Positions 1 through 64,000 of a DNA stretch of 64,000 bases are shown piece by piece; the stretch's first letter is position 1, and every line of letters starts with the position of its first letter. The notes below the pieces were generated by a model. That model ran no database searches. It saw only the letters and a list, made by a program, of their open reading frames with translations, and was not told the DNA's origin. The translations under genes were made by a program, and so were the position numbers. This stretch comes from an uncultured Bacteroidales bacterium (GTDB lineage Bacteria > Bacteroidota > Bacteroidia > Bacteroidales > WCHB1-69). Where the stretch lies: positions 62,001 through 126,000 of the forward strand of contig CAMVOL010000002.1 in the NCBI GenBank assembly GCA_947169105.1. The letters are read 5' to 3'.

Positions 1-324
1 ATGGCGGATGCCGTTTTCGCCGATGTTCCGACCCTTCACGAACCAATCAAGCACTATCATCCTGTAAGAAAGGGAAATATCCTCATCATCCCTGTGAAAA
101 ACGATATTCAGGAGAATGCCTTCGCGCCCCTCAAACATCAGGTGCTGAGGTATTTGCGCGACAACTGGGACGGGACTTTGGACGATATTGAGGTGAAGCT
201 CGACATCAGTATGGAAACCAAGAAGTTTATCTTGGACGACAATGACAAACTGAACGCTCTTCGCGAACAAAATCCTGATATTGCTGACTTTATAAAATCT
301 TTGAACCTGCGAATCAAAAACTGA
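1..324 (+). CDS. dnaX: C-terminal part of DNA polymerase III subunit gamma/tau (probably truncated by window edge)
   Basis: ORF begins at the window edge; C-terminal tail resembles Bacteroidota gamma/tau C-termini (LKHQVLRYLRDNW...NPDIADFIKSLNLRI). Confidence 0.5.
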   Translation: MADAVFADVPTLHEPIKHYHPVRKGNILIIPVKNDIQENAFAPLKHQVLRYLRDNWDGTLDDIEVKLDISMETKKFILDDNDKLNALREQNPDIADFIKSLNLRIKN

Positions 325-325
325 T

Positions 326-1123
326 ATGAGAAACCGAACTTTGATTTTCCTGTTTTCATTCCTGCTATTTCCTGGCCTTTTTGCGCAGGAAACGGACAAT
401 AATGACCAGGAGGAATTGTTGGTGGATGGCCGGTATGTCGGCGGAAACTTATATGTGCTCAACCCCTCTGCGGGTGACGGCTTCAGCGTGCAAGGTGTCA
501 CGCTCAACGGCAAGGAGTATCCGTTCACGCACAACTCCAACGCCTTCGAAATCAGCCTCGCCGACTACACCCCCAACGATTATGTCATCGTGCAGATCGC
601 TTACCTCAAAGGCACCGAGCCGAAAGTGGTCAATGCGGAAAGCCTCGTCAAGGAGTCGGAATTTGCGCTCCCTTCATTTATATATAATAAGAAGACGAAG
701 CTCATTGCTTGGAATATCAAGGAGATGGACAAAGCGTGCAGCTACCGGCTGGAACAGTTTTTGTATGGTAAATGGATAACTGTCAAGGATTTGGGGACAC
801 CTGATGATATGATTGCCGATACCTACCTGCCTGTTCTGCTGACGGGGATGAACCTGTTCCGCATCAAGCAGGTGGATGCCTCCAATAAGGAGCTTTTTTC
901 ACCGGTAGTGAAGTTAAAAAGTCCTAATAGGAAGGTATATTTAGTGGCGGACAAGGTGAAGGATTTCATTGAGTTTACCGCTGTTACCCACTATGAACTC
1001 TATGATGCCAACGGTTTTTTCATCAAGCGCGGCACCGCACAAAAGGTGAATATCAGTGACTTGAAAAAAGGAAACTATTGGATTAATTTTGACGGGAAGG
1101 AAGCGTTTATCACCAAAAAATAG
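326..1123 (+). CDS. Secreted hypothetical protein with signal peptide and short T9SS-like C-terminal domain
   Basis: N-terminal MRNRTLIFLFSFLLFPGLFAQ; C-terminal ..HYELYDANGFFIKRGTAQKVNISDLKKGNYWINFDGKEAFITKK resembles a type A sorting domain. Confidence 0.6.
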   Translation: MRNRTLIFLFSFLLFPGLFAQETDNNDQEELLVDGRYVGGNLYVLNPSAGDGFSVQGVTLNGKEYPFTHNSNAFEISLADYTPNDYVIVQIAYLKGTEPKVVNAESLVKESEFALPSFIYNKKTKLIAWNIKEMDKACSYRLEQFLYGKWITVKDLGTPDDMIADTYLPVLLTGMNLFRIKQVDASNKELFSPVVKLKSPNRKVYLVADKVKDFIEFTAVTHYELYDANGFFIKRGTAQKVNISDLKKGNYWINFDGKEAFITKK

Positions 1124-1128
1124 GAAGT

Positions 1129-1449
1129 ATGGAAACTGAAAAAACGTATTACACGATTAATGAGGTGGCGGAAATGTTCAATGTAAACGCCTCATTATTA
1201 CGCTATTGGGAGAAAGAATTTACCCAAATCAAACCATACAAGAACAAGAAGGGCGACCGCCGTTTCACCCGTCAGGACATCGAAACCATCCGTACCATTT
1301 ACACCCTGACGAAGGAAAAAGGTTACACTTTGCAGGGAGCAAAAGATGTCTTGAAGCAGGAAAAGAAGGAGGAAAGCACGAACAAAGAGGTGGTGAAACG
1401 CTTGAAGAAACTGAAGGAGCGGCTGTTGGAGATACAGGAAAGCCTGTAA
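1129..1449 (+). CDS. MerR family transcriptional regulator
   Basis: YYTINEVAEMFNVNASLLRYWEKEFTQIKP...RRFTRQDIETIRTIYTL. Confidence 0.9.
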   Translation: METEKTYYTINEVAEMFNVNASLLRYWEKEFTQIKPYKNKKGDRRFTRQDIETIRTIYTLTKEKGYTLQGAKDVLKQEKKEESTNKEVVKRLKKLKERLLEIQESL

Positions 1450-1543
1450 GAATTTGTTTCTCCTACTTTGTTTTTTTAAGTATATTTGCCGCGTTTTTTG
1501 AAACACTTGATTTTTAATCTAAACAATTAAATAACAACGAATT

Positions 1544-2743
1544 ATGCCACAAATTTCCAACAAGGGGCAGTCTATGCCCTCCTCTCCCATCCGTAAGCTC
1601 GTCCCATTTTCTGACGAAGCCAAGAAAAGAGGTGTCCACGTTTATCACCTCAACATCGGGCAACCCGACATTGAGACGCCCGAAGGCGCCCGCAAGGCCG
1701 TGAAGGAGTTTGACCAGAAGGTGATTGCCTACAGTCACTCCGCCGGTATCCTCAGCTGCCGCGAAAAGCTGGTCGAGTACTACAAGAGTGTCAACATCAA
1801 CCTCACCCCCGACGAAATCATCATGACCACGGGCGGTTCGGAGGCCATCCTGTTTGCTTTCAACAGCTGCCTCGACCCGGGCGACGAAGTCATCATCCCC
1901 GAACCTTTCTACGCCAACTACAACGGCTTCGCCATCACCTGCGGCGTAACCGTGAAGCCCATCATGTCCACTATTGAGAACGGCTTCGCCCTTCCGTCCA
2001 TCGAAGAGTTCGAAAAGATCATCACCCCGAAGACGAAGGCCATCATGATCTGCAACCCCAACAACCCGACGGGCTACCTCTACTCCAAAGAGGAAATCCT
2101 GAAGCTGGCTGAAATCGTGAAGAAGCACGACCTTTTCCTGTTCGCTGACGAGGTTTACCGTGAATTCTGCTATGACGGTGTACAGCACTTCTCCGTGATG
2201 GAGGTTCCGGAAATCGCCCAGAATGTTGTTTTACTTGACTCTGTGTCAAAACGTTACAGCGCTTGTGGTGTCCGTATCGGTGCTTTCATCACCCACAACA
2301 AGGATGTGTATGCCACCGCAATGAAGTTCGCCCAGGCCCGCCTCAGCCCGCCGACCTATGGTCAGGTGCTCACCGAAGCCGCCGTCGATACCCCGCAGGC
2401 TTACTTTGATGCCGTCATCAACGATTATGTGGCACGCCGCAACACCGTTGTAAACGCCATCAATGCCATGCCCGGCTGTATGTGCCCGATGCCGAAAGGT
2501 GCGTTCTACGCCGTCGCCCGCCTGCCCATCGACAACTCCGACAAGTTCTGCCGCTGGCTGCTGGAAGACTTCAACCTCAACGGCGAGACCGTGATGCTGG
2601 CTCCCGCCACCGGTTTCTACTCCACCAAAGGCAAGGGTACCAACGAGGTGCGTATCAGCTACTGCCTGAAGGTCTCTGACCTCGAAAAGGCCATGAAGTG
2701 CCTCGAAGCCGCCCTCAAGGTCTATCCGGGAAGAACCTGCTAA
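1544..2743 (+). CDS. Pyridoxal phosphate-dependent aminotransferase class I/II
   Basis: NPNNPTGYLYS, ADEVYREF, SVSKRYSACGVRIG motifs. Confidence 0.92.
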   Translation: MPQISNKGQSMPSSPIRKLVPFSDEAKKRGVHVYHLNIGQPDIETPEGARKAVKEFDQKVIAYSHSAGILSCREKLVEYYKSVNINLTPDEIIMTTGGSEAILFAFNSCLDPGDEVIIPEPFYANYNGFAITCGVTVKPIMSTIENGFALPSIEEFEKIITPKTKAIMICNPNNPTGYLYSKEEILKLAEIVKKHDLFLFADEVYREFCYDGVQHFSVMEVPEIAQNVVLLDSVSKRYSACGVRIGAFITHNKDVYATAMKFAQARLSPPTYGQVLTEAAVDTPQAYFDAVINDYVARRNTVVNAINAMPGCMCPMPKGAFYAVARLPIDNSDKFCRWLLEDFNLNGETVMLAPATGFYSTKGKGTNEVRISYCLKVSDLEKAMKCLEAALKVYPGRTC

Positions 2744-2758
2744 ACCAAAAAAAATCCG

Positions 2759-2808
2759 AAAAAATTGGCTACTCTGTTAAAAATATGCAGAGTAGCCAAT
2801 TTTTTTTA
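2759..2808. terminator. Bidirectional intrinsic terminator
   Basis: 13-bp perfect stem ATTGGCTACTCTG/CAGAGTAGCCAAT flanked by A and T tracts, between convergent genes. Confidence 0.9.
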
Positions 2809-2819
2809 GGGGGGAATCA

Positions 2820-3401
2820 TCAATTTTCCGAGACATTCTTCGGCACGTCTAACCAGTGCCGGTAATTCGGTCCCAAGTGGCGTACGGCCGTCTCCCATAC
2901 GGTGGACGGGGAATCGCAAAAGAGCAGTTCCCGACGGTACTCCGTCACGACCCACATCCCACGTTCCAGCTCATCGTCCAACTGCCCCTCGCCCCAACCC
3001 GAGTAGCCGAGGTAGAAACGGTACTTCATCGTGGGGATGGCGTTGTACTCGATCATCGATATCAGGGTGTCGTCAATGCCGGAATAGACGCCTTCTGTCA
3101 CAGGATTGTACTTGCCGCTTCCGCTGAAGGTATGCAGGGCGATGATCCCCTCCACACGGACGGGGCCGCCGAAGAAAAACTTACCGTCGATGCGCCAGTC
3201 GCTCTTGGCCTCCCGAATCGGTACGTTGGTGCGGCGGTTCACAATCACCCCCGCCGCCCCCGACGAATCGTAGTCGGTGAGCAGCACCACCGAACGGTTG
3301 AAGTAGGCATCGTTGAAAAACGGCACCGCCACCAGCATCACCCCGTCCTTCAACGGGATGCCCGTCGGCTTCACTTTCAGAAAATCCTGTTCAAAATCCA
3401 T
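2820..3401 (-). CDS. YqgE/AlgH family protein
   Basis: LLTDYDSSGAAGVIVNRRTN...FFGGPV...YLGYSGWGEGQLDDELERGMW. Confidence 0.9.
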   Translation of the reverse strand: MDFEQDFLKVKPTGIPLKDGVMLVAVPFFNDAYFNRSVVLLTDYDSSGAAGVIVNRRTNVPIREAKSDWRIDGKFFFGGPVRVEGIIALHTFSGSGKYNPVTEGVYSGIDDTLISMIEYNAIPTMKYRFYLGYSGWGEGQLDDELERGMWVVTEYRRELLFCDSPSTVWETAVRHLGPNYRHWLDVPKNVSEN

Positions 3402-3407
3402 AGTGGG

Positions 3408-4337
3408 TTACAGCTGTTTGAAATACTCAATCGTTTTCATAAGCCCTTCCCGCAACGGAATGGTCGGCTCCCAATGCAGGATCTCTTTGGCTTGGTCAAT
3501 CACGGGCTGGCGCTGCTGCGGGTCGTCGGCAGGGGCGGGGAGGAACACCAGCTTGGACTTTGAACCTGTAAGTTCTATCACTAATTCAGCTAACTGTTTG
3601 ATGGTGAATTCTTTAGGATTACCAATATTGATGGGCCCAATCACCGAATCATCGGTGTTCATCATCCGGATCAGCCCGTCAATGAGGTCGTCGCAGTAGC
3701 AGAAGCTGCGGGTCTGGCTGCCGTCGCCGTAGAGGGTGATGTCCTCGCCACGCAGGGCCTGCATGATGAAGTTGGAAACGACTCTCCCGTCGTTGGGGTG
3801 CATCCGCGGCCCATAGGTGTTGAAAATCCGTACTACCTTGATTCTCACGTTGTTCTGACGATGATAGTCGAAAAAGAGCGTTTCAGCGCACCGCTTTCCT
3901 TCATCGTAACAGGAACGGACACCAATGGGGTTAACGTTGCCCCAGTACTCCTCCGGCTGCGGGTGGACGACGGGATCGCCATACACCTCGCTGGTCGAGG
4001 CCTGCAAGACTTTTGCGTGGATGCGCTTCGCCAATCCCAGCATATTGATGGAGCCCATCACCGAAGTTTTCACCGTCTTGATGGGGTTGTACTGGTAATG
4101 GATGGGGGAGGCGGGACAGGCCAGATTGTAGATTTCGTCCACCTCGATATAGAAGGGCGAAGTGATGTCGTGCCGGATGACCTCGAAGTAGGGATTATCC
4201 ATCAAATGGACGATATTGCGCTTGTTTCCAGTGAAATAGTTATCAATACAGATAACTTCATTGCCTTCGTTCAGGAGACGTTCGCAAAGATGGGAGCCGA
4301 GGAATCCGGCCCCGCCGGTGACTAGTATCTTCTTCAT
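3408..4337 (-). CDS. SDR family UDP-glucuronate decarboxylase (UXS-like)
   Basis: [65 protein letters not shown]. Confidence 0.92.
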
Positions 4338-5509
4338 TTTTCCGTTGTTTTTGTCGTTACTTTATGTGCCCGTATGAGGATGTGCTTTTTCCCGAAGGTG
4401 GTGGCGAAAAGGGTGATTTCCCCGCCCGCACCCAACTTGAGGCGTTTACGGAGCTCCGCCTCACCCATCGGGAAATTCCGCACGGTGATGTCCGCTTTGG
4501 CCACTCCTTGTAGCCCCACTTTCAGGTCGGCTTTGCCCATTCCGAAGGTGGCCTCCACTTCGAAGGTGCGGCCGAAGAAGTCGGGGACGAGGACGGACGT
4601 GGTGTACAGGTGGCTGTGCGGGTGCAGTTTTTCGAGGCCGCAGCGGGCGGCTTCGGCGTTCATCACCTCCGCCTTCATCAACGGGGCGGCGGGCTCGTAC
4701 AGATACCGTCCTACCTCACGGGCGTAGCCGATACTGCGGTTACGGTCGTCGTATGGGAAGGTGGCTTTCCGTACCGTGCCGTCGCGGGCGATGTCGGCGC
4801 AAGTGACGGTAAGGCCGGCCTTTTCTCGGTTCGCCAACAGCAGCAGCTCCTTCACCTCGCCCGCGACGGCCACCACGTGGATTTCGGCAATGCCGTCCAA
4901 CGCCTGCACGGCCGAGGTGATGTCGTACATCGGTGACAGCTTCACGAGGACGGTTTCGTAACGTGCCGTGAGCTGCGGCCACCAGCTGAGCAGGTCGGGG
5001 GTGCACTCCTCCAAAAGGAAGACGCGCCGGCCCGCCTCCCGTCGCGACGGGTCTAAGAACACGTAGTCTGCGTCGGGCAGGTTGCCGATACTCCCGTCGG
5101 GATTGAGCCGCGCCTCCACGTTGGGAATCCCCAGCGTCCCGAAGTTGTGACGGACCAGCTCCACAAGATTCGGCTGCATCTCCATGTAAACCACCTTCTG
5201 GAAACGGCGGGCGAAGAAGCTGCTGTCCACGCCCATCCCGCCGGTGGCGTCCACCAATGTGCCGCCCGCCACGAGGGAGGCCTTGTACGAAGCCGTCAGC
5301 TCCGAGGAGGCCTGCTCTACCGACAGCGGCGGCGGAAAAAGCAAATCGAAGTTGCCGTACCACGACGGCAGCTTCGATTTGGCTTTCTGACGTGACTGTA
5401 TCTGCTGCAACAGCCACTTTTTGTCGGAATTGCCGTACCACCCGTCCTTGGCCGACAACGCATAGATGTCGTCGTTCAGATGCTGGCGGATGATGTCGGC
5501 CTCTTCCAT
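4334..5509 (-). CDS. THUMP-like domain SAM-dependent methyltransferase
   Basis: [28 protein letters not shown]; family layout typical of Bacteroidota. Confidence 0.8.
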
Positions 5510-5511
5510 GG

Positions 5512-7695
5512 TTATTCCTGATTGTCGGAACCCATCGCCTTGAACTTGTATTCCAGCTCTTTGACCTGTTCCTTCGCGGCTTCGATCTTCTTGGCGAACT
5601 CGGCCTTGAGGAGGTCGGCGTTCTTGGAATTCTCAAAGAAACCGAGGTTGTTCTCCCAGATGGCGATTTCGTCTTTCAGCTGGGCGATCTTGTTGGCGAG
5701 GAAACGGCGTTCCTTGTCGAGGATACGGTCGGAGCCGGGATCGCCGAGCACGCGGCTGGAGTTGCGGTTTCCGCTGTGGCGGACTTCAAAAGAGCTGACT
5801 TTCAGGTCGGCGAAACGTTTGTTGAGGGCTTCGCGGTACGCGGCATGGATACGGTCTTTCTCTTTTCTGGGAACATAGCCGATTTCCGTCCATTCGCGCT
5901 GGAAGGCGCTCAGTGCCTCCAGATTGGCGTTTTTGTCATCGCTAAATTCGTAATCTAGAATACGTTGGATGAGGTCCTCTTTCTTGCGGAGGTTCTCTGT
6001 CTCGTTCTCTTCCACATTGCCGAAATACTTGGCTTTGGCTTCGAAGAACTTGTCGCAGGCGGCGCGGAAACGTTTCCAAAGGGCTTCGGAATGTTTGCGC
6101 GAGGTGGTGCCGACCTTCTTCCACTCCTGTTGCAGGGCGATGATGGCATCGGTGGCGGCGCGCCAGTCGGTGCGTTCGGCAATGCCTTCGGCCTGGATGA
6201 TGAGGTTCAGCTTCTGGTTGTAGTTGTTCTGCTGTTCCTCTTTCACTTTGGAGAAGAACTCCTTCTTCTTTTCAAAGAACTTGTCCAAGTTGCCTTTGAA
6301 GCGGGTCCAGATTTCCTCGTTCACTTTCGGCGGTGCGGCGCCGAGGGTCTTCCAAACTTTCAGCAATTCCGTAAGTTGGTCGCTGATCTTGTTGTAATCG
6401 TTGGCATTTTCGGCGGGCTGTGCCGTAAACTCCTCAGCCTTTTCGCACAGCACGAGCTTGGCGTTGTAGTTGTTCTGCTGTTCGGCGAAAAGCTCGTCGT
6501 AATGTTCGCGGCGGCGTTGGTTGATCTGGTCGGAAGCGGCTTTGAAACGTTCCCAAAGTTCCTCCTTCTTGTCGTCCGGAACGGGTCCGATTTCCTTCCA
6601 CTGGTCGTGGAGGTCCTGAAGGGCGGAGAAAGCCTGGTTGATGGATTCCATCAGCATCAGAGCTTCGGCCTGTTCGCACAATTTTATCTTTTGCTCAAGG
6701 TTCTTCTTGAGATCCAAATATTTGAGTTCCTTGTTAATACGGAGAATATCGAAGAATTTCTCCACAAAGAAATGATAGTTCTGCCAGAGGTTGTTAGACT
6801 CGTTCTGCGGCACGGGACCGACGGATTTCCACTTTTCCTGAAGGTCTTTGAACTTGTCGTTCAGCACCTTGAGGTTGGTCTCGTTTTCCACGAGCACGCG
6901 CAGTTCTTCAATGATGCCGCGTTTGGTCTCCAGGTTCTGCTGTTTTTCCTTTTCAAGATTCTCCAAGAATTTCTCCTTGTTGTCCTTGAAAGTGTGCAGG
7001 GCCTCATTGAATTTCAGCTCGATGTCGGTGACTTCGGGTTTGAAATCCTCTTCCTTGTTGTTTTCGTCAGCGAGGAAGGCCTCTTTCTGGGCCTGACGGT
7101 TTTCTTTGAGGATAGCCAAGATGTTGGCTTTCAGCACGCCCACGCGGGTTTTGATTTTGTTGTAGTCGGGTTCGGTGACCACGCGGCTGATTTCCTCAAC
7201 GGCCTTGTCCAACGGAAGGTCTTTGTACTCTGCCTCGATCTGTTCGAGGGTTTCCACCGGTTCTTCCGGAGCGGGCTCGGCCTCCACGGGTTCTGTAGCG
7301 GCCTCGTTGCTTTCGATTTCGCTCATCATTTCGGCGGCGGTTTCGGCAGCTGGTTCTGCAGTGGGTTCCTCCGTAGCGGGGGCTTCAACGGCTTGCTGCG
7401 GTTCCTCGGCGGCTACAGGTTCTTCCGCAACTTGCGGCTGCGGCTCTTCAGCAGGGGCGGGTTCGGCGACCGGTTCCGTAGCTTCCGGGGCGGGCTCCAT
7501 AGCGGGAGCGGCGGGTTCTTCAGAGGCGGTTTCTTCTACGGCCTGCGGCTGTGCCTCTTCTTCGGCGGCAGGTTCGGCGGGAGTCTGCGGAATTTCTTCC
7601 GTTACAGTTTCCTGTGTTACTTCGGATGCACAGGGAGTCGCATCAAGATTCTGATTTTCATCATTTTCCGTGCGGAGAAGGTCTTTTTCTTCCAT
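5512..7695 (-). CDS. DUF349 domain-containing protein with Glu/Pro/Ala-rich N-terminus
   Basis: Repeated LQ.QWKEIGPVP/EELW.RF.AA.D.F modules; acidic low-complexity N-terminus. Confidence 0.88.
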   Translation of the reverse strand: MEEKDLLRTENDENQNLDATPCASEVTQETVTEEIPQTPAEPAAEEEAQPQAVEETASEEPAAPAMEPAPEATEPVAEPAPAEEPQPQVAEEPVAAEEPQQAVEAPATEEPTAEPAAETAAEMMSEIESNEAATEPVEAEPAPEEPVETLEQIEAEYKDLPLDKAVEEISRVVTEPDYNKIKTRVGVLKANILAILKENRQAQKEAFLADENNKEEDFKPEVTDIELKFNEALHTFKDNKEKFLENLEKEKQQNLETKRGIIEELRVLVENETNLKVLNDKFKDLQEKWKSVGPVPQNESNNLWQNYHFFVEKFFDILRINKELKYLDLKKNLEQKIKLCEQAEALMLMESINQAFSALQDLHDQWKEIGPVPDDKKEELWERFKAASDQINQRRREHYDELFAEQQNNYNAKLVLCEKAEEFTAQPAENANDYNKISDQLTELLKVWKTLGAAPPKVNEEIWTRFKGNLDKFFEKKKEFFSKVKEEQQNNYNQKLNLIIQAEGIAERTDWRAATDAIIALQQEWKKVGTTSRKHSEALWKRFRAACDKFFEAKAKYFGNVEENETENLRKKEDLIQRILDYEFSDDKNANLEALSAFQREWTEIGYVPRKEKDRIHAAYREALNKRFADLKVSSFEVRHSGNRNSSRVLGDPGSDRILDKERRFLANKIAQLKDEIAIWENNLGFFENSKNADLLKAEFAKKIEAAKEQVKELEYKFKAMGSDNQE

Positions 7696-7742
7696 AAAAT
7701 AAAAAGAATTTTAAATGAATAAATAGGTTGTTTGATTAGGTA

Positions 7743-9536
7743 TTACTTTTCTTCGTTTTCTTTTTTGTCGTACTGGTAAATCTCGCGGCAGATGGCGTCG
7801 TACTTTTTGTAAAGCACGCGGCGACGGAGCTTTAACGTTTGTGATAGCTCACCGGTCTGGGTGGTCCATGCATCGGCCACAAGACGGAACTGCCGTATCT
7901 GCTCGTGTTCGGGGAGCGTTTCGTTCAGATGGGAAACTTCCCGCTGGATGCGTTTGATAACGCCTTTGTTATGAACAAGTTCCTCATTGTCAATATAGTG
8001 AACTTTGTGCTTGGCGCACCAGAAGTGCAGCGTGTCGAAGTCGGGGACGATGAGGGCTGCCGCAATCTTCTCATTTTCGCCGATCACCATCGCCTGCTCG
8101 ATGAAGGAGGACTCCTTCAGTTTGTTCTCCAGCACCTGCGGCGCGATATACTTTCCTGTGGAGAGTTTGAAAATCTCCTTTTTGCGGTCGGTGATTTTCA
8201 GGTAGCCGTCCACCAGCATCCCGATGTCGCCGGTATGGAACCAACCTTCCTCGTCCACCACTGCCTTAGTGGCGGCATCGTCCTTGTAGTAGCCCACCAT
8301 TAGGCAGTCGCCCTTGGTGAGGATTTCGCCGTCGTCGGCCAGCTTGAACTCGATACAGGGCAGGATGGGGCCAACGGTGCCAGGGTGCAGCTCCCGTTTG
8401 CGCGGGTTGTTCACAGAAATCACGGGAGATGTTTCCGTAAGTCCGTATCCCTCATATATTTGCAGCTTTGCAGCGGTAAAGGTGCGGATGATTTTCTCTT
8501 GGATGGAGCTGCCGCCCGAAACGATAATCATCGGCATACCGCCGAGGTTTTCGCGCCATTTGGAATAGACCAATTTGTCGGCAAGGTCGTATTTTTTCTT
8601 GTAGAACCAGCCTTGATTCTCATTATCATACACTTGTGCAATACGGAACGCCCACTTGTAGATGCTTTTCTTGATACCTTTGAGGTCTTTGCCGGCGGCT
8701 TGCAACTTGTTGAACATCGTCTCCAACACGCGGGGCACGGCGCAGAAACCGGTGGAGTGGATGTCCTTTAAATCCTTAGCGATGGAGGCCAGGCTGGTGG
8801 CGTAGTAGATACTGGAACCCAGAATCTGGTACATATAGTTGCACACGCGCTCATAGACGTGGCTGAGGGGCAAGAAGCTGAGGATGACATCCTTGGAGGT
8901 GTGGGTGTGGAGGGAAGCCACCATAGCGGCGTTGATGACCATGCTCTTGTGGCGGAGCAGCACGCCCTTCGGGTTTCCAGTGGTGCCAGAGGTATAGATA
9001 AGGGTTGAAATATCCTCAGGTGACGTTTCGTCCTTGATTTTCTGGATGGTGGGAGCCCATTTTTCGTAGTTGGCACGTCCTATTTCGAGAAATTCGGCGA
9101 AGGGACGGTGACCCTCAATGGGGTCGATGGTGAAAATCTGCGGGTTCATCACCAGCTCAGGGATGGCGGGTTCCACGCGGCGGTAGATTTGTTCCACCCC
9201 GATGAAGATGAATTTGGCGTCGGAGTGGTTCAGGATGTACTTGTATTCGGTGGGGCTTAGGGTGGGATAGACGGGCACATGCACGCAGCCGGCCATCGTA
9301 ATGCCCATATCGAGGAAGTTCCAGGCAGGGCGATTCTGCATGATGGTGGCCACCTTGTCACCTTTCTGCACGCCCAATTCAAGGAGGGCGGCGGCGATGG
9401 CGTTGGCGTGTTCGCAATATTCGCTAACGGTGTATTCCCGCCATTTTCCAGTGGCATCGCGACGGGCTAAAACCACCTTGTTTCCATAGTTTTCTTTGAG
9501 ATTGTCAAGAATGTCAAAATTACGCAGTAGCTTCAT
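7743..9536 (-). CDS. AMP-dependent synthetase / long-chain fatty acid-CoA ligase (start taken at MKLLRNFD)
   Basis: LIYTSGTTGNPKGVLLRHKS, YGLTETSPVISVN, GWFHTGDIG; ORF extends to 9572. Confidence 0.9.
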   Translation of the reverse strand: MKLLRNFDILDNLKENYGNKVVLARRDATGKWREYTVSEYCEHANAIAAALLELGVQKGDKVATIMQNRPAWNFLDMGITMAGCVHVPVYPTLSPTEYKYILNHSDAKFIFIGVEQIYRRVEPAIPELVMNPQIFTIDPIEGHRPFAEFLEIGRANYEKWAPTIQKIKDETSPEDISTLIYTSGTTGNPKGVLLRHKSMVINAAMVASLHTHTSKDVILSFLPLSHVYERVCNYMYQILGSSIYYATSLASIAKDLKDIHSTGFCAVPRVLETMFNKLQAAGKDLKGIKKSIYKWAFRIAQVYDNENQGWFYKKKYDLADKLVYSKWRENLGGMPMIIVSGGSSIQEKIIRTFTAAKLQIYEGYGLTETSPVISVNNPRKRELHPGTVGPILPCIEFKLADDGEILTKGDCLMVGYYKDDAATKAVVDEEGWFHTGDIGMLVDGYLKITDRKKEIFKLSTGKYIAPQVLENKLKESSFIEQAMVIGENEKIAAALIVPDFDTLHFWCAKHKVHYIDNEELVHNKGVIKRIQREVSHLNETLPEHEQIRQFRLVADAWTTQTGELSQTLKLRRRVLYKKYDAICREIYQYDKKENEEK

Positions 9537-9558
9537 TTGCGTCTTTTTTTTGGGGTGG

Positions 9559-9566
9559 CAAAGATA
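9559..9566 (-). promoter_or_regulatory. Putative -7 box (TATCTTTG)
   Basis: Matches TAnnTTTG upstream of the acyl-CoA ligase gene. Confidence 0.45.
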
Positions 9567-9659
9567 CAACAAAGTTCGTCAAGTTCGGCAGGTTTATAAA
9601 GTTTGTCAAGTTTATAACACGATAAACTTGACAATGATTATCGCATCCTCCTCCCCCCA

Positions 9660-10130
9660 TCAATAGTCAATCTTGTAGGTGCAGTGCTTCCACCGCTGGA
9701 GGACTCCCACGGCCTCATTCCGCATCTTCTGGTAGGCGGAAACCCTTCTTTCCGACCAGTTGAGGTCTAATTCATTATAAATGAAGGAGTCGTCGAAGCC
9801 GGCAGCGGAAGCGTCCGAGCGGTCGGCGGCAAAATAGACGGTTTCGAGGTGGGCCCAGTAGATGGCGCCGAGGCACATCGGACAGGGTTCGCAGCTGGTA
9901 TAGATGTCGCAACCGTCAAGTTGGAACGTGCGGAGGTTGCGGCAGGCCTCGCGGATGGCCGTCACCTCGGCGTGGGCGGTGCAGTCGTTGTCAAGCGTAA
10001 CACGGTTGCTGCCGCGGCCTATCACCTCCCCGTCCTTCACCACCACCGCGCCGAACGGCCCGCCCGTTCCCGTAGCCAAGCACTTCTTCGACAGCTCGAT
10101 GGCTTCCTGCATGAACTTTTCTTCGTACAT
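9660..10130 (-). CDS. Nucleoside deaminase (guanine/cytidine deaminase-like)
   Basis: HAEVTAIREA ... SCEPCPMCLGAIYWA zinc motifs. Confidence 0.9.
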   Translation of the reverse strand: MYEEKFMQEAIELSKKCLATGTGGPFGAVVVKDGEVIGRGSNRVTLDNDCTAHAEVTAIREACRNLRTFQLDGCDIYTSCEPCPMCLGAIYWAHLETVYFAADRSDASAAGFDDSFIYNELDLNWSERRVSAYQKMRNEAVGVLQRWKHCTYKIDY

Positions 10131-10164
10131 AGTTTTACTATAGTAATGCGATTATTTGTATCTA

Positions 10165-10905
10165 TTATTTGAAAATCAAAAAGTTGCCCAAATGCCACTT
10201 CTGCAACCGATAGCACAGGGAGGTGAAAATCACCCCTAAGCCGTATTGGGTGCTGCGGCGGAAGTTGATGGAAGAGGCCTCTGGAAAATACTTTGTGGGG
10301 CAGGTGATTTCGGCCACCTCAAAGCCGGCATAGAAAATCTGCGCCAGCATTTGGTTGTCGAAAACAAAGTCATCCGAATTGGCGTGATAGTTGATTATCT
10401 CCAAAACCTCCCGAGAAAAGGCTCGATACCCCGTATGGTACTCTGCCAATTTTTGGTTCATTACCCAATTTTGGAAAGCAGTCAAACATCTGTTAAAGAA
10501 GTATTTGTATTTTGGCATTCCCCCTTTTAATGCGCCTTTTCCGAGGATTCGGGAGCCAAGTACCACGGGATAAACGCCGTTGGCAATCAGGTAGCACATG
10601 GATTCAATGAGGCGTGGGTCGTACTGGTAGTCGGGGTGCAGCATCACCACAATGTCGGCACCCAACGACAGCGCTTTGTCGTAGCAACTTTTCTGGTTTC
10701 CGCCATAACCGCGGTTCCGTTCGTGCTGGATAATATGCTGTATGCCAAGATTTTTCGCCACTTCTATTGTAGCATCGGGGGAGTAGTCATCCACCAAGAC
10801 CACCTCATCCACAATGTCGAAAGGAATCTCTTGGTAGGTTGCCTCCAGCGTTTCCGCCGCCTTGTAGGCGGGCAAAACCACACAGATTTTCTTTCCTTTC
10901 AACAT
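10165..10905 (-). CDS. Glycosyltransferase family 2
   Basis: VVLPAYKAAETLEATYQEIPFDIVDEVVLVDDYSPDAT; HPDYQYDP. Confidence 0.9.
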   Translation of the reverse strand: MLKGKKICVVLPAYKAAETLEATYQEIPFDIVDEVVLVDDYSPDATIEVAKNLGIQHIIQHERNRGYGGNQKSCYDKALSLGADIVVMLHPDYQYDPRLIESMCYLIANGVYPVVLGSRILGKGALKGGMPKYKYFFNRCLTAFQNWVMNQKLAEYHTGYRAFSREVLEIINYHANSDDFVFDNQMLAQIFYAGFEVAEITCPTKYFPEASSINFRRSTQYGLGVIFTSLCYRLQKWHLGNFLIFK

Positions 10906-10916
10906 AACTTCTTGAT

Positions 10917-12746
10917 TTATCTTACATTAAAAAGAATATTATTCTCTTTCCGGTAGCAGTCGGGGCGGTATTGCACGTGACCGTTTTCGCCCAAGAAACA
11001 GGTGTAATATTCGATGTAAACGGGCATTTTTTGCTTTAAGGCCAGCGTGGTCGGACGCAGCGGACGGTAGAAAACGGTGTCTTCGGGCTTCAACTTGCTG
11101 AAATATTCCTCCTCCTTTTCTTGCATCTTTTCGAGGTATTCTTCTCCTTCCTCCGTGGTGGGCTCGAAGCCGAGTGTGATCATCACCTGCTCAAGGCGCG
11201 TGGTGTCGTACCCGTTGATGGTAAGTAGTTGTGTAGCAAGTTCTATCGGTTTTTCTACACGTACGCAACCGTGACTTAATGTACGTACCCGCCGCTTGAA
11301 GGCGCTTTTGTTGTTCGTGTCGTGCAGATAGACCGACTCGGTGTTCGGGAAATTGAACTTCACAAGGCCAAGTGCATTGAAACTTCCCGATTCCTGAAAC
11401 ACCTGATAGGGGATATTGTTCCGACGAACCTTCTTCCAATTAATGCTTTCGGGTGCCACCTCCTTCTTCGTCCGCAAGTCAATGATGTGCAGTTTTTCCT
11501 TCTTTACGATGGCTGTGTTGCTCTTTACGAACTTGTAGTAGTATTCGTCTTTGACGATGCCGGCGGGAATGCTCCATATCGGGTTGAGGACGATATAGTT
11601 GATCTCACTGCGCAGCATCGGCGACTCGGTCTTCTGGCTCTGCAGCACGCCCCGTACCCTCGTCGTGTCCTTCGGCGGCAGCGACTTCCCGCAGCAGACG
11701 CGCATCCGCACGATGGAGTCACCGTGGTGAACCTGCAAGGTGAAGTCCGCTGTATTGACGGCAATGAAGGATTCTCCTTTGTTCTGCGTGGCCCGCCAGC
11801 GGTACCGTTCGAGGTTCGCCGACAACTTATTGATATAGTAGCTTGGTTGCCGGTTCAGCTCCTTGATGGTCTCCTCGTCCAGATGCTTGCTGCGGGGAAT
11901 GGCGTGGTTCTCACGGAACAGGTTGATCGCCGGCATCAGTTCCTTCCCCAGCGTGTCGGAAGCGACGTAGCTTTCCGGAAGTTCGCCTGTCATCCGCAGG
12001 CGCTCACCGATAAGATGGACGTTGCGCGCCACCCGCCCCGAGTCAGCTTCAATGACGGGGATGGTCGGGAAAACGGTGTCCTTCAATGCCAGATATTTGC
12101 AGAGTTCCCGCTGCAACGCCACATAGTCGGAATCGCAAGGTATTAATTCTCTGAGAAATGCGTTGGCATCACCGCAGGATTCAAGTGCTTTTATGGCAAA
12201 ATCGTCAGGGATGGAATCGGGTTTGAAGAGCCACTTGCCTCCGTTGACCACCACGGGGTCGGTGGCACCGAAGGCCATTGATTTGGCGTAGGTCAGATAC
12301 GAGTGGGTGAGCAGCAGTTCCAACCGACTTAGGGAGTCGTAGAGTGCCTCTGCGCCTTTAATCTCCAACGATTTGATATTCTGTATTTTGTCTGAAAGAA
12401 TCTCGTAAGAGAAGAAAGAGGGTTGGATGCCCTGTTCAGCCGATTTGGAAAAGATGTCCATCACGGAGTCTATCAGCCCTTCCTGCCAGCCATTGGCCGT
12501 CCAAATAGGCGTTTTTGATTCTTTATAAAACTGTGAAACAGCATTATAGAAAATCACGTCGCTGCTGTTCAACGCCGTGATTTTGTCCTGTAGGTAGTTG
12601 TAATAATCTTTTTGGTCGAAATCCTTGTAGGAGGCGAACCAATGAGGCGGTTTTTCGAAGTTGCGTGCCTTATTTTTTCCGCAACTGACAAAGATGGAGC
12701 AGCCGAAAATAAGGATGATTGCAAACCATAATTTCCTCATTGGCAA
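10917..12746 (-). CDS. L,D-transpeptidase (YcbB-like), probable lipoprotein
   Basis: SHGCVRVEKPIELA active-site motif; N-terminal ...IFGCSIFVSCGKN lipobox-like. Confidence 0.88.
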   Translation of the reverse strand: MPMRKLWFAIILIFGCSIFVSCGKNKARNFEKPPHWFASYKDFDQKDYYNYLQDKITALNSSDVIFYNAVSQFYKESKTPIWTANGWQEGLIDSVMDIFSKSAEQGIQPSFFSYEILSDKIQNIKSLEIKGAEALYDSLSRLELLLTHSYLTYAKSMAFGATDPVVVNGGKWLFKPDSIPDDFAIKALESCGDANAFLRELIPCDSDYVALQRELCKYLALKDTVFPTIPVIEADSGRVARNVHLIGERLRMTGELPESYVASDTLGKELMPAINLFRENHAIPRSKHLDEETIKELNRQPSYYINKLSANLERYRWRATQNKGESFIAVNTADFTLQVHHGDSIVRMRVCCGKSLPPKDTTRVRGVLQSQKTESPMLRSEINYIVLNPIWSIPAGIVKDEYYYKFVKSNTAIVKKEKLHIIDLRTKKEVAPESINWKKVRRNNIPYQVFQESGSFNALGLVKFNFPNTESVYLHDTNNKSAFKRRVRTLSHGCVRVEKPIELATQLLTINGYDTTRLEQVMITLGFEPTTEEGEEYLEKMQEKEEEYFSKLKPEDTVFYRPLRPTTLALKQKMPVYIEYYTCFLGENGHVQYRPDCYRKENNILFNVR

Positions 12747-12816
12747 TATTTTGAATTTATCGGACGCAGGCTTTGCATCCCTACTTTATAAACCTTCCTA
12801 CTTTATGAACCTGCAA

Positions 12817-14130
12817 CTACTTATGATTTTCGTAGAAACATTTGGCGCGTTCCTCAAGGGCGGGGAACTGGTTGCGGTTGACGAGGGAGACGCAGGCGCG
12901 GAGACCCTCGGTGCGGGTGCTGTTGCAGGAAGCCAACGAAATAGCGCTGATACCGTAGTTCAACAGTTCATGCAGGAGCTGTTCGCCGCTGAGTCCGGGG
13001 TAGGAGAGGGTGAAGTAGAAACCGTCGGCAAGTTCTTCTGCACCGTCGTGGTCATAGACGATCTTGAATCCATTGTCGGTGAAGATTTTCTTCATGATAT
13101 GGGCCTTTTCGGCATACTCGCGCACGTCGTCCAAGTAGTTGTAAGTGCCATCGTTGCAAGCTTTGAAGATGGCGGCGAGGGCGAATTGTGCCGAGTGGGA
13201 CGTTCCGGAGCTGACGGCATAGACGGCGCCGTTGATCATCGCGCGGCGCAGGCACGGATTGCCGAAGTAAGGGATGAGGTCCGGAAACTCGCGGGCACCG
13301 AACTTGTCGGAGATGGCCAGCACGGCAATACGCTCACCGGCGTAGCTGAACGCCTTGGAGCCGGAAATCATCAATGCGTAATTGTCGGTGTATTTACCTA
13401 CCGTGGGCTGGAATGGCGGCACGCCGGGTTTGGAGATGTCGCGACGGAAGTCCATGCCGAAGTAGGCGAGGTCTTCAATCACGCAAACGTCGTATTTTGT
13501 GGCCAGTTCGCCAATGGTGCGCAGCTCCTCGTCGGTGAAGCAAATCCATGACGGGTTGTTCGGGTTCGAATAAATGATGGAGTGAATGTTGCCCTTAGAG
13601 AGGTAGCTCTCGAGTTTGGCACGCAGTTTGTCACCGCGGAAATCGTAAACGTCGAAGGTTTCGTACTTGAGTCCGAGGATTTTATGCTGGTTTTTCTGGA
13701 CGGGGAAGCCCGGATCGATGAAGAGGGTGGTGTCCTTCTGTTTCTCGCGGCGGGCGAGGGTCATGAAGCTGATCAAGCCGGCCATCATGGAACCGACGGT
13801 CGGGAAGCAGGACTCGGGCGAGATGTCGAGGTCAATGAAATTCTTGATGAAGCGGGAGGACTCCTTTTTCAGTTCCGGAGTGCCGTCGAGGTCGGGATAG
13901 ATGGTGGCGATGCCGTCCTGAAGGGCTTTGATTTGCGCTTCCACGCCCACTTTGCAGGCGGGAATGCCGGGGATGCCCATCTCCATACGGACGAACTTGA
14001 TGCCCGATGCGTTTTCGATGTCGTTGATGAGTCTCTTGATTTCTCTGATGGAGGCCTTGCCTACCTCCTTGATGCCGTTGTCGGCTAAAACTTTGTTGAC
14101 AAGTTCCGGATCAATGGGAGTCTTTTTCAC
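12817..14130 (-). CDS. Aminotransferase class I/II
   Basis: SNPNNPSWICFTDEEL, CVIEDLAYFGMDF, SGSKAFSYAGERIAVLA. Confidence 0.9.
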   Translation of the reverse strand: MKKTPIDPELVNKVLADNGIKEVGKASIREIKRLINDIENASGIKFVRMEMGIPGIPACKVGVEAQIKALQDGIATIYPDLDGTPELKKESSRFIKNFIDLDISPESCFPTVGSMMAGLISFMTLARREKQKDTTLFIDPGFPVQKNQHKILGLKYETFDVYDFRGDKLRAKLESYLSKGNIHSIIYSNPNNPSWICFTDEELRTIGELATKYDVCVIEDLAYFGMDFRRDISKPGVPPFQPTVGKYTDNYALMISGSKAFSYAGERIAVLAISDKFGAREFPDLIPYFGNPCLRRAMINGAVYAVSSGTSHSAQFALAAIFKACNDGTYNYLDDVREYAEKAHIMKKIFTDNGFKIVYDHDGAEELADGFYFTLSYPGLSGEQLLHELLNYGISAISLASCNSTRTEGLRACVSLVNRNQFPALEERAKCFYENHK

Positions 14131-14197
14131 AATATATGGTTTTTAGTTATTATAATTCGTTGAAAATGTAAATGTTGCGATTTGCGCCAAACGGGGA

Positions 14198-14205
14198 CAA
14201 AGGTA
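14198..14205 (-). promoter_or_regulatory. Putative -7 box TACCTTTG
   Basis: TAnnTTTG match upstream of the 14130 minus-strand gene. Confidence 0.5.
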
Positions 14206-14222
14206 GTGTTTTTTTCGATATG

Positions 14223-14927
14223 TTACATCTCACTCATTGCAGCGACGGCCACACAGCCGTACAAAGCGGCGGTTTCCGTTCTTAAACGGCGTTTTCCCAA
14301 TTTTATTTCCTTGAAATTTAAAGATTTGCAAACGGAAATTTCCTTCTCGCTGAAGTCACCCTCCGGACCGATCAGCAGGAGGATTTCGCCCTCGCGGACG
14401 GGCTCGTTGACAAATTGCGCCGTGTTTTCGTCATCGCACCACGCAATATATTTTGTGGCGGGACTATCTTTTTGTTTTTCAATAAATTCTGGAAAAGAAA
14501 GCAGTTCCATTTCGGGGATGAGGGTGGTTTGCGACTGTTTGAGGGCGGCGACGGCGATGCGGTGCAGCCGTTCCATGTCAATTTTGGGGCGTTCGGAATG
14601 TTCGCAGATGATGAAGGAGATGCGCTCAATGCCGATTTCCACCGACTTCTCGACGAACCATTCGATGCGGTCGCTGTTTTTGGTCGGGGCGACGGCGATG
14701 TGCAGTTTCAGCCGGCGCGGTTCCGTCTCCTTTACCTCCAAGATATTCACCAGACAGTCGGACGGCGACGCAATGGCGATTTCCCCTTTTGCCATCCTAC
14801 CCGTGCCGTCGGTGATTTCCACGATGTCGCCCTCGCGGTGGCGCAGGGCTTTCACGCAATGGCGCGACTCCTCCGCGCTGAGTTTGATGACGGAATCGGA
14901 AAGGTCGGGATGATAGAAGACAACCAT
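14223..14927 (-). CDS. rsmE: 16S rRNA (uracil1498-N3)-methyltransferase
   Basis: MVVFYHPDLSDSVIKLSAEESRHCVKALRHREGDIVEITDG; LLIGPEGDFSEKEI; start set to 14927. Confidence 0.92.
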   Translation of the reverse strand: MVVFYHPDLSDSVIKLSAEESRHCVKALRHREGDIVEITDGTGRMAKGEIAIASPSDCLVNILEVKETEPRRLKLHIAVAPTKNSDRIEWFVEKSVEIGIERISFIICEHSERPKIDMERLHRIAVAALKQSQTTLIPEMELLSFPEFIEKQKDSPATKYIAWCDDENTAQFVNEPVREGEILLLIGPEGDFSEKEISVCKSLNFKEIKLGKRRLRTETAALYGCVAVAAMSEM

Positions 14928-14958
14928 AGTGATGGAATTTGAAAATGCGATTGGGCGG

Positions 14959-14966
14959 CAAAGGTA
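14959..14966 (-). promoter_or_regulatory. Putative -7 box TACCTTTG
   Basis: TAnnTTTG match 32 bp upstream of the rsmE start. Confidence 0.5.
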
Positions 14967-14978
14967 GTAAAAACTTTC

Positions 14979-15001
14979 GAGATGCGATGAATCGCGTCTC
15001 C
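14979..15001. repeat. Dispersed palindrome, variant GAGATGCGATGAATCGCGTCTC
   Basis: Same arms and core as the 28-nt palindromes at 16477 and 17105, inverted, one mismatch. Confidence 0.75.
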
Positions 15002-15073
15002 ACAGATACAATTTTGTAAAAATTTACGCTATTTAAAAAAAATGCATATTTTTGCGAAAATTTTATACAGAAT

Positions 15074-16330
15074 ATGGAAATCGCCAGAGACTTTTATTTG
15101 GAACGACTTAAACACAAGCAGCACAATGGTTTGGTGAAAATTGTGACGGGGGTGCGGCGATGCGGTAAAACGTATCTTCTCTTTAATATATTCCGAAAAA
15201 GTCTTATGGACTCAGGTGTTAACGAGAAGAATATTATCGCATTGCGTTTGGATGACATCGCGAATGTTGAATTTCGCAATCCGCTGGCACTATACCAGTA
15301 TATCAAATCACAAATTGTTGATGGCGAGCAATACTATGTTTTGCTTGATGAAATTCAGTTGGTTTCTGGCTTCGAGGATGTCTTGAACGGCCTGCTTCAT
15401 CTTGGCAATGTGGATGTTTACGTTACGGGCAGTAATTCACGTTTTCTGTCGTCGGATATCATTACCGAATTCAGGGGACGGGGTGATGAAATCCGGCTTT
15501 ACCCCCTTTCATTCGCTGAGTTCTCTTCGGTGTATAAGGGAACTCTGGATGAGGCTTGGAACGAGTATCGGATATATGGCGGTATGCCCATGCTGGTAAA
15601 TATTGCTGACAGGGAGGAGAAGAAAACTTATTTGGAAAACCTTTTCAGCCAGGTGTATATGTCCGACATCATCAACCGATACAACTTAAGGGGCAATATG
15701 GAAATTGGGGAACTGACAGAGGTGGTGGCATCCACAGTGGGTTCTCTCACCAATCCGTTGCGCATAGCCAACGCTTTCAACAGCATGAAGCAGAGAAAGG
15801 TGACGAATCCTAATACCATCGGCGCTTACTTGCAATATATGGAAGAGGCGTTTCTCATCCGCAAGGCGATGCGTTATGACATTAGGGGCAAGCAGTACAT
15901 CAACACGCCGTACAAGTACTATTTCACCGATATTGGGTTGCGTAATGCACGATTGAACTTTCGCCAGCTGGAGTCGGGGCACTTGATGGAAAATATCATC
16001 TATAACGAGCTCTGCCGTAGGGGATTGTCGGTGGATGTCGGCGATGTGGAGGTTGTTGTGAAAAATGAGAATGGCGATTGTGTGCGGAAGCACCTTGAGG
16101 TGGATTTTGTGGTGAACCAGGGGAACCGCAGATATTACATCCAGTCGGCGGCGGTGCTGGACACCCGCGAAAAGATGGCGCAGGAGACCGCTTCGCTCAA
16201 GCACATCAGCGATTCTTTCAAGAAAATCATCATACAGCAGGACAACACCGAACCGTGGTACAACGAGGACGGCATCCTTGTGCTATCGTTGATGGATTTT
16301 CTGCTGAAGCCGGATGCACTGAATATGTAA
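15074..16330 (+). CDS. ATP-binding protein (AAA_14/DUF4143-type ATPase)
   Basis: VTGVRRCGKTYLLFNIF; YVLLDEIQ; VYVTGSNSRFLSSDI; C-terminal VDFVVNQGNRRYYIQSA. Confidence 0.92.
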   Translation: MEIARDFYLERLKHKQHNGLVKIVTGVRRCGKTYLLFNIFRKSLMDSGVNEKNIIALRLDDIANVEFRNPLALYQYIKSQIVDGEQYYVLLDEIQLVSGFEDVLNGLLHLGNVDVYVTGSNSRFLSSDIITEFRGRGDEIRLYPLSFAEFSSVYKGTLDEAWNEYRIYGGMPMLVNIADREEKKTYLENLFSQVYMSDIINRYNLRGNMEIGELTEVVASTVGSLTNPLRIANAFNSMKQRKVTNPNTIGAYLQYMEEAFLIRKAMRYDIRGKQYINTPYKYYFTDIGLRNARLNFRQLESGHLMENIIYNELCRRGLSVDVGDVEVVVKNENGDCVRKHLEVDFVVNQGNRRYYIQSAAVLDTREKMAQETASLKHISDSFKKIIIQQDNTEPWYNEDGILVLSLMDFLLKPDALNM

Positions 16331-16476
16331 ATCGCCGATCTGACGGCAGGCAGACACCCAATAGAATATTTGCTATTGACCGCGAATTACGCGAATGCAC
16401 GCGAATTTTTCCTTGTAGTTCGCTGCGTCCCGCAGCGAAAAAGGCGAAGGAATGGTGACGGCACCGTGGCGTGCCT

Positions 16477-16504
16477 GTAGAGACGCGATTCATCGCGTCT
16501 CCAG
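16477..16504. repeat. 28-nt palindrome, CGATTCATCG core
   Basis: GTAGAGACGCGATTCATCGCGTCTCC.. Confidence 0.85.
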
Positions 16505-16527
16505 GAACCGGCATTATGTAACCGCCT

Positions 16528-16555
16528 GTAGAGACGTTTCATGAAACGTCTCTAC
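16528..16555. repeat. 28-nt perfect palindrome, TTTCATGAAA core
   Basis: GTAGAGACGTTTCATGAAACGTCTCTAC. Confidence 0.95.
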
Positions 16556-16587
16556 AAATCGGACATCACACCCCTGCCCAGAAAAAC

Positions 16588-16615
16588 GTAGAGACGGGGC
16601 GCGCCCCGTCTCTAC
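16588..16615. repeat. 28-nt perfect palindrome, GGGCGCGCCC core
   Basis: GTAGAGACGGGGCGCGCCCCGTCTCTAC. Confidence 0.95.
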
Positions 16616-16737
16616 ATCCGACCACGTCTAACACCATCCCCTCACACAAAAAAAGGGCCGCCACGGTGGGACGGACGTGGGGAAATTTTCCCGATGAAAA
16701 ATTTCACATATATGTTAAATATAAAGATAAAATGTTG

Positions 16738-16745
16738 TATTTTTG
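16738..16745 (+). promoter_or_regulatory. Putative -7 box TATTTTTG for the XRE gene
   Basis: TAnnTTTG match; implies a start downstream of the ORF-track Met, at 16767. Confidence 0.5.
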
Positions 16746-16766
16746 CAGCGGTTTCAAACGAAAGGC

Positions 16767-17063
16767 ATGTTGGATTCTCCCATTTTACAGGAAGCACACG
16801 ATTCCATCACGCCTCAGGAGCGTGCCGCTTTTGAGTTGAATTACGGCATTTCAGAAAGGATATACCAAATCCTGCAGGAAAAGGGTATGTCCAAACGGGA
16901 TTTGGCAAAACTGACGGGCAAAAAAGAATCGGAAGTGTCGCGATGGTTTTCGTTTGGACACAATTTCACATGCAAGACCATTGCGATGATTCAGGTGTCT
17001 TTGGGCGAACCCATTATTGAGATTGCCGTGGTATCAACAAAATCAGGAACTCCGAAAGAATGA
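16767..17063 (+). CDS. XRE family helix-turn-helix protein (HigA-like orphan antitoxin/regulator)
   Basis: RIYQILQEKGMSKRDLAKLTGKKESEVSRWFSFGHNFTCKTIAMIQ; start MLDSP preferred. Confidence 0.85.
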   Translation: MLDSPILQEAHDSITPQERAAFELNYGISERIYQILQEKGMSKRDLAKLTGKKESEVSRWFSFGHNFTCKTIAMIQVSLGEPIIEIAVVSTKSGTPKE

Positions 17064-17070
17064 TTCCGGA

Positions 17071-17310
17071 GTTCGTTGCGTCCCGCAGCGAAAATGGCGT
17101 GCCCGTAGAGACGCGATTCATCGCGTCTCCAGGAACCGGCATTATGTAACCGCCTGTAGAGACGTTTCATGAAACGTCTCTACAACCGAACGTTACGAAC
17201 CATCCCCGGCAAACCGTAGAGACGGGGCGCGCCCCGTCTCTACATCCGACCACGTCTAACCACCATCCCCCCAGACAACAAAAACAGGGCCGCCACGTTG
17301 GGACGGCCCT
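17071..17310. repeat. Direct repeat copy B containing three 28-nt palindromes (17105-17132, 17156-17183, 17216-17243)
   Basis: Near-identical to 16418-16676, with the XRE gene between the copies. Confidence 0.9.
17286..17310. terminator. Hairpin AGGGCCG-CCACGTTGGGA-CGGCCCT
   Basis: 7-bp GC-rich stem downstream of the XRE gene. Confidence 0.5.
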
Positions 17311-17340
17311 TAGAGGATATGGATATTTACGGCAAAACAA

Positions 17341-17454
17341 TTATCGGGTGACAGCCCCCGCCAGCAGCGGAATGCAGACGGCAATTGCAAAAACGAGAAT
17401 GTCAAAGGCGAAACGGAAAAGAACAAATGTCTTTCGCATAAGGTAGGATAACAT
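17341..17454 (-). CDS. Small hydrophobic single-TM peptide, 37 aa
   Basis: Read directly: MLSYLMRKTFVLFRFAFDILVFAIAVCIPLLAGAVTR*; below the size cutoff of the ORF track. Confidence 0.4.
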   Translation of the reverse strand: MLSYLMRKTFVLFRFAFDILVFAIAVCIPLLAGAVTR

Positions 17455-17497
17455 GCCTTTTTCGTGCCCTGGAAGAGATTCCCGAGGAGTAGCGTGA

Positions 17498-17971
17498 CTA
17501 ATCAACCCAATCAATCCGCGTTAGCAACGGGAGAATCGTGGATTGAATCTCTTTGCTGGAATCGCGGCAGACTACCCCGACAAAGAAATTGTCCGCGCGA
17601 TGTCCCTGAATGTCGTGTGCTTCAATGATGGATTTCAAGGCATTGATAGCCCGTGGATCTGCCTCTTCTATATAGAAAACCACTAAGAACTTTTTATCTG
17701 GGTGCTCGAAAATAGGATCCGCCCAAGGAACATGATAGTTGAAGCAGGGTATTCCTGATACATTTCCAATTACGGGAGTGCCTCGCAAATCAGGATTGAT
17801 ACTATGTAATTGTACAGTGATCACTTGGTATCCCATAGACTCGGCCAAAGCCTTGAGTTCATCCTTAGGATCTCCCATTATCAGGAAGTTATCACAGGTA
17901 TCTAAACATAATTCTAAGTACCGGAATTTTTTGTTCGATTTTTCTAAGTTCTTTTTTGAAAAGAGTGCCAT
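17498..17971 (-). CDS. Hypothetical protein, degenerate MoxR-like AAA fold
   Basis: NFLIMGDPKDELKALAESMGYQVITVQLHSINPDLRGTPV...KKFLVVFYIEEADPRAINALKSIIEAHDIQ resembles MoxR ATPase spacing but lacks GxxGxGKS. Confidence 0.5.
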   Translation of the reverse strand: MALFSKKNLEKSNKKFRYLELCLDTCDNFLIMGDPKDELKALAESMGYQVITVQLHSINPDLRGTPVIGNVSGIPCFNYHVPWADPIFEHPDKKFLVVFYIEEADPRAINALKSIIEAHDIQGHRADNFFVGVVCRDSSKEIQSTILPLLTRIDWVD

Positions 17972-18115
17972 AACAAATTTATTGAGGCCTTCTGTGCTAC
18001 TAATTATTTGCTATACTTTCAGTCTCTTGCGAAGGCCATTAAACAAACGGCTGAAAATATGACAAGGGAACTCTTTGTGTTCACTTCTTCGATTGAGATA
18101 ATAATTCAGCTAAAA

Positions 18116-18697
18116 TCATTTCATCATTTCTTTTAGTCGTTTAAGATTATCGATCCATTCTTGAGGAACCATCTGGTTGTCTTCGATATTCAAGGGGTAT
18201 GCAATGTCTTTCTGACATAATTCTGCCGCCTCCACCTCCTTATGACATGACGTATAATCCCATTCCCAATAGCAGGTATCTATGCAACTATCGACAATCT
18301 CGGAATCACAACACGCGCTTGATCCCTGCGCAAGTATAGCACGCAGTGTTCTGCGAAAAGTAGAGTTTGAAAATGGTCCTTTAACATGATCTTGTATGCG
18401 TTGGTTAAGATTTCCACTTTCCCCAAAATACAAAGCATAATATTTCTTATTCCCAATTTTTCGTTCTAGCAAATTAAGCTGACTTGCAATTGCCTTACCT
18501 CCAATTAATCCCAGAATTCTATCCTTTTCCTTTTTGGGGAACCACCACCGATATACGCCAGGACTTGAATCCACAAGTACAAAAGGTCTTGAATTCATTA
18601 ATTGCCTCAAATGGGTTACAGAAATAATGTTATGCATTTTAAAAGGATGTGTAGTGCCTAAAATCTGACTGCACAGATTTGTTGTTTTCTTTGCCAT
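18116..18697 (-). CDS. GIY-YIG-like nuclease domain protein
   Basis: SSPGVYRWWFP ... YYALYFGESGNLNQRIQDH ... EVEAAELCQKDIAYPLNIEDN. Confidence 0.7.
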   Translation of the reverse strand: MAKKTTNLCSQILGTTHPFKMHNIISVTHLRQLMNSRPFVLVDSSPGVYRWWFPKKEKDRILGLIGGKAIASQLNLLERKIGNKKYYALYFGESGNLNQRIQDHVKGPFSNSTFRRTLRAILAQGSSACCDSEIVDSCIDTCYWEWDYTSCHKEVEAAELCQKDIAYPLNIEDNQMVPQEWIDNLKRLKEMMK

Positions 18698-18883
18698 AAT
18701 TCTTTTTATTTCAATGTGTTTTAACTAATGTTTTACTTGCCTTTATTTCTGTTTGATTATAGGTTGAGGGGAACAACAGCATTTCCCAAAGTGTGCGCTC
18801 AGTAGCTGATCTATTCATACTATCAAAAAACTACTGCTAACTATTCCATTAGTGGCGTTGTGAATAATAATATTGTTGTGTTT

Positions 18884-19375
18884 TTACACTTTCGCCACGA
18901 AGATATAGTATCCTGGCGTACTGCTGTCACCTTCTTTTATAGCGATTTTAGGAATTTTAGAAACTCGGATGCGGATTCTGCGAATATTGGGTTGGCAATT
19001 TTTATTCCATGGAAACAATACAAAGGCAACAATTCCTTTATATCTGTGTGTACACAGCTTATTTATGTCATCTAAAATTGCACTCACATTGTTGCTAAAC
19101 CGCTTTCTCCCAGGGACACAATTGTTATAGGCACAATCGGTATCCGAAGTCTTCAGTTCAATGTAATAATCATTTGAAAATATGTCTGCGTGTGATAATT
19201 TATTATGGGAATAGCTGGGTTCCAATATGGTATCGCTAAATTTTCCATAAAGTTTGGCGGCTAATTCAATTTTCAACCACCCTTCAAACTTCGCTCTCTG
19301 TTGAAACGGAACCATAAGTTGAGTACTGTTATTCTTCAAAATTTCATTAATGAAATCAAAAATAATTTTTTCCAT
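18884..19375 (-). CDS. Hypothetical protein with PD-(D/E)XK-like motif
   Basis: SHADIFSNDYYIELKTSDTD (D-x(n)-ELK) plus upstream FEGWLKIELA. Confidence 0.5.
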   Translation of the reverse strand: MEKIIFDFINEILKNNSTQLMVPFQQRAKFEGWLKIELAAKLYGKFSDTILEPSYSHNKLSHADIFSNDYYIELKTSDTDCAYNNCVPGRKRFSNNVSAILDDINKLCTHRYKGIVAFVLFPWNKNCQPNIRRIRIRVSKIPKIAIKEGDSSTPGYYIFVAKV

Positions 19376-19428
19376 AATCTTTTTTATTGGTTAATAAATA
19401 GTGTACTGTATTATAATTTTGATTGCTT

Positions 19429-22400
19429 CTAATCCTTTACACAACGTACAGAGTAACCAAAGCAAGGCAAATTGTGATTGCAAATTAAAGTGGCATTGGA
19501 GTGGTCCAACAGTCGATACAACACATCATTTCTGGTATTTTCCGTACTACTCCATAAATATGCGTGCGATGTGTGTGAACTATATACCGCACTTGTACCG
19601 TGAAAAAAACCTGCTGGCATTGCCCCAAAGCCAGTGGCATTATTTGCACTCTGGTTTTGGCTAATACTACATTCTCCATAGTTCGTGGTAGTATACCAAT
19701 TGGAATTGTAAGACAGTGCTTTACCGATATTGGTATTGTCGTTACCGCAAATGTATTGGCTTTGGCTACTCACATAGTCAGCAAGTTGTGTCCACTCAGC
19801 ATCACTCGGTACGTGCCACCCGTCAGGGCAGATGCCCTGCACCTCACTCGGGTTATTACTGCTTGAACTCGCGTTTCTCATTACGGCCGACCAGTTATAG
19901 AGCAATCCATAAGTTGATTTGTTTCCTGAGTTGTTGTTTGGATAGTACCAATATGGTATACTAAAGGATGCAGTCGTATTGCCATTAGTTATAGATGTTC
20001 CATCAGCATATTTTGTCGTTTTCAGATTTTCTCTCATCCAGCATTGTGAACCGATTTGAACAGTATTGTATGTGTTACCGTCAATATCGGTAAGAGTGGC
20101 TACACTGGGACAGGATTGACCATCATTTGAGTTGTACTGAGTTAGAGCAACTTCCTCTCCGTATCCAGTACCTTCCCTGTTGGTCGCGTATGCACGCACA
20201 TAATAAGTAGTATAGGATGACAATCCATTAATATTGCTGGTGAAACTGCCCGCACCATTTCCATCGTTAGTGTGACTGTCGGCAATTGTTGGATTGTGCG
20301 AAGTACTCCAACATACTCCACGAGCAGTAACACTGGCGCTTCCTTCCGAAGTCACCTCTCCACCGCATACAGCTGTATTGGAGGTGATGTCACTCACAGA
20401 AGCGGTGCGGACCGTTGGCAGATTGTCCCGCAAACACCTTACGGATATGGCAAATCGACTATCCCTGCTTACGTGGGTTACACTTGTTTGAGAATAAACC
20501 CAATGGGGAGCTATAAATAATGCTATCTGCGAATTGTTAGTTGTAGTATAAGTAGATGTCCAAAAATTTGCAGCGCCGAAGAAATCTGTAAATCCGACAG
20601 AACTGGAATTACTCATAATTCCTGCTGGCACTGCGCTGAAACCAGAAGAGTTGTGTTCACTGGTGGTATTTCCCGGTACATTAGCATTGCCCGATGCAGT
20701 CCAGCCGCAATTTAAAGAGAGTTTGACGGCTATTTCACCTCTAGCAACACCGATAAGGTCAGCATCACTTTGACTCATTCCAACAGCCATCTCCATTTGT
20801 TTCCATTCCTCATTGCTCGGGATGTGCCAACCATCGGGACAAATACCTTGAACACCACTTGGAATAAGAGTGGAGGATTGTGCATCGCGCATTATCGCTT
20901 TGCCGTTGTACAGTAATCCATAGATAGCCTTTTTGTTCGAAGAGCCGTTAGGGTAGTACCAGGATGCTGTTGTGGTTGATGGTTGAGCATTAGACGAAAG
21001 ATTACTTCCGTCAGCATACCTTGTGGTGCGCAGGTTCTCTCTCATCCAGCATTGGGTGCCTATTAAGACTGTAGCATAAACATTTCCGTCAATATCAGTC
21101 AATGACGGAGGACAATCAGAAGTGGTTATACTTTGTTGTTGTCCGTATGTTGTTCCATTTTCATTTGTGGCGTATGCTCTCACGTAGTATGTGGTACTGG
21201 GAACAATGTTTCCAAAATGTGATATATAATCTCCTAAACCACTTCCATCTGTTGTGCGATTATCATCTATCGTCGGATTCTCGTGCGTGCTCCAACAAAC
21301 TCCTTTCTCGAGAATGGTTGAAGAACCAGAAGAAATCACATTGCCACCACTGCTCAAACCGTTGTCATAATACGAAACAGCGGCTGTATTAATAATAATT
21401 GAATCATTTGCTTGTTCCAATTCCTCAATCCTATCCAATAATGCTTGAATATCACTGGGATTCAAATTGTAGTTGCTCAAAGAATCCCGTGTCAAGTACC
21501 CAGCATCATTGTTGAAGGTGGAAACCTCTGTGGGAATGGTCGGGATGTCAGGTCTATCTGTCAAATCATTGTAACTGCCACTGAATCCCGCAGGCAGTTT
21601 GGCGAAACTGCCGCCTGTGAGATATATGGTGTCATTGCTGATACTCAACACCTGCTGTTCCGTGTATTCGGTGAGGTAGTGGGCATCGTTCGTGAAAGCG
21701 GACACGTTGGTAGGAATAGCCGGAACATCTGCACTGGTAATGTAGTTGGCATCATTGGTGAAGGCTGAAACATTCGTCGGTACGGTCGGGATGGTGGGTT
21801 TGTTCATAATCTGCGCGGCACCGCTTGTTGCGTTCCAGTCGGCATTCACCTGTGCGGGAACCTGCGCCAGCGTAATGTAGTTTGCATCATTCGTGAAAGA
21901 GGACACGTTGGTAGGAATGGCAGGAACATCGGCACTGGTAATGTAGTTGGCATCATTGGTAAAAGCGGACACATTGGTCGGTACCGTGGGAATCGTCGGT
22001 TTGTCGGTCAGGTCGTTGTAACTGCCGCTGAACAGGTCAGGTTTGTTGGACAGACTGTTATAGTTGCCGTCGAAACCAGCAGGCAGCACGGCATAACCTC
22101 CATTGCTCAAATAGATAGTGTCGTTGCTAATGCTCAACACCTGGTAAGCAGGAATATCCTCGGAGGTAATGTAGTTGGCGTCGTTTGCAAAGGCAGACAC
22201 GTTAGTGGGGATTGCGGGAACATCGGCCGCTGTGATGTAGTTGGCATCATTTTCAAAAGCAGAGACATTTGCGGGGACAGTAGGAATTGTCGGTTTGTCG
22301 GTCAAGTCGTTGTAACTGCCGCTGAAAAGTTCGGGAAGGTTCGTCAAACTGTTGTAGTTGCCGTCGAAACCAGCGGGCAGTTTTACGAAGCTGCCGCCCG

Positions 22401-23631
22401 TAAGGAACAAGGTGTCGTTGCTGATGGTCAAAACCTGTTGTTCCGTGAAGGAGGTAAGGTAGCCTGCATCATTCGTAAAAGCGGACACATTGGCAGGAAT
22501 AGCCGGAACATCCGCTGAGGTAATGTAGTTTGCATCATTTTCAAATGCGGAGACGTTGGTCGGGATTGCAGGCACATCCGCTGCGGTAATGTAGTTCGCA
22601 TCGTTATTGAAAGCAGATACATTGGTCGGGATATTGGCTGCTTCTTGAACGGTAGCCGTCGTGAGGTAGCCGGCATCGTTTACAAAAGCACTCACATTCG
22701 TCGGTACAGTCGGGATGGCGGGGATGGAATCCATTGTAATGTAACCGGCATCGTTGTTGAAAGCAGAAACATTGGTGGGAATATCGTCCTCAGTAACATA
22801 GTTGTTGGTAACTAAATCATTTTGCGTGATATAGTTCTCGGTGGTTAATGTGCTTTGGGTTACATAGCCGGCATCGTTCACGAAAGCGGAAACGTTTGTT
22901 GGTACAGTCGGAATCTCCGGAATAGAATCCATTGTAATGTAGCCAGCGTCATTGGTGAACGCACTCACGTTGGTGGGAATGTCGGCCTCAGTTACATAGT
23001 TATTGGTAATTAAGTCGTTCTGGGTGATGTAGTTTTCGGTAGTCAATGTGCTTTGGGTTACATAGCCAGCATCGTTCACGAAAGCGGAAACGTTGGTCGG
23101 CACAGTCGGAATATCTGGAATGGAGTCCATTGTGATATATCCAGCATCATTATTGAAAGCACTTACATTTTCAGGGATTTGCGGAATATCCGGCGTGTTG
23201 GTGAGATCATTGTAATTGCCGCTGAAACTGTTGGCTGCACTGCCTGCATACAGTGCATACGGTACGCTCAACAACTGTTGTACATTTTCCAAAACATAGT
23301 AAGTTCCACCCGTTGGGTCGATTTCAGTCTTGAGGAAGAACGGACCGTTTGCCCAGTCGATGGATGCAAAGTCGCCGTTTACCACTGTGCCACCGCCAAT
23401 CTCCAGCGTCATCAATCCGTTGACATTGGTGACAGCAGTGTGTGTTTCTTGATAAACCATCGTGCCATTCGCACCTCCTTGCAAGATGGAGATTCGCACG
23501 CCAACAGTCCCGCGAACGAGCGTGTTGCTCTCGTTGCGAACCACCGCCTGATAGGTGAATCTTTGCGGGGCTTGGGCAAACATTGTCAGTCCTATAAGAA
23601 CCAGAACAAAAAAGGATAAAAGTTTTCTCAT
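19429..23631 (-). CDS. 1400-aa surface protein: signal peptide, ~16 NVSAF-NDA-YIT repeats, two FISUMP domains
   Basis: YQAVVRNESNTLVRG.. N-domain; 16 NVSAFxNDAxYIT-type units; two blocks of TDIDGNxYxTVxIGxQCWMRENL..ICPDGWH(I/V)PS. Confidence 0.85.
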   Translation of the reverse strand: MRKLLSFFVLVLIGLTMFAQAPQRFTYQAVVRNESNTLVRGTVGVRISILQGGANGTMVYQETHTAVTNVNGLMTLEIGGGTVVNGDFASIDWANGPFFLKTEIDPTGGTYYVLENVQQLLSVPYALYAGSAANSFSGNYNDLTNTPDIPQIPENVSAFNNDAGYITMDSIPDIPTVPTNVSAFVNDAGYVTQSTLTTENYITQNDLITNNYVTEADIPTNVSAFTNDAGYITMDSIPEIPTVPTNVSAFVNDAGYVTQSTLTTENYITQNDLVTNNYVTEDDIPTNVSAFNNDAGYITMDSIPAIPTVPTNVSAFVNDAGYLTTATVQEAANIPTNVSAFNNDANYITAADVPAIPTNVSAFENDANYITSADVPAIPANVSAFTNDAGYLTSFTEQQVLTISNDTLFLTGGSFVKLPAGFDGNYNSLTNLPELFSGSYNDLTDKPTIPTVPANVSAFENDANYITAADVPAIPTNVSAFANDANYITSEDIPAYQVLSISNDTIYLSNGGYAVLPAGFDGNYNSLSNKPDLFSGSYNDLTDKPTIPTVPTNVSAFTNDANYITSADVPAIPTNVSSFTNDANYITLAQVPAQVNADWNATSGAAQIMNKPTIPTVPTNVSAFTNDANYITSADVPAIPTNVSAFTNDAHYLTEYTEQQVLSISNDTIYLTGGSFAKLPAGFSGSYNDLTDRPDIPTIPTEVSTFNNDAGYLTRDSLSNYNLNPSDIQALLDRIEELEQANDSIIINTAAVSYYDNGLSSGGNVISSGSSTILEKGVCWSTHENPTIDDNRTTDGSGLGDYISHFGNIVPSTTYYVRAYATNENGTTYGQQQSITTSDCPPSLTDIDGNVYATVLIGTQCWMRENLRTTRYADGSNLSSNAQPSTTTASWYYPNGSSNKKAIYGLLYNGKAIMRDAQSSTLIPSGVQGICPDGWHIPSNEEWKQMEMAVGMSQSDADLIGVARGEIAVKLSLNCGWTASGNANVPGNTTSEHNSSGFSAVPAGIMSNSSSVGFTDFFGAANFWTSTYTTTNNSQIALFIAPHWVYSQTSVTHVSRDSRFAISVRCLRDNLPTVRTASVSDITSNTAVCGGEVTSEGSASVTARGVCWSTSHNPTIADSHTNDGNGAGSFTSNINGLSSYTTYYVRAYATNREGTGYGEEVALTQYNSNDGQSCPSVATLTDIDGNTYNTVQIGSQCWMRENLKTTKYADGTSITNGNTTASFSIPYWYYPNNNSGNKSTYGLLYNWSAVMRNASSSSNNPSEVQGICPDGWHVPSDAEWTQLADYVSSQSQYICGNDNTNIGKALSYNSNWYTTTNYGECSISQNQSANNATGFGAMPAGFFHGTSAVYSSHTSHAYLWSSTENTRNDVLYRLLDHSNATLICNHNLPCFGYSVRCVKD

Positions 23632-23664
23632 TGTATTTTGATTTATTGAATTTTAGAATTATTT

Positions 23665-23710
23665 CTACTACCCCGGCCTTCGGCCACCCCTTCTACATAG
23701 AAGGGGAATT
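23665..23710. repeat. 46-bp hairpin repeat, copy 1
   Basis: ctactaccccggccttcggccaccccttctacatagaaggggaatt, identical to 24714-24759. Confidence 0.95.
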
Positions 23711-23711
23711 T

Positions 23712-24194
23712 TCATCGTGCCATCTTTACCACTTTGAAGGATTTCAGTATCTGCGTGCCATTCAGCACGTTCACAAAGTAAGTCCCTGTGGCAAGGTCAG
23801 ACATAGGAATTTCGGTTTTATTCCCTTCTATCTTCTTTGAATACAGATATTTTCCATTCGTGTCAAACACTTTCACTTCGCCTTCAAATTCCTCATTACT
23901 AATTGCTAATTGCAAATTGGAGGTCGTCGGGTTCGGATAGACCATCGCGTTCAGCGTGATGCTGGGGTAGTTGTCAATCCCAATGGTTTGGATTTCGTAG
24001 GGTTGCTGCACACCTTCGGATATGCTGGTGCTGCCTTCGCCATACGACTGCATGGCGATTTGTCCGATGGTGTATGTCACCGTTCCTCCATTGCCCGTGG
24101 CAGTTCCACCCGTCGGCACAATGTCGGATTGGGCATTTATGGTATGCATTGTTAGAACCCATAATGCGAAAATAAATACAACTGATCTTTTCAT
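23712..24194 (-). CDS. 160-aa T9SS type A sorting domain protein
   Basis: Signal peptide; SISEGVQQPYEI; VYPNPTTSNLQL...VKVFDTNGKYLYSKKIEGN..TGTYFVNVLNG..KSFKVVKM. Confidence 0.9.
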   Translation of the reverse strand: MKRSVVFIFALWVLTMHTINAQSDIVPTGGTATGNGGTVTYTIGQIAMQSYGEGSTSISEGVQQPYEIQTIGIDNYPSITLNAMVYPNPTTSNLQLAISNEEFEGEVKVFDTNGKYLYSKKIEGNKTEIPMSDLATGTYFVNVLNGTQILKSFKVVKMAR

Positions 24195-24230
24195 TTTTAT
24201 ATGTTTTGTCCTATTTCAAATACTTTTTTG

Positions 24231-24238
24231 CAAAATTA
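24231..24238 (-). promoter_or_regulatory. Putative -7 box TAATTTTG
   Basis: TAnnTTTG match upstream of the 24194 gene; no clear -33 at standard spacing. Confidence 0.35.
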
Positions 24239-24311
24239 CAACCTTCGTTCTCAGCTTGTTAGGTTCTTTTTAGTTCTTTTCACAGCGGCTTTTGCGGGGT
24301 TGCGGCAGGGT

Positions 24312-24451
24312 AAAAAAAATAACCGCGGACTTCATGTTCTGAGTCGAGGCTCTGGAAAACCTATTACCACAAACAAGAAAGCCCACGGTTACAACCCGCG
24401 AGCGTTTCTCCTTCCTTGTGTGGTAAATTGAATTTTCCAGATTCCGACTCA
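24312..24451 (-). ncRNA. Candidate structured ncRNA: nested hairpin, pseudoknot or terminator pairing, U8 tail
   Basis: TGAGTCG/CGACTCA, CTGGAAAA/TTTTCCAG and TTACCACA/TGTGGTAA nested stems; apical UAACCGUGGGCUU pairs with downstream AAGUCCGCGGUUA (13 bp, 2 GU valid only on the minus strand), then U8. Confidence 0.55.
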
Positions 24452-24547
24452 CCAAGAAAAGCGAAAACGCCTATTTATGTGTTTTTGTTATGCTATTTAT
24501 TGAGTTCTTTTTGGTCCTATTTTATTTATTGATAATTGTTTGCATTA

Positions 24548-24582
24548 AGAAAAAACCGCCCTGCCGTTGAAAAGGCAAAGCG
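24548..24582 (-). terminator. Intrinsic terminator downstream of rodA
   Basis: CCGC..TGCC/GGCA..GCGG hairpin followed on the minus strand by TTTTTTCTTAAT. Confidence 0.75.
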
Positions 24583-24622
24583 GTGCAATAATAATGATTT
24601 TTTTGATTGGAATGACTAAACG

Positions 24623-24650
24623 ATAGAGACGCAATTCATCGCGTCTTCAT
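24623..24650. repeat. Degenerate copy of the 28-nt palindrome (ATAGAGACGCAATTCATCGCGTCTTCAT)
   Basis: Matches 16477/17105 including the downstream 'accggcatt'. Confidence 0.8.
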
Positions 24651-24713
24651 AAACCGGCATTTTTAATTGAAAATGGAAAACTGGAAACGGAAAGGTTTTC
24701 TCGTGTTGTTTTC

Positions 24714-24759
24714 CTACTACCCCGGCCTTCGGCCACCCCTTCTACATAGAAGGGGAATT
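24714..24759. repeat. 46-bp hairpin repeat, copy 2
   Basis: Identical to 23665-23710; directly downstream of rodA stop. Confidence 0.95.
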
Positions 24760-24769
24760 ACTCCCTTTT

Positions 24770-26020
24770 TTAGTTGTCATCCAACTTGATAAAGATGAAC
24801 AGCAGTGTGGTGAAGCCCCACAGCGAGGAGCCGCCATAGCTGATGAAGGGCAAGGGTATGCCAATAATTGGCACTAACCCGATGGTCATGCCGATATTGA
24901 CGGCCAAGTGGAAGAAGATGATGGAGGCCACACAGTAGCCGTAAATCCGCGAGAAGGGATTTCGCTGCTTCTCCGACAAAATGATGAGTCGTATGATCAG
25001 TGCCAGGTACAAGGCAATCAGTGCCGTGCAGCCAACAAAGCCCCACTCTTCGCCGATGCCGCAGAAGATGAAATCAGTGCTCTGCTCCGGCACAAAATTC
25101 AGCTTGGTCTGTGTGCCGTGCAGATAGCCTTTCCCGAAAAAGCCGCCGGAACCGATGGCAATCTTCGACTGGTTCAGGTTGAAGTCGGCCCCTTTGGGAT
25201 CGACGCTCTTCCCTAAAATGGTGTCGATACGCTGCCTCTGGTGCGATTGTAGCACCTCGTTATAGGCGAAATTGACGGCAAAAACGAAAAGGACAAATCC
25301 TGCATAGATGGCAATGTTCCGTATGATTTTCATCTTGTCCCCTTTCGTGAAATACCACGCAACTATCAGCATAATAGTAAGTAACGCCACTGCATATAGT
25401 TCGTTGGTGACAATAGTGAGGACGAAAAGGATAACAGCAAAAATACCCGCAAGGAGAATCCATCCGTTGAACCCTTCGCGGAAAAAAAGGATGATGAAGG
25501 AGGCGAAAACGAGGGCGGATCCCGTGTCTTTTTGCAACAATGCGATGACGGCTGGAATCCCAATCAAAATGAAAGCAGTGATCCACTGCGTTTTGCGTTC
25601 CTTTTCAGTCTTGGCGCTACTAAAGAATTTGGCAATGGCCAATGCGGTCGCAAATTTCGCAAACTCAATGGGTTGGATGCTGAAACTGCCGATTTTGATC
25701 CACGCCTTGGCACCGTTGATGTCGGTGCCGATGAATACAACGGACAGTATCAGTAGCATAAAGGCCGCATAGACAAAGTAGGCGTATGTCTGTATCAGTT
25801 TGGTGTCGATGGCGAGGACGACAAAGGCGAGGACGGCGGCGGCGATAATCCAGATCAACTGGCGGCCGTACGGTTGGGCGAGGTCGAAAAGGTGGAACGG
25901 CTGGCTGGAGTCGTACGCCGACGAATAGATGGTGAGCCATCCGATGACTACTAACGCAATGTAATAGACAATTAGTTGTGTATCAACACCCTTGAATTTT
26001 GTTGGCTGGCTGTTACTCAT
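24770..26020 (-). CDS. rodA: Rod shape-determining protein RodA (SEDS family)
   Basis: PIEFAKFATALAIAKF, LVPIIGIPLPFISYGGSSLW. Confidence 0.93.
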   Translation of the reverse strand: MSNSQPTKFKGVDTQLIVYYIALVVIGWLTIYSSAYDSSQPFHLFDLAQPYGRQLIWIIAAAVLAFVVLAIDTKLIQTYAYFVYAAFMLLILSVVFIGTDINGAKAWIKIGSFSIQPIEFAKFATALAIAKFFSSAKTEKERKTQWITAFILIGIPAVIALLQKDTGSALVFASFIILFFREGFNGWILLAGIFAVILFVLTIVTNELYAVALLTIMLIVAWYFTKGDKMKIIRNIAIYAGFVLFVFAVNFAYNEVLQSHQRQRIDTILGKSVDPKGADFNLNQSKIAIGSGGFFGKGYLHGTQTKLNFVPEQSTDFIFCGIGEEWGFVGCTALIALYLALIIRLIILSEKQRNPFSRIYGYCVASIIFFHLAVNIGMTIGLVPIIGIPLPFISYGGSSLWGFTTLLFIFIKLDDN

Positions 26021-26023
26021 GAT

Positions 26024-27829
26024 TCATCGGGTGTTAAGTTCCATCATCCGTTTTTCGAGGTCGGTGCGTTTGACCTCTCGGTTGATATAATATTCGGCAA
26101 TCAGAGTAGCGATAGGAGCGGCCACGGACGCGCCCCACCCGCCGTTTTCAACGAGCACGAACACAGCGATTTGTGGCTGGTCCACTGGCCCGAAGCAGGC
26201 AAAGACGGAATGGTCGCGGCCGTGCGGGTTCTGGGCCGTGCCGGTCTTGCCGGCCATCTCAATGTCGTCAATCTTGGCGAAACGTCCTGTACCTGACGTC
26301 ATCACTAATTTCATCCCGTCAATAATCGGTTCGAAATACTGGGGCTCGATGCCGCTGTTCATCCGCTGGTTGTAGCGGGTGTTCGGGTTGTCCTTCGATC
26401 CTATCGCCTTGACAACGTGGGGTTTGTAGTAGTAACCTCGGTTGGCGATGACGGCGATGAGGTTGGCCATCTGGATGGGAGTGCAAGCCACCTGCCCTTG
26501 GCCGATACCCATTGAAACAATGGAATTTCCGTGCCAGTGGCCACGGTACTCGCGGTCGAGGTCCTCCACCGTAGGAATCACTCCCTTCGACTCGTATGGC
26601 AGGTCGGTGTTGAACTTCTGGCCGATGCCGAGCTGGTTGATATGGTCCTTCCACGCCTGATAGCCGTCGCGCACCGACTTGTACTTCGGATTGGAGACGG
26701 TATTGTAGAAGGCACGGCAGAAGTAGGCGTTGCAGGAGCAGCGGACGGCATCCACAAGGTCGGAGCCGGCGTGGGAGTGGCACTTCACGATATGGTTCCC
26801 GAGGTTGTAACCGCCGCCGCAACTATAGTAAGTGTAGCGGTTAATAACGCCCTCCTGCTGGGCAATCAGACCGTTGGCTAGTTTGAAGGTGGAGCCAGGC
26901 GGGTAGATGGCCTTCAGGGCGCGGTTGTAGAGCGGCACGTTCACGGTGTCCCTCAAGAGTTTGGCGTAGTTGCGACTGCGGTTTTTCCCCACCAGCAGGT
27001 TGGGGTCGTAAGAAGGAGAGGAGACGATGCACAGGATTTCTCCCGTAGAAGGTTCGATAGCGACGATGCTGCCCTTCTTGTTGGCCATCAGCTTCTCGCC
27101 GTAACGCTGCAGCTGCATGTCGATAGTGCACCAGAGGTTGCTGCCGGGCTCGGCGGGCACGTCGAATTCACCGTTACGGTAGGAGCCGTGTTCGCGGTTG
27201 TGGACATCCACCAGCACCATCTTCTTGCCCTTCACCCCGCGGAGCTCCTCCTCGTAGGCTTTTTCAATGCCGCTGATGCCGATGTAATCGCCCATTTGGT
27301 AGTAACTGTCCTCCTTTAGTTGGTTCTCGCTCACTTCGCCGATATAACCGAGGATATGGGCGGCGATGGGTTCCGGGTAGGCCCGGAGCGTGCGGGGCTG
27401 CACGTAAAAACCAGGAAACTTGTACAGCTTCTCCTGCAAATAACCATAGTCTTCTTTTCCAATCTGTTGGGCAAAGATATAGGGGAGGAGAGGGGAGTAC
27501 TTCCGTGCTTTCTCCAACCGTTGGATTAATTCTTCCTTTGTGATTTCCAATATATTACAAAGATCTGTGGTGTCGAATTCCTTTACTTTTTTGGGAATTA
27601 CCATCAGGTCGTAGGCGGCCTCGTTATAGACCAACAGGGAGTCGTTGCGGTCATAGATGAGGCCGCGCGGCGGTTGCTGCACCACTTCGCGGATGGCGTT
27701 GTTACGGGCCAAATCTTTGTACTTGCGGTCAATCACCTGCATGGAGAACAACCGTATCAGATAGATGCCCATCAGGGCAACCATCAGGGCGATGATGATG
27801 ATACGGCGTTGTTCTTTCAGCGGGTTCAT
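26024..27829 (-). CDS. mrdA: Penicillin-binding protein 2
   Basis: PPRGLIYDRNDSLLVYN; YPPGSTFKLANGLIA; AGKTGTAQNPHGRDHS; adjacent to rodA. Confidence 0.93.
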   Translation of the reverse strand: MNPLKEQRRIIIIALMVALMGIYLIRLFSMQVIDRKYKDLARNNAIREVVQQPPRGLIYDRNDSLLVYNEAAYDLMVIPKKVKEFDTTDLCNILEITKEELIQRLEKARKYSPLLPYIFAQQIGKEDYGYLQEKLYKFPGFYVQPRTLRAYPEPIAAHILGYIGEVSENQLKEDSYYQMGDYIGISGIEKAYEEELRGVKGKKMVLVDVHNREHGSYRNGEFDVPAEPGSNLWCTIDMQLQRYGEKLMANKKGSIVAIEPSTGEILCIVSSPSYDPNLLVGKNRSRNYAKLLRDTVNVPLYNRALKAIYPPGSTFKLANGLIAQQEGVINRYTYYSCGGGYNLGNHIVKCHSHAGSDLVDAVRCSCNAYFCRAFYNTVSNPKYKSVRDGYQAWKDHINQLGIGQKFNTDLPYESKGVIPTVEDLDREYRGHWHGNSIVSMGIGQGQVACTPIQMANLIAVIANRGYYYKPHVVKAIGSKDNPNTRYNQRMNSGIEPQYFEPIIDGMKLVMTSGTGRFAKIDDIEMAGKTGTAQNPHGRDHSVFACFGPVDQPQIAVFVLVENGGWGASVAAPIATLIAEYYINREVKRTDLEKRMMELNTR

Positions 27830-27843
27830 GGCGTGCGATGGGA

Positions 27844-28806
27844 TTATTTTATCCGTTTGCTCAGTTCGTTGGCAAGGTTGACGAACGCCTGCCGTCCCTC
27901 TTCCGACCCTGCCGAAATTTTACCGAGTTCTGCCAAGGCAAGCTGGGCATACTCCTCAATCTTTTCTTCTGTTTTCTTTTGAATATCAAGATTTTGGTAG
28001 ATTTTTGTAACGGCTTCAAATTTTTCTTTATCATCAAAATTGGTGGAAGAAAAATAGTGAAGAAGCTGTTTTTTGTCATCAGCACCGGCATCTTGGAGGG
28101 CGCGGAGGTAGAGGTAGGTTTTCTTGTTTTCGCGGATGTCGCCGCCGATGGGTTTGCCGAAAACGGCGGTGTCGCCATAGACATCGAGGAGGTCGTCCTT
28201 CAGCTGGAAGGCGAGGCCAAGGTAGATGCCGTATTGGTAGATGGCCTCGCAGTCGCTTTCGGAGGCGTGCGAAAGGAGGGCGCCGGCCTTCAGGCAACCG
28301 GCCAGCATAACGGCCGTCTTGTACCTGATCATCTGGATGAAGTCGTCGATGGTGACGTGGTCGGCGGTTTCAAAGTCAAGGTCCTTCTGCTGGCCTTCGC
28401 AGATTTCGATGGAGGTGCGGGCGAGCAGATCGGTGAGGGCGATGACGGTTTCGGGACGGGTGGGCGTGTATAGCATCTCCTTGAGTGCGAGCGTGGCGAG
28501 GGCGTCGCCGGAAAGGATGGCGATGTTGCTGTTCCAATGCTTGTACACCGTCGGCTGCCCGCGGCGAATGGGCGCGTTGTCCATAATGTCATCATGGATG
28601 AGCGTGAAGTTGTGCAGCATCTCGAAGGCCGCGGCCGGATGGATGGCAGCAGCCTCGTCTCCGCCGAAAAATTTCGTGGACATCATCACCAAACGGGGAC
28701 GCAAGCGCTTTCCCCCCTGCGACAAAGTATAATAGATGGGATTATACAGATTTGCAGGCTCCCTGTTTAGGGATATTTTCTTGAAATATTCCTCTAACTC
28801 TTTCAA
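27844..28806 (-). CDS. Polyprenyl synthetase family protein
   Basis: GGKRLRP; LIHDDIMD; FQLKDDLLD. Confidence 0.92.
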   Translation of the reverse strand: MKELEEYFKKISLNREPANLYNPIYYTLSQGGKRLRPRLVMMSTKFFGGDEAAAIHPAAAFEMLHNFTLIHDDIMDNAPIRRGQPTVYKHWNSNIAILSGDALATLALKEMLYTPTRPETVIALTDLLARTSIEICEGQQKDLDFETADHVTIDDFIQMIRYKTAVMLAGCLKAGALLSHASESDCEAIYQYGIYLGLAFQLKDDLLDVYGDTAVFGKPIGGDIRENKKTYLYLRALQDAGADDKKQLLHYFSSTNFDDKEKFEAVTKIYQNLDIQKKTEEKIEEYAQLALAELGKISAGSEEGRQAFVNLANELSKRIK

Positions 28807-28861
28807 AATAAAATATTTATAATTATTGAAAAAACAAAAATAATCTTATCTAACAAGTTGG

Positions 28862-28869
28862 CAAAGGTA
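28862..28869 (-). promoter_or_regulatory. Putative -7 box TACCTTTG
   Basis: TAnnTTTG match upstream of the polyprenyl synthetase. Confidence 0.5.
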
Positions 28870-28926
28870 CTACTTTTTTGCGGGAATTTTGTGCGATGAT
28901 AATAGGAAATTGTTTTTATACACAAC

Positions 28927-28959
28927 AAAAAAAGCGGCCTTCAGAAAAGCCGCTTTTTT
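28927..28959. terminator. Bidirectional intrinsic terminator
   Basis: AAAAAGCGGC-cttcagaaaa-GCCGCTTTTTT. Confidence 0.9.
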
Positions 28960-28978
28960 GAACAAATGGTTCGTGTAT

Positions 28979-29722
28979 TTATTTCACAAAATAGGTGAGC
29001 CGCATATTGATGCTGGCGCGTTTGTTCTTGGAGGAGGTATTGAAGGCGCCGCCCCATGAGTAGTCCTCGTCGCTGGAGTTGGGTGCGGTGATTTGGAAGA
29101 CACCCATGTTGGCCACTTTCAGACCGGCAATTTGGGTACCGGCGTTCTTGGTGATGGTCTCGGCGCGGTTGCGGGCGTCCTTGGTGGCTTCGGCCAGCAT
29201 CTCAATCTTCAGGTCAGCCAGCTTGGTGTAGTAGTAGTTCGGACCCCACGTGTTCACGTTGATGCCTTCATCAAGCAATTCGGCGATGTCCTTATAGAGG
29301 TTTTCCACCTTTTCTACATCCTTGGATTCAATACGGACGTTTTGGGTCATCTCATAACCTTGGAATACGTCGAAGCTACGTTTGGCGTTGGCGTCATATT
29401 CGTAACGGTATGACTCTTCGCATTGGGTGCGCTGGAACTGGATTTCGCTTTCCGGAATGCCCTTGGAGATAAGATAGGCCCTTACCGTTTCGTTCATCTT
29501 CTTGATCTGGTCGTAAGCGGCCTTCTGGTTCATGTCCTTGGTCTTGTAGTTGAAGTCCCAGACGATGAGGTCGGAGACGAAGTCGCGTTCGGCGAGGCCG
29601 ACCACGGAGACGGTCTTGACGGGGCCTTTGGCCTTGTTGAAGTAGCAGCCGAGGGCGACGGCACCCAGTACAAAGCTGATGCCCACAATGATACTGATGA
29701 TGATTTTTGTTTTGTCTGACAT
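28979..29722 (-). CDS. SIMPL domain-containing protein
   Basis: SVVGLAERDFVSDLIVWDFNY...ATKDARNRAETITKNAG; start MSDKTK at 29722. Confidence 0.85.
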   Translation of the reverse strand: MSDKTKIIISIIVGISFVLGAVALGCYFNKAKGPVKTVSVVGLAERDFVSDLIVWDFNYKTKDMNQKAAYDQIKKMNETVRAYLISKGIPESEIQFQRTQCEESYRYEYDANAKRSFDVFQGYEMTQNVRIESKDVEKVENLYKDIAELLDEGINVNTWGPNYYYTKLADLKIEMLAEATKDARNRAETITKNAGTQIAGLKVANMGVFQITAPNSSDEDYSWGGAFNTSSKNKRASINMRLTYFVK

Positions 29723-29791
29723 AACATTAAATTTTAGGGGTGATTGAATGAGGGTATAACGGCGAAGTGGTGCTAAAATTGCAATCGTCTG

Positions 29792-29826
29792 CAAAAAAAA
29801 TCCCGATGAAAATCACCGGGATTTTA
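29792..29826 (-). terminator. Intrinsic terminator
   Basis: AATCCCG/CGGGATT stem followed on the minus strand by TTTTTTTT. Confidence 0.85.
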
Positions 29827-29829
29827 GAA

Positions 29830-30000
29830 TTATATGTTCCTCATGTTTTGGTCCACGTGGATGTCTTCCTCCAACTGCCACAGCATAAAGCCGGACTGCT
29901 GCTGCATATAGGTGAGGATGTCCACCCGCTGGTTCAGGTCGTTGATTTGCGAAATCTCCTGAAGGATTTCGTCAATCTTGATTTTGATATTATTGTCCAT
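29830..30000 (-). CDS. Small coiled-coil-like protein, 56 aa
   Basis: Read directly: MDNNIKIKIDEILQEISQINDLNQRVDILTYMQQQSGFMLWQLEEDIHVDQNMRNI*; abuts the pyrophosphatase stop and precedes a terminator; absent from the ORF track. Confidence 0.6.
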   Translation of the reverse strand: MDNNIKIKIDEILQEISQINDLNQRVDILTYMQQQSGFMLWQLEEDIHVDQNMRNI

Positions 30001-30002
30001 GA

Positions 30003-32405
30003 CTACTTCTTAATTCTCATTCCATAGAAAGAACGGTAAACGAAGATCAGGCCGATGATGAGGAAGAAGAGGCCGATGTACGGAGTGTAGTCGTTGTCGG
30101 ACATCTTGATGGCGACGGCGATTTCAACGGCCAGCATTCCGAACAGTGTGGAGAACTTGATGATGGGGTTCATGGCCACGGAGGAGGTGTCCTTGTAGGG
30201 GTCGCCGACGGTGTCGCCGATAACGGTGGCGGCGTGCAGGTCGGTATTCTTCTCCTGGAGGTCCACTTCAACCACCTTCTTGGCGTTGTCCCACGCGCCA
30301 CCGGCGTTGGCCATATAGATGGCTTGGAACAGACCGAAGATGGCGATGGAAATCAGGTAGGCCACAAAGAAGTTGGGGTTGAAGAAGGCAAAAGCGAGCG
30401 TCAAACAGAAGATAACGGCGAAAATGTTCCACATACCCTGCTGTGCGTAGCGGGTGCAGATCTTCACCACGGTCTTCGAATCGTCGATGTCGGCTTCGGT
30501 CTTGTCAAGGTTGAGGTTCTTCTTGATGAACTCCACGGCACGATAAGCACCTGTAGTGACCGCTTGCATCGAAGCACCACTGAACCAGAAGATGACAGCG
30601 CCACCAGTGATGAGACCGAGGATGACGGGCGCATCGGTGAGGCTCAGCTGGAGGAGTCCGAGGCTGTTGAGCAACAGGATGATAGCGAAAATCATTGTGG
30701 TGGCACCCACGACAGCCGTACCGATCAGCACTGGCTTGGCCGTGGCCTTGAAGGTGTTGCCGGCACCGTCGTTGGCTTCGAGGAAGTACTTGCCCTTCTC
30801 GAAATCCGGCACGAAGCCGTACTCTTTCTCAATATCGGACTTGATGGCGGGGATACGCTCAATCTGCGAGAGTTCGAATACGGACTGGGCGTTGTCCGTT
30901 ACCGGTCCGTAGCTGTCCACCGCGATGGTGACAGGACCCATGCCGAGGAAACCGAAGGCGACGAGGCCGAAGGCGAAGATGGCGTAATAGGTGCCGAAGA
31001 TATCGAGGCCGCTGGCGGAGAAGAAGAAGGCGGCGAGCATCAGGCCGACCATCACGATGCCTTTCCAGAAGGCGCTGAAGTTACCGGCCACCATACCCGA
31101 CAGGATGGTAAGAGAGGCGCCGCCCTCGCGGGAAGCCGTTACCACCTCCTGCACGTGACGGGAGTTGGAGCTCGTGAAAGCTTTGGTGAGTTCCGGAATG
31201 ATAGCGGCAGCCAACGTTCCCAAGCTGATGATGGAGGCCAAGCGCCACCACATATCGCCGGAGATGCTGGCGGAAACAGAACCTTCCGCAGCAAAACTAT
31301 AGTTGTTGAGCAGCAGGTAGCTGATAGCAAACGTGACAACGATGGAAACAATGGAAGTGATCCACACGAGGGAGGTCAGAGGGCTTTCAAAGTTGAAATT
31401 GCTGGCTTCCTTGTATTTCATTTTGGAAACGACATCGTTGATACCGTAAGAAATCAAAGAGGTGAAAACCATCAGGATACGCATGGCGAAGATCCAGACG
31501 ATGAGCAGAGCCTGCAGTTCCACGGAGGGGACGGCAAGGATGATGAAGGAGATAAGAGCGACACCAGTCACGCCGTAGGTCTCGAAACCGTCGGCGGTGG
31601 GTCCGACACTGTCACCGGCATTGTCGCCCGTGCAGTCAGCGATGACACCGGGGTTACGCGGATCATCCTCCCCAATCTTGAAAATGACCTTCATCAGGTC
31701 GGAACCGATGTCGGCAATCTTGGTGAAGATACCGCCAGCGATACGCAAGGCACTGGCACCCAGAGATTCACCGATGGCGAAGCCGATGAGGCAAGCACCG
31801 GCACTTTCGGCGGGGATGAACAGCAGAATCACCAACATCAGCAGCAGCTCGATGGTGATGAGCAGCAGACCGACGCTCATACCTGACTGCAGCGGAAGGG
31901 CGACCACCGGCCACGGCTTGCCCTGCAAGGAGGCGAAAGAGGTACGGCTGTTGGCGAAGGTGTTGATGCGGATGCCGAACCACGCCACGACGTAGGAACC
32001 GCCGATACCGAGCACCGTCCACAACAGGATGGTGAGCACCTGCGGCAGCGACTTCCCATTGAGGAAACCGAAATAGAAGCAGATGGCCGTGCCGATGATG
32101 GCGAACAAAATCAGCAGGAACTTGCCCTGTTGGAGCAGGTAGGTCTTGCAAGTTTCATAGATGGTTTCGGAAACTTTTTTCATGGAGTCGTGGACAGGTT
32201 TTTTCCGGATGCGCAGGGCTTGGAAAAGTCCGAAAATCAGTCCGATAATCACGATGATGGCACCCCAGAGAAGGAGTGCTTTGCCGGTGAGGGCGCCGTT
32301 GAAAAAGTTCACCTGCGAAAAGTTCGGCAGGGTGAGGTCGGCCTCACTGGCGTGCAAAAGGAACGGGCAGAGCATCATTGCTGCCAGGAATAATTTTTTC
32401 TTCAT
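30003..32405 (-). CDS. hppA: Membrane-bound ion-translocating pyrophosphatase
   Basis: DVGADLMKV-like DIGSDLMKVIFKIGEDDPRNPGVIADCTGDNAGDSVGPTADGFETYG; GAWDNAKK. Confidence 0.95.
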   Translation of the reverse strand: MKKKLFLAAMMLCPFLLHASEADLTLPNFSQVNFFNGALTGKALLLWGAIIVIIGLIFGLFQALRIRKKPVHDSMKKVSETIYETCKTYLLQQGKFLLILFAIIGTAICFYFGFLNGKSLPQVLTILLWTVLGIGGSYVVAWFGIRINTFANSRTSFASLQGKPWPVVALPLQSGMSVGLLLITIELLLMLVILLFIPAESAGACLIGFAIGESLGASALRIAGGIFTKIADIGSDLMKVIFKIGEDDPRNPGVIADCTGDNAGDSVGPTADGFETYGVTGVALISFIILAVPSVELQALLIVWIFAMRILMVFTSLISYGINDVVSKMKYKEASNFNFESPLTSLVWITSIVSIVVTFAISYLLLNNYSFAAEGSVSASISGDMWWRLASIISLGTLAAAIIPELTKAFTSSNSRHVQEVVTASREGGASLTILSGMVAGNFSAFWKGIVMVGLMLAAFFFSASGLDIFGTYYAIFAFGLVAFGFLGMGPVTIAVDSYGPVTDNAQSVFELSQIERIPAIKSDIEKEYGFVPDFEKGKYFLEANDGAGNTFKATAKPVLIGTAVVGATTMIFAIILLLNSLGLLQLSLTDAPVILGLITGGAVIFWFSGASMQAVTTGAYRAVEFIKKNLNLDKTEADIDDSKTVVKICTRYAQQGMWNIFAVIFCLTLAFAFFNPNFFVAYLISIAIFGLFQAIYMANAGGAWDNAKKVVEVDLQEKNTDLHAATVIGDTVGDPYKDTSSVAMNPIIKFSTLFGMLAVEIAVAIKMSDNDYTPYIGLFFLIIGLIFVYRSFYGMRIKK

Positions 32406-32465
32406 ACCTTAATATTTTGATTTATAATTATATGCAAAAAATACACTTTACGTAATTTGAACCTG

Positions 32466-32473
32466 CAAAAGTA
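32466..32473 (-). promoter_or_regulatory. Putative -7 box TACTTTTG
   Basis: TAnnTTTG match upstream of hppA. Confidence 0.45.
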
Positions 32474-32520
32474 AATATTTTTCAGAATTAAGGAACATTA
32501 ATATTTAGCTTCCTTATTAT

Positions 32521-32555
32521 AAAAAAAACGGATGCTAACCATAGCACCCGTTTTT
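32521..32555. terminator. Intrinsic terminator at the end of the giant surface-protein locus
   Basis: A8-CGG.TGCTA-acca-TAGCA.CCG-T5. Confidence 0.85.
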
Positions 32556-32575
32556 GATTCATAAAAGATTACCGG

Positions 32576-35500
32576 TTAGTCGGCTATGCAACGTATTGAC
32601 TTGAAGGTACTCAAACTTTCAGAACCTTCGGAAACGGTTGAACTGGAATAGTTTAGGTAGTAGAAATTTGCTGTAGCGCTACCATCGTTTGCTGCAGGAG
32701 TCCAGAATTCAGCCCTTATTCCATTATTGCTGGCAGGCAATGCGTTAAATCCTGTGGCGTTGTTGGAAGATTGATCATAACCGGGTGAACAAGGGGCGTT
32801 GGGATTAGAATAAGCCCAACCTTCAGTAGAGGCAAAAGCTTTGGCTAAGTTCTGTCTGTTCTGACCGCAGTAGTATTGATACTCTGATGTGTATAGAACT
32901 TCTTCCAGTATATTTTCCCAGTCTTCTTGTGTCGGGATATGCCATCCAGAGGGGCAAAGACCCTGCACATTATGCATAGCGGGGGAGTTTGAACCTCCGT
33001 CATCCCCACGGGTAGCAGCCTGCCAGTTATAGAGATAGCCGTAGGTACTGACGAGAGAATATCCGCTTGTAGTGGCGTTGGTAGGGTATGTATAATATCC
33101 ATCCGTTGTGCTGCTTTCGTCACTAAAGTTGATAGACCCCACACCATCCGCATAATGGGTGACACGCAGGTTCTCTTTCATCCAGCAATAACCATTAATA
33201 TCTATCGTATTATACACATTTCCGTCCACATCGGTTACGGTCGGCATTTGCGGGCAGGGTTGGAAATCAATAGATCTCGTTTTGAAGGAAACGATTTCGC
33301 TACAGGCTGCCGATTGGGCATTGTCGTAAACCATGCACGCTTTTACATAATAGGTGGTGTTGGGTGTAAGGTTCTCAACATAGAACCATGTTTCACCGTC
33401 TCTTTCCCACTGCTCTTCCTTCCTTAAATCTTGTCTTATTTCAAGATTGTTGGGATCCGTACTTATTAAAAGATCTATATAATCAATCTCGTGATTGGCG
33501 CTGGAGTATATACAGCCCAGTTCTTCCACCCTGGTAATCCCAACCGCATCCACATCCAATCTGACAGACGGGGCAAAGGAAGTAGCGGACTGTCCTGCAC
33601 CCTTGATGCAGCGAACTTGTACATAATTCGTAACGGGCATCAAGACCGTTTCGATTTGTCCATTGGAACCTGTGATAGCGTTATAATAGTCGGGCCTGTA
33701 TTCATCATAGTCGGAGGAAGCAAAGCAGAAGGCTTTTCCGAAGTTAGCGTTTCCTACAGTGTCGTAAGCCACTGCATAGCTGCCGGGACGTGCGGCAAAA
33801 CCGGTGAGGTTGTTGTGTGTAAGTCCGTCGGTCCAGAACGCGCTGTTTTCGGTCAAAGCGGCGAAGGCATTGTTATTGGAAAGATTTCCGGCGGTGGCAA
33901 TCAACGTTTCCCATTCGCTCATGCTCGGCAAATGCCAGCCGTCGGGGCAGATGCCTTGGACTGCTCCAGTGTGAATCCACGGGCTATAATTTGAGGCGGC
34001 ATCGTAGGTGTAATAAAGTCCATACCGTTGGGCCGTGTAGCCGTAACGTTCAGTGGCTTCCATGTATCTACCGGAATTGTTTCCGTTAATCGGGTCAATT
34101 TCTCTTCCGGTGGGGAAGAGGGTGGTGCGGAGGTTCTCCTTCATCCAGCACTGGCTGCCGATGAGCACCGTATTGTAAACATTGCCGTCCATGTCGGTCA
34201 CAATCGGCGCATCAGGGCAGGAGGTGACGGCGGGCACTTGGGGTTCTGTGGGCTCCTCTTGGGTAGTGAAATCCCTTTGTTCGCTATAGAACGTGCCGGC
34301 TGCATTGGTGGCGAAGATGCGTACGTAGTAGTGCGTGTTCGGTTCGAGGTTCTCCAGATGGAAGAGGTGTTCGCCGATGGTGGTGTCGTTGGTATAGATG
34401 TACTCGTCTGTCGGGAGTGATTCCTGATTGCTGAGGGCAACACCCCATCGTGTGACTGTGGCACCGCCGTCGAAAATCAGCTCGCCGCTCACGTCGGCAC
34501 TATTATGGTTCACACTGTCCACAAACACAATTCTGGGAGTCGGTGCAATGGGCTGGCCTGCGCCTTTGATACAACGCACCGTACCGAAATCATCATTTGC
34601 CCCGGATTCGCCGATGCTTAAAATCTGATCATCTTTCACATACCATTTGTAGGTACGGGTTGATGTCTGGAGCATAGTTAAACCAGGTATAAAGGAGTTG
34701 AAGCAATTCTCACCGACTGCCAGCAGGCTGAAGCCGCTGGCATCCGTTCCGGGCGTATTCCAGCTGTGGGTGGCTTTCAACAACGGTAGTGCCGCCTCAA
34801 TGCCGCCCAAGGTATTGAACAGAGTTCCATATTCAGCGTATGAAGGAACGTGCCATCCGTCGGGACACACGCCCTGCATATCACCGTTTCCCCAGTTGTA
34901 ACCATTCATAACGGTGTGGAGCGGGTACAGATAACCGTCGGCTGAGCCGCGAAGCTCGAAATAGCGCGGCAGATAGTTGGCAGAATAGGACGTGTAGATG
35001 GTGTTTCCGTTGGCATAGTGCGTGGTGCGGAGGTTCTCCTTCATCCAGCATTGGTTACCGATCTGTATGGTGTTATAGACGTTGCCGTCATAGTCAACCA
35101 CGATAGCGGCATCCTGACAGGGCAGGCCCATCATAGTCGGCGTGGTGAAGCTGATGACTGAGTCGGCATAGACCGTGCCGTTTTCGTTGGTGGCGAAAGC
35201 ACGGAAGTAGTAAGTTGTGTTGGCCAACAGATTCCTTGCTTGGGCGTAGTAGCGTCCAACGTAATCAACGTTGAAGGTGTGGCTGCTGTCCGCCTCAACA
35301 GTGGGTTCTTGGTTGGTGCTGCTCCAGCATACGCCATAGGAGGTGATGCTGGCACCGCCGTCGGTGCAGTTCTCACCCCACAGGTTGGCCGTGGTGGAGG
35401 TCACGTCGTTGGCGGCCACAGTCTTGGGCTGCGGTTTCGTAGTCATACCATCGCCCTTGATGCAGCGTACCAACTCAGCATAATGATTGAAAAGAGTTAC

Positions 35501-38500
35501 TTCAGAATTGTTCGTCATCAAATAAAGATCTCCTCCAAAAGATCTTACATCAGAAGAAAAGTAACAAAAGTAAAAAGGATCGTTGGCTACACTGGTGATA
35601 AGCTCCCCATTGTATTCAGACCTACCACAACCACCGCTTCCATCAAAACCTGTGACATTGGAGCCATTAACCGAAAGTTTGGAAAGATAATCATTGCCAA
35701 GATACGCGTAAAGTTCTCCCCATTCATCCAAAGTCGGCACATGCCATCCTTGCGGACACACACCCTGAATCATTGGTGATTGGGGGTCATGCGAACCGTT
35801 GACCACTGCATCCGCGAAGTAGAAAATCTGGGTGGGCTGCTGAGCCATCGGCAGATTAGGACCCGCATAGTTGGTGTTGCCGGGAACGTAAGCGACCGTG
35901 GCTCTCAAAGGAGCTGTACTATAGTAATAGGCGTAGCCGTCCTGCATATTCGCATAGTTGGTAAGGCGCTGGATCAGCGTACCGTTGGCATAGTGGGTGG
36001 TGCGGAGATCCTCCTTCATCCAGCACTGTGTGCCGATCTGGACGGTGGCGTAGGTATTGCCGTCGTAGTCGGTTACGGTAGCAGCATCCGGACAGGGCTG
36101 TCCCATACGCTCCGGTGTGATCATCGGGAAGATATTTTCACTATAGGCTGTGCCTTTGGCGTTGGTGGCGAAGGCGCGCACATAGTAGGTGGTGTTGGGG
36201 GCAAGGCCGGTGACTTCAATCTCCATCGCGCCCAGACGTGTACTGTAGCTGGAGAACACCATACTGTTTTCTATTGTGATGGAATTCTCATCCCACTGAC
36301 TATAGTTCGGGTCGTTGAGATCTACAGCATACACGCAGACACCTTGGTTGATAATCATGCTACCACCGTCAGTGTAAGACTTCCAATTGACGATGGCCGC
36401 CGTATCCACATAGGGGTGAATTTCGAAGCAGGTGTCGCATTCCTTAAGGAGTTCCACGGTAGGTGTGGTGAGAGCACCTTCACCCTTGATACATCTTACC
36501 AGATGGAAATCGATGTTGTAATTTTCCGTCGTAATTCCTGTTTCGCTATCGTAAGAATAGGTATATTCACCATAAAGCTCTCCGTTTGACAAACGGATTC
36601 CCGTATTATTACGCTCATAGGAAGCGGTAAGATAACGGAGGGTAGTACTGTTCCAGTTGTCAAACGAAACTGTATTGCCGGAGAAGCCGGTAGTATTGGA
36701 ACCGGAAGCACGCAGCTCGTCCATCGAGTAGGAAGAGGTCAGCGTCTGCCATTCTTCCAAGGAGGGCAGATGCCAACCTTGAGGACAGATACCGCGCAAA
36801 GCCGTCGTACCGTGATCATAAGATCCGTTCAATGCGGCGGCGATGGAGTACATGGCATAGATATTGGAATCGACAGAAAAATGGAAAAGGTGAGGAGTGT
36901 GCACATCCCTGGGCTGTCCTGTTTGGTAATTTGCCATGAAAGGAGCCATGTGGTGGGTTAGGGGAGCGCCATTGGCGTAGTGGGTGGTGCGGAGGTCTTC
37001 GCGCATCCAGCACTGGTTGCCAATTTGGATGGTATTGTAAACATTGCCGTCGTAGTCGGTAACTGTCGGGGCATCCGGACAGGGCGAATTTCCCTGCACA
37101 CGCTCCGGCGTAATCAGCACGAGCAGTTCACCATTGTTGCGGCCGGCACCATTTTCGGCGTAGGCGCGCACATAGCAGAGGGTGGAGGCGGGATAATCCG
37201 CTATCGAATATTCAAAAACTTGCGACGGGATGGCGTTGGTGTTATAGATGGTGTGCCAATCATTGTTGAGGTTGGAAGAGTCGGCGCCCCATTCAAAACC
37301 GATTTTCAGGGTGTCGTCGTTGCCGACGGACATCAGATAGCCAGTGAAACGGATCTGGTCGGCGGTTTGGCCCAGCATAATGCTGCGGGTGGCTACAATC
37401 GGCGAAATGAGGTAGTCCTGCGGCTGTGCATCCTGTCCGTTGTGGATGGTGAATCTGATAGTATCTTCCTGATTGATGATGATGACTTCGGTGCCGTTTT
37501 CCACGGGGCGGGTGGCGATGGTCGGAGTGAAGCCGGGTTCACCCTGTGCGCCCTGCTCACCCTGCTCACCCTGCGGGCCCTGTTGTCCGGTTTCACCCTG
37601 TGGACCATGCAAAGAGGCGATGAAGTCAGCTTCGGTGCCGGTATTGCCAAGGCTCAACCAAATGTCATAGGCAGAACGGCCGTCTTGTCCAGCGGTGCCG
37701 CGTTCACCTTGATCACCTTGAGGGCCTTGCTGACCTTGTTCGCCTTGGACACCCTGTTCGCCCTGTTCGCCGCGTTCCCCTTTCAGAGATTCGAGGAAGT
37801 CGGCTTCAGAGCCTTGGTTCCCTTGGGCAATCCAAATATCATAGGCGGAAGCACCGTCCTGACCGGCAGCGCCGCGCTCACCTTGATCACCTTGAGGGCC
37901 TTGTTCGCCCTGCAAACCTTGGTCGCCGCGTTCACCCTTCAAAGATTCGAGGAAGTCGGCCTCTGTGCCCTGGTTGCCGTTGTTGAGCCACACTTGGTAG
38001 GCGGAAGCACCGTCCTGACCAGCAGCGCCGCGCTCACCTTGATCACCTTGAGGGCCTTGTTCGCCCTGCAAACCTTGGTCGCCGCGTTCACCCTTCAAAG
38101 ATTCGAGGAAGTCGGCCTCCGTACCTTGGTTGCCGTTGTTGAGCCACACTTCGTAAGCGGAGAGGCCGTTGGTGCCGCCGATGGTCGGCAGCGTCACTGT
38201 GTTACCGTCGGAAATGGTAAGGGCTGTGCCATTGATAGTAAGGGTCTGCGGTACACCCACACCGGGTTCACCTTGCAGGCCTTGCGGACCTTGTTCACCT
38301 TGCGGACCTTGTGGACCTTGCTCACCCTGCGGACCTTGTGGACCGGCAGGACCTTGCGGACCACGGAGGGAGTCCATCAGCTGTTCGGGTGTAAGGTTGG
38401 GATACCGTTCACCGAGGATATCGAGAGCGGAGGCACCGTCCTGACCGTTTGCACCGTCGCGACCGTTGGTCACGGTGAAGGTGGTAGTGGTGGTGTCACT

Positions 38501-40282
38501 ATAATGGATGGTGTAAACCTGTTCCTGTGGATTCTGATCGTTGGTCACGGGACCAGTGATGCCAGTGATGCCACGGCCTTGCGGACCTTGTGCACCCGCT
38601 TCGCCACGCTCGCCGGGTTCACCTTGCGGACCGGCAGGACCTTGCGGGCCACGGAGGGAGTCCATTAGCTGCTCAGAGGTAAGGTTCGGATAGAGTTGCT
38701 CCAGAATCTCCATTGCGGAGGCACCGTCCTGACCATTCTGACCGTCGCGGCCGTTGGTCACAATGAAAGTACTGGTGGTGTTGTCGCTATAATGGATAGT
38801 GTAGATGTCTTCCAGTTCGTTCTGCTCGTTGGTCACGGGTCCGGTGATGGAGACGATGCTACGGCAGGAAGTTTCGGAGCCAGGACCTGTACCGGTTCCC
38901 GTACCCGTACCGTCTGCGCCGTTGGTCACAGTGAAGGTGCTGGTGGTGGTGTCACTATAATGGATGGTGTAAGTATCTACCAGACCACTGGTTTCAGGGC
39001 CGGTGATGCCAATGATGCCACGGCCTTGCGGACCTTGTGCACCGCGCTCACCCTGCTCGCCGCGCTCACCACGGGGACCGGCAGGCCCTTGCAGTGCATG
39101 GACATACGTCGTGTCGGAGGTCAGCAGTTGGGCGACTTCCTGAGCGGAAGCCCCATCCTGTCCATCCCGTCCGGCAGGGCCTTGGGGACCTTGCGGGCCA
39201 CGGAGGGAGTCCATCAGCTGTTCGGGCGTAAGGTTGGGGTACTGTTCACCGAGGATGTCGAGTGCGGAGGCACCGGGTTCACCCTGCTCACCGGGTTCAC
39301 CTTGGGGACCGGCAGGACCTTGCGGACCTTGCAGTGCATGGACATACGTTGTGTCGGAGGTCAGCAGTTGGGCGACTTCCTGAGCGGAAGCCCCATCCTG
39401 TCCATCCCGTCCGGCAGGGCCTTGGGGACCTTGCGGGCCACGGAGGGAGTCCATCAGCTGTTCGGGCGTAAGGTTGGGGTACTGTTCACCGAGGATGTCG
39501 AGTGCGGAGGCACCGGGTTCACCCTGCTCGCCACGCTCACCGCGTTCACCCTGAGGACCGGCAGGACCTTGTGGACCACGGAGGGCATTAACATACGTTG
39601 TGTCGGAAGTCAGCAGTTGGGCGACTTCCTGGGCGGAAGCACCATCCTGTCCGGCAGGGCCGGTAGGACCAGCGGGACCGGCAGGACCAGCAGGACCAGC
39701 AGGACCTTGCTCACCTTGCGGAATCACCACATAACCGCCGTTGGTCAGGAAAATGGTATCACCGCTCATACTCAGCACCTGATAGGCTTCATTCTGGGTG
39801 ATGTAGCCGGCATCATTGTCAAAGGTGCTTACCGGAATTTCGGTATTCTGGATGATGGAATCCAGCCGTATCAAATCGCCCGTATGTTCGGCATAGAGGG
39901 CGTAGGGCACGCTCATCAGCTGCTGCACACCTTCGATGGTGTAGTTGCTGCCGCCTTCGGGATCCACTTCGGTTTTCAGGAAATAGGGTCCCATACCCCA
40001 CGGAATGGAGGCGAAATCACCAGAAACCACGGTACCGTCACCCACCTCCAAGGTCATCAGACCGTTGGCGTTGGTCGTCACCTGATGGGTTTCCACATAA
40101 ACCGTCGCGCCCTGTGGGGAACCGACCAAAATGGAGACTTGTACAGAAACGGCCTGATCGGTCACTAACGCATTATTGGCGTTGCGTACCACGGCTTGAT
40201 AGCTCATCTTTTGCGGAGCTTGTGCAAAGGTCGCCGTGATGGCAATCATCAGGATTGCGAAAAGGAATAGTAGTCTTTTCAT
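32576..40282 (-). CDS. 2568-aa surface protein: collagen-like GXY repeats with spacers plus five FISUMP modules and FN3-like linkers
   Basis: [22 protein letters not shown] arrays; five blocks of DxDGNxYxTxxIxxxCWM(R/K)E(D/N)[13 protein letters not shown] linkers. Confidence 0.88.
37871..38182 (-). repeat. Tandem 156-bp (52-aa) collagen-like/spacer units
   Basis: gccgcgctcaccttgatcacc.. recurs at an offset of exactly 156 bp (37871, 38027). Confidence 0.85.
39091..39530 (-). repeat. Tandem 240-bp (80-aa) near-identical repeat
   Basis: gcagtgcatggacatacgt.. recurs at 39091 and 39331, nearly identical over ~200 bp. Confidence 0.9.
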
Positions 40283-40319
40283 ATTTTTTTTATTTGATTT
40301 TTTGATTATTCGATTAAAA

Positions 40320-40346
40320 GATGAAAGGAGTAGTTATCCTTTCATC
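40320..40346 (-). promoter_or_regulatory. Intercistronic hairpin between the T9SS gene and the FISUMP giant
   Basis: GATGAAAGGA/TCCTTTCATC 10-bp perfect stem, then TTTTAATCG on the minus strand. Confidence 0.7.
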
Positions 40347-40352
40347 CCTTCA

Positions 40353-40835
40353 TTACATCCCCATCTTCACCACTTTGAATGTTTTCAGCACCTTTTGGTC
40401 TTTATGCACATTAAAGTAATATGTGCCGGGTGCGTATGGTGAAAGGTCGAACAGGGTGTTTTCGCCTTCTATCTTTTTTACAAACAGATATTTGCCGTTA
40501 GAATCATACACTTTCACCTCACCTGCAAACTGCAAATCCTTGATTTCTAATTGCAAATTGCCTTGTGTCGGGTTCGGATAGAGCACCGCATTGAGGATGA
40601 TGTTGGGATAGTTGTCCACGCCCACCACGGAGATTTCAAAGGGTTGCTGTACACCTTCGGAGATGGAGGTGGTGCCGTCGCTGTTGGTTTGCACGGCAAC
40701 CTGTCCGGCAGTATAAGTAACGGTGCCGCCGTTTCCCGATGCGGTGCCGCCCGCCGGTACGATGGCCGACTGCGCCTGCACAGTCACAATGGTTATGAAG
40801 CATAATGCTGAAAATAGTGCGATTGTTTTTTTCAT
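40353..40835 (-). CDS. 160-aa T9SS type A sorting domain protein (paralog of 23712..24194)
   Basis: Same length and layout; SISEGVQQPFEI; LYPNPTQGNLQL..VKVYDSNGKYLFVKKIEGEN..KTFKVVKM. Confidence 0.9.
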   Translation of the reverse strand: MKKTIALFSALCFITIVTVQAQSAIVPAGGTASGNGGTVTYTAGQVAVQTNSDGTTSISEGVQQPFEISVVGVDNYPNIILNAVLYPNPTQGNLQLEIKDLQFAGEVKVYDSNGKYLFVKKIEGENTLFDLSPYAPGTYYFNVHKDQKVLKTFKVVKMGM

Positions 40836-40939
40836 ATTATTTAAGGTTTAAAGTTAAAAGTCTAAAGTTTAAAGTTAAAAGGGCTCATCTCTTCCTTCTT
40901 TCCCCGCATAATCTGTACCCTGAACCCTGTCCCCTGAAG

Positions 40940-43141
40940 TTACTTCACATTCACCGTCACCTCTTTTGACTTCTGTGACCGTTTGCCGGTACCAAGGAAC
41001 ATCTGGATGGAATAGGTCACTTTCTGTCCTTGTTGCACGTGGCAGTCGGTGTAGGTGGTTGCGCCGCGCTGGAAGCTGGCCAGAGCGTACGCCGGCTCGC
41101 CGTCCACCGATTTGTAGATGACTCCGTAATAATCGTTTTTCGATTTGTACTCGTAAGAGAACTCAAGATTGACGCAGCTCTTGCTCTTGTTCATCGAGGC
41201 TTTCAGTGTCAGAGGGATTTCAATGATGGAGGCGCCACGGAAACGTATCGTCGTCTGGCCGGTCTTGCCGGACGAGAGCTTGCCGTCATCCAGCACTTCG
41301 ATGCAATAGTTGTAGTTTTTGGCGGAGGGTTCGGGATAGTCCACAAAGACGATGAGATCGTCGGGTTTCAGTTCGTCGGGAGTGACGATGCGGACGCACT
41401 TCCACTGGGCTTCGTTGGCGAGCTTACGGTAGATGTAGTAGAAGGCCACGTCTTCGGAAACGCTCTGCATCCACTTGAAGGTGACGGACTCTCCGTCTTG
41501 GGTATAGTCTTTCAGGACGGCGATGCCTGGCGGGAAGATGTCGGGCACGGGCACGGCCAACGTATCGGAAGGCTTCGAGAAGTTGTGGCTGTTGTCTTCG
41601 GCCACCACATAGTAGTATATGTTCTTGGTGAGCGTGTTGCGGGAGATGGAATCCATAAAGACGGTATCCTCTTCGCGGCGGCCGGTCTTCTGGATGAAGT
41701 CATGGTCGAGCTGGTTGGCGAAATAGACACGGTAGCCCAAGATGTCCCTCTCGGGATTGCGGTTCCACTCCATATAGACGCGGCCGGTGGTGTCCACTAC
41801 AGCGGCCAATCCGGTGGGCGGTGACGGGGGAACGTCATCTTCTATGTTGTTGATTTGCGACAACGAGAAGGAGATGTTGCTGTTGTTATCGACGGCAAAC
41901 ACGCGGTAGTAGCCGCGGCCGCGGTCGTGGGCCTTCTTATCGACCCATTGGCGGGTCTTCGGGGGCAACAGGTCGGAAACGTTGTCCCACGGGCCTTCCG
42001 GATTGTCGGCGAAGGCGATGACGAATCCCTTCAGGTCATTGTCCTGCTGATCCATATACCAGTCGAGGGTGCAGACCTTGTTGTTTTCCGGCACGATGGC
42101 GTCCAAGATGGGTACGGTGGGCGGGATGAGGTCTTCCATTTCGAAGGGATCCGATTTGCGTTCCGGCGCGAAATCGCCGAAGGCATCGAAAGCTTTCACG
42201 CGATAGACGTATTTTACACCAAGTTTCAACGAGTCGATGTAACCGACGTTATCTTCCAATAGCATAGCGACATCCTGTCCCAGACCTTCGTAGGTGCCTT
42301 CATCGGGCGTGTAGCCGAAGATGGGGGAAGTGTTGAGGACTTCCCAGTGCCGCCCGTTGTCGCTGCTGCGCTCGAGATAGTAGCCGGAGAGTCTGTTTTT
42401 AGGCCAGTAGATGAAGGCGGTGAACGGGCCGTTCTGGTAGAATTCAATGGCCGGAATCAGTTCTTCGGTGGAGCGGACGAAAGGCACGCACAGCACATCA
42501 ATCACATTGATGGGCGTGTTGGCCATATCCTGCGGCACAAGGCACTCGATGCGGTAAGTGTAGGTTTCGCCTTTTTTCACGTCCTTATCGACATAGCGGA
42601 GACCGATGGCGTCGGCGGCATCCCTGCTCATTTCAGCGGCAAGGTAGGCCATCGCCTGACGCTGGGTCTGCTCCTGTTCGCGGCGGAAGACGTAATTCTC
42701 GAAACCATCCTCCTCTTTCGGATTGAAGTGGGAGGGTCCGTACAGGGCTTGAGCGGCGGCACCCACATAAAGGTTGGTGGAGTCGTAGCGCTGCATCATC
42801 TCGTCCAACGTCAGCGGCTTGATAGGCTTGGCATTCAGCACTTTCGTATGGACAGTATCGTCCTCCTTGATTTCGGATGCCGACTTGTCGCGGATGATGT
42901 TCCAACCGTAGTAGTTAGCAGAGATCCACACACCGGCGTTCTGGGGCGCCCAACGCAGCACTACGCTGTCGCCATAGCTGCGTGCAACCACAGTAAAGTC
43001 GTACAAGGGCTGCTCATACTCGCCGTTGGAGGCGGAAAGGGTGTCCGTCGCATCTTCCTGTGCCGACAGACGGAGGCCTGTCATCGTGCAGACCATAAGC
43101 ATTATCATCAGAATAATAGTTGTTGACTTTTTCATCTTCAA
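40940..43141 (-). CDS. 733-aa secreted fibronectin type III-like protein
   Basis: Signal peptide; repeated FN3-like units (WNRNPERDILGYRVYFANQ, FKWMQSVSEDVAFYYIYRK). Confidence 0.7.
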   Translation of the reverse strand: MKMKKSTTIILMIMLMVCTMTGLRLSAQEDATDTLSASNGEYEQPLYDFTVVARSYGDSVVLRWAPQNAGVWISANYYGWNIIRDKSASEIKEDDTVHTKVLNAKPIKPLTLDEMMQRYDSTNLYVGAAAQALYGPSHFNPKEEDGFENYVFRREQEQTQRQAMAYLAAEMSRDAADAIGLRYVDKDVKKGETYTYRIECLVPQDMANTPINVIDVLCVPFVRSTEELIPAIEFYQNGPFTAFIYWPKNRLSGYYLERSSDNGRHWEVLNTSPIFGYTPDEGTYEGLGQDVAMLLEDNVGYIDSLKLGVKYVYRVKAFDAFGDFAPERKSDPFEMEDLIPPTVPILDAIVPENNKVCTLDWYMDQQDNDLKGFVIAFADNPEGPWDNVSDLLPPKTRQWVDKKAHDRGRGYYRVFAVDNNSNISFSLSQINNIEDDVPPSPPTGLAAVVDTTGRVYMEWNRNPERDILGYRVYFANQLDHDFIQKTGRREEDTVFMDSISRNTLTKNIYYYVVAEDNSHNFSKPSDTLAVPVPDIFPPGIAVLKDYTQDGESVTFKWMQSVSEDVAFYYIYRKLANEAQWKCVRIVTPDELKPDDLIVFVDYPEPSAKNYNYCIEVLDDGKLSSGKTGQTTIRFRGASIIEIPLTLKASMNKSKSCVNLEFSYEYKSKNDYYGVIYKSVDGEPAYALASFQRGATTYTDCHVQQGQKVTYSIQMFLGTGKRSQKSKEVTVNVK

Positions 43142-43163
43142 TGTTTTTTAGCGTGATGGAACA

Positions 43164-46100
43164 TTAGCGGCCGAAATCTGCATTGCCCGAATCCTTGACT
43201 TCAAGCGTACCACTGCTCTTCAATTTGACATCCAAGGCGGAACCCTTGATATTGACGTTGTAGTAGCAGTTGTTGGGTGTGATTTTCGCATTCGGATAGA
43301 AAATCTTGGAAGTCTGATTGTTGCTCAATTTCACTGCACGGGCATTATTCATAAGACAGGTCTCGAAATTGTCGGATTGTGAGGTGAGATAGTAGATAAC
43401 CATGCTGTTTTTCAATGTGTTACCAATATCATTGTACATCGTGTTGGTGTACCAGAAACCGAGCACATTCGATTTTGTCGTATAGATTTTATGTTTTCCT
43501 TTGTCTGCCTGATTGCTGCGGACGTAATAGTATCTGGTAGAATTTTTCCAGTAGTAAAAATCTCTATCAAAGCCGTTTACAGAGATGTCAAGGCATTGTC
43601 CGGCGGCACTCCACCAATATTTGGTCAAGAGCCGGTCTTTGAGCTGCAAGTCAGAGTAATAGGCGAAGTCCTCATCTCTGCTGTAGAAATGGAGGTAATC
43701 GCCTTGCGGAGTGTAATAGGAACTTCTTCCCGCTAACCAAACATTGTCAAGGACTGTCATATAGTGGGTGACGATGTAGATTTCGGGGATGTCGAACGGG
43801 AAGTTGGGATGGGAGAATTTGGCGTTCTTGTACTTGGAGGAGTAGTAATCCTTAAAGTAGTCCACCTTGTGGCTCCATCCGCGCTGGTCGAACCTCTTTG
43901 CGTGCTGTTGGTTGAACTGCATAAAGTCGTGGAACATCTTGATGTCGTTCACGATGGCCGGGGTGGCATAGTCATAGATGGTGATACTATAGGTGCCGTT
44001 ACCCTGTCCGATAGAGAACTTACCGCTGTAACTCTGCCCGAAGTATTTTTCATCCATCGGTTCTAGTTCCTGATTGCTGGTGAAGTCAATGAGGCAGGGC
44101 ACATCCACGGTGGTGGGGTGATAGCCGTTGGCCGCACACTGTGTGAAGGAAGTTCCACCCTTGATACGGCGATCGATGTGTGGGAACGAGCAGCTGTAAT
44201 TGGCGATAAAGCCCTTGGCGAGGATGTTCTTCAGTTCGTTCTTCAGCGTGTTGTTAGAAACTGTGACTTTCGGTGAAGTGCTGAAATCCACATCTCCCTT
44301 GTCATCGGTGTAACGGTATTCTTTCAACGGAGTTTGCTTAAAGTCGCGCTCCATATCGAGGAAATGCTGGAAATACGTCTTGTGCATATAAGCCAGATTT
44401 TTATCACCGCCGTTGAGGGCAAGATAGGCACGTGGGGGCAGGGTCATGGTCGTCTTATAGCGGGCCTTGTCTTGCGGATCGTAAGGCAGGAAGGGCCAGT
44501 ATTGTTTCGATGATTTGAATTTCAAAGTGATACAGCTTCCGCCTAATATAACGGAACAGTTACGGAGGTCGTTAGCGAGGTCGCTGTTGGAGATATTCCT
44601 GGCGATGTAATCCCCGTAGGTGTCATAATTGCCGTCAGCGAACCAAGTCCATTCATACACGCAGTCACCGATGGAGGCGGCAATCTTGTAGTTCTCCTTG
44701 GCTTTGATACGATAGTAAACCATAGAGTCCACACCATAGCCTTTCTTGTTCTGGTAGATCTCATCCAACTGCTGGTTCTTGAGATTGATCTTTTTCTTTC
44801 CGCCACTTGCATTGCTGTTGTGTGCGCTTTGGGCCTGCTGGTAGGTGGAGGAGGCGATACGGCTCTGGAATTCCTTTTTCTTTTCGGTCAACGCAGCGGC
44901 TGCTGCTTTCTGTGCGCTCTGATATGCGTTAGAATTCACGATAAGGAATTGCAGCTTGTGCGGACCCACACCGGATTTGCCCCATTCACTTTTTGGCAAA
45001 ATCACCTTCACGTAGGGCACGGTGGCATTCGGGAAATACGAGTAGGAACATTCGGCGGGCGTACCCATTTCACCACCCTGTGTCAGAAGGAAGATCTTGA
45101 GTTGCTTGCCGTTGTTGCTCAATGTGGTTTTGTCAAAAATATCATCCCTGCGTGTATAGAGGTAAAGCATGGCATAAGGAGTCGTGACATCTGTACGGCC
45201 ATTTCCATACTTGACAGAAGACGTCGAATGGGCATATTCTTTCAACGGAAATACTTTGTCGCCATTGTAGGGCCACGAATAGACCACTTGATCTTCCAGT
45301 TTGTTCCCCAAATCTTTGGTCTTGAAGTAGAAGGTGCTGTCTTTCTGGTACTTCTTCACGATTTTTTTCTTGCTATTGTCATTATAGAAAGTGGGATCGA
45401 ACCAGCCATATCCGCTGTTCGAACTCTTCATTGTTCCTTTGTTAGTACCCGTGACGTAGTAGGGATAGTCCTTATTTTGGCCGTTGCTGATATAGGAGAG
45501 CTCTTTATCAGGCACCTTTGTTCTCCATTCGAAACCGCGGGCTTGTAGCACCAATTTGCTGTAGCGATCCGGCACCAAGCCGCCGTCCTTGGTTTCAAAG
45601 AAAAGGACATTGGCATCATCGCGGCTGGCCGTGAAAGTCAGGACTTGATTGCCCGATGTGTTGTAGTAGCTTCCGCTTGCACTTTGTCTGGTCTGGTATT
45701 TGACGTTTTTCTCTATCAGAGTAAAGTAGAACTTGCGGGCATTTTTACCTTCTTCATCGGCCAGATAGACCTCCTTGTCCCAAGGCATGTTGGAAACAAT
45801 GGAACCCACCTGCAGCGGTGACTGCAGATTGCTGTTGGTCTTTGCTGCTGCTTCGGTTTCAAAGCCTGGCGTCACACTCTGGAACAGCTTCACGTTGGCT
45901 AACGGGTCGCCGGCTCCCGGCACGCACACGTCACCCACCTTGAAATCAACGCTGGTGCTGAACTTGAGCAGACCGTTCAACAAGTCAATTTTGAAACGCA
46001 GCATACCGTAGGCATACGACGGGTTCGGACCGCCGCCTTGCAGCAGCGCACCGATACCGGCTTTGAAGAGGGAGAACTCACCCTTCCAGAAACCGAGGTT

Positions 46101-49100
46101 GATCTTCAAACCCACATCGCCCTGTAAGGCGGCATACACACGGCCGAGGGCGTAGAAGTTGTTCTTACCGATTTGGGAATGGCCGGGACAGCCGACACCG
46201 CTCACATCCAACAAGGCCACGTCGAAACCGAGGTCGGCAGTCACATGCACATAAAGGAAGAAGTCCAAAGCGAGATAGGCATGGAAGGTGGAACCCATAC
46301 AGAAACCGCCACCATTGTCAATAGCCAACCAGTCGGTATTCTTCAGCTTACGGGCGTTCTTCACACCTTCGGAATCGGTATCCAACTTCTTATCGTCATC
46401 TTCCAGACCAAAGAATTTCTTCAAGTCCTTGCTGAGCGGGGGCATCTGGTATGCGAAGGCATTACCTGTCTGCATATAGAAGGTGAATTCAGCTTCGGCA
46501 GTACAGACAATCAGGTTTAATTTGCTCTTCAACTGCACACGCTCTTCATATTTCGGTTTTCCGATGGCAAAATACCAGTCGGTGGAACCGGCCTTGTGGT
46601 TGCCGTCTTTTTTCTTGTAATGCTTCAATTCGAAATCAATCGGGACACTGGCCGTGAGGCTGAAGGAGGGCTTTCCGCTGGAACCGCTGGTGGAAGCGTC
46701 GGCTGCATTCTCGCGTTGGCCGGCATCGTGGCTGCCGATACCGGATGTCCCTGTCAGCTTATTCAATTCCTTGGTTACATTTGAACTGGTAACCATAGAA
46801 AGTCCACCGTGGATACCGCTCAATGAACTGCCCAATAAGGTGGAACTTGCTCCTTCCAGGAGTTTTGAGAGGTTGATGTCGGCTTTCACTGCAATGGAGA
46901 GACGGAAGTAGTCGTAAACGCTGGTCCGCTCAAATCCCATAATGGCTTTGGCGCGGATTAATGGGGAATTATTGTTGCTGCCGTCACCCGGGGTTTTGCT
47001 CTTGTCCATCTTGCTCATTACGTAGGCATTGGCGTCGATGAAAATGCCGGAGAAGTGCTTGTTGGAGATACGGAGCGAAATGAGACCGTCGGCGTTCATC
47101 GTGTTTTCCGCACCCGTCAGCACAAGGCTGATACCGGCATTGGCCACCCAGCTGTCTCGTTCAGGAGTGAACTCCATGCCGGAGGCTGCCGTCGCTTCGG
47201 CATTGGTGTTCTTTTCGGCGGTCTTCAGCAGGTTCACCGCGCTGTAGCTGGGATCTGTCAGGCTCTTCGAGGCCTTCATGTTGTAGGCGAAACCGCCGGA
47301 GAAGCCGTTGATGCTGACCACGCCGAGCGCGATGCCGCCCGGGAATTTGCAGGCGCCATCGAAATACCACCAAGTGAAGGTGCCTTTGCTATCCTTCTTC
47401 GTACCGAAACCGGCGCTCATACTCAAGGTCACTTTGCTCATGATTGTGACGGTCAGCGAGCCGCCGAAGCCGTCGCCCATCGCGCCGCCCGATACGGACA
47501 GGCCGCTGAGTGAGTTGACTCCGCTACTGCTACCGCTGCCGGAACCACTGCCGCCACCGGAACCGCCACTTCTGCCGCTATTTCCGCCGCCGTTGTTGTT
47601 GGAGTTTCCACCACCACCACCACCACCGGAATTGCCGGAGCTGCCAGAGCCGCTGCCGCTGGAACCGGAACCGGTACTGCTGAAGAAGTCCAACAAACCG
47701 TCCAATTTGAACACCTGGAAGTCAAGCTGGTCGAACTTGATGGACTTGAGTTTGGCATCCACCTTCTTCACATGGAAGTGGTTCATCGGGTCAATGATGC
47801 CCCAGAACGCGAAACCGGTGGTGACACCAAGGTCAACGGCCTCGCAGTCGAACTTCATCTGTCCGGTCACATCGATACCGAGTTTCAAGTCGGACTTCTC
47901 GAAAGTGATGATCGGGGCAAGTTTGGTAATGCTGAAAGTGAAGCCGGCAAAAGAGACGGAGGCGAGAGGCTCGCCATTTTCATCGACTTGCTCGCCGTTG
48001 CCGTCGGAGGGCGCGCCACCGAGGCTCTTCTGCGGTGAGGCGAACGACCAGTTGCCGATATCGAACTCGAACTTGTCAAGGACAGCCGTGCCGTCACCGG
48101 CCTTGCCGCTGTTCCAGTTTCGCATGCCCATGTGTTCAAACTTGGCCAAGGCGCAGTTGATGGGGATGCCGATTTTGTTGAAGGCCACATTGATTTTGCC
48201 GTTCAACGTCAGGTCAATGCGGGTATTGGATTCTTTGTATATCTTCTTGATTCTGAAATAGGAGGACTTGGGGTCGAAGTCCACACTGGCGAGCCACATA
48301 TCGAGTTTGAGGGTGTCTTCCACCGCCTTGATGCTGAACTCGAGGCTGTCGGAGCCGATGGAGCAGTCGTAGGCGAAGCCGCCGCTGAACAGCGGGATGC
48401 CGAAGCCGCCCTTGATGACACCGGCCTTGTATTGGTTCTTCACAAATTTCACGCTGATGGTATCAAGGGAGAAGGCCCAGCCACCGCCCGACTTCGTGTC
48501 GGCGCGGATGATATCGCGGGCGAACAGCTCTGCCGTGAAACCGTTTTTATCGATAATCAACCCCTTGGCACCGAAGTTGATACGGCTGCCCGGATAGCAG
48601 TAATGTGCGGAGTCTGTGACAGTCCCGTTGATACCGTGGGTATAGGTGACCACGGAATCCTTGGGACCCTCTTGGTCGGAGAAGGTGTTGCTGATTTCGT
48701 CGGAAAGGAAGACGGTGAGTTCGTCCCAATAGAAGCCCTGCCACTCCTTCGTGGCCTTGGCGATCTTTTTCTGACGCTCCTTCTTCTGTTCGTCCGTTTC
48801 GTTTTGTTTGGGCTTGGCATCATTCCCGAGGAGGTATTCTCCGTCAATGGCCACCTCCTTCGGCGATTCTGTGGAGGAGTGGTCGTAGAAGATGCCTCGG
48901 CCGGTCGGCACGAAAGTGAAGCGGTCGCAACCGGCGATGGCAAACGGATCCATCGTGATTTTGGCTACCCAGTCGTCCCAATCCTTGATCTTGGCCAGAA
49001 GGCTTGCCTGCACCACCTTGCCCTTGCGCGGGGTGCCGTCCTTCTCGATACCCATCACATCATTGGGATTCATGTCGAACTGGAGTTCCGCCATCATGAA

Positions 49101-52031
49101 GGAGAGTTTGCCCGTATCCACCACAATGACCGTACCGTCCTTCGGGTCGGCGAAGTTGGAGGACTTCTTGAAACGCATCTTGTAGCCGTCATTCAGCTCA
49201 ATCTCATAGTCACGGCCCATAAAGAGCTCGATGTGCTTGCTGGAGTTGCCGAGGAACCCCTGCTGGTCCATACAGATGTTGTTGGCGAGGAAGGGGATGT
49301 AGGCGTTGTCGCTCTGTGCGGCGAAAATCGCCCATAGATTCATCAGCGCCGTCACGGGAGAGAAGTACATGTTGTTGATGGCGAAGATCACATTCTTGGA
49401 GCCGGTGATCTCTTCATCGGTAATACTGAGCGGGAAGGTCATCACCGGCGTGGCCATATTCTCACCCATAAGAGGACCTAACAAACCGCCATACTTCTTG
49501 GCATATTTCTCCCCGTACTCTTGGAATTTGTCATAATATCCTTTAATGGTTTCATTCTCACCGAGTTTTGAAACCACTGCGTTGATGTCGTCATTGGTCC
49601 ACTGGTCCATATCCAAGTCGTTGGTCAAGGCGTCCAGATAGGTGGAGGAGTCGGTGACGGTGCTCACAGCCGTACCCTTGATGACTTGGAAGTCCTTGTT
49701 GATCTGGATGGAGTCGATCTTCACCTTCAACCGCACATCAATGCCGAGCGGATGCCAGATGACATAGCCGTCGCCGTTATAGACCTTCTTGGTAGAATCG
49801 AAGACCGCCGTCTGCACGACCAACGGGAATTCGCCGATCTTCAGCTGTACCTTGTTGGTTATCAAGCTGTCGGGAGCCGGTGTGATGAACTCCTTGCTCA
49901 GTTTGTCAAGCGCTTTCGGGAAGCACTTGATCTTGTCGTTGAGGTCGGCCACAAATTCCGGCGGGTCCTTCAGCTTGAAGGTGGCATAGTGCGACCTTCC
50001 ATTATTAATAATATTGTAATGCTGTGAGGTGTCCTCCATCTGTTTGATTTTCATTTCGAGGACCGCCACATACTGCTCTTTCGTCTTCAAAGTGTCGAAG
50101 AGGACGGAGTCGATGTATTCGGTGGCCACGATGCTGTCTTTTATGTAGAAGAAGGACTTGACCTCATTCGGTTTCTTGCCTTTGGGCAGCTTGCCCACCT
50201 TGAGTTTGTAATAGACGGAGTCGCCGTAGTCCACGCCGGTGGCCTTGTTCCAACGGAAGGAGAAGCTCTCTCGTTTTACCACCTCAGGGAATTCAGCCTC
50301 CACCCACGTGGTGTCGTCCAACGCCTTGTGGGTGAGGTCCACGGGATAGGTGAACTGCGGCGGATTGACTTTGTCGAGGGCGCCGCTGTCAATACCCCAC
50401 GCGAAGACGACATTGGAGCTGTAGTTGTCTGTGCCGTACATCACTTGGTCGGCGATGCTGTCGCGGGGGCTGGGCATGTTATGGATGTACTCCGTGATGG
50501 TGTAAGTGGTTCTTTGGTTGTAGGAGTAGAAGGTTTCGGCATCAAGATGCAGCACGTACTTGTACCCTTTCTGGAGCGTGTCTTTCCACAGTTGGGGAAA
50601 GTCCATCACCTGCACGGGATCAACGTTGAAGCTCGCATCGGGACGGTTGCACTCAATGTCCTTTTTGCAGATGGGCTGCACGTTCAGGGAGTTGGCGATT
50701 TCGCCACCCACATATTCGTAGAGGGAGACGGCGTATTTGACACGTAAGACGGAGTCGCCGCGCACTGGCATCCACTTGATTCTCAGGGTATCAGACGGCG
50801 TCACTTGATAGTAGGGCTCATTACCCCCGACGTAAGTGCTGTAGTGGTCGTCGGACGGGGCCGCCGAGGCTTCCGACGGCACCCTTGTGATGAGGGTGTT
50901 ATAGGTGCTGTTATCCTTGCCCGGGGTGACGAGGTAGGGGTCGCGGATGTCCCTCTTTACTTGGTCGCGGTTGTCGGAAGTGGAGGAAGTGATGCTACCC
51001 TGCTGGTCTTGGATGACCTCAGACTCACCCCACACAAAGGCAATCACCTGGCTTCGGCCTTCGTTGCCTAATGCGACATCCGTCAGCAGACTGTTCCGTA
51101 AGACGGCTATCACCTGTGCCGCATACACATGCCCCCGTTCCAGCCGGAAGTGCCGGTTGGCCGTCGTGTCGTGCAGGTATGAGGTACGGTTCCGGTTCTC
51201 AATGGTGGCGATAGTGGCATTATTGTTGATGGCTTCATGAATGTTCTGGTTTTTGTAAACCTCAACAATCTTGAGGGTGTAATTGAAATCGCTGACAGTC
51301 AAGCAGTTGGAAATGACACCTGTCCATGTGAAAGTCACATTGCGGGATAATGGCAGCACGGTATATTGACTGCTGTTGCGGTTGTCGGAGGAGGGGGGAA
51401 CAACACCTCCGAGGAGGTTGTTGGCGGGGTTGCTGTTGTTGAGGTTGTTCGCACTGTATCCGTTGACCGGCGAGGTGAATTCCGGTGCCGATCCCGAATA
51501 GCAGACGGTGAACGTGTAGCATACTTCCTCACCTGCTGAAATGGGATTGAGGTCGTTGTGCCCGGTCCAGATGTACGGCTTGATGCAGAACCGGTACTGT
51601 CCTTCAGGCAGTGTGAACATGGTGCTGGTCAGCTCGTTGCGATCTACGTTTGTCACGTATGCAGCGGAGTTGAGGTTGCCGATAATCTGGTCGAAATGGT
51701 TTCGGTGCAGCACCAGCGGGGTCGATCCGATGGTGAGCGGCGTGTTCGGCTGGAACTCAGGCTTCGTATAGACGAAGAAACTCTCGTTGGTAGCCGAAAA
51801 ATCACAGGAAAGGGAGATGGTGAAGTAGATCTGCTTCTCCTCCTGCGGGTTGGTGTTGATCATCTGGATGTTGAAAAAGCGTCCGGGGTCGTCAAGGTAG
51901 CTGAAGCCCGTGGCGGGGAACATCCGCACTTTCGGCGTGATAGTGGTCACAATGTCGTTCTGTGCGGAAACGCTGAACAGTTGGAACAGTGTAGCCAGAA
52001 AAACGAGGGAGAGGGTAAGTGCTCTTTTCAT
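43164..52031 (-). CDS. 2955-aa giant secreted protein with TANFOR-like N-terminus and Gly/Ser-rich linker
   Basis: Signal peptide; N-terminal ..LPEGQYRFCIKPYIWTG; continuous ORF; poly-G/S/N linker at about 47515-47690. Confidence 0.75.
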   Translation of the reverse strand: MKRALTLSLVFLATLFQLFSVSAQNDIVTTITPKVRMFPATGFSYLDDPGRFFNIQMINTNPQEEKQIYFTISLSCDFSATNESFFVYTKPEFQPNTPLTIGSTPLVLHRNHFDQIIGNLNSAAYVTNVDRNELTSTMFTLPEGQYRFCIKPYIWTGHNDLNPISAGEEVCYTFTVCYSGSAPEFTSPVNGYSANNLNNSNPANNLLGGVVPPSSDNRNSSQYTVLPLSRNVTFTWTGVISNCLTVSDFNYTLKIVEVYKNQNIHEAINNNATIATIENRNRTSYLHDTTANRHFRLERGHVYAAQVIAVLRNSLLTDVALGNEGRSQVIAFVWGESEVIQDQQGSITSSTSDNRDQVKRDIRDPYLVTPGKDNSTYNTLITRVPSEASAAPSDDHYSTYVGGNEPYYQVTPSDTLRIKWMPVRGDSVLRVKYAVSLYEYVGGEIANSLNVQPICKKDIECNRPDASFNVDPVQVMDFPQLWKDTLQKGYKYVLHLDAETFYSYNQRTTYTITEYIHNMPSPRDSIADQVMYGTDNYSSNVVFAWGIDSGALDKVNPPQFTYPVDLTHKALDDTTWVEAEFPEVVKRESFSFRWNKATGVDYGDSVYYKLKVGKLPKGKKPNEVKSFFYIKDSIVATEYIDSVLFDTLKTKEQYVAVLEMKIKQMEDTSQHYNIINNGRSHYATFKLKDPPEFVADLNDKIKCFPKALDKLSKEFITPAPDSLITNKVQLKIGEFPLVVQTAVFDSTKKVYNGDGYVIWHPLGIDVRLKVKIDSIQINKDFQVIKGTAVSTVTDSSTYLDALTNDLDMDQWTNDDINAVVSKLGENETIKGYYDKFQEYGEKYAKKYGGLLGPLMGENMATPVMTFPLSITDEEITGSKNVIFAINNMYFSPVTALMNLWAIFAAQSDNAYIPFLANNICMDQQGFLGNSSKHIELFMGRDYEIELNDGYKMRFKKSSNFADPKDGTVIVVDTGKLSFMMAELQFDMNPNDVMGIEKDGTPRKGKVVQASLLAKIKDWDDWVAKITMDPFAIAGCDRFTFVPTGRGIFYDHSSTESPKEVAIDGEYLLGNDAKPKQNETDEQKKERQKKIAKATKEWQGFYWDELTVFLSDEISNTFSDQEGPKDSVVTYTHGINGTVTDSAHYCYPGSRINFGAKGLIIDKNGFTAELFARDIIRADTKSGGGWAFSLDTISVKFVKNQYKAGVIKGGFGIPLFSGGFAYDCSIGSDSLEFSIKAVEDTLKLDMWLASVDFDPKSSYFRIKKIYKESNTRIDLTLNGKINVAFNKIGIPINCALAKFEHMGMRNWNSGKAGDGTAVLDKFEFDIGNWSFASPQKSLGGAPSDGNGEQVDENGEPLASVSFAGFTFSITKLAPIITFEKSDLKLGIDVTGQMKFDCEAVDLGVTTGFAFWGIIDPMNHFHVKKVDAKLKSIKFDQLDFQVFKLDGLLDFFSSTGSGSSGSGSGSSGNSGGGGGGGNSNNNGGGNSGRSGGSGGGSGSGSGSSSGVNSLSGLSVSGGAMGDGFGGSLTVTIMSKVTLSMSAGFGTKKDSKGTFTWWYFDGACKFPGGIALGVVSINGFSGGFAYNMKASKSLTDPSYSAVNLLKTAEKNTNAEATAASGMEFTPERDSWVANAGISLVLTGAENTMNADGLISLRISNKHFSGIFIDANAYVMSKMDKSKTPGDGSNNNSPLIRAKAIMGFERTSVYDYFRLSIAVKADINLSKLLEGASSTLLGSSLSGIHGGLSMVTSSNVTKELNKLTGTSGIGSHDAGQRENAADASTSGSSGKPSFSLTASVPIDFELKHYKKKDGNHKAGSTDWYFAIGKPKYEERVQLKSKLNLIVCTAEAEFTFYMQTGNAFAYQMPPLSKDLKKFFGLEDDDKKLDTDSEGVKNARKLKNTDWLAIDNGGGFCMGSTFHAYLALDFFLYVHVTADLGFDVALLDVSGVGCPGHSQIGKNNFYALGRVYAALQGDVGLKINLGFWKGEFSLFKAGIGALLQGGGPNPSYAYGMLRFKIDLLNGLLKFSTSVDFKVGDVCVPGAGDPLANVKLFQSVTPGFETEAAAKTNSNLQSPLQVGSIVSNMPWDKEVYLADEEGKNARKFYFTLIEKNVKYQTRQSASGSYYNTSGNQVLTFTASRDDANVLFFETKDGGLVPDRYSKLVLQARGFEWRTKVPDKELSYISNGQNKDYPYYVTGTNKGTMKSSNSGYGWFDPTFYNDNSKKKIVKKYQKDSTFYFKTKDLGNKLEDQVVYSWPYNGDKVFPLKEYAHSTSSVKYGNGRTDVTTPYAMLYLYTRRDDIFDKTTLSNNGKQLKIFLLTQGGEMGTPAECSYSYFPNATVPYVKVILPKSEWGKSGVGPHKLQFLIVNSNAYQSAQKAAAAALTEKKKEFQSRIASSTYQQAQSAHNSNASGGKKKINLKNQQLDEIYQNKKGYGVDSMVYYRIKAKENYKIAASIGDCVYEWTWFADGNYDTYGDYIARNISNSDLANDLRNCSVILGGSCITLKFKSSKQYWPFLPYDPQDKARYKTTMTLPPRAYLALNGGDKNLAYMHKTYFQHFLDMERDFKQTPLKEYRYTDDKGDVDFSTSPKVTVSNNTLKNELKNILAKGFIANYSCSFPHIDRRIKGGTSFTQCAANGYHPTTVDVPCLIDFTSNQELEPMDEKYFGQSYSGKFSIGQGNGTYSITIYDYATPAIVNDIKMFHDFMQFNQQHAKRFDQRGWSHKVDYFKDYYSSKYKNAKFSHPNFPFDIPEIYIVTHYMTVLDNVWLAGRSSYYTPQGDYLHFYSRDEDFAYYSDLQLKDRLLTKYWWSAAGQCLDISVNGFDRDFYYWKNSTRYYYVRSNQADKGKHKIYTTKSNVLGFWYTNTMYNDIGNTLKNSMVIYYLTSQSDNFETCLMNNARAVKLSNNQTSKIFYPNAKITPNNCYYNVNIKGSALDVKLKSSGTLEVKDSGNADFGR
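47515..47690 (-). repeat. Low-complexity Gly/Ser/Asn-rich coding tract
   Basis: SSTGSGSSGSGSGSSGNSGGGGGGGNSNNNGGGNSGRSGGSGGGSGSGSGSSSG. Confidence 0.9.
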
Positions 52032-52043
52032 ATCGTTGGTGTT

Positions 52044-53954
52044 TTATTTTGTTGACTTTAGTTGTTGTTTCTGAAGTTTCTGCGCCTGACGGGCCAGACG
52101 GTGCTCGGCACGCTCCTCCTTCGTCATCTTCTTGATGACGCGCGCGGCGAAGGCGTAAGAGTAGGCAAGGGTGAAGCGGCAGTCAAGAGTGGACTGGATG
52201 CGCTGACCGATGATTTCGCGGTCGTTGAAGTTGCTGAGCGAAAGGTAGAGGGAGGCGGTGTGTGCACTTTTGTAACTGAAGTTACTGCCGATGCTGTTAC
52301 TGATGGAGAAATTGTTGGTGGCTCCTTCCATCTTCTGGATGTTGTAGCCGAAAGAACCGTTGTAGGAGAGGGTCCAGTTGGTTTTCTCCTTTTTCAGAAT
52401 CTTGTAGCGAAGCCCCACGTTGATGGTGTGCCCGTCGTATTTGGCGTACTCCGACGAGGACATCGAGAAGTCATAGCCGCAGTCGAAGCCGAGACGGATG
52501 GCGTCAAAGTCGATGCCGTAGCCGATGCCAACGGTCAGGGTCATCACATTCATGGTATTAAGCGCCAATTTATTGAGGTTCTTGTTCTGTATGAAGTTGA
52601 AATTCAGATTGATGGAATGAGCGTATGTTTTTTCAAAAGTGAAACTGGGGGAAGCGGACAAGGTGTGGACAATCTGGTTGATACGCAAACTGTCAGGCAC
52701 GAGGTAGGTGCCGTCGTACTGGTCCTGCTTGATGCCGTTGTAGTTGATGCCGAAGTTGACGTGGCTGCCGATGCTGTTGTTCCAGTTGATGGCGTAGGTG
52801 ATCACTTGGTTAGTGTACATCTGCTTTTTGTTGAGATTGTCGCGCTGGAAGTAGCCGACTGCGCTGATGTTGGAGCGCCCCTTGAAGAGGGAGGTGTTGA
52901 TGACCGCTCCGACACTGTGGGAGTTCTGGTTGAAGTTGGAAGCACCCAACGACACATAGTCGGGCTGGATGAAGCGGTAGGTGAGGCTTGCGGAGAAGTT
53001 GTGGGCCATGAAGTTCATGGCGGCGTCACCGGCGAAGCGGAAGACGGAGTTGTTGCGGACGGCTAAAAGCCATTCGGTTTTTTGGAGGATTTTATCCACT
53101 TTCTCGTTCTCCCGCAGACTGCCTGCGAGCGTGTCGCGGATATCCATTGTATAGAGGCTTCCACCGAGGTTGGCGGTGAAGGCGAACCACTTTTTGATGG
53201 CGAAACGTCCCGAGATGCCGATGGTGATGTTGTCGCGTGGAGCGATGGAGTCCTGCCACACCTGCGGCAGCGACTTGATGGCGTCCTTGGCCTTCAGGAA
53301 GCTGAAGTCGATGAAGTTGCGCTCATTGCCGCCACCGATTTTGAAGCCGACGGCGTCACGACGGTACTGCGGGAGGTCGGCCTCCGGCACGTTCAGACCC
53401 AACAGTGAGTCCGCCAGCTGCTGGAAGGCCGTGCGGTCGTCGTACCCTTTAATGCGGGAGGCCTGCTGGAGGTGCCCGCCGAACACGCCCATACGGAACT
53501 TCTTACCATGATATTCCGCCCCAACCCCGAGGAATGTGAGTCCCGAATAGGTGTAGTTGGAAAAGTGCATGCTGCTGTGCCCGATGTGGAACTTCCAGTT
53601 GCGCCACGTCGGCATGAAGCCCAAGTGGAACGTCGGCAACTGCGGGTAGGAGAACGAAGTGGTATTGTTGGCGAAATAAAACGAGAACGGCAGCTGGAAA
53701 CTATAGAACGACAGGTTAATACTGGCGAAAATGTTGGCCGAGAAAGGCGTGCTGCCCGGATGGTTGGAGTTGTAGGACACCCCCATCCCCGCGCCTATGT
53801 TGCCGCTGATGGCAAACGGATCCGCATTCTTGATCTCGTTAATCCGGTCACGGATTCCCTGCCCATAAAGACATGACATTTGGAAGGAAACCGCCAAGAA
53901 AATCAGAAGTATGAAAGGTAGTTTTCGCTGTTTCACTGAAAAATTAGGCCGCAA
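52044..53954 (-). CDS. Predicted outer-membrane beta-barrel protein (TTG start, or GTG at 53936)
   Basis: Signal-like N-terminus; alternating aromatic/polar beta strands; glycine-rich turns. Confidence 0.65.
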   Translation of the reverse strand: MRPNFSVKQRKLPFILLIFLAVSFQMSCLYGQGIRDRINEIKNADPFAISGNIGAGMGVSYNSNHPGSTPFSANIFASINLSFYSFQLPFSFYFANNTTSFSYPQLPTFHLGFMPTWRNWKFHIGHSSMHFSNYTYSGLTFLGVGAEYHGKKFRMGVFGGHLQQASRIKGYDDRTAFQQLADSLLGLNVPEADLPQYRRDAVGFKIGGGNERNFIDFSFLKAKDAIKSLPQVWQDSIAPRDNITIGISGRFAIKKWFAFTANLGGSLYTMDIRDTLAGSLRENEKVDKILQKTEWLLAVRNNSVFRFAGDAAMNFMAHNFSASLTYRFIQPDYVSLGASNFNQNSHSVGAVINTSLFKGRSNISAVGYFQRDNLNKKQMYTNQVITYAINWNNSIGSHVNFGINYNGIKQDQYDGTYLVPDSLRINQIVHTLSASPSFTFEKTYAHSINLNFNFIQNKNLNKLALNTMNVMTLTVGIGYGIDFDAIRLGFDCGYDFSMSSSEYAKYDGHTINVGLRYKILKKEKTNWTLSYNGSFGYNIQKMEGATNNFSISNSIGSNFSYKSAHTASLYLSLSNFNDREIIGQRIQSTLDCRFTLAYSYAFAARVIKKMTKEERAEHRLARQAQKLQKQQLKSTK

Positions 53955-53990
53955 CAGACTTGCGTTTTTTTAATTAATAAATATAACTCA

Positions 53991-54011
53991 TTACAACTTA
54001 ACAAGTTGTAA
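53991..54011 (-). promoter_or_regulatory. 5'UTR hairpin TTACAACTT-AAC-AAGTTGTAA
   Basis: 9-bp perfect inverted repeat between promoter and first gene of the large locus. Confidence 0.6.
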
Positions 54012-54038
54012 TAATTCAAGTTTAAATAGAAAAACGGG

Positions 54039-54069
54039 CAAAAGTAAGAAATTTTTCAGCGAAATACAA
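54039..54069 (-). promoter_or_regulatory. Near-consensus Bacteroidota promoter TTG-N20-TACTTTTG
   Basis: Plus strand CAAAAGTA (54039-54046) and CAA (54067-54069), 20-nt spacing. Confidence 0.7.
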
Positions 54070-54100
54070 AAAAAAGATGACCTTTTAAGCCATCTTTTCA
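54070..54100 (-). terminator. Intrinsic terminator downstream of tRNA-Glu
   Basis: AAAAGATG-GCTTAAAAGGT-CATCTTTTTTTT on the minus strand. Confidence 0.7.
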
Positions 54101-54108
54101 ATTTTTTG

Positions 54109-54182
54109 TACTGGATGCGGGAGTCGAACCCGCGATCTTCAGGATGAAAACCTGATGTCCTAGGCCACTAGACGAATCCAGC
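54109..54182 (-). tRNA. tRNA-Glu (anticodon TTC)
   Basis: GCTGGATTCGTCTAGTGGCCTAGGACATCAGGTTTTCATCCTGAAGATCGCGGGTTCGACTCCCGCATCCAGTA cloverleaf. Confidence 0.93.
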
Positions 54183-54260
54183 ATTTCCCATCAAAAATGA
54201 GGGTGCAAAAATAGTAAAATTTCTGTTGCCCCCGATAGTAGATTGAAAATTTAATTTTTT

Positions 54261-54938
54261 TTAATCTTTATCGGGTTCAAACCTGAAACCCAGACGTTTA
54301 CCAGTCTTCAAAATCATATTTTGGTCTTCAATCTGTAGGATGTCATTGACAGAAATCTCCAATAAATGGGAATATTCCGGCACCAAAAGGTCAAAATTGA
54401 TGGTGTATTTGATGGCCGATTGAAGGATGTCCATCACGGCATCGCGGTCGAGTTCCTTGCTGTTGAAATTATTGAGCACGCTCGCCAGCTCCCGTTTGCC
54501 TTCCACATAGAAATGCTTGTCCTTGTTGATAAAAATCCGCCCAATCATATAACCCGAATCGTTGATCCGATTGTAGCGGAAGGAATCGTTCAGGAAGTTG
54601 AAAATCTGAATCATACCACAGTAGGAACGGTTTTTATCCTCCTTGATGTAAGGGGTCTTCATCACCTCGTGGTCGCGGGGAAACTCGAAAATGTTGGTGT
54701 GCATCAGGAAGATGAGCACATCGCCGGCGAAGCGGATTTTGAACTCGTGCAGGTTCTTTCCGTTAAAATCGACCGACACACGGGGATGTTCTTCGGCGTA
54801 ATTTTCTTCGTAAAAATCTTCAAACTCCTTGGCGCAGGATTTGAAAAGCTCCATGGTTTCGAGGGTGCTGGCATAAATCTGCTGCTTCAGTTCCCCTTTT
54901 TGGATCAATAATTCGCAAATTGATGAGTGTTCTTCCAT
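54261..54938 (-). CDS. Conserved hypothetical protein
   Basis: Full-length ORF with ordinary amino-acid composition; no confident family. Confidence 0.75.
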   Translation of the reverse strand: MEEHSSICELLIQKGELKQQIYASTLETMELFKSCAKEFEDFYEENYAEEHPRVSVDFNGKNLHEFKIRFAGDVLIFLMHTNIFEFPRDHEVMKTPYIKEDKNRSYCGMIQIFNFLNDSFRYNRINDSGYMIGRIFINKDKHFYVEGKRELASVLNNFNSKELDRDAVMDILQSAIKYTINFDLLVPEYSHLLEISVNDILQIEDQNMILKTGKRLGFRFEPDKD

Positions 54939-54953
54939 ATATGTTTTTGATGT

Positions 54954-55874
54954 TTATTTCAATGTGAGATAATCTAAAGGATTGAGTGGAAATCCGTTAT
55001 GCCACAATTCAAAGTGGAGGTGGGTTCCCTTGTCGGTGGTGCCGGAATGCCCCATTTCGGCGATGGGTTCACCGGCGGAAACTTTGGCGCCGGCGGTTTT
55101 CAGCAGCACGCGGTTGTGCTTATAGATGGAGATGACGTTGTCGTGGTGCTGGATGATGAGGACGTTGCCGTCCATCGCGTCGAAGCCGGCGAAGACCACC
55201 ATGCCGTCGCCGGCGCTGGTGATGAGGGTGCCGGGGCGGTTGGCGATGTCGAGCCCGTACTGGTTCTGCGCCACGCTGTAGTACCCGATGATGGTGCCGG
55301 TGGTGGGCGGCTGCATAAAGAGGTTGCTGATGTCGGCGCGCCGGTTCACCGTCACCTCCTCGGTGGCCTGCTTCACCATCAGGGTCTGGATGAGGTCCGC
55401 CGACTCCTCGCGCAAGGCCAGCTCCGCCTCCGTGTGGGCTTCCAGTTCCTCCTGTCCGACCGTCGGACGGTTGCTGTCCTCCTCCACCTTCTCCATCTCG
55501 TCAGGCATCACTTCATCGTTCAGAATGCGACGGAAGTTGTCGATGTACTGCTGGTTCTGCGCCAGCAACAGCTCCACGGAGTCCACCCGACGGACCATGG
55601 CGCGGTACTTCCGGTACTCTTCGTGGTGCCGTCCTCCCGTTACATAGATGCCGAGCGGGGTAAAGGCGATCAGCAGGCCCGTGAGCATGATGAGGGCGAA
55701 GGCGGAAAGTGTCACCACCACAAAAATGTTGCGGGGGCTCAGCTTGAATGAAAAAACCTCCCGCTGCGTGGTATCCTCACGGATCAGCAAGTGGAAACGG
55801 TTCCTCCAGTTCTTCCTGAGCTTCTGCCAGAGGGTGGGAATCTTCCGCAAAAAGTCCTTGAATCGCCCCGCCAT
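54954..55874 (-). CDS. M23 family metallopeptidase
   Basis: C-terminal NVLIIQHHDNVISIYKHN...GEPIAEMGHSGTTDKGTHLHFELWHNG. Confidence 0.92.
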   Translation of the reverse strand: MAGRFKDFLRKIPTLWQKLRKNWRNRFHLLIREDTTQREVFSFKLSPRNIFVVVTLSAFALIMLTGLLIAFTPLGIYVTGGRHHEEYRKYRAMVRRVDSVELLLAQNQQYIDNFRRILNDEVMPDEMEKVEEDSNRPTVGQEELEAHTEAELALREESADLIQTLMVKQATEEVTVNRRADISNLFMQPPTTGTIIGYYSVAQNQYGLDIANRPGTLITSAGDGMVVFAGFDAMDGNVLIIQHHDNVISIYKHNRVLLKTAGAKVSAGEPIAEMGHSGTTDKGTHLHFELWHNGFPLNPLDYLTLK

Positions 55875-55883
55875 CGTTCTGTG

Positions 55884-56975
55884 TTAAATGTATTTTTCGC
55901 CGTAGTCGAGTTCCACGTCGTTCACGTACTGGCGGATCTGCTGCTCGTTCTCTTTCTTGCAGATGAGGAGCACATTGTCGTTATCCACAATGATGAAATC
56001 CTCCATACCTTGCAGCACGACGGCTTTCTCGCCGGGTACGTTGATGATACAACCATTTGTGCCATACGTCTTTACGCGGTTCCCAGCCACCACATTGCGG
56101 TTTTCGTCCTTCTCGCTGACCTCATAGAGGGAGCCCCATGTCCCGAGGTCGGACCAGCCGAAGTCGGCGGCATAGACGCACACGTTGGAGGCCTTCTCCA
56201 TCACGCCGTAGTCAATGGAGATGTTGCGGCACACCTGATAGGTGGCGTTGATGAACGGCTGTTCGGCAGAGGTGTTGTACAAACCCTCGCCTTGCCGGAA
56301 CAGGTCGTTCACTTCCGGAAGGTACTGGTTGAACGCCTTTTCAATTTCCTTCAGCGACCACATGAAGATGCCGGCGTTCCAAAGGAACTCGCCGCTCTCC
56401 ACGAACTGCTTGGCCACCTCCAGTTCCGGCTTCTCGGTGAAAATCTTCACGTCGTAAATGGAGGCGTTCCATCCGTAGGAACGTTCTTCATTATATTGTA
56501 TGTAGCCGTAGCCAGTGTTGGGGTAGGAGGGTCTTATACCGATGGTGAGGAGCTTGTCGTTTTCTTTGACGAAGTTCAACCCATTGGTAATCACTTCTTT
56601 GAAAACATCTTCTTTGAGGATGATATGGTCAGAAGGAGCCACCACAACGACCGCATCGGGATTCTTGGCCTTGATTTTGAAGTTGGCGTAGGCGATGCAG
56701 GGGGCGGTGTTGCGGCGGGCGGGCTCCAGCACAATCTGCTCGTCGCCGATGCCGGCCAGCTGCTCCTTCACAAGATGGGCATAGCTCTTGTTGGTGATGA
56801 TGTAGATGTTCTCCTTCGGACAGATTTCCTGAAAACGGCGGTAGGTCTTCTGGATGAGCGACTCGCCGTCGCCGAGGATGTCGATGAACTGTTTGGGGGT
56901 GTGCGAGCGGCTGAGAGGCCAGAAACGGGCACCTACTCCGCCTGCCATAATGACACAATAAAAGTTTTTATCCAT
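55884..56975 (-). CDS. Mannose-1-phosphate guanylyltransferase
   Basis: VIMAGGVGARFWPLSRSHTPKQF; VVVAPSDHII; FTEKPELEVA. Confidence 0.92.
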   Translation of the reverse strand: MDKNFYCVIMAGGVGARFWPLSRSHTPKQFIDILGDGESLIQKTYRRFQEICPKENIYIITNKSYAHLVKEQLAGIGDEQIVLEPARRNTAPCIAYANFKIKAKNPDAVVVVAPSDHIILKEDVFKEVITNGLNFVKENDKLLTIGIRPSYPNTGYGYIQYNEERSYGWNASIYDVKIFTEKPELEVAKQFVESGEFLWNAGIFMWSLKEIEKAFNQYLPEVNDLFRQGEGLYNTSAEQPFINATYQVCRNISIDYGVMEKASNVCVYAADFGWSDLGTWGSLYEVSEKDENRNVVAGNRVKTYGTNGCIINVPGEKAVVLQGMEDFIIVDNDNVLLICKKENEQQIRQYVNDVELDYGEKYI

Positions 56976-57006
56976 TACTAAAATTTATAGTTGCAAAATG
57001 AGGGTG

Positions 57007-57014
57007 CAAAGGTA
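57007..57014 (-). promoter_or_regulatory. Putative -7 box TACCTTTG
   Basis: TAnnTTTG match 32 bp upstream of the mannose-1-P guanylyltransferase start. Confidence 0.5.
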
Positions 57015-57049
57015 CGGCAAATTTATGAATTAAAAGGGTCAATCGTGAA

Positions 57050-57135
57050 ATTTTACAAACTTGATAAACCCGATAAACTTGCAACTTTACAAACTTGCAA
57101 CTTGATGAACTTGTAACTTGATAAACTTGCAACTT
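57050..57135. repeat. Tandem-like AACTTG(C/A/T)AA low-complexity array
   Basis: tttacaaacttgataaacccgataaacttgcaactttacaaacttgcaacttgatgaacttgtaacttgataaacttgcaac. Confidence 0.85.
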
Positions 57136-57148
57136 TATTGTACCTTTG
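57118..57148 (+). promoter_or_regulatory. Promoter TTG-N20-TACCTTTG
   Basis: TTG at 57118-57120 lies within the AACTTG array; TACCTTTG at 57141-57148. Confidence 0.65.
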
Positions 57149-57210
57149 CCGCCGCAATTTCCAAAATCGGATAGTTTTTGAAATTATTAATTATCAATAT
57201 CTTATAAAAA

Positions 57211-57546
57211 ATGACAGTTAAAGAGTTAGTGGAAAAAATGAACCTGACCGTCTTCTGCGGACAGGACAACTTGGATCGTGAAATCAAGGGCGGTTACACG
57301 TCCGACCTGCTGAGCGACGTGATGGGATTCGCCCGCGAAGGACAGGTGTGGATCACCCTCCAGACCCATAAGAACGTGCTGGCCATCGCCTCCCTCAAGG
57401 AGCTCGCCGCCATCCTCCTCGTGAAGGGCAACAAACCCGAAGAGGATATGCTGGAACAGGCTATCGACGAGGGCATTCCGGTCCTCGGCACCGACGCGCA
57501 GACCTTCGAGACCACCGGCACCGTTTACCAACTGATCAACCAATAA
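57211..57546 (+). CDS. DRTGG-like domain protein
   Basis: MTVKELVEKMNLTVFCGQDNLDREIKGGYTSDLLSDVM..NVLAIASLKELAAILLVKGNKP. Confidence 0.75.
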   Translation: MTVKELVEKMNLTVFCGQDNLDREIKGGYTSDLLSDVMGFAREGQVWITLQTHKNVLAIASLKELAAILLVKGNKPEEDMLEQAIDEGIPVLGTDAQTFETTGTVYQLINQ

Positions 57547-57552
57547 CCCGCC

Positions 57553-58296
57553 GTGAATATCTTCAAGGCCGACCTGCACAACCACACGCTCCTGTCGCCG
57601 TGCGGTGACTTGGAAATGACGCCCGACTTCATCATCGAGGAGGCGAAGCGGAAGGGCATTGACGTGATCGGCATCACCGACCACAACTGCACCCGTCACT
57701 GTCGGCTCGCCGAGCACTACTCGCACAACCGCGACATTTTCGTGCTGTGCGGCGCCGAGGTGACGACGAAGGAGGAGGCGCACTGCCTCGCCTTCTTCGA
57801 GAACCACGAAACCCTCGACCTCTTCCAACAATTTCTGGACGAGCACCTGCCCGATATCCCCAACGTGCCGGACGTGTTTGGCGATCAGGTGCAGATCAAT
57901 GAGGAGTTCGAAATCGTGTATGAGGAGCCCAAGCTACTCACCTCCGGCCTTGACGTGCCTATCGAAGGCATCGCCGCCAAGGTGAAGGAGCTCAACGGCA
58001 TCTTCATCCCCGCCCACATCGACAAGATGAAAAATAGCGTCATCTCTCAACTCGGCTTCATCCCGTTCGACCTTCCCTACGACGCTGTGGAACTGTCGAA
58101 ACGGGGCGACAAGGAAAAAATCCTACAGCAACATCCCTACCTGAAGGACAAAACCTTCACCCGCGCCTCCGACGCCCACCAGCCCGACGTCATCGCCACT
58201 GCCCCCTGCTGGTTCGAGATGGAAACCCGCAGCTTCGACGAAATCCGGAAAGCGTTGCACCAGGAGGGCGGGCGGAATGTAAAATTGGCGTTATAA
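57553..58296 (+). CDS. PHP domain-containing metal-dependent phosphoesterase (GTG start)
   Basis: KADLHNHTLLSPCGDLEM; ITDHNCTRH; FIPAHIDK; SDAHQP. Confidence 0.9.
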   Translation: MNIFKADLHNHTLLSPCGDLEMTPDFIIEEAKRKGIDVIGITDHNCTRHCRLAEHYSHNRDIFVLCGAEVTTKEEAHCLAFFENHETLDLFQQFLDEHLPDIPNVPDVFGDQVQINEEFEIVYEEPKLLTSGLDVPIEGIAAKVKELNGIFIPAHIDKMKNSVISQLGFIPFDLPYDAVELSKRGDKEKILQQHPYLKDKTFTRASDAHQPDVIATAPCWFEMETRSFDEIRKALHQEGGRNVKLAL

Positions 58297-58304
58297 AGGA
58301 TACG

Positions 58305-58385
58305 GTAAAAGGTATAAGGTATGAGGTAAAAGGTTTGAAGAGGAATTGTGCGTAGCAACCTCTTACCTGTTACCTCATACATCCT
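58305..58385. repeat. Imperfect inverted repeat between convergent genes
   Basis: GTATGAGGTAAAAGGTTTGAAGAGG / CCTCTTACCTGTTACCTCATAC. Confidence 0.75.
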
Positions 58386-58398
58386 ACAGAAAATAGAA

Positions 58399-60471
58399 TT
58401 ATTTCGCTTCCTCCTGCCGTTTCTTGATGACTTCGGCCTGCTTGTCGGCGGGCATCTGCATATACTGGTAGAATTCCATTGAGTAGTTGGCGCGGCCGGA
58501 GGTGATGTTACGCAGCGCGGTGGCGTAGCCGAACATCTCCATCAGCGGGATAAAACCGTCGAGCTTTTGCGAACCCTTACGGAAACGGCGCATGTTCTCG
58601 ATGCGGCCGCGGCGCTTGTTGAGGTCGCGGGTCACGTTGCCGATGAAATCATCGGGGGTGTTCACCTCCACCTTCATCACCGGCTCCATCACGATGGGGT
58701 TGGCCTGACGGAACGCCTGCTTGAAACACATCGCGGCGCAGGTCTGGAACGCCATGTCGCTCGAATCGACGGGATGGAAGCTGCCGTCCACCAGCACGCA
58801 TTTCACATCCACCACAGGGTAGCCGGCAATCGGACTCTTCTCCATCGCCTTGATAAGACCCTTCTGGATGGAGGGCATAAACTCCTTCGGAATGACGCCA
58901 CCTTTGGTGATATCGACGAACTCGAAGCCTTTTCCTGGATTCGGTTCGAAACGGATGACGGTATGGGCAAACTGTCCCTTGCCGCCCGTCTGCTTCACGT
59001 GGCGGTAGTTGCACTCCTTCTCCGTGGTGATGGTCTCACGGAACGACACCGACGGCGCACCGACGGAAATCGGCACCTTGAACTCGTCGCGGATACGCTC
59101 CACCAAGATTTCCAAATGCAACTCACCCATACCGGCGATGATGGTCTCTTCCGTCTCTTCGTCGAAGTGGGAATGGAACGACGGATCTTCGTTCGTGAGC
59201 TTGGCCAATGCCTCACCCAGCTTGTTACGGCTCTTCTTGTCCTCCAGCTCCAGCTTCATCTCGATGACGGCAGGCGGAACAGTGATGGACTCCAGCAAAA
59301 CAGCCTGATTCTCATCACACAGTGTGTCGCCCGTGCGGGTGAATTTCATACCGACGAGAGCCACAATTTCACCGGCCGCGGCCTCCGAAATCTCTTCGCG
59401 TTCCTTTGCCTTGATGCGGAAAATGCGGCCGATACGCTCGGTTTTACCTTTGTTGGTATTATAGATGGTCATACCGCTGGTAATCTTGCCGCTGAAAATG
59501 CGGATAAAGGTCTGTTGGCCGACGTAGGGGTCGTTGATGAGCTTGAAAGCGAGTGCCGCAACCGGTTCATTAGCAGATGGATGCAGTTTGATGGTGCGTT
59601 CTTCGTCGTCGGGGTCGTGGGCGATGACGGCGCCGAGGTCGTTGGGCGAGGGGAGATAGTCCACGATAGCGTCCAAGAGCAGTTGGATGCCCTTGTTCTT
59701 GTAGGCGGCGCCGCAAAGCACGGGGGTCACTAACAGTTTGATGGTGGCCTCGCGGATGGCTTTCTTCAGCATCGGTTCTTCGATTTCGGCATCATCGAGA
59801 TAAAGGGTGGCGATGTCGTCGTCATAGTCAGCGAGTTTCTCAATCATGGCGCGGCGGGCTTCCTGTGCCTGCGGCAGGATTTCGGCGGGGATGTCGCTCA
59901 CGATACGCTCTTTCTCCACGAAGGTGATGGCCTTCATAGTGACAAGGTCAACCATGCCGAGGAAGTCGTTTTCGGCACCGATGGGCAGGTGGATGGGCAT
60001 AGCGTTGGCTCCGAGGTACTTGTTCATCTGGGCTACCACGTCCGAGAAGTTGGCGCCGGTGCGGTCCATCTTGTTGACGAAGGCGATGCGGGGCACGCGG
60101 TATTTGTCGGCCTGGTTCCAGACGGTTTCGCTCTGGGGCTCCACGCCACCGACGGCGCAAAACACGGCCACCATCCCGTCGATGACACGCAGTGAACGTT
60201 CCACCTCAATGGTGAAATCCACGTGGCCAGGAGTGTCGATCAGGTTGATCTGATGGTCGTTCCAGTTGGCGGTGATCGCGGCGGAGGCGATGGTGATACC
60301 ACGCTCCTGTTCCTGCTTCATAAAGTCCATCGTAGCCTGTCCGTCGTGGGTTTCACCTACTTTGCGCTTCACGCCGGTAAAAAAGAGGATGCGTTCTGAA
60401 ACGGTGGTCTTCCCCGCATCAATATGGGCGGCAATACCGATATTTCTGAGTTTGGAAATGTGATTTGTCAT
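58399..60471 (-). CDS. fusA: Elongation factor G
   Basis: [28 protein letters not shown] motifs; full length; not in a str-operon context. Confidence 0.92.
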
Positions 60472-60519
60472 TTTTATTTTATTGATTTATAACGGATTAT
60501 TTGTTCCAATTTTGGGCGG

Positions 60520-60527
60520 CAAAAATA
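60520..60527 (-). promoter_or_regulatory. Putative -7 box TATTTTTG
   Basis: TAnnTTTG match upstream of EF-G. Confidence 0.45.
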
Positions 60528-60607
60528 CGAAAAATGTGAAGACGCACGGCTGTGTGTCCCTTTGTTTAAAATTTTTCCACTCCCGCACACCATATTAAAA
60601 AAATTAG

Positions 60608-60615
60608 TACTTTTG
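60608..60615 (+). promoter_or_regulatory. Putative -7 box TACTTTTG
   Basis: TAnnTTTG match upstream of the tonB gene. Confidence 0.5.
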
Positions 60616-60649
60616 CACCCTGTTTTTATGAAATTAAAATCATTGTAAA

Positions 60650-61342
60650 ATGGCAAATAAGAAATCATTCAAGGCCGACCTCGAGAAGAGAAAAATCATT
60701 TTCTTCGCGATAGGTTGTATTGTAGCTATGTCATTGTCTTGGGTATGTCTTGATCTGTTGGCCACCACTGAAAAGGAGGCCGCTGTCATTCAGGACGAAC
60801 CGGAAGCTGCCACTGTTGACGAATACACTCCGCCGGAAACGGACGAGAAACCGCAGGAACAGAAGCAGGAGGAGGTCCAGCAGCAGAACCAGGAAATCAT
60901 CCTGAACATCGTTGAGAACACCGCCAAGGCCGACTTCGACTTCAACTTCGGTCAGGATGTTACTGACGAGATGGCCATCGACGAATGGGAAGCCCCTGAA
61001 GTGGTGGAAGAGGTTGCCGCTGAAGAGCCCCCGGTACGTTTTGTGGAGCAGATGCCCGAATACCCCGGCGGTATGGCTGCCCTGAACCAATATCTGCGCG
61101 AACACCTCCAATACCCCGCCGCCGCCCGTGACGCAGGTGCTATGGGTACCGTTCTGGTGGAATTCGTTGTTGAGAAGGATGGTAGTGTGAGTAACGCCAA
61201 GGTTGTCGTCTCCCAGTTCCCCGCCCTCGATGAAGAGGCTCTCCGTGTGGTCCGCTCCCTTCCGAAATGGAAACCCGGCGAAAGCAACGGCCGTAAAGTG
61301 CGTGTTTACTACAACGTTCCGATTCGCTTCGACCTGCAGTAA
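60650..61342 (+). CDS. Energy transducer TonB family protein
   Basis: N-terminal TM helix, Glu/Pro-rich linker, PEYPGGMAALNQYLREHLQYP..VVRSLPKWKPGESNGRKVRVYYNVPIRF. Confidence 0.92.
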   Translation: MANKKSFKADLEKRKIIFFAIGCIVAMSLSWVCLDLLATTEKEAAVIQDEPEAATVDEYTPPETDEKPQEQKQEEVQQQNQEIILNIVENTAKADFDFNFGQDVTDEMAIDEWEAPEVVEEVAAEEPPVRFVEQMPEYPGGMAALNQYLREHLQYPAAARDAGAMGTVLVEFVVEKDGSVSNAKVVVSQFPALDEEALRVVRSLPKWKPGESNGRKVRVYYNVPIRFDLQ

Positions 61343-61365
61343 GCACAGATCAATAACAGATATAG

Positions 61366-61400
61366 TGAGTCCAAAAGTCCCCATCGTGCTTTTGGACTCA
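61366..61400 (+). terminator. Hairpin terminator after tonB
   Basis: TGAGTCCAAAAG/CTTTTGGACTCA 12-bp perfect stem; weak T tract. Confidence 0.65.
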
Positions 61401-61461
61401 TTTCATATAATGTAACCTGTAATATAACATGACAAACCTGTAACCTGATAAACTTGCAACT

Positions 61462-61998
61462 ATGAAAGACCTCTCCATGCACATTATGGACATTTTGCAG
61501 AACTCCACCCGCGCCGGTGCCACCGAGGTGACATTGGAGGTAATCGAGAATCCTGCTGCCGACACCCTCACCATCCGATTCATCGACAACGGCTGCGGAA
61601 TGGATGCCGAAACCGTCCAGAAGGTTATCAACCCGTTTTTCACCACCCGCACCACCCGCAAGGTGGGCCTCGGACTGCCGCTGCTGAAGCAGAACACCGA
61701 GCAGACCGGCGGGAGCCTCGACATCCAGTCGGAGAAGGGCAAAGGAACCACCGTGACCGCCGTCTTCGGCCTCACACACCTCGACCGCCCGCCGATGGGC
61801 GACCTCGCCGGCACCGTCGTCCTCACCGCCTCCGCCTACCCCGACATCCGCTTCATCTTCCACTACCACTCCGACCAAACCGACTACGTATTCGACACCG
61901 ACGAGGTGAACGAAGCCCTCGACGGGATGTCCATCCAGGAACCGGAAATCGTACAGTATCTCATTGAGATGGTGAAGGAGAACATCGGAGGGAAATGA
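61462..61998 (+). CDS. HATPase_c domain ATP-binding protein
   Basis: RFIDNGCGMDAETVQKVINPFFTTRTTRKVGLGLPLLKQNTEQTGGSLDIQSEKGKGTTV. Confidence 0.88.
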   Translation: MKDLSMHIMDILQNSTRAGATEVTLEVIENPAADTLTIRFIDNGCGMDAETVQKVINPFFTTRTTRKVGLGLPLLKQNTEQTGGSLDIQSEKGKGTTVTAVFGLTHLDRPPMGDLAGTVVLTASAYPDIRFIFHYHSDQTDYVFDTDEVNEALDGMSIQEPEIVQYLIEMVKENIGGK

Positions 61999-62082
61999 GA
62001 ATGGAAAATGGAAAATTGAAAACGGAAAACTGAAAACTGAAAACTGAAAATTGAGAACTGAGAACTGAAAACTGAAAACTAA
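61996..62082. repeat. GAAAACTGAAAACT-type low-complexity array, left of the four-helix-bundle gene
   Basis: gaaaatggaaaattgaaaacggaaaactgaaaactgaaaactgaaaattgagaactgag.. Confidence 0.9.
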
Positions 62083-62103
62083 TGCAACATTAAAGTTTAC
62101 ATT

Positions 62104-62460
62104 ATGAAAAAGAATGTTTTGGATGAAAAGTGTATGTTGTTTGCTGTGAGGATAGTGAAGTTCTATCAGTTTTTATGTACTGAAAAGAAAGAATATGTGT
62201 TGAGTAAACAGATACTGCGAAGTGGAACAAGTATAGGAGCCAATGTTCGTGAAAGCCGGAACGCTCAATCAAAAGCAGATTTCGCACACAAATTGAATAT
62301 TGCACTAAAGGAAGCTGATGAAACACAATACTGGCTTGAACTTCTAAAAATGTCCGATATAATTACTATAGATTATTTTGATACATTAAATCAAGATTTG
62401 TCAGAAATCATTGCACTCCTTATCACCTCAATCAAGACTGTCAAATTTAAAATTTCCTAA
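62104..62460 (+). CDS. Four helix bundle protein (S23/avd-like family)
   Basis: FAVRIVKFYQFL...LSKQILRSGTSIGANVRESRNAQSKADFAHKLNIALKEADETQYWLELL. Confidence 0.9.
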   Translation: MKKNVLDEKCMLFAVRIVKFYQFLCTEKKEYVLSKQILRSGTSIGANVRESRNAQSKADFAHKLNIALKEADETQYWLELLKMSDIITIDYFDTLNQDLSEIIALLITSIKTVKFKIS

Positions 62461-62467
62461 ATCCCCT

Positions 62468-62507
62468 CTCATTTTCCATTTTCCGTTTTCAATTTTCAAT
62501 TTAAAAA
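62468..62507. repeat. Inverted copy of the GAAAA(C/T)(T/G)G-type array, right of the four-helix-bundle gene
   Basis: cattttccattttccgttttcaattttcaattt. Confidence 0.85.
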
Positions 62508-63842
62508 GTGTTACCGTCGAATTATTCTTCCCGCAGCATCATCGCCCTGGCCTTGCCGATTATGGCGGGGAATTTGGCGCAGACGATCATCACGTTTGTG
62601 GATACGGCGTTTCTAGGCCATTTGGGGACGGTGGAACTGGGTGCCGCGATGATGGCGGGACTCTACTACTACGTCTTTTCCACGCTGGCGTGGGGTTTCG
62701 CGACGGGCATCCAGATTATTGTGGCGCGGCGCTTCGGCGAGAACAACCTGCCGGAGGTGGGCGCGGTGTTCAAACACGGTCTGCTGGTGGTGGCGGCCCT
62801 GTCGGCGATGCTGTTCCTGCTGCTGCACTATGGCACCGACATTTTCTTGAAAGGTATCATCTCGTCGCCCGACATCCTGAAAGTGTCGGAAGAGTTTATG
62901 CATTACCGGCACTACGGCATCATCTTCGTCTGCTTCAACTTCTTGTTCCGCTCGCTGTATGTGGGACTTTCCGACACGAAAATCATCATTTACACCACGT
63001 TGTTGATGGCGGTGGTGAACATCTTTTTCGACTATAGTTTCATTTTTGGTCATTGCGGAATGCCGGAGTTAGGGGTTTCGGGCGCGGCGATTGCCTCCGT
63101 GCTGGCCGAAATATCGGCGTTCATCTTCTTCATTTTCTATACGCTGTTCCGTCTTCCCACAAGAAAGTACGGCATCTTCCCCATCAAAAGGGTGCGGATG
63201 CCGTTGGTCAAGTCCATCGTGGGGCTGTCGCTGCCGACGATGGGCCAGCGGCTGGTCTCCTTCGGGGCGTGGTTCGTGTTTTTCGTGATGATTGAGCGTA
63301 CGGGGGAGCTGGCCGTGGCGGTGTCGGGCATCGTGCGCAGTGCCTATATGGTGATTTTGGTGCCGGTGTTTGCCTTTGCCGCCGCCGCCAACACGCTCAC
63401 CAGCCGTATTATCGGCGAGGGGCACAGCGATGAAGTGGGACATCTGCTCCGCCGGATTCTGAAAATCTGTCTCTGTTTCTTGGTGGTGCTGGTGGCGGTG
63501 TGTGCCGTCATCCCCGACACGATAGCCACCATCTACACCGATGACGCGGCGTTGGCGGCGGCCTCGGTGCCGTCGTTGCGGGTGGTGTGCGTAAGCGCCC
63601 TGCTGATGAGCGGTGCCTGCATCCTCTTTGAGGCGGTGTCGGGCACGGGCAAGACGATGGTGGCCTTCATCCTCGAATCGGCCATACTGGTCGTATATAT
63701 TGGTTATATTCTGTTTGTTACGAAATTATTCCCGATGCCCGTCGAGGTGATTTGGGTGGCGGAAATCCTCTACGCCATCCTGCTTGGGGCGGTGTCGTGG
63801 GGATACCTGCGGTGGGGCAAGTGGCACGGAATGAAGGTGTAA
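62508..63842 (+). CDS. MATE family efflux transporter (GTG start)
   Basis: IALALPIMAGNLAQTIITFVDTAFLGHLG; 12-TM layout. Confidence 0.92.
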   Translation: MLPSNYSSRSIIALALPIMAGNLAQTIITFVDTAFLGHLGTVELGAAMMAGLYYYVFSTLAWGFATGIQIIVARRFGENNLPEVGAVFKHGLLVVAALSAMLFLLLHYGTDIFLKGIISSPDILKVSEEFMHYRHYGIIFVCFNFLFRSLYVGLSDTKIIIYTTLLMAVVNIFFDYSFIFGHCGMPELGVSGAAIASVLAEISAFIFFIFYTLFRLPTRKYGIFPIKRVRMPLVKSIVGLSLPTMGQRLVSFGAWFVFFVMIERTGELAVAVSGIVRSAYMVILVPVFAFAAAANTLTSRIIGEGHSDEVGHLLRRILKICLCFLVVLVAVCAVIPDTIATIYTDDAALAAASVPSLRVVCVSALLMSGACILFEAVSGTGKTMVAFILESAILVVYIGYILFVTKLFPMPVEVIWVAEILYAILLGAVSWGYLRWGKWHGMKV

Positions 63843-64000
63843 AGGCTGCCGCGGCACGGGCGGCGGTGACGGAAGAATACCACAGGTGATGACGCGGAAG
63901 GGAGTGGGGAGATTCCGCCAGCCTGACGGCCGGCGGAATGGTGTGGGAAGTCGATGTGGAAAGGAGGGCAGAACTTCCAAACAGCATTAATCCTCGGAAT

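Follow-up and report, generated by a model that had tools for sequence, protein, structure and literature searches.

Bacteroidota dominate gut and rumen communities, and to our knowledge few cis-regulatory RNAs are known in this phylum. Riboswitches for c-di-GMP (GEMM) stand in many copies per genome ahead of unrelated surface and export genes. The structured RNAs of Bacteroidota include 6S-Flavo, Flavo-1, Bacteroidales-1, Bacteroides-1 and Bacteroid-trp (Rfam; PMC2864571), and FopS is a set of paralogous Bacteroides sRNAs with a single-stranded 5' stretch and a terminator hairpin, which base-pair to susC mRNAs (PMC11697453). The RNA considered here lies between rodA and a T9SS cargo gene in the window, the whole 64,000-nucleotide stretch of DNA that was analyzed. 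With a probability of about 0.62, we take it to be a bistable leader RNA (an attenuator) of an undescribed Bacteroidota family that would control mostly genes for exported proteins by transcription attenuation. Attenuator leaders are a known kind of element; neither this family nor its complete two-fold architecture was found in Rfam 15 or in the literature searched, with the reservation that many subscription papers lay outside the search and that absence is not proof.

The RNA can be drawn in two ways. Fold A is a long rod that comprises a 5' hairpin (P0), the nested stems P1, P2 and P3, and an apical hairpin (P4). Fold B consists of two hairpins, one in which the 5' tail pairs with arm 1 and another in which arm 2 pairs with arm 3 and is followed by U6-8, the architecture of an intrinsic terminator. 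Pair retention was counted on an alignment of 103 copies (A4). Since A4 had been fitted to fold A, a second test that is independent of column pairing was added, in which the best helix that two segments of one copy can form is set against the best helix for segments taken from different copies; the z-scores of this pairing test are inflated by relatedness, which the control segment pairs carry equally. The parts of the window copy and its neighbors, from upstream to downstream, are the following.

24770 to 26020, minus strand: rodA (PF01098, E 2.9e-80)
24555 to 24584, minus strand: terminator of rodA, located upstream of the RNA
24312 to 24472, minus strand: whole structured RNA, 160 letters, beginning with the 5' hairpin and ending with the U-run
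24459 to 24472, minus strand: P0, the 5' hairpin AGGCG-UUUU-CGCUU of fold A (93% of P0 pairs kept on A4)
24450 to 24461, minus strand: 5' linker CUUUUCUUGGUG, whose partner in fold B is the CAAGGAAGGAG stretch before arm 1 (z 9.9)
24445 to 24451, minus strand: P1 5' strand TGAGTCG, fold A (P1 z 38.5; 97.5% of pairs kept)
24430 to 24445, minus strand: hpA, a small hairpin of fold B, GGAAU[CUGGAAA]AUUC (z 9.2; double changes in 5/5 pairs)
24433 to 24440, minus strand: P2 5' strand CTGGAAAA in fold A, the loop of hpA in fold B (P2 z 29)
24419 to 24426, minus strand: P3 5' strand TTACCACA, fold A (P3 z 42)
24408 to 24422, minus strand: pre-arm1 stretch, the CACACAAGGAAGGAG region (z 12.5 and 9.9)
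24396 to 24407, minus strand: arm 1, AAACGCUCGCGG (P4 z 9.4; P6 z 6.9)
24379 to 24391, minus strand: arm 2, UAACCGUGGGCUU (P4 z 9.4; arm 2 with arm 3 z 9.2)
24364 to 24371, minus strand: P3 3' strand TGTGGTAA (pairing test for P3 and fold A pair counts)
24347 to 24362, minus strand: hpA', the fold B hairpin of the 3' half, AGGU[UUUCCAGA]GCCU, with the P2 3' strand as its loop (z 6.3)
24352 to 24359, minus strand: P2 3' strand TTTTCCAG (pairing test for P2 and fold A pair counts)
24340 to 24346, minus strand: P1 3' strand CGACTCA (pairing test for P1 and fold A pair counts)
24320 to 24332, minus strand: arm 3, AAGUCCGCGGUUA, the 3' strand of the terminator hairpin (92% of arm 2 with arm 3 pairs kept; double changes in 7/8 pairs)
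24312 to 24319, minus strand: U-run (U8), read in the window sequence
24231 to 24238, minus strand: TAATTTTG, a Bacteroidota -7 promoter motif downstream of the RNA and 44 nt ahead of the ATG of the next gene
23712 to 24194, minus strand: downstream gene for a 160-aa protein with a signal peptide-like start and a T9SS C-terminal sorting domain (PF18962, E 1.6e-13)

Part of this anatomy had been anticipated from the window alone. The original prediction of three nested minus-strand stems (TGAGTCG/CGACTCA, CTGGAAAA/TTTTCCAG and TTACCACA/TGTGGTAA) was found to be correct, the 13-nt pairing of the apical UAACCGUGGGCUU with AAGUCCGCGGUUA, with its two G-U pairs and the U8 that follows, was borne out, and the separate rodA terminator is present at 24584-24555. 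The element itself also stood, with a different 5' boundary: the match of R2, the broader of two covariance models, runs from 24472 to 24313 (134 bits, E 3.5e-21), which places the real start at 24472, ~21 nt further 5' than had been proposed, and the U-run ends at 24312. Within the additional ~21 nt are the 5' hairpin and the partner strand of the apical arm 1. The narrower model, R1, matches the window copy at E 4.6e-26 in the search of its own genome. As a separate observation, P4 is followed by UUUCUUGUUU (window 24403-24366, minus strand), a possible pause site or weak terminator within the RNA.

As judged from base-pair covariation in the 103 copies, the RNA has two complete folds that exclude each other. 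On A4, 96.2% of the cells of fold A are paired, and 29/32 pairs show changes on both sides. For fold B the count covered P1 and P3 along with hpA and the pairings of the 5' tail with arm 1 and of arm 2 with arm 3; 93.9% of these pairs are kept, with double changes in 24/26, as compared with only 36-41% paired in controls in which the partners were slid. The pairing test gave z-scores of 38.5, 29 and 42 for P1, P2 and P3, 9.4 for P4, 9.2 for arm 2 with arm 3 and for hpA, 6.9 for P6 (5' tail with arm 1) and 6.3 for hpA'; the accessory segments scored 9.9 (5' linker with pre-arm1), 12.5 (pre-arm1 with post-arm2) and 8.1 (post-arm2 with the 3' linker), and control segments without an expected pairing gave no signal in the same test (z -2.3 to 1.1). 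Covariation of the 5' tail with arm 1 can be read in individual copies, as in GACGUU:AACGUC and AGCAUU:GAUGCU.

It follows from these pairings that several segments have two partners. Arm 1 pairs with arm 2 in fold A (P4) or with the 5' tail in fold B (P6), arm 2 with arm 1 or with arm 3 of the terminator hairpin, and the pre-arm1 stretch with the post-arm2 stretch (fold A) or with the 5' linker (fold B); the 5' strand of P0 doubles as the 5' strand of P6 in fold B (self-complementarity of P6, z 6.9). The conserved segments are those with two partners to satisfy, and the sequences of P1-P3 drift freely from copy to copy. Thus two exclusive, conserved pairings share a strand, and one of them is a hairpin with a U-run, the arrangement expected of an attenuator; a T-run of at least 5 occupies the U-run position in 137/154 family copies. 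The compensatory changes in homologs that had been proposed as a check are found in both pairings across the 103 copies, and the suggestion of a switch between hairpin and terminator is to that extent supported by sequence comparison. The loops of the two half-hairpins in fold B are the complementary strands of P2, which makes a kissing contact between them possible, and conversion between the rod and the terminator fold may begin from such an intramolecular kissing complex.

The minus strand of the window copy folds at -58.7 kcal/mol (z -5.35; none of 200 shuffles equalled it), as against only -45.0 kcal/mol for the plus strand. Across the family alignments there are more G-U than A-C cells (201:25 in fold A and 130:9 in arm 2 with arm 3), and since the opposite strand could not form the G-U pairs, the RNA is assigned to the minus strand of the window, confirming at the family level an orientation that had been fixed from two G-U pairs. 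These ratios also bear on the idea of a DNA-level palindrome of the REP or MITE kind that merely spreads, which might account for an element that is multicopy and quasi-palindromic, with some copies near contig ends. The G-U/A-C asymmetry, a U-run and gene orientation that are one-sided, the covariation of the stems, the absence of conserved ends and the match to one viral contig only are out of keeping with a strand-symmetric palindrome, and we regard this explanation as very improbable.

For the window copy the energies of the two folds are close (rod -62.9 kcal/mol, forced terminator fold -61.9 kcal/mol), and over the 103 copies the rod is favored by ~13 kcal/mol on average over the separately folded halves. 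Both folds are better than shuffles, the two-hairpin fold having a z below -1 in 103/103 copies. Since the rod is favored in energy and yet the two-hairpin fold beats shuffles in every copy, the choice between them is probably made during transcription; with a rod ~13 kcal/mol more stable in most copies, the terminator fold requires either a kinetic route or some stabilization. This energy gap and the length of the terminator loop (about 45 nt) weigh against the attenuator reading.

The family to which this RNA belongs is large. A DNA search found six copies in the genome of the window and the element in 10/13 genomes of the genus. R1 identified 12 copies below E 1e-4 in this genome and matches in 59/100 relatives, across many families of the order and with up to 21 per genome; it also found matches in further orders and, at a weaker level, in further classes of the phylum. 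With R2, at least 14 copies were found in the same genome (14 below E 1e-7) and matches in 64/396 genomes sampled across the phylum; the remaining 332, in which R2 had no match, act as a practical negative control. Carriers found by pattern scan include Labilibaculum manganireducens, Aequorivita echinoideorum, Niabella aurantiaca and many MAGs from rumen, gut and termite gut. A phage element was ruled out as a candidate, the viral matches being limited to one contig. At three loci (L081, L084 and L070) two or three copies lie 1.2-2.2 kb apart, those of L081 and L084 preceding paralogous genes for secreted proteins. In the 21-copy genome (G074), many copies (e.g. L065, L069, L072, L080 and L108) are found 200-600 bases from a contig end, which would suit a position beside repeats that break the assembly.

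At Rfam thresholds, no family of Rfam 15 matches the window RNA or the RNA at 40 other loci, and the best weak matches to the window copy (mir-2814 and trpB) fall far below the gathering score. This result, together with the covariation in 103 copies, supports the suggestion of a new class of noncoding RNA. The original prediction had also named 6S RNA of the 6S-Flavo type, and a long imperfect hairpin of roughly the right size would suit it. No match to RF01685 was obtained in the window, at the 40 other loci or in the whole genome, even at E up to 10 for the RNA itself; control genomes likewise gave none, so that absence of 6S RNA from the genome is not implied. The presence of at least 14 copies, the terminator architecture and the position ahead of genes are unlike a single free-standing 6S gene, and we give this identification almost no credence.

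The surroundings of the copies are those of a leader. Of 141 non-redundant copies, 96 have the Bacteroidota promoter motif TAnnTTTG within 120 nt upstream, compared with 22 when the reverse strand is scanned and 13.2 for shuffled sequence. In 124 copies the gene that follows has the orientation of the RNA, at a median distance of 70 nt from RNA to start; 13 copies face a gene of opposite orientation and 10 have no gene close by, and these two groups fit a leader less well. Among the 82 copies no more than 80 nt from a start codon, the promoter motif lies in between in 3 and upstream in 54. Exported-looking proteins, called by a simple heuristic (signal peptide or lipobox) and among complete downstream proteins only, make up 59/84 (70%) of the downstream products and 88/306 (29%) of other ORFs at the same loci (p 9e-12). 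The 117 downstream proteins contain 67 Pfam families, with T9SS sorting domains in 15-18 of them, and include FISUMP, SusC/RagA and PKD proteins, lipoproteins, ECF sigma factors, LytTR proteins and some DNA methylases. A role as a leader of defense genes was rejected on this census, since the downstream genes include some methylases but are mostly genes for exported proteins.

Two further conserved features accompany some copies. Downstream of the U-run at L004, L005, L010, L017, L019 and L022 there is a second conserved stretch, ATGTTTGTGAC...ACCGATTG...TTACAAACAT, which possibly forms a stem of its own, fills the 70 nt between U-run and start codon and is found in many copies ahead of FISUMP/T9SS genes. 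A near-perfect palindrome, ACAGACAACGCATGCGTTGTCT, lies 15-40 nt before the RNA at L002, L015, L019, L024, L031 and L047, with part of it present twice in L024, and resembles an operator or a small repeat.

At the family level the RNA thus has a promoter ahead of it and a gene of the same orientation behind it; the window copy is ambiguous in this respect. Its promoter motif, TAATTTTG, is between RNA and gene, and no TAnnTTTG was seen upstream of the RNA, so that its tie to the gene is weaker; perhaps two promoters serve the gene, or this copy is a free-standing one. Further downstream, window 19429-23631 (minus strand) encodes a 1400-aa protein in which two FISUMP domains are accompanied by many near-identical 'NVSAFxNDAxYIT' repeats. 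The separate promoter of the window copy's gene is among the observations that would suit a stand-alone family of trans-acting sRNAs, RNAs of 160-200 nt that run from their own promoter to the U-run and act elsewhere, their neighbor genes being incidental. Most copies have their own U-run, with a promoter motif upstream, some are convergent with a gene or far from one, and multicopy sRNA families are known in Bacteroides (FopS, PMC11697453). Against this explanation are the 124:13 strand bias, the short gaps before start codons, in which promoters are almost absent, the strong enrichment for genes of exported proteins and the free variation of P1-P3, which leaves no room there for a shared seed. 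The earlier suggestion of a standalone RNA is accordingly possible for the window copy and a misfit for most of the family, for which we consider it unlikely.

Under the attenuator reading, RNA polymerase would start 30-100 nt upstream and produce the leader. The 5' half would fold on itself, the 5' tail pairing with arm 1 and the linker with pre-arm1, with the small hairpin in addition; with arm 1 so held, arm 2, arm 3 and the U-run would form the terminator and transcription would end (OFF). Alternatively, arm 2 would take arm 1 and the halves would zip into the rod (P4, P3, P2, P1), leaving arm 3 unpaired, and transcription would proceed into the gene, usually one for an exported protein (ON). 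A putative signal would select between the two. Because the shared arms show triple covariation, this two-state model can be tested directly by mutation.

A tentative, and in our judgment rather doubtful, extension is that of a riboswitch-like class, widespread in Bacteroidota, in which the whole 160-nt body is the switch and a single signal (a metabolite, a second messenger or an RNA-binding protein) picks the fold at more than 10 loci per genome, thereby setting a surface or secretome regulon. No metabolite or ligand theme was found among the 67 Pfam families in the 117 downstream proteins, a result that would favor a protein-binding leader, in which an RNA-binding protein or NusG-like factor, not a metabolite, decides between termination and read-through by reading the rod or the 5' hairpin. 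The long stable rod, the many unrelated target genes and the wide spread would also fit; a conserved unpaired motif is absent beyond short loops and no candidate protein was identified, and we hold this version to be improbable. In many species the genome carries ~10 or more copies, ahead of T9SS cargo, FISUMP, lipoprotein and SusC-like transporter genes; a shared RNA switch, if the attenuator reading is true, would represent an unrecognized layer of coordination of the cell surface.

Among the described RNAs of the phylum, 6S-Flavo, Flavo-1, Bacteroidales-1, Bacteroides-1 and Bacteroid-trp do not match the window RNA or the 40 other loci at Rfam thresholds. The DUF805b motif (RF02914) shares a leader with this RNA in one copy, where it is found after the RNA and ahead of the start codon of a lipoprotein-like gene (L002, 1673-1707; 42.7 bits), but it is a separate 35-nt element, and two of the three in that genome do not adjoin this RNA. 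FopS resembles our family as a multicopy Bacteroidales RNA with promoter and terminator (PMC11697453), and differs from it in having a seed and one hairpin rather than a long covarying rod ahead of genes. The c-di-GMP (GEMM) riboswitches are alike in copy number and in their unrelated surface and export targets, but have no match to this RNA in sequence or structure (Rfam). Transcription-attenuation riboswitches and leader attenuators, as a general kind, likewise have a promoter upstream, a gene downstream and two folds that exclude each other, of which one contains an intrinsic terminator. This RNA differs from them in that it has no known aptamer, in that no leader peptide was seen and in that it occurs up to 21 or more times per genome before unrelated genes; and whereas attenuation riboswitches combine an aptamer with a small expression platform, the two folds of this RNA are globally different and involve the whole molecule.
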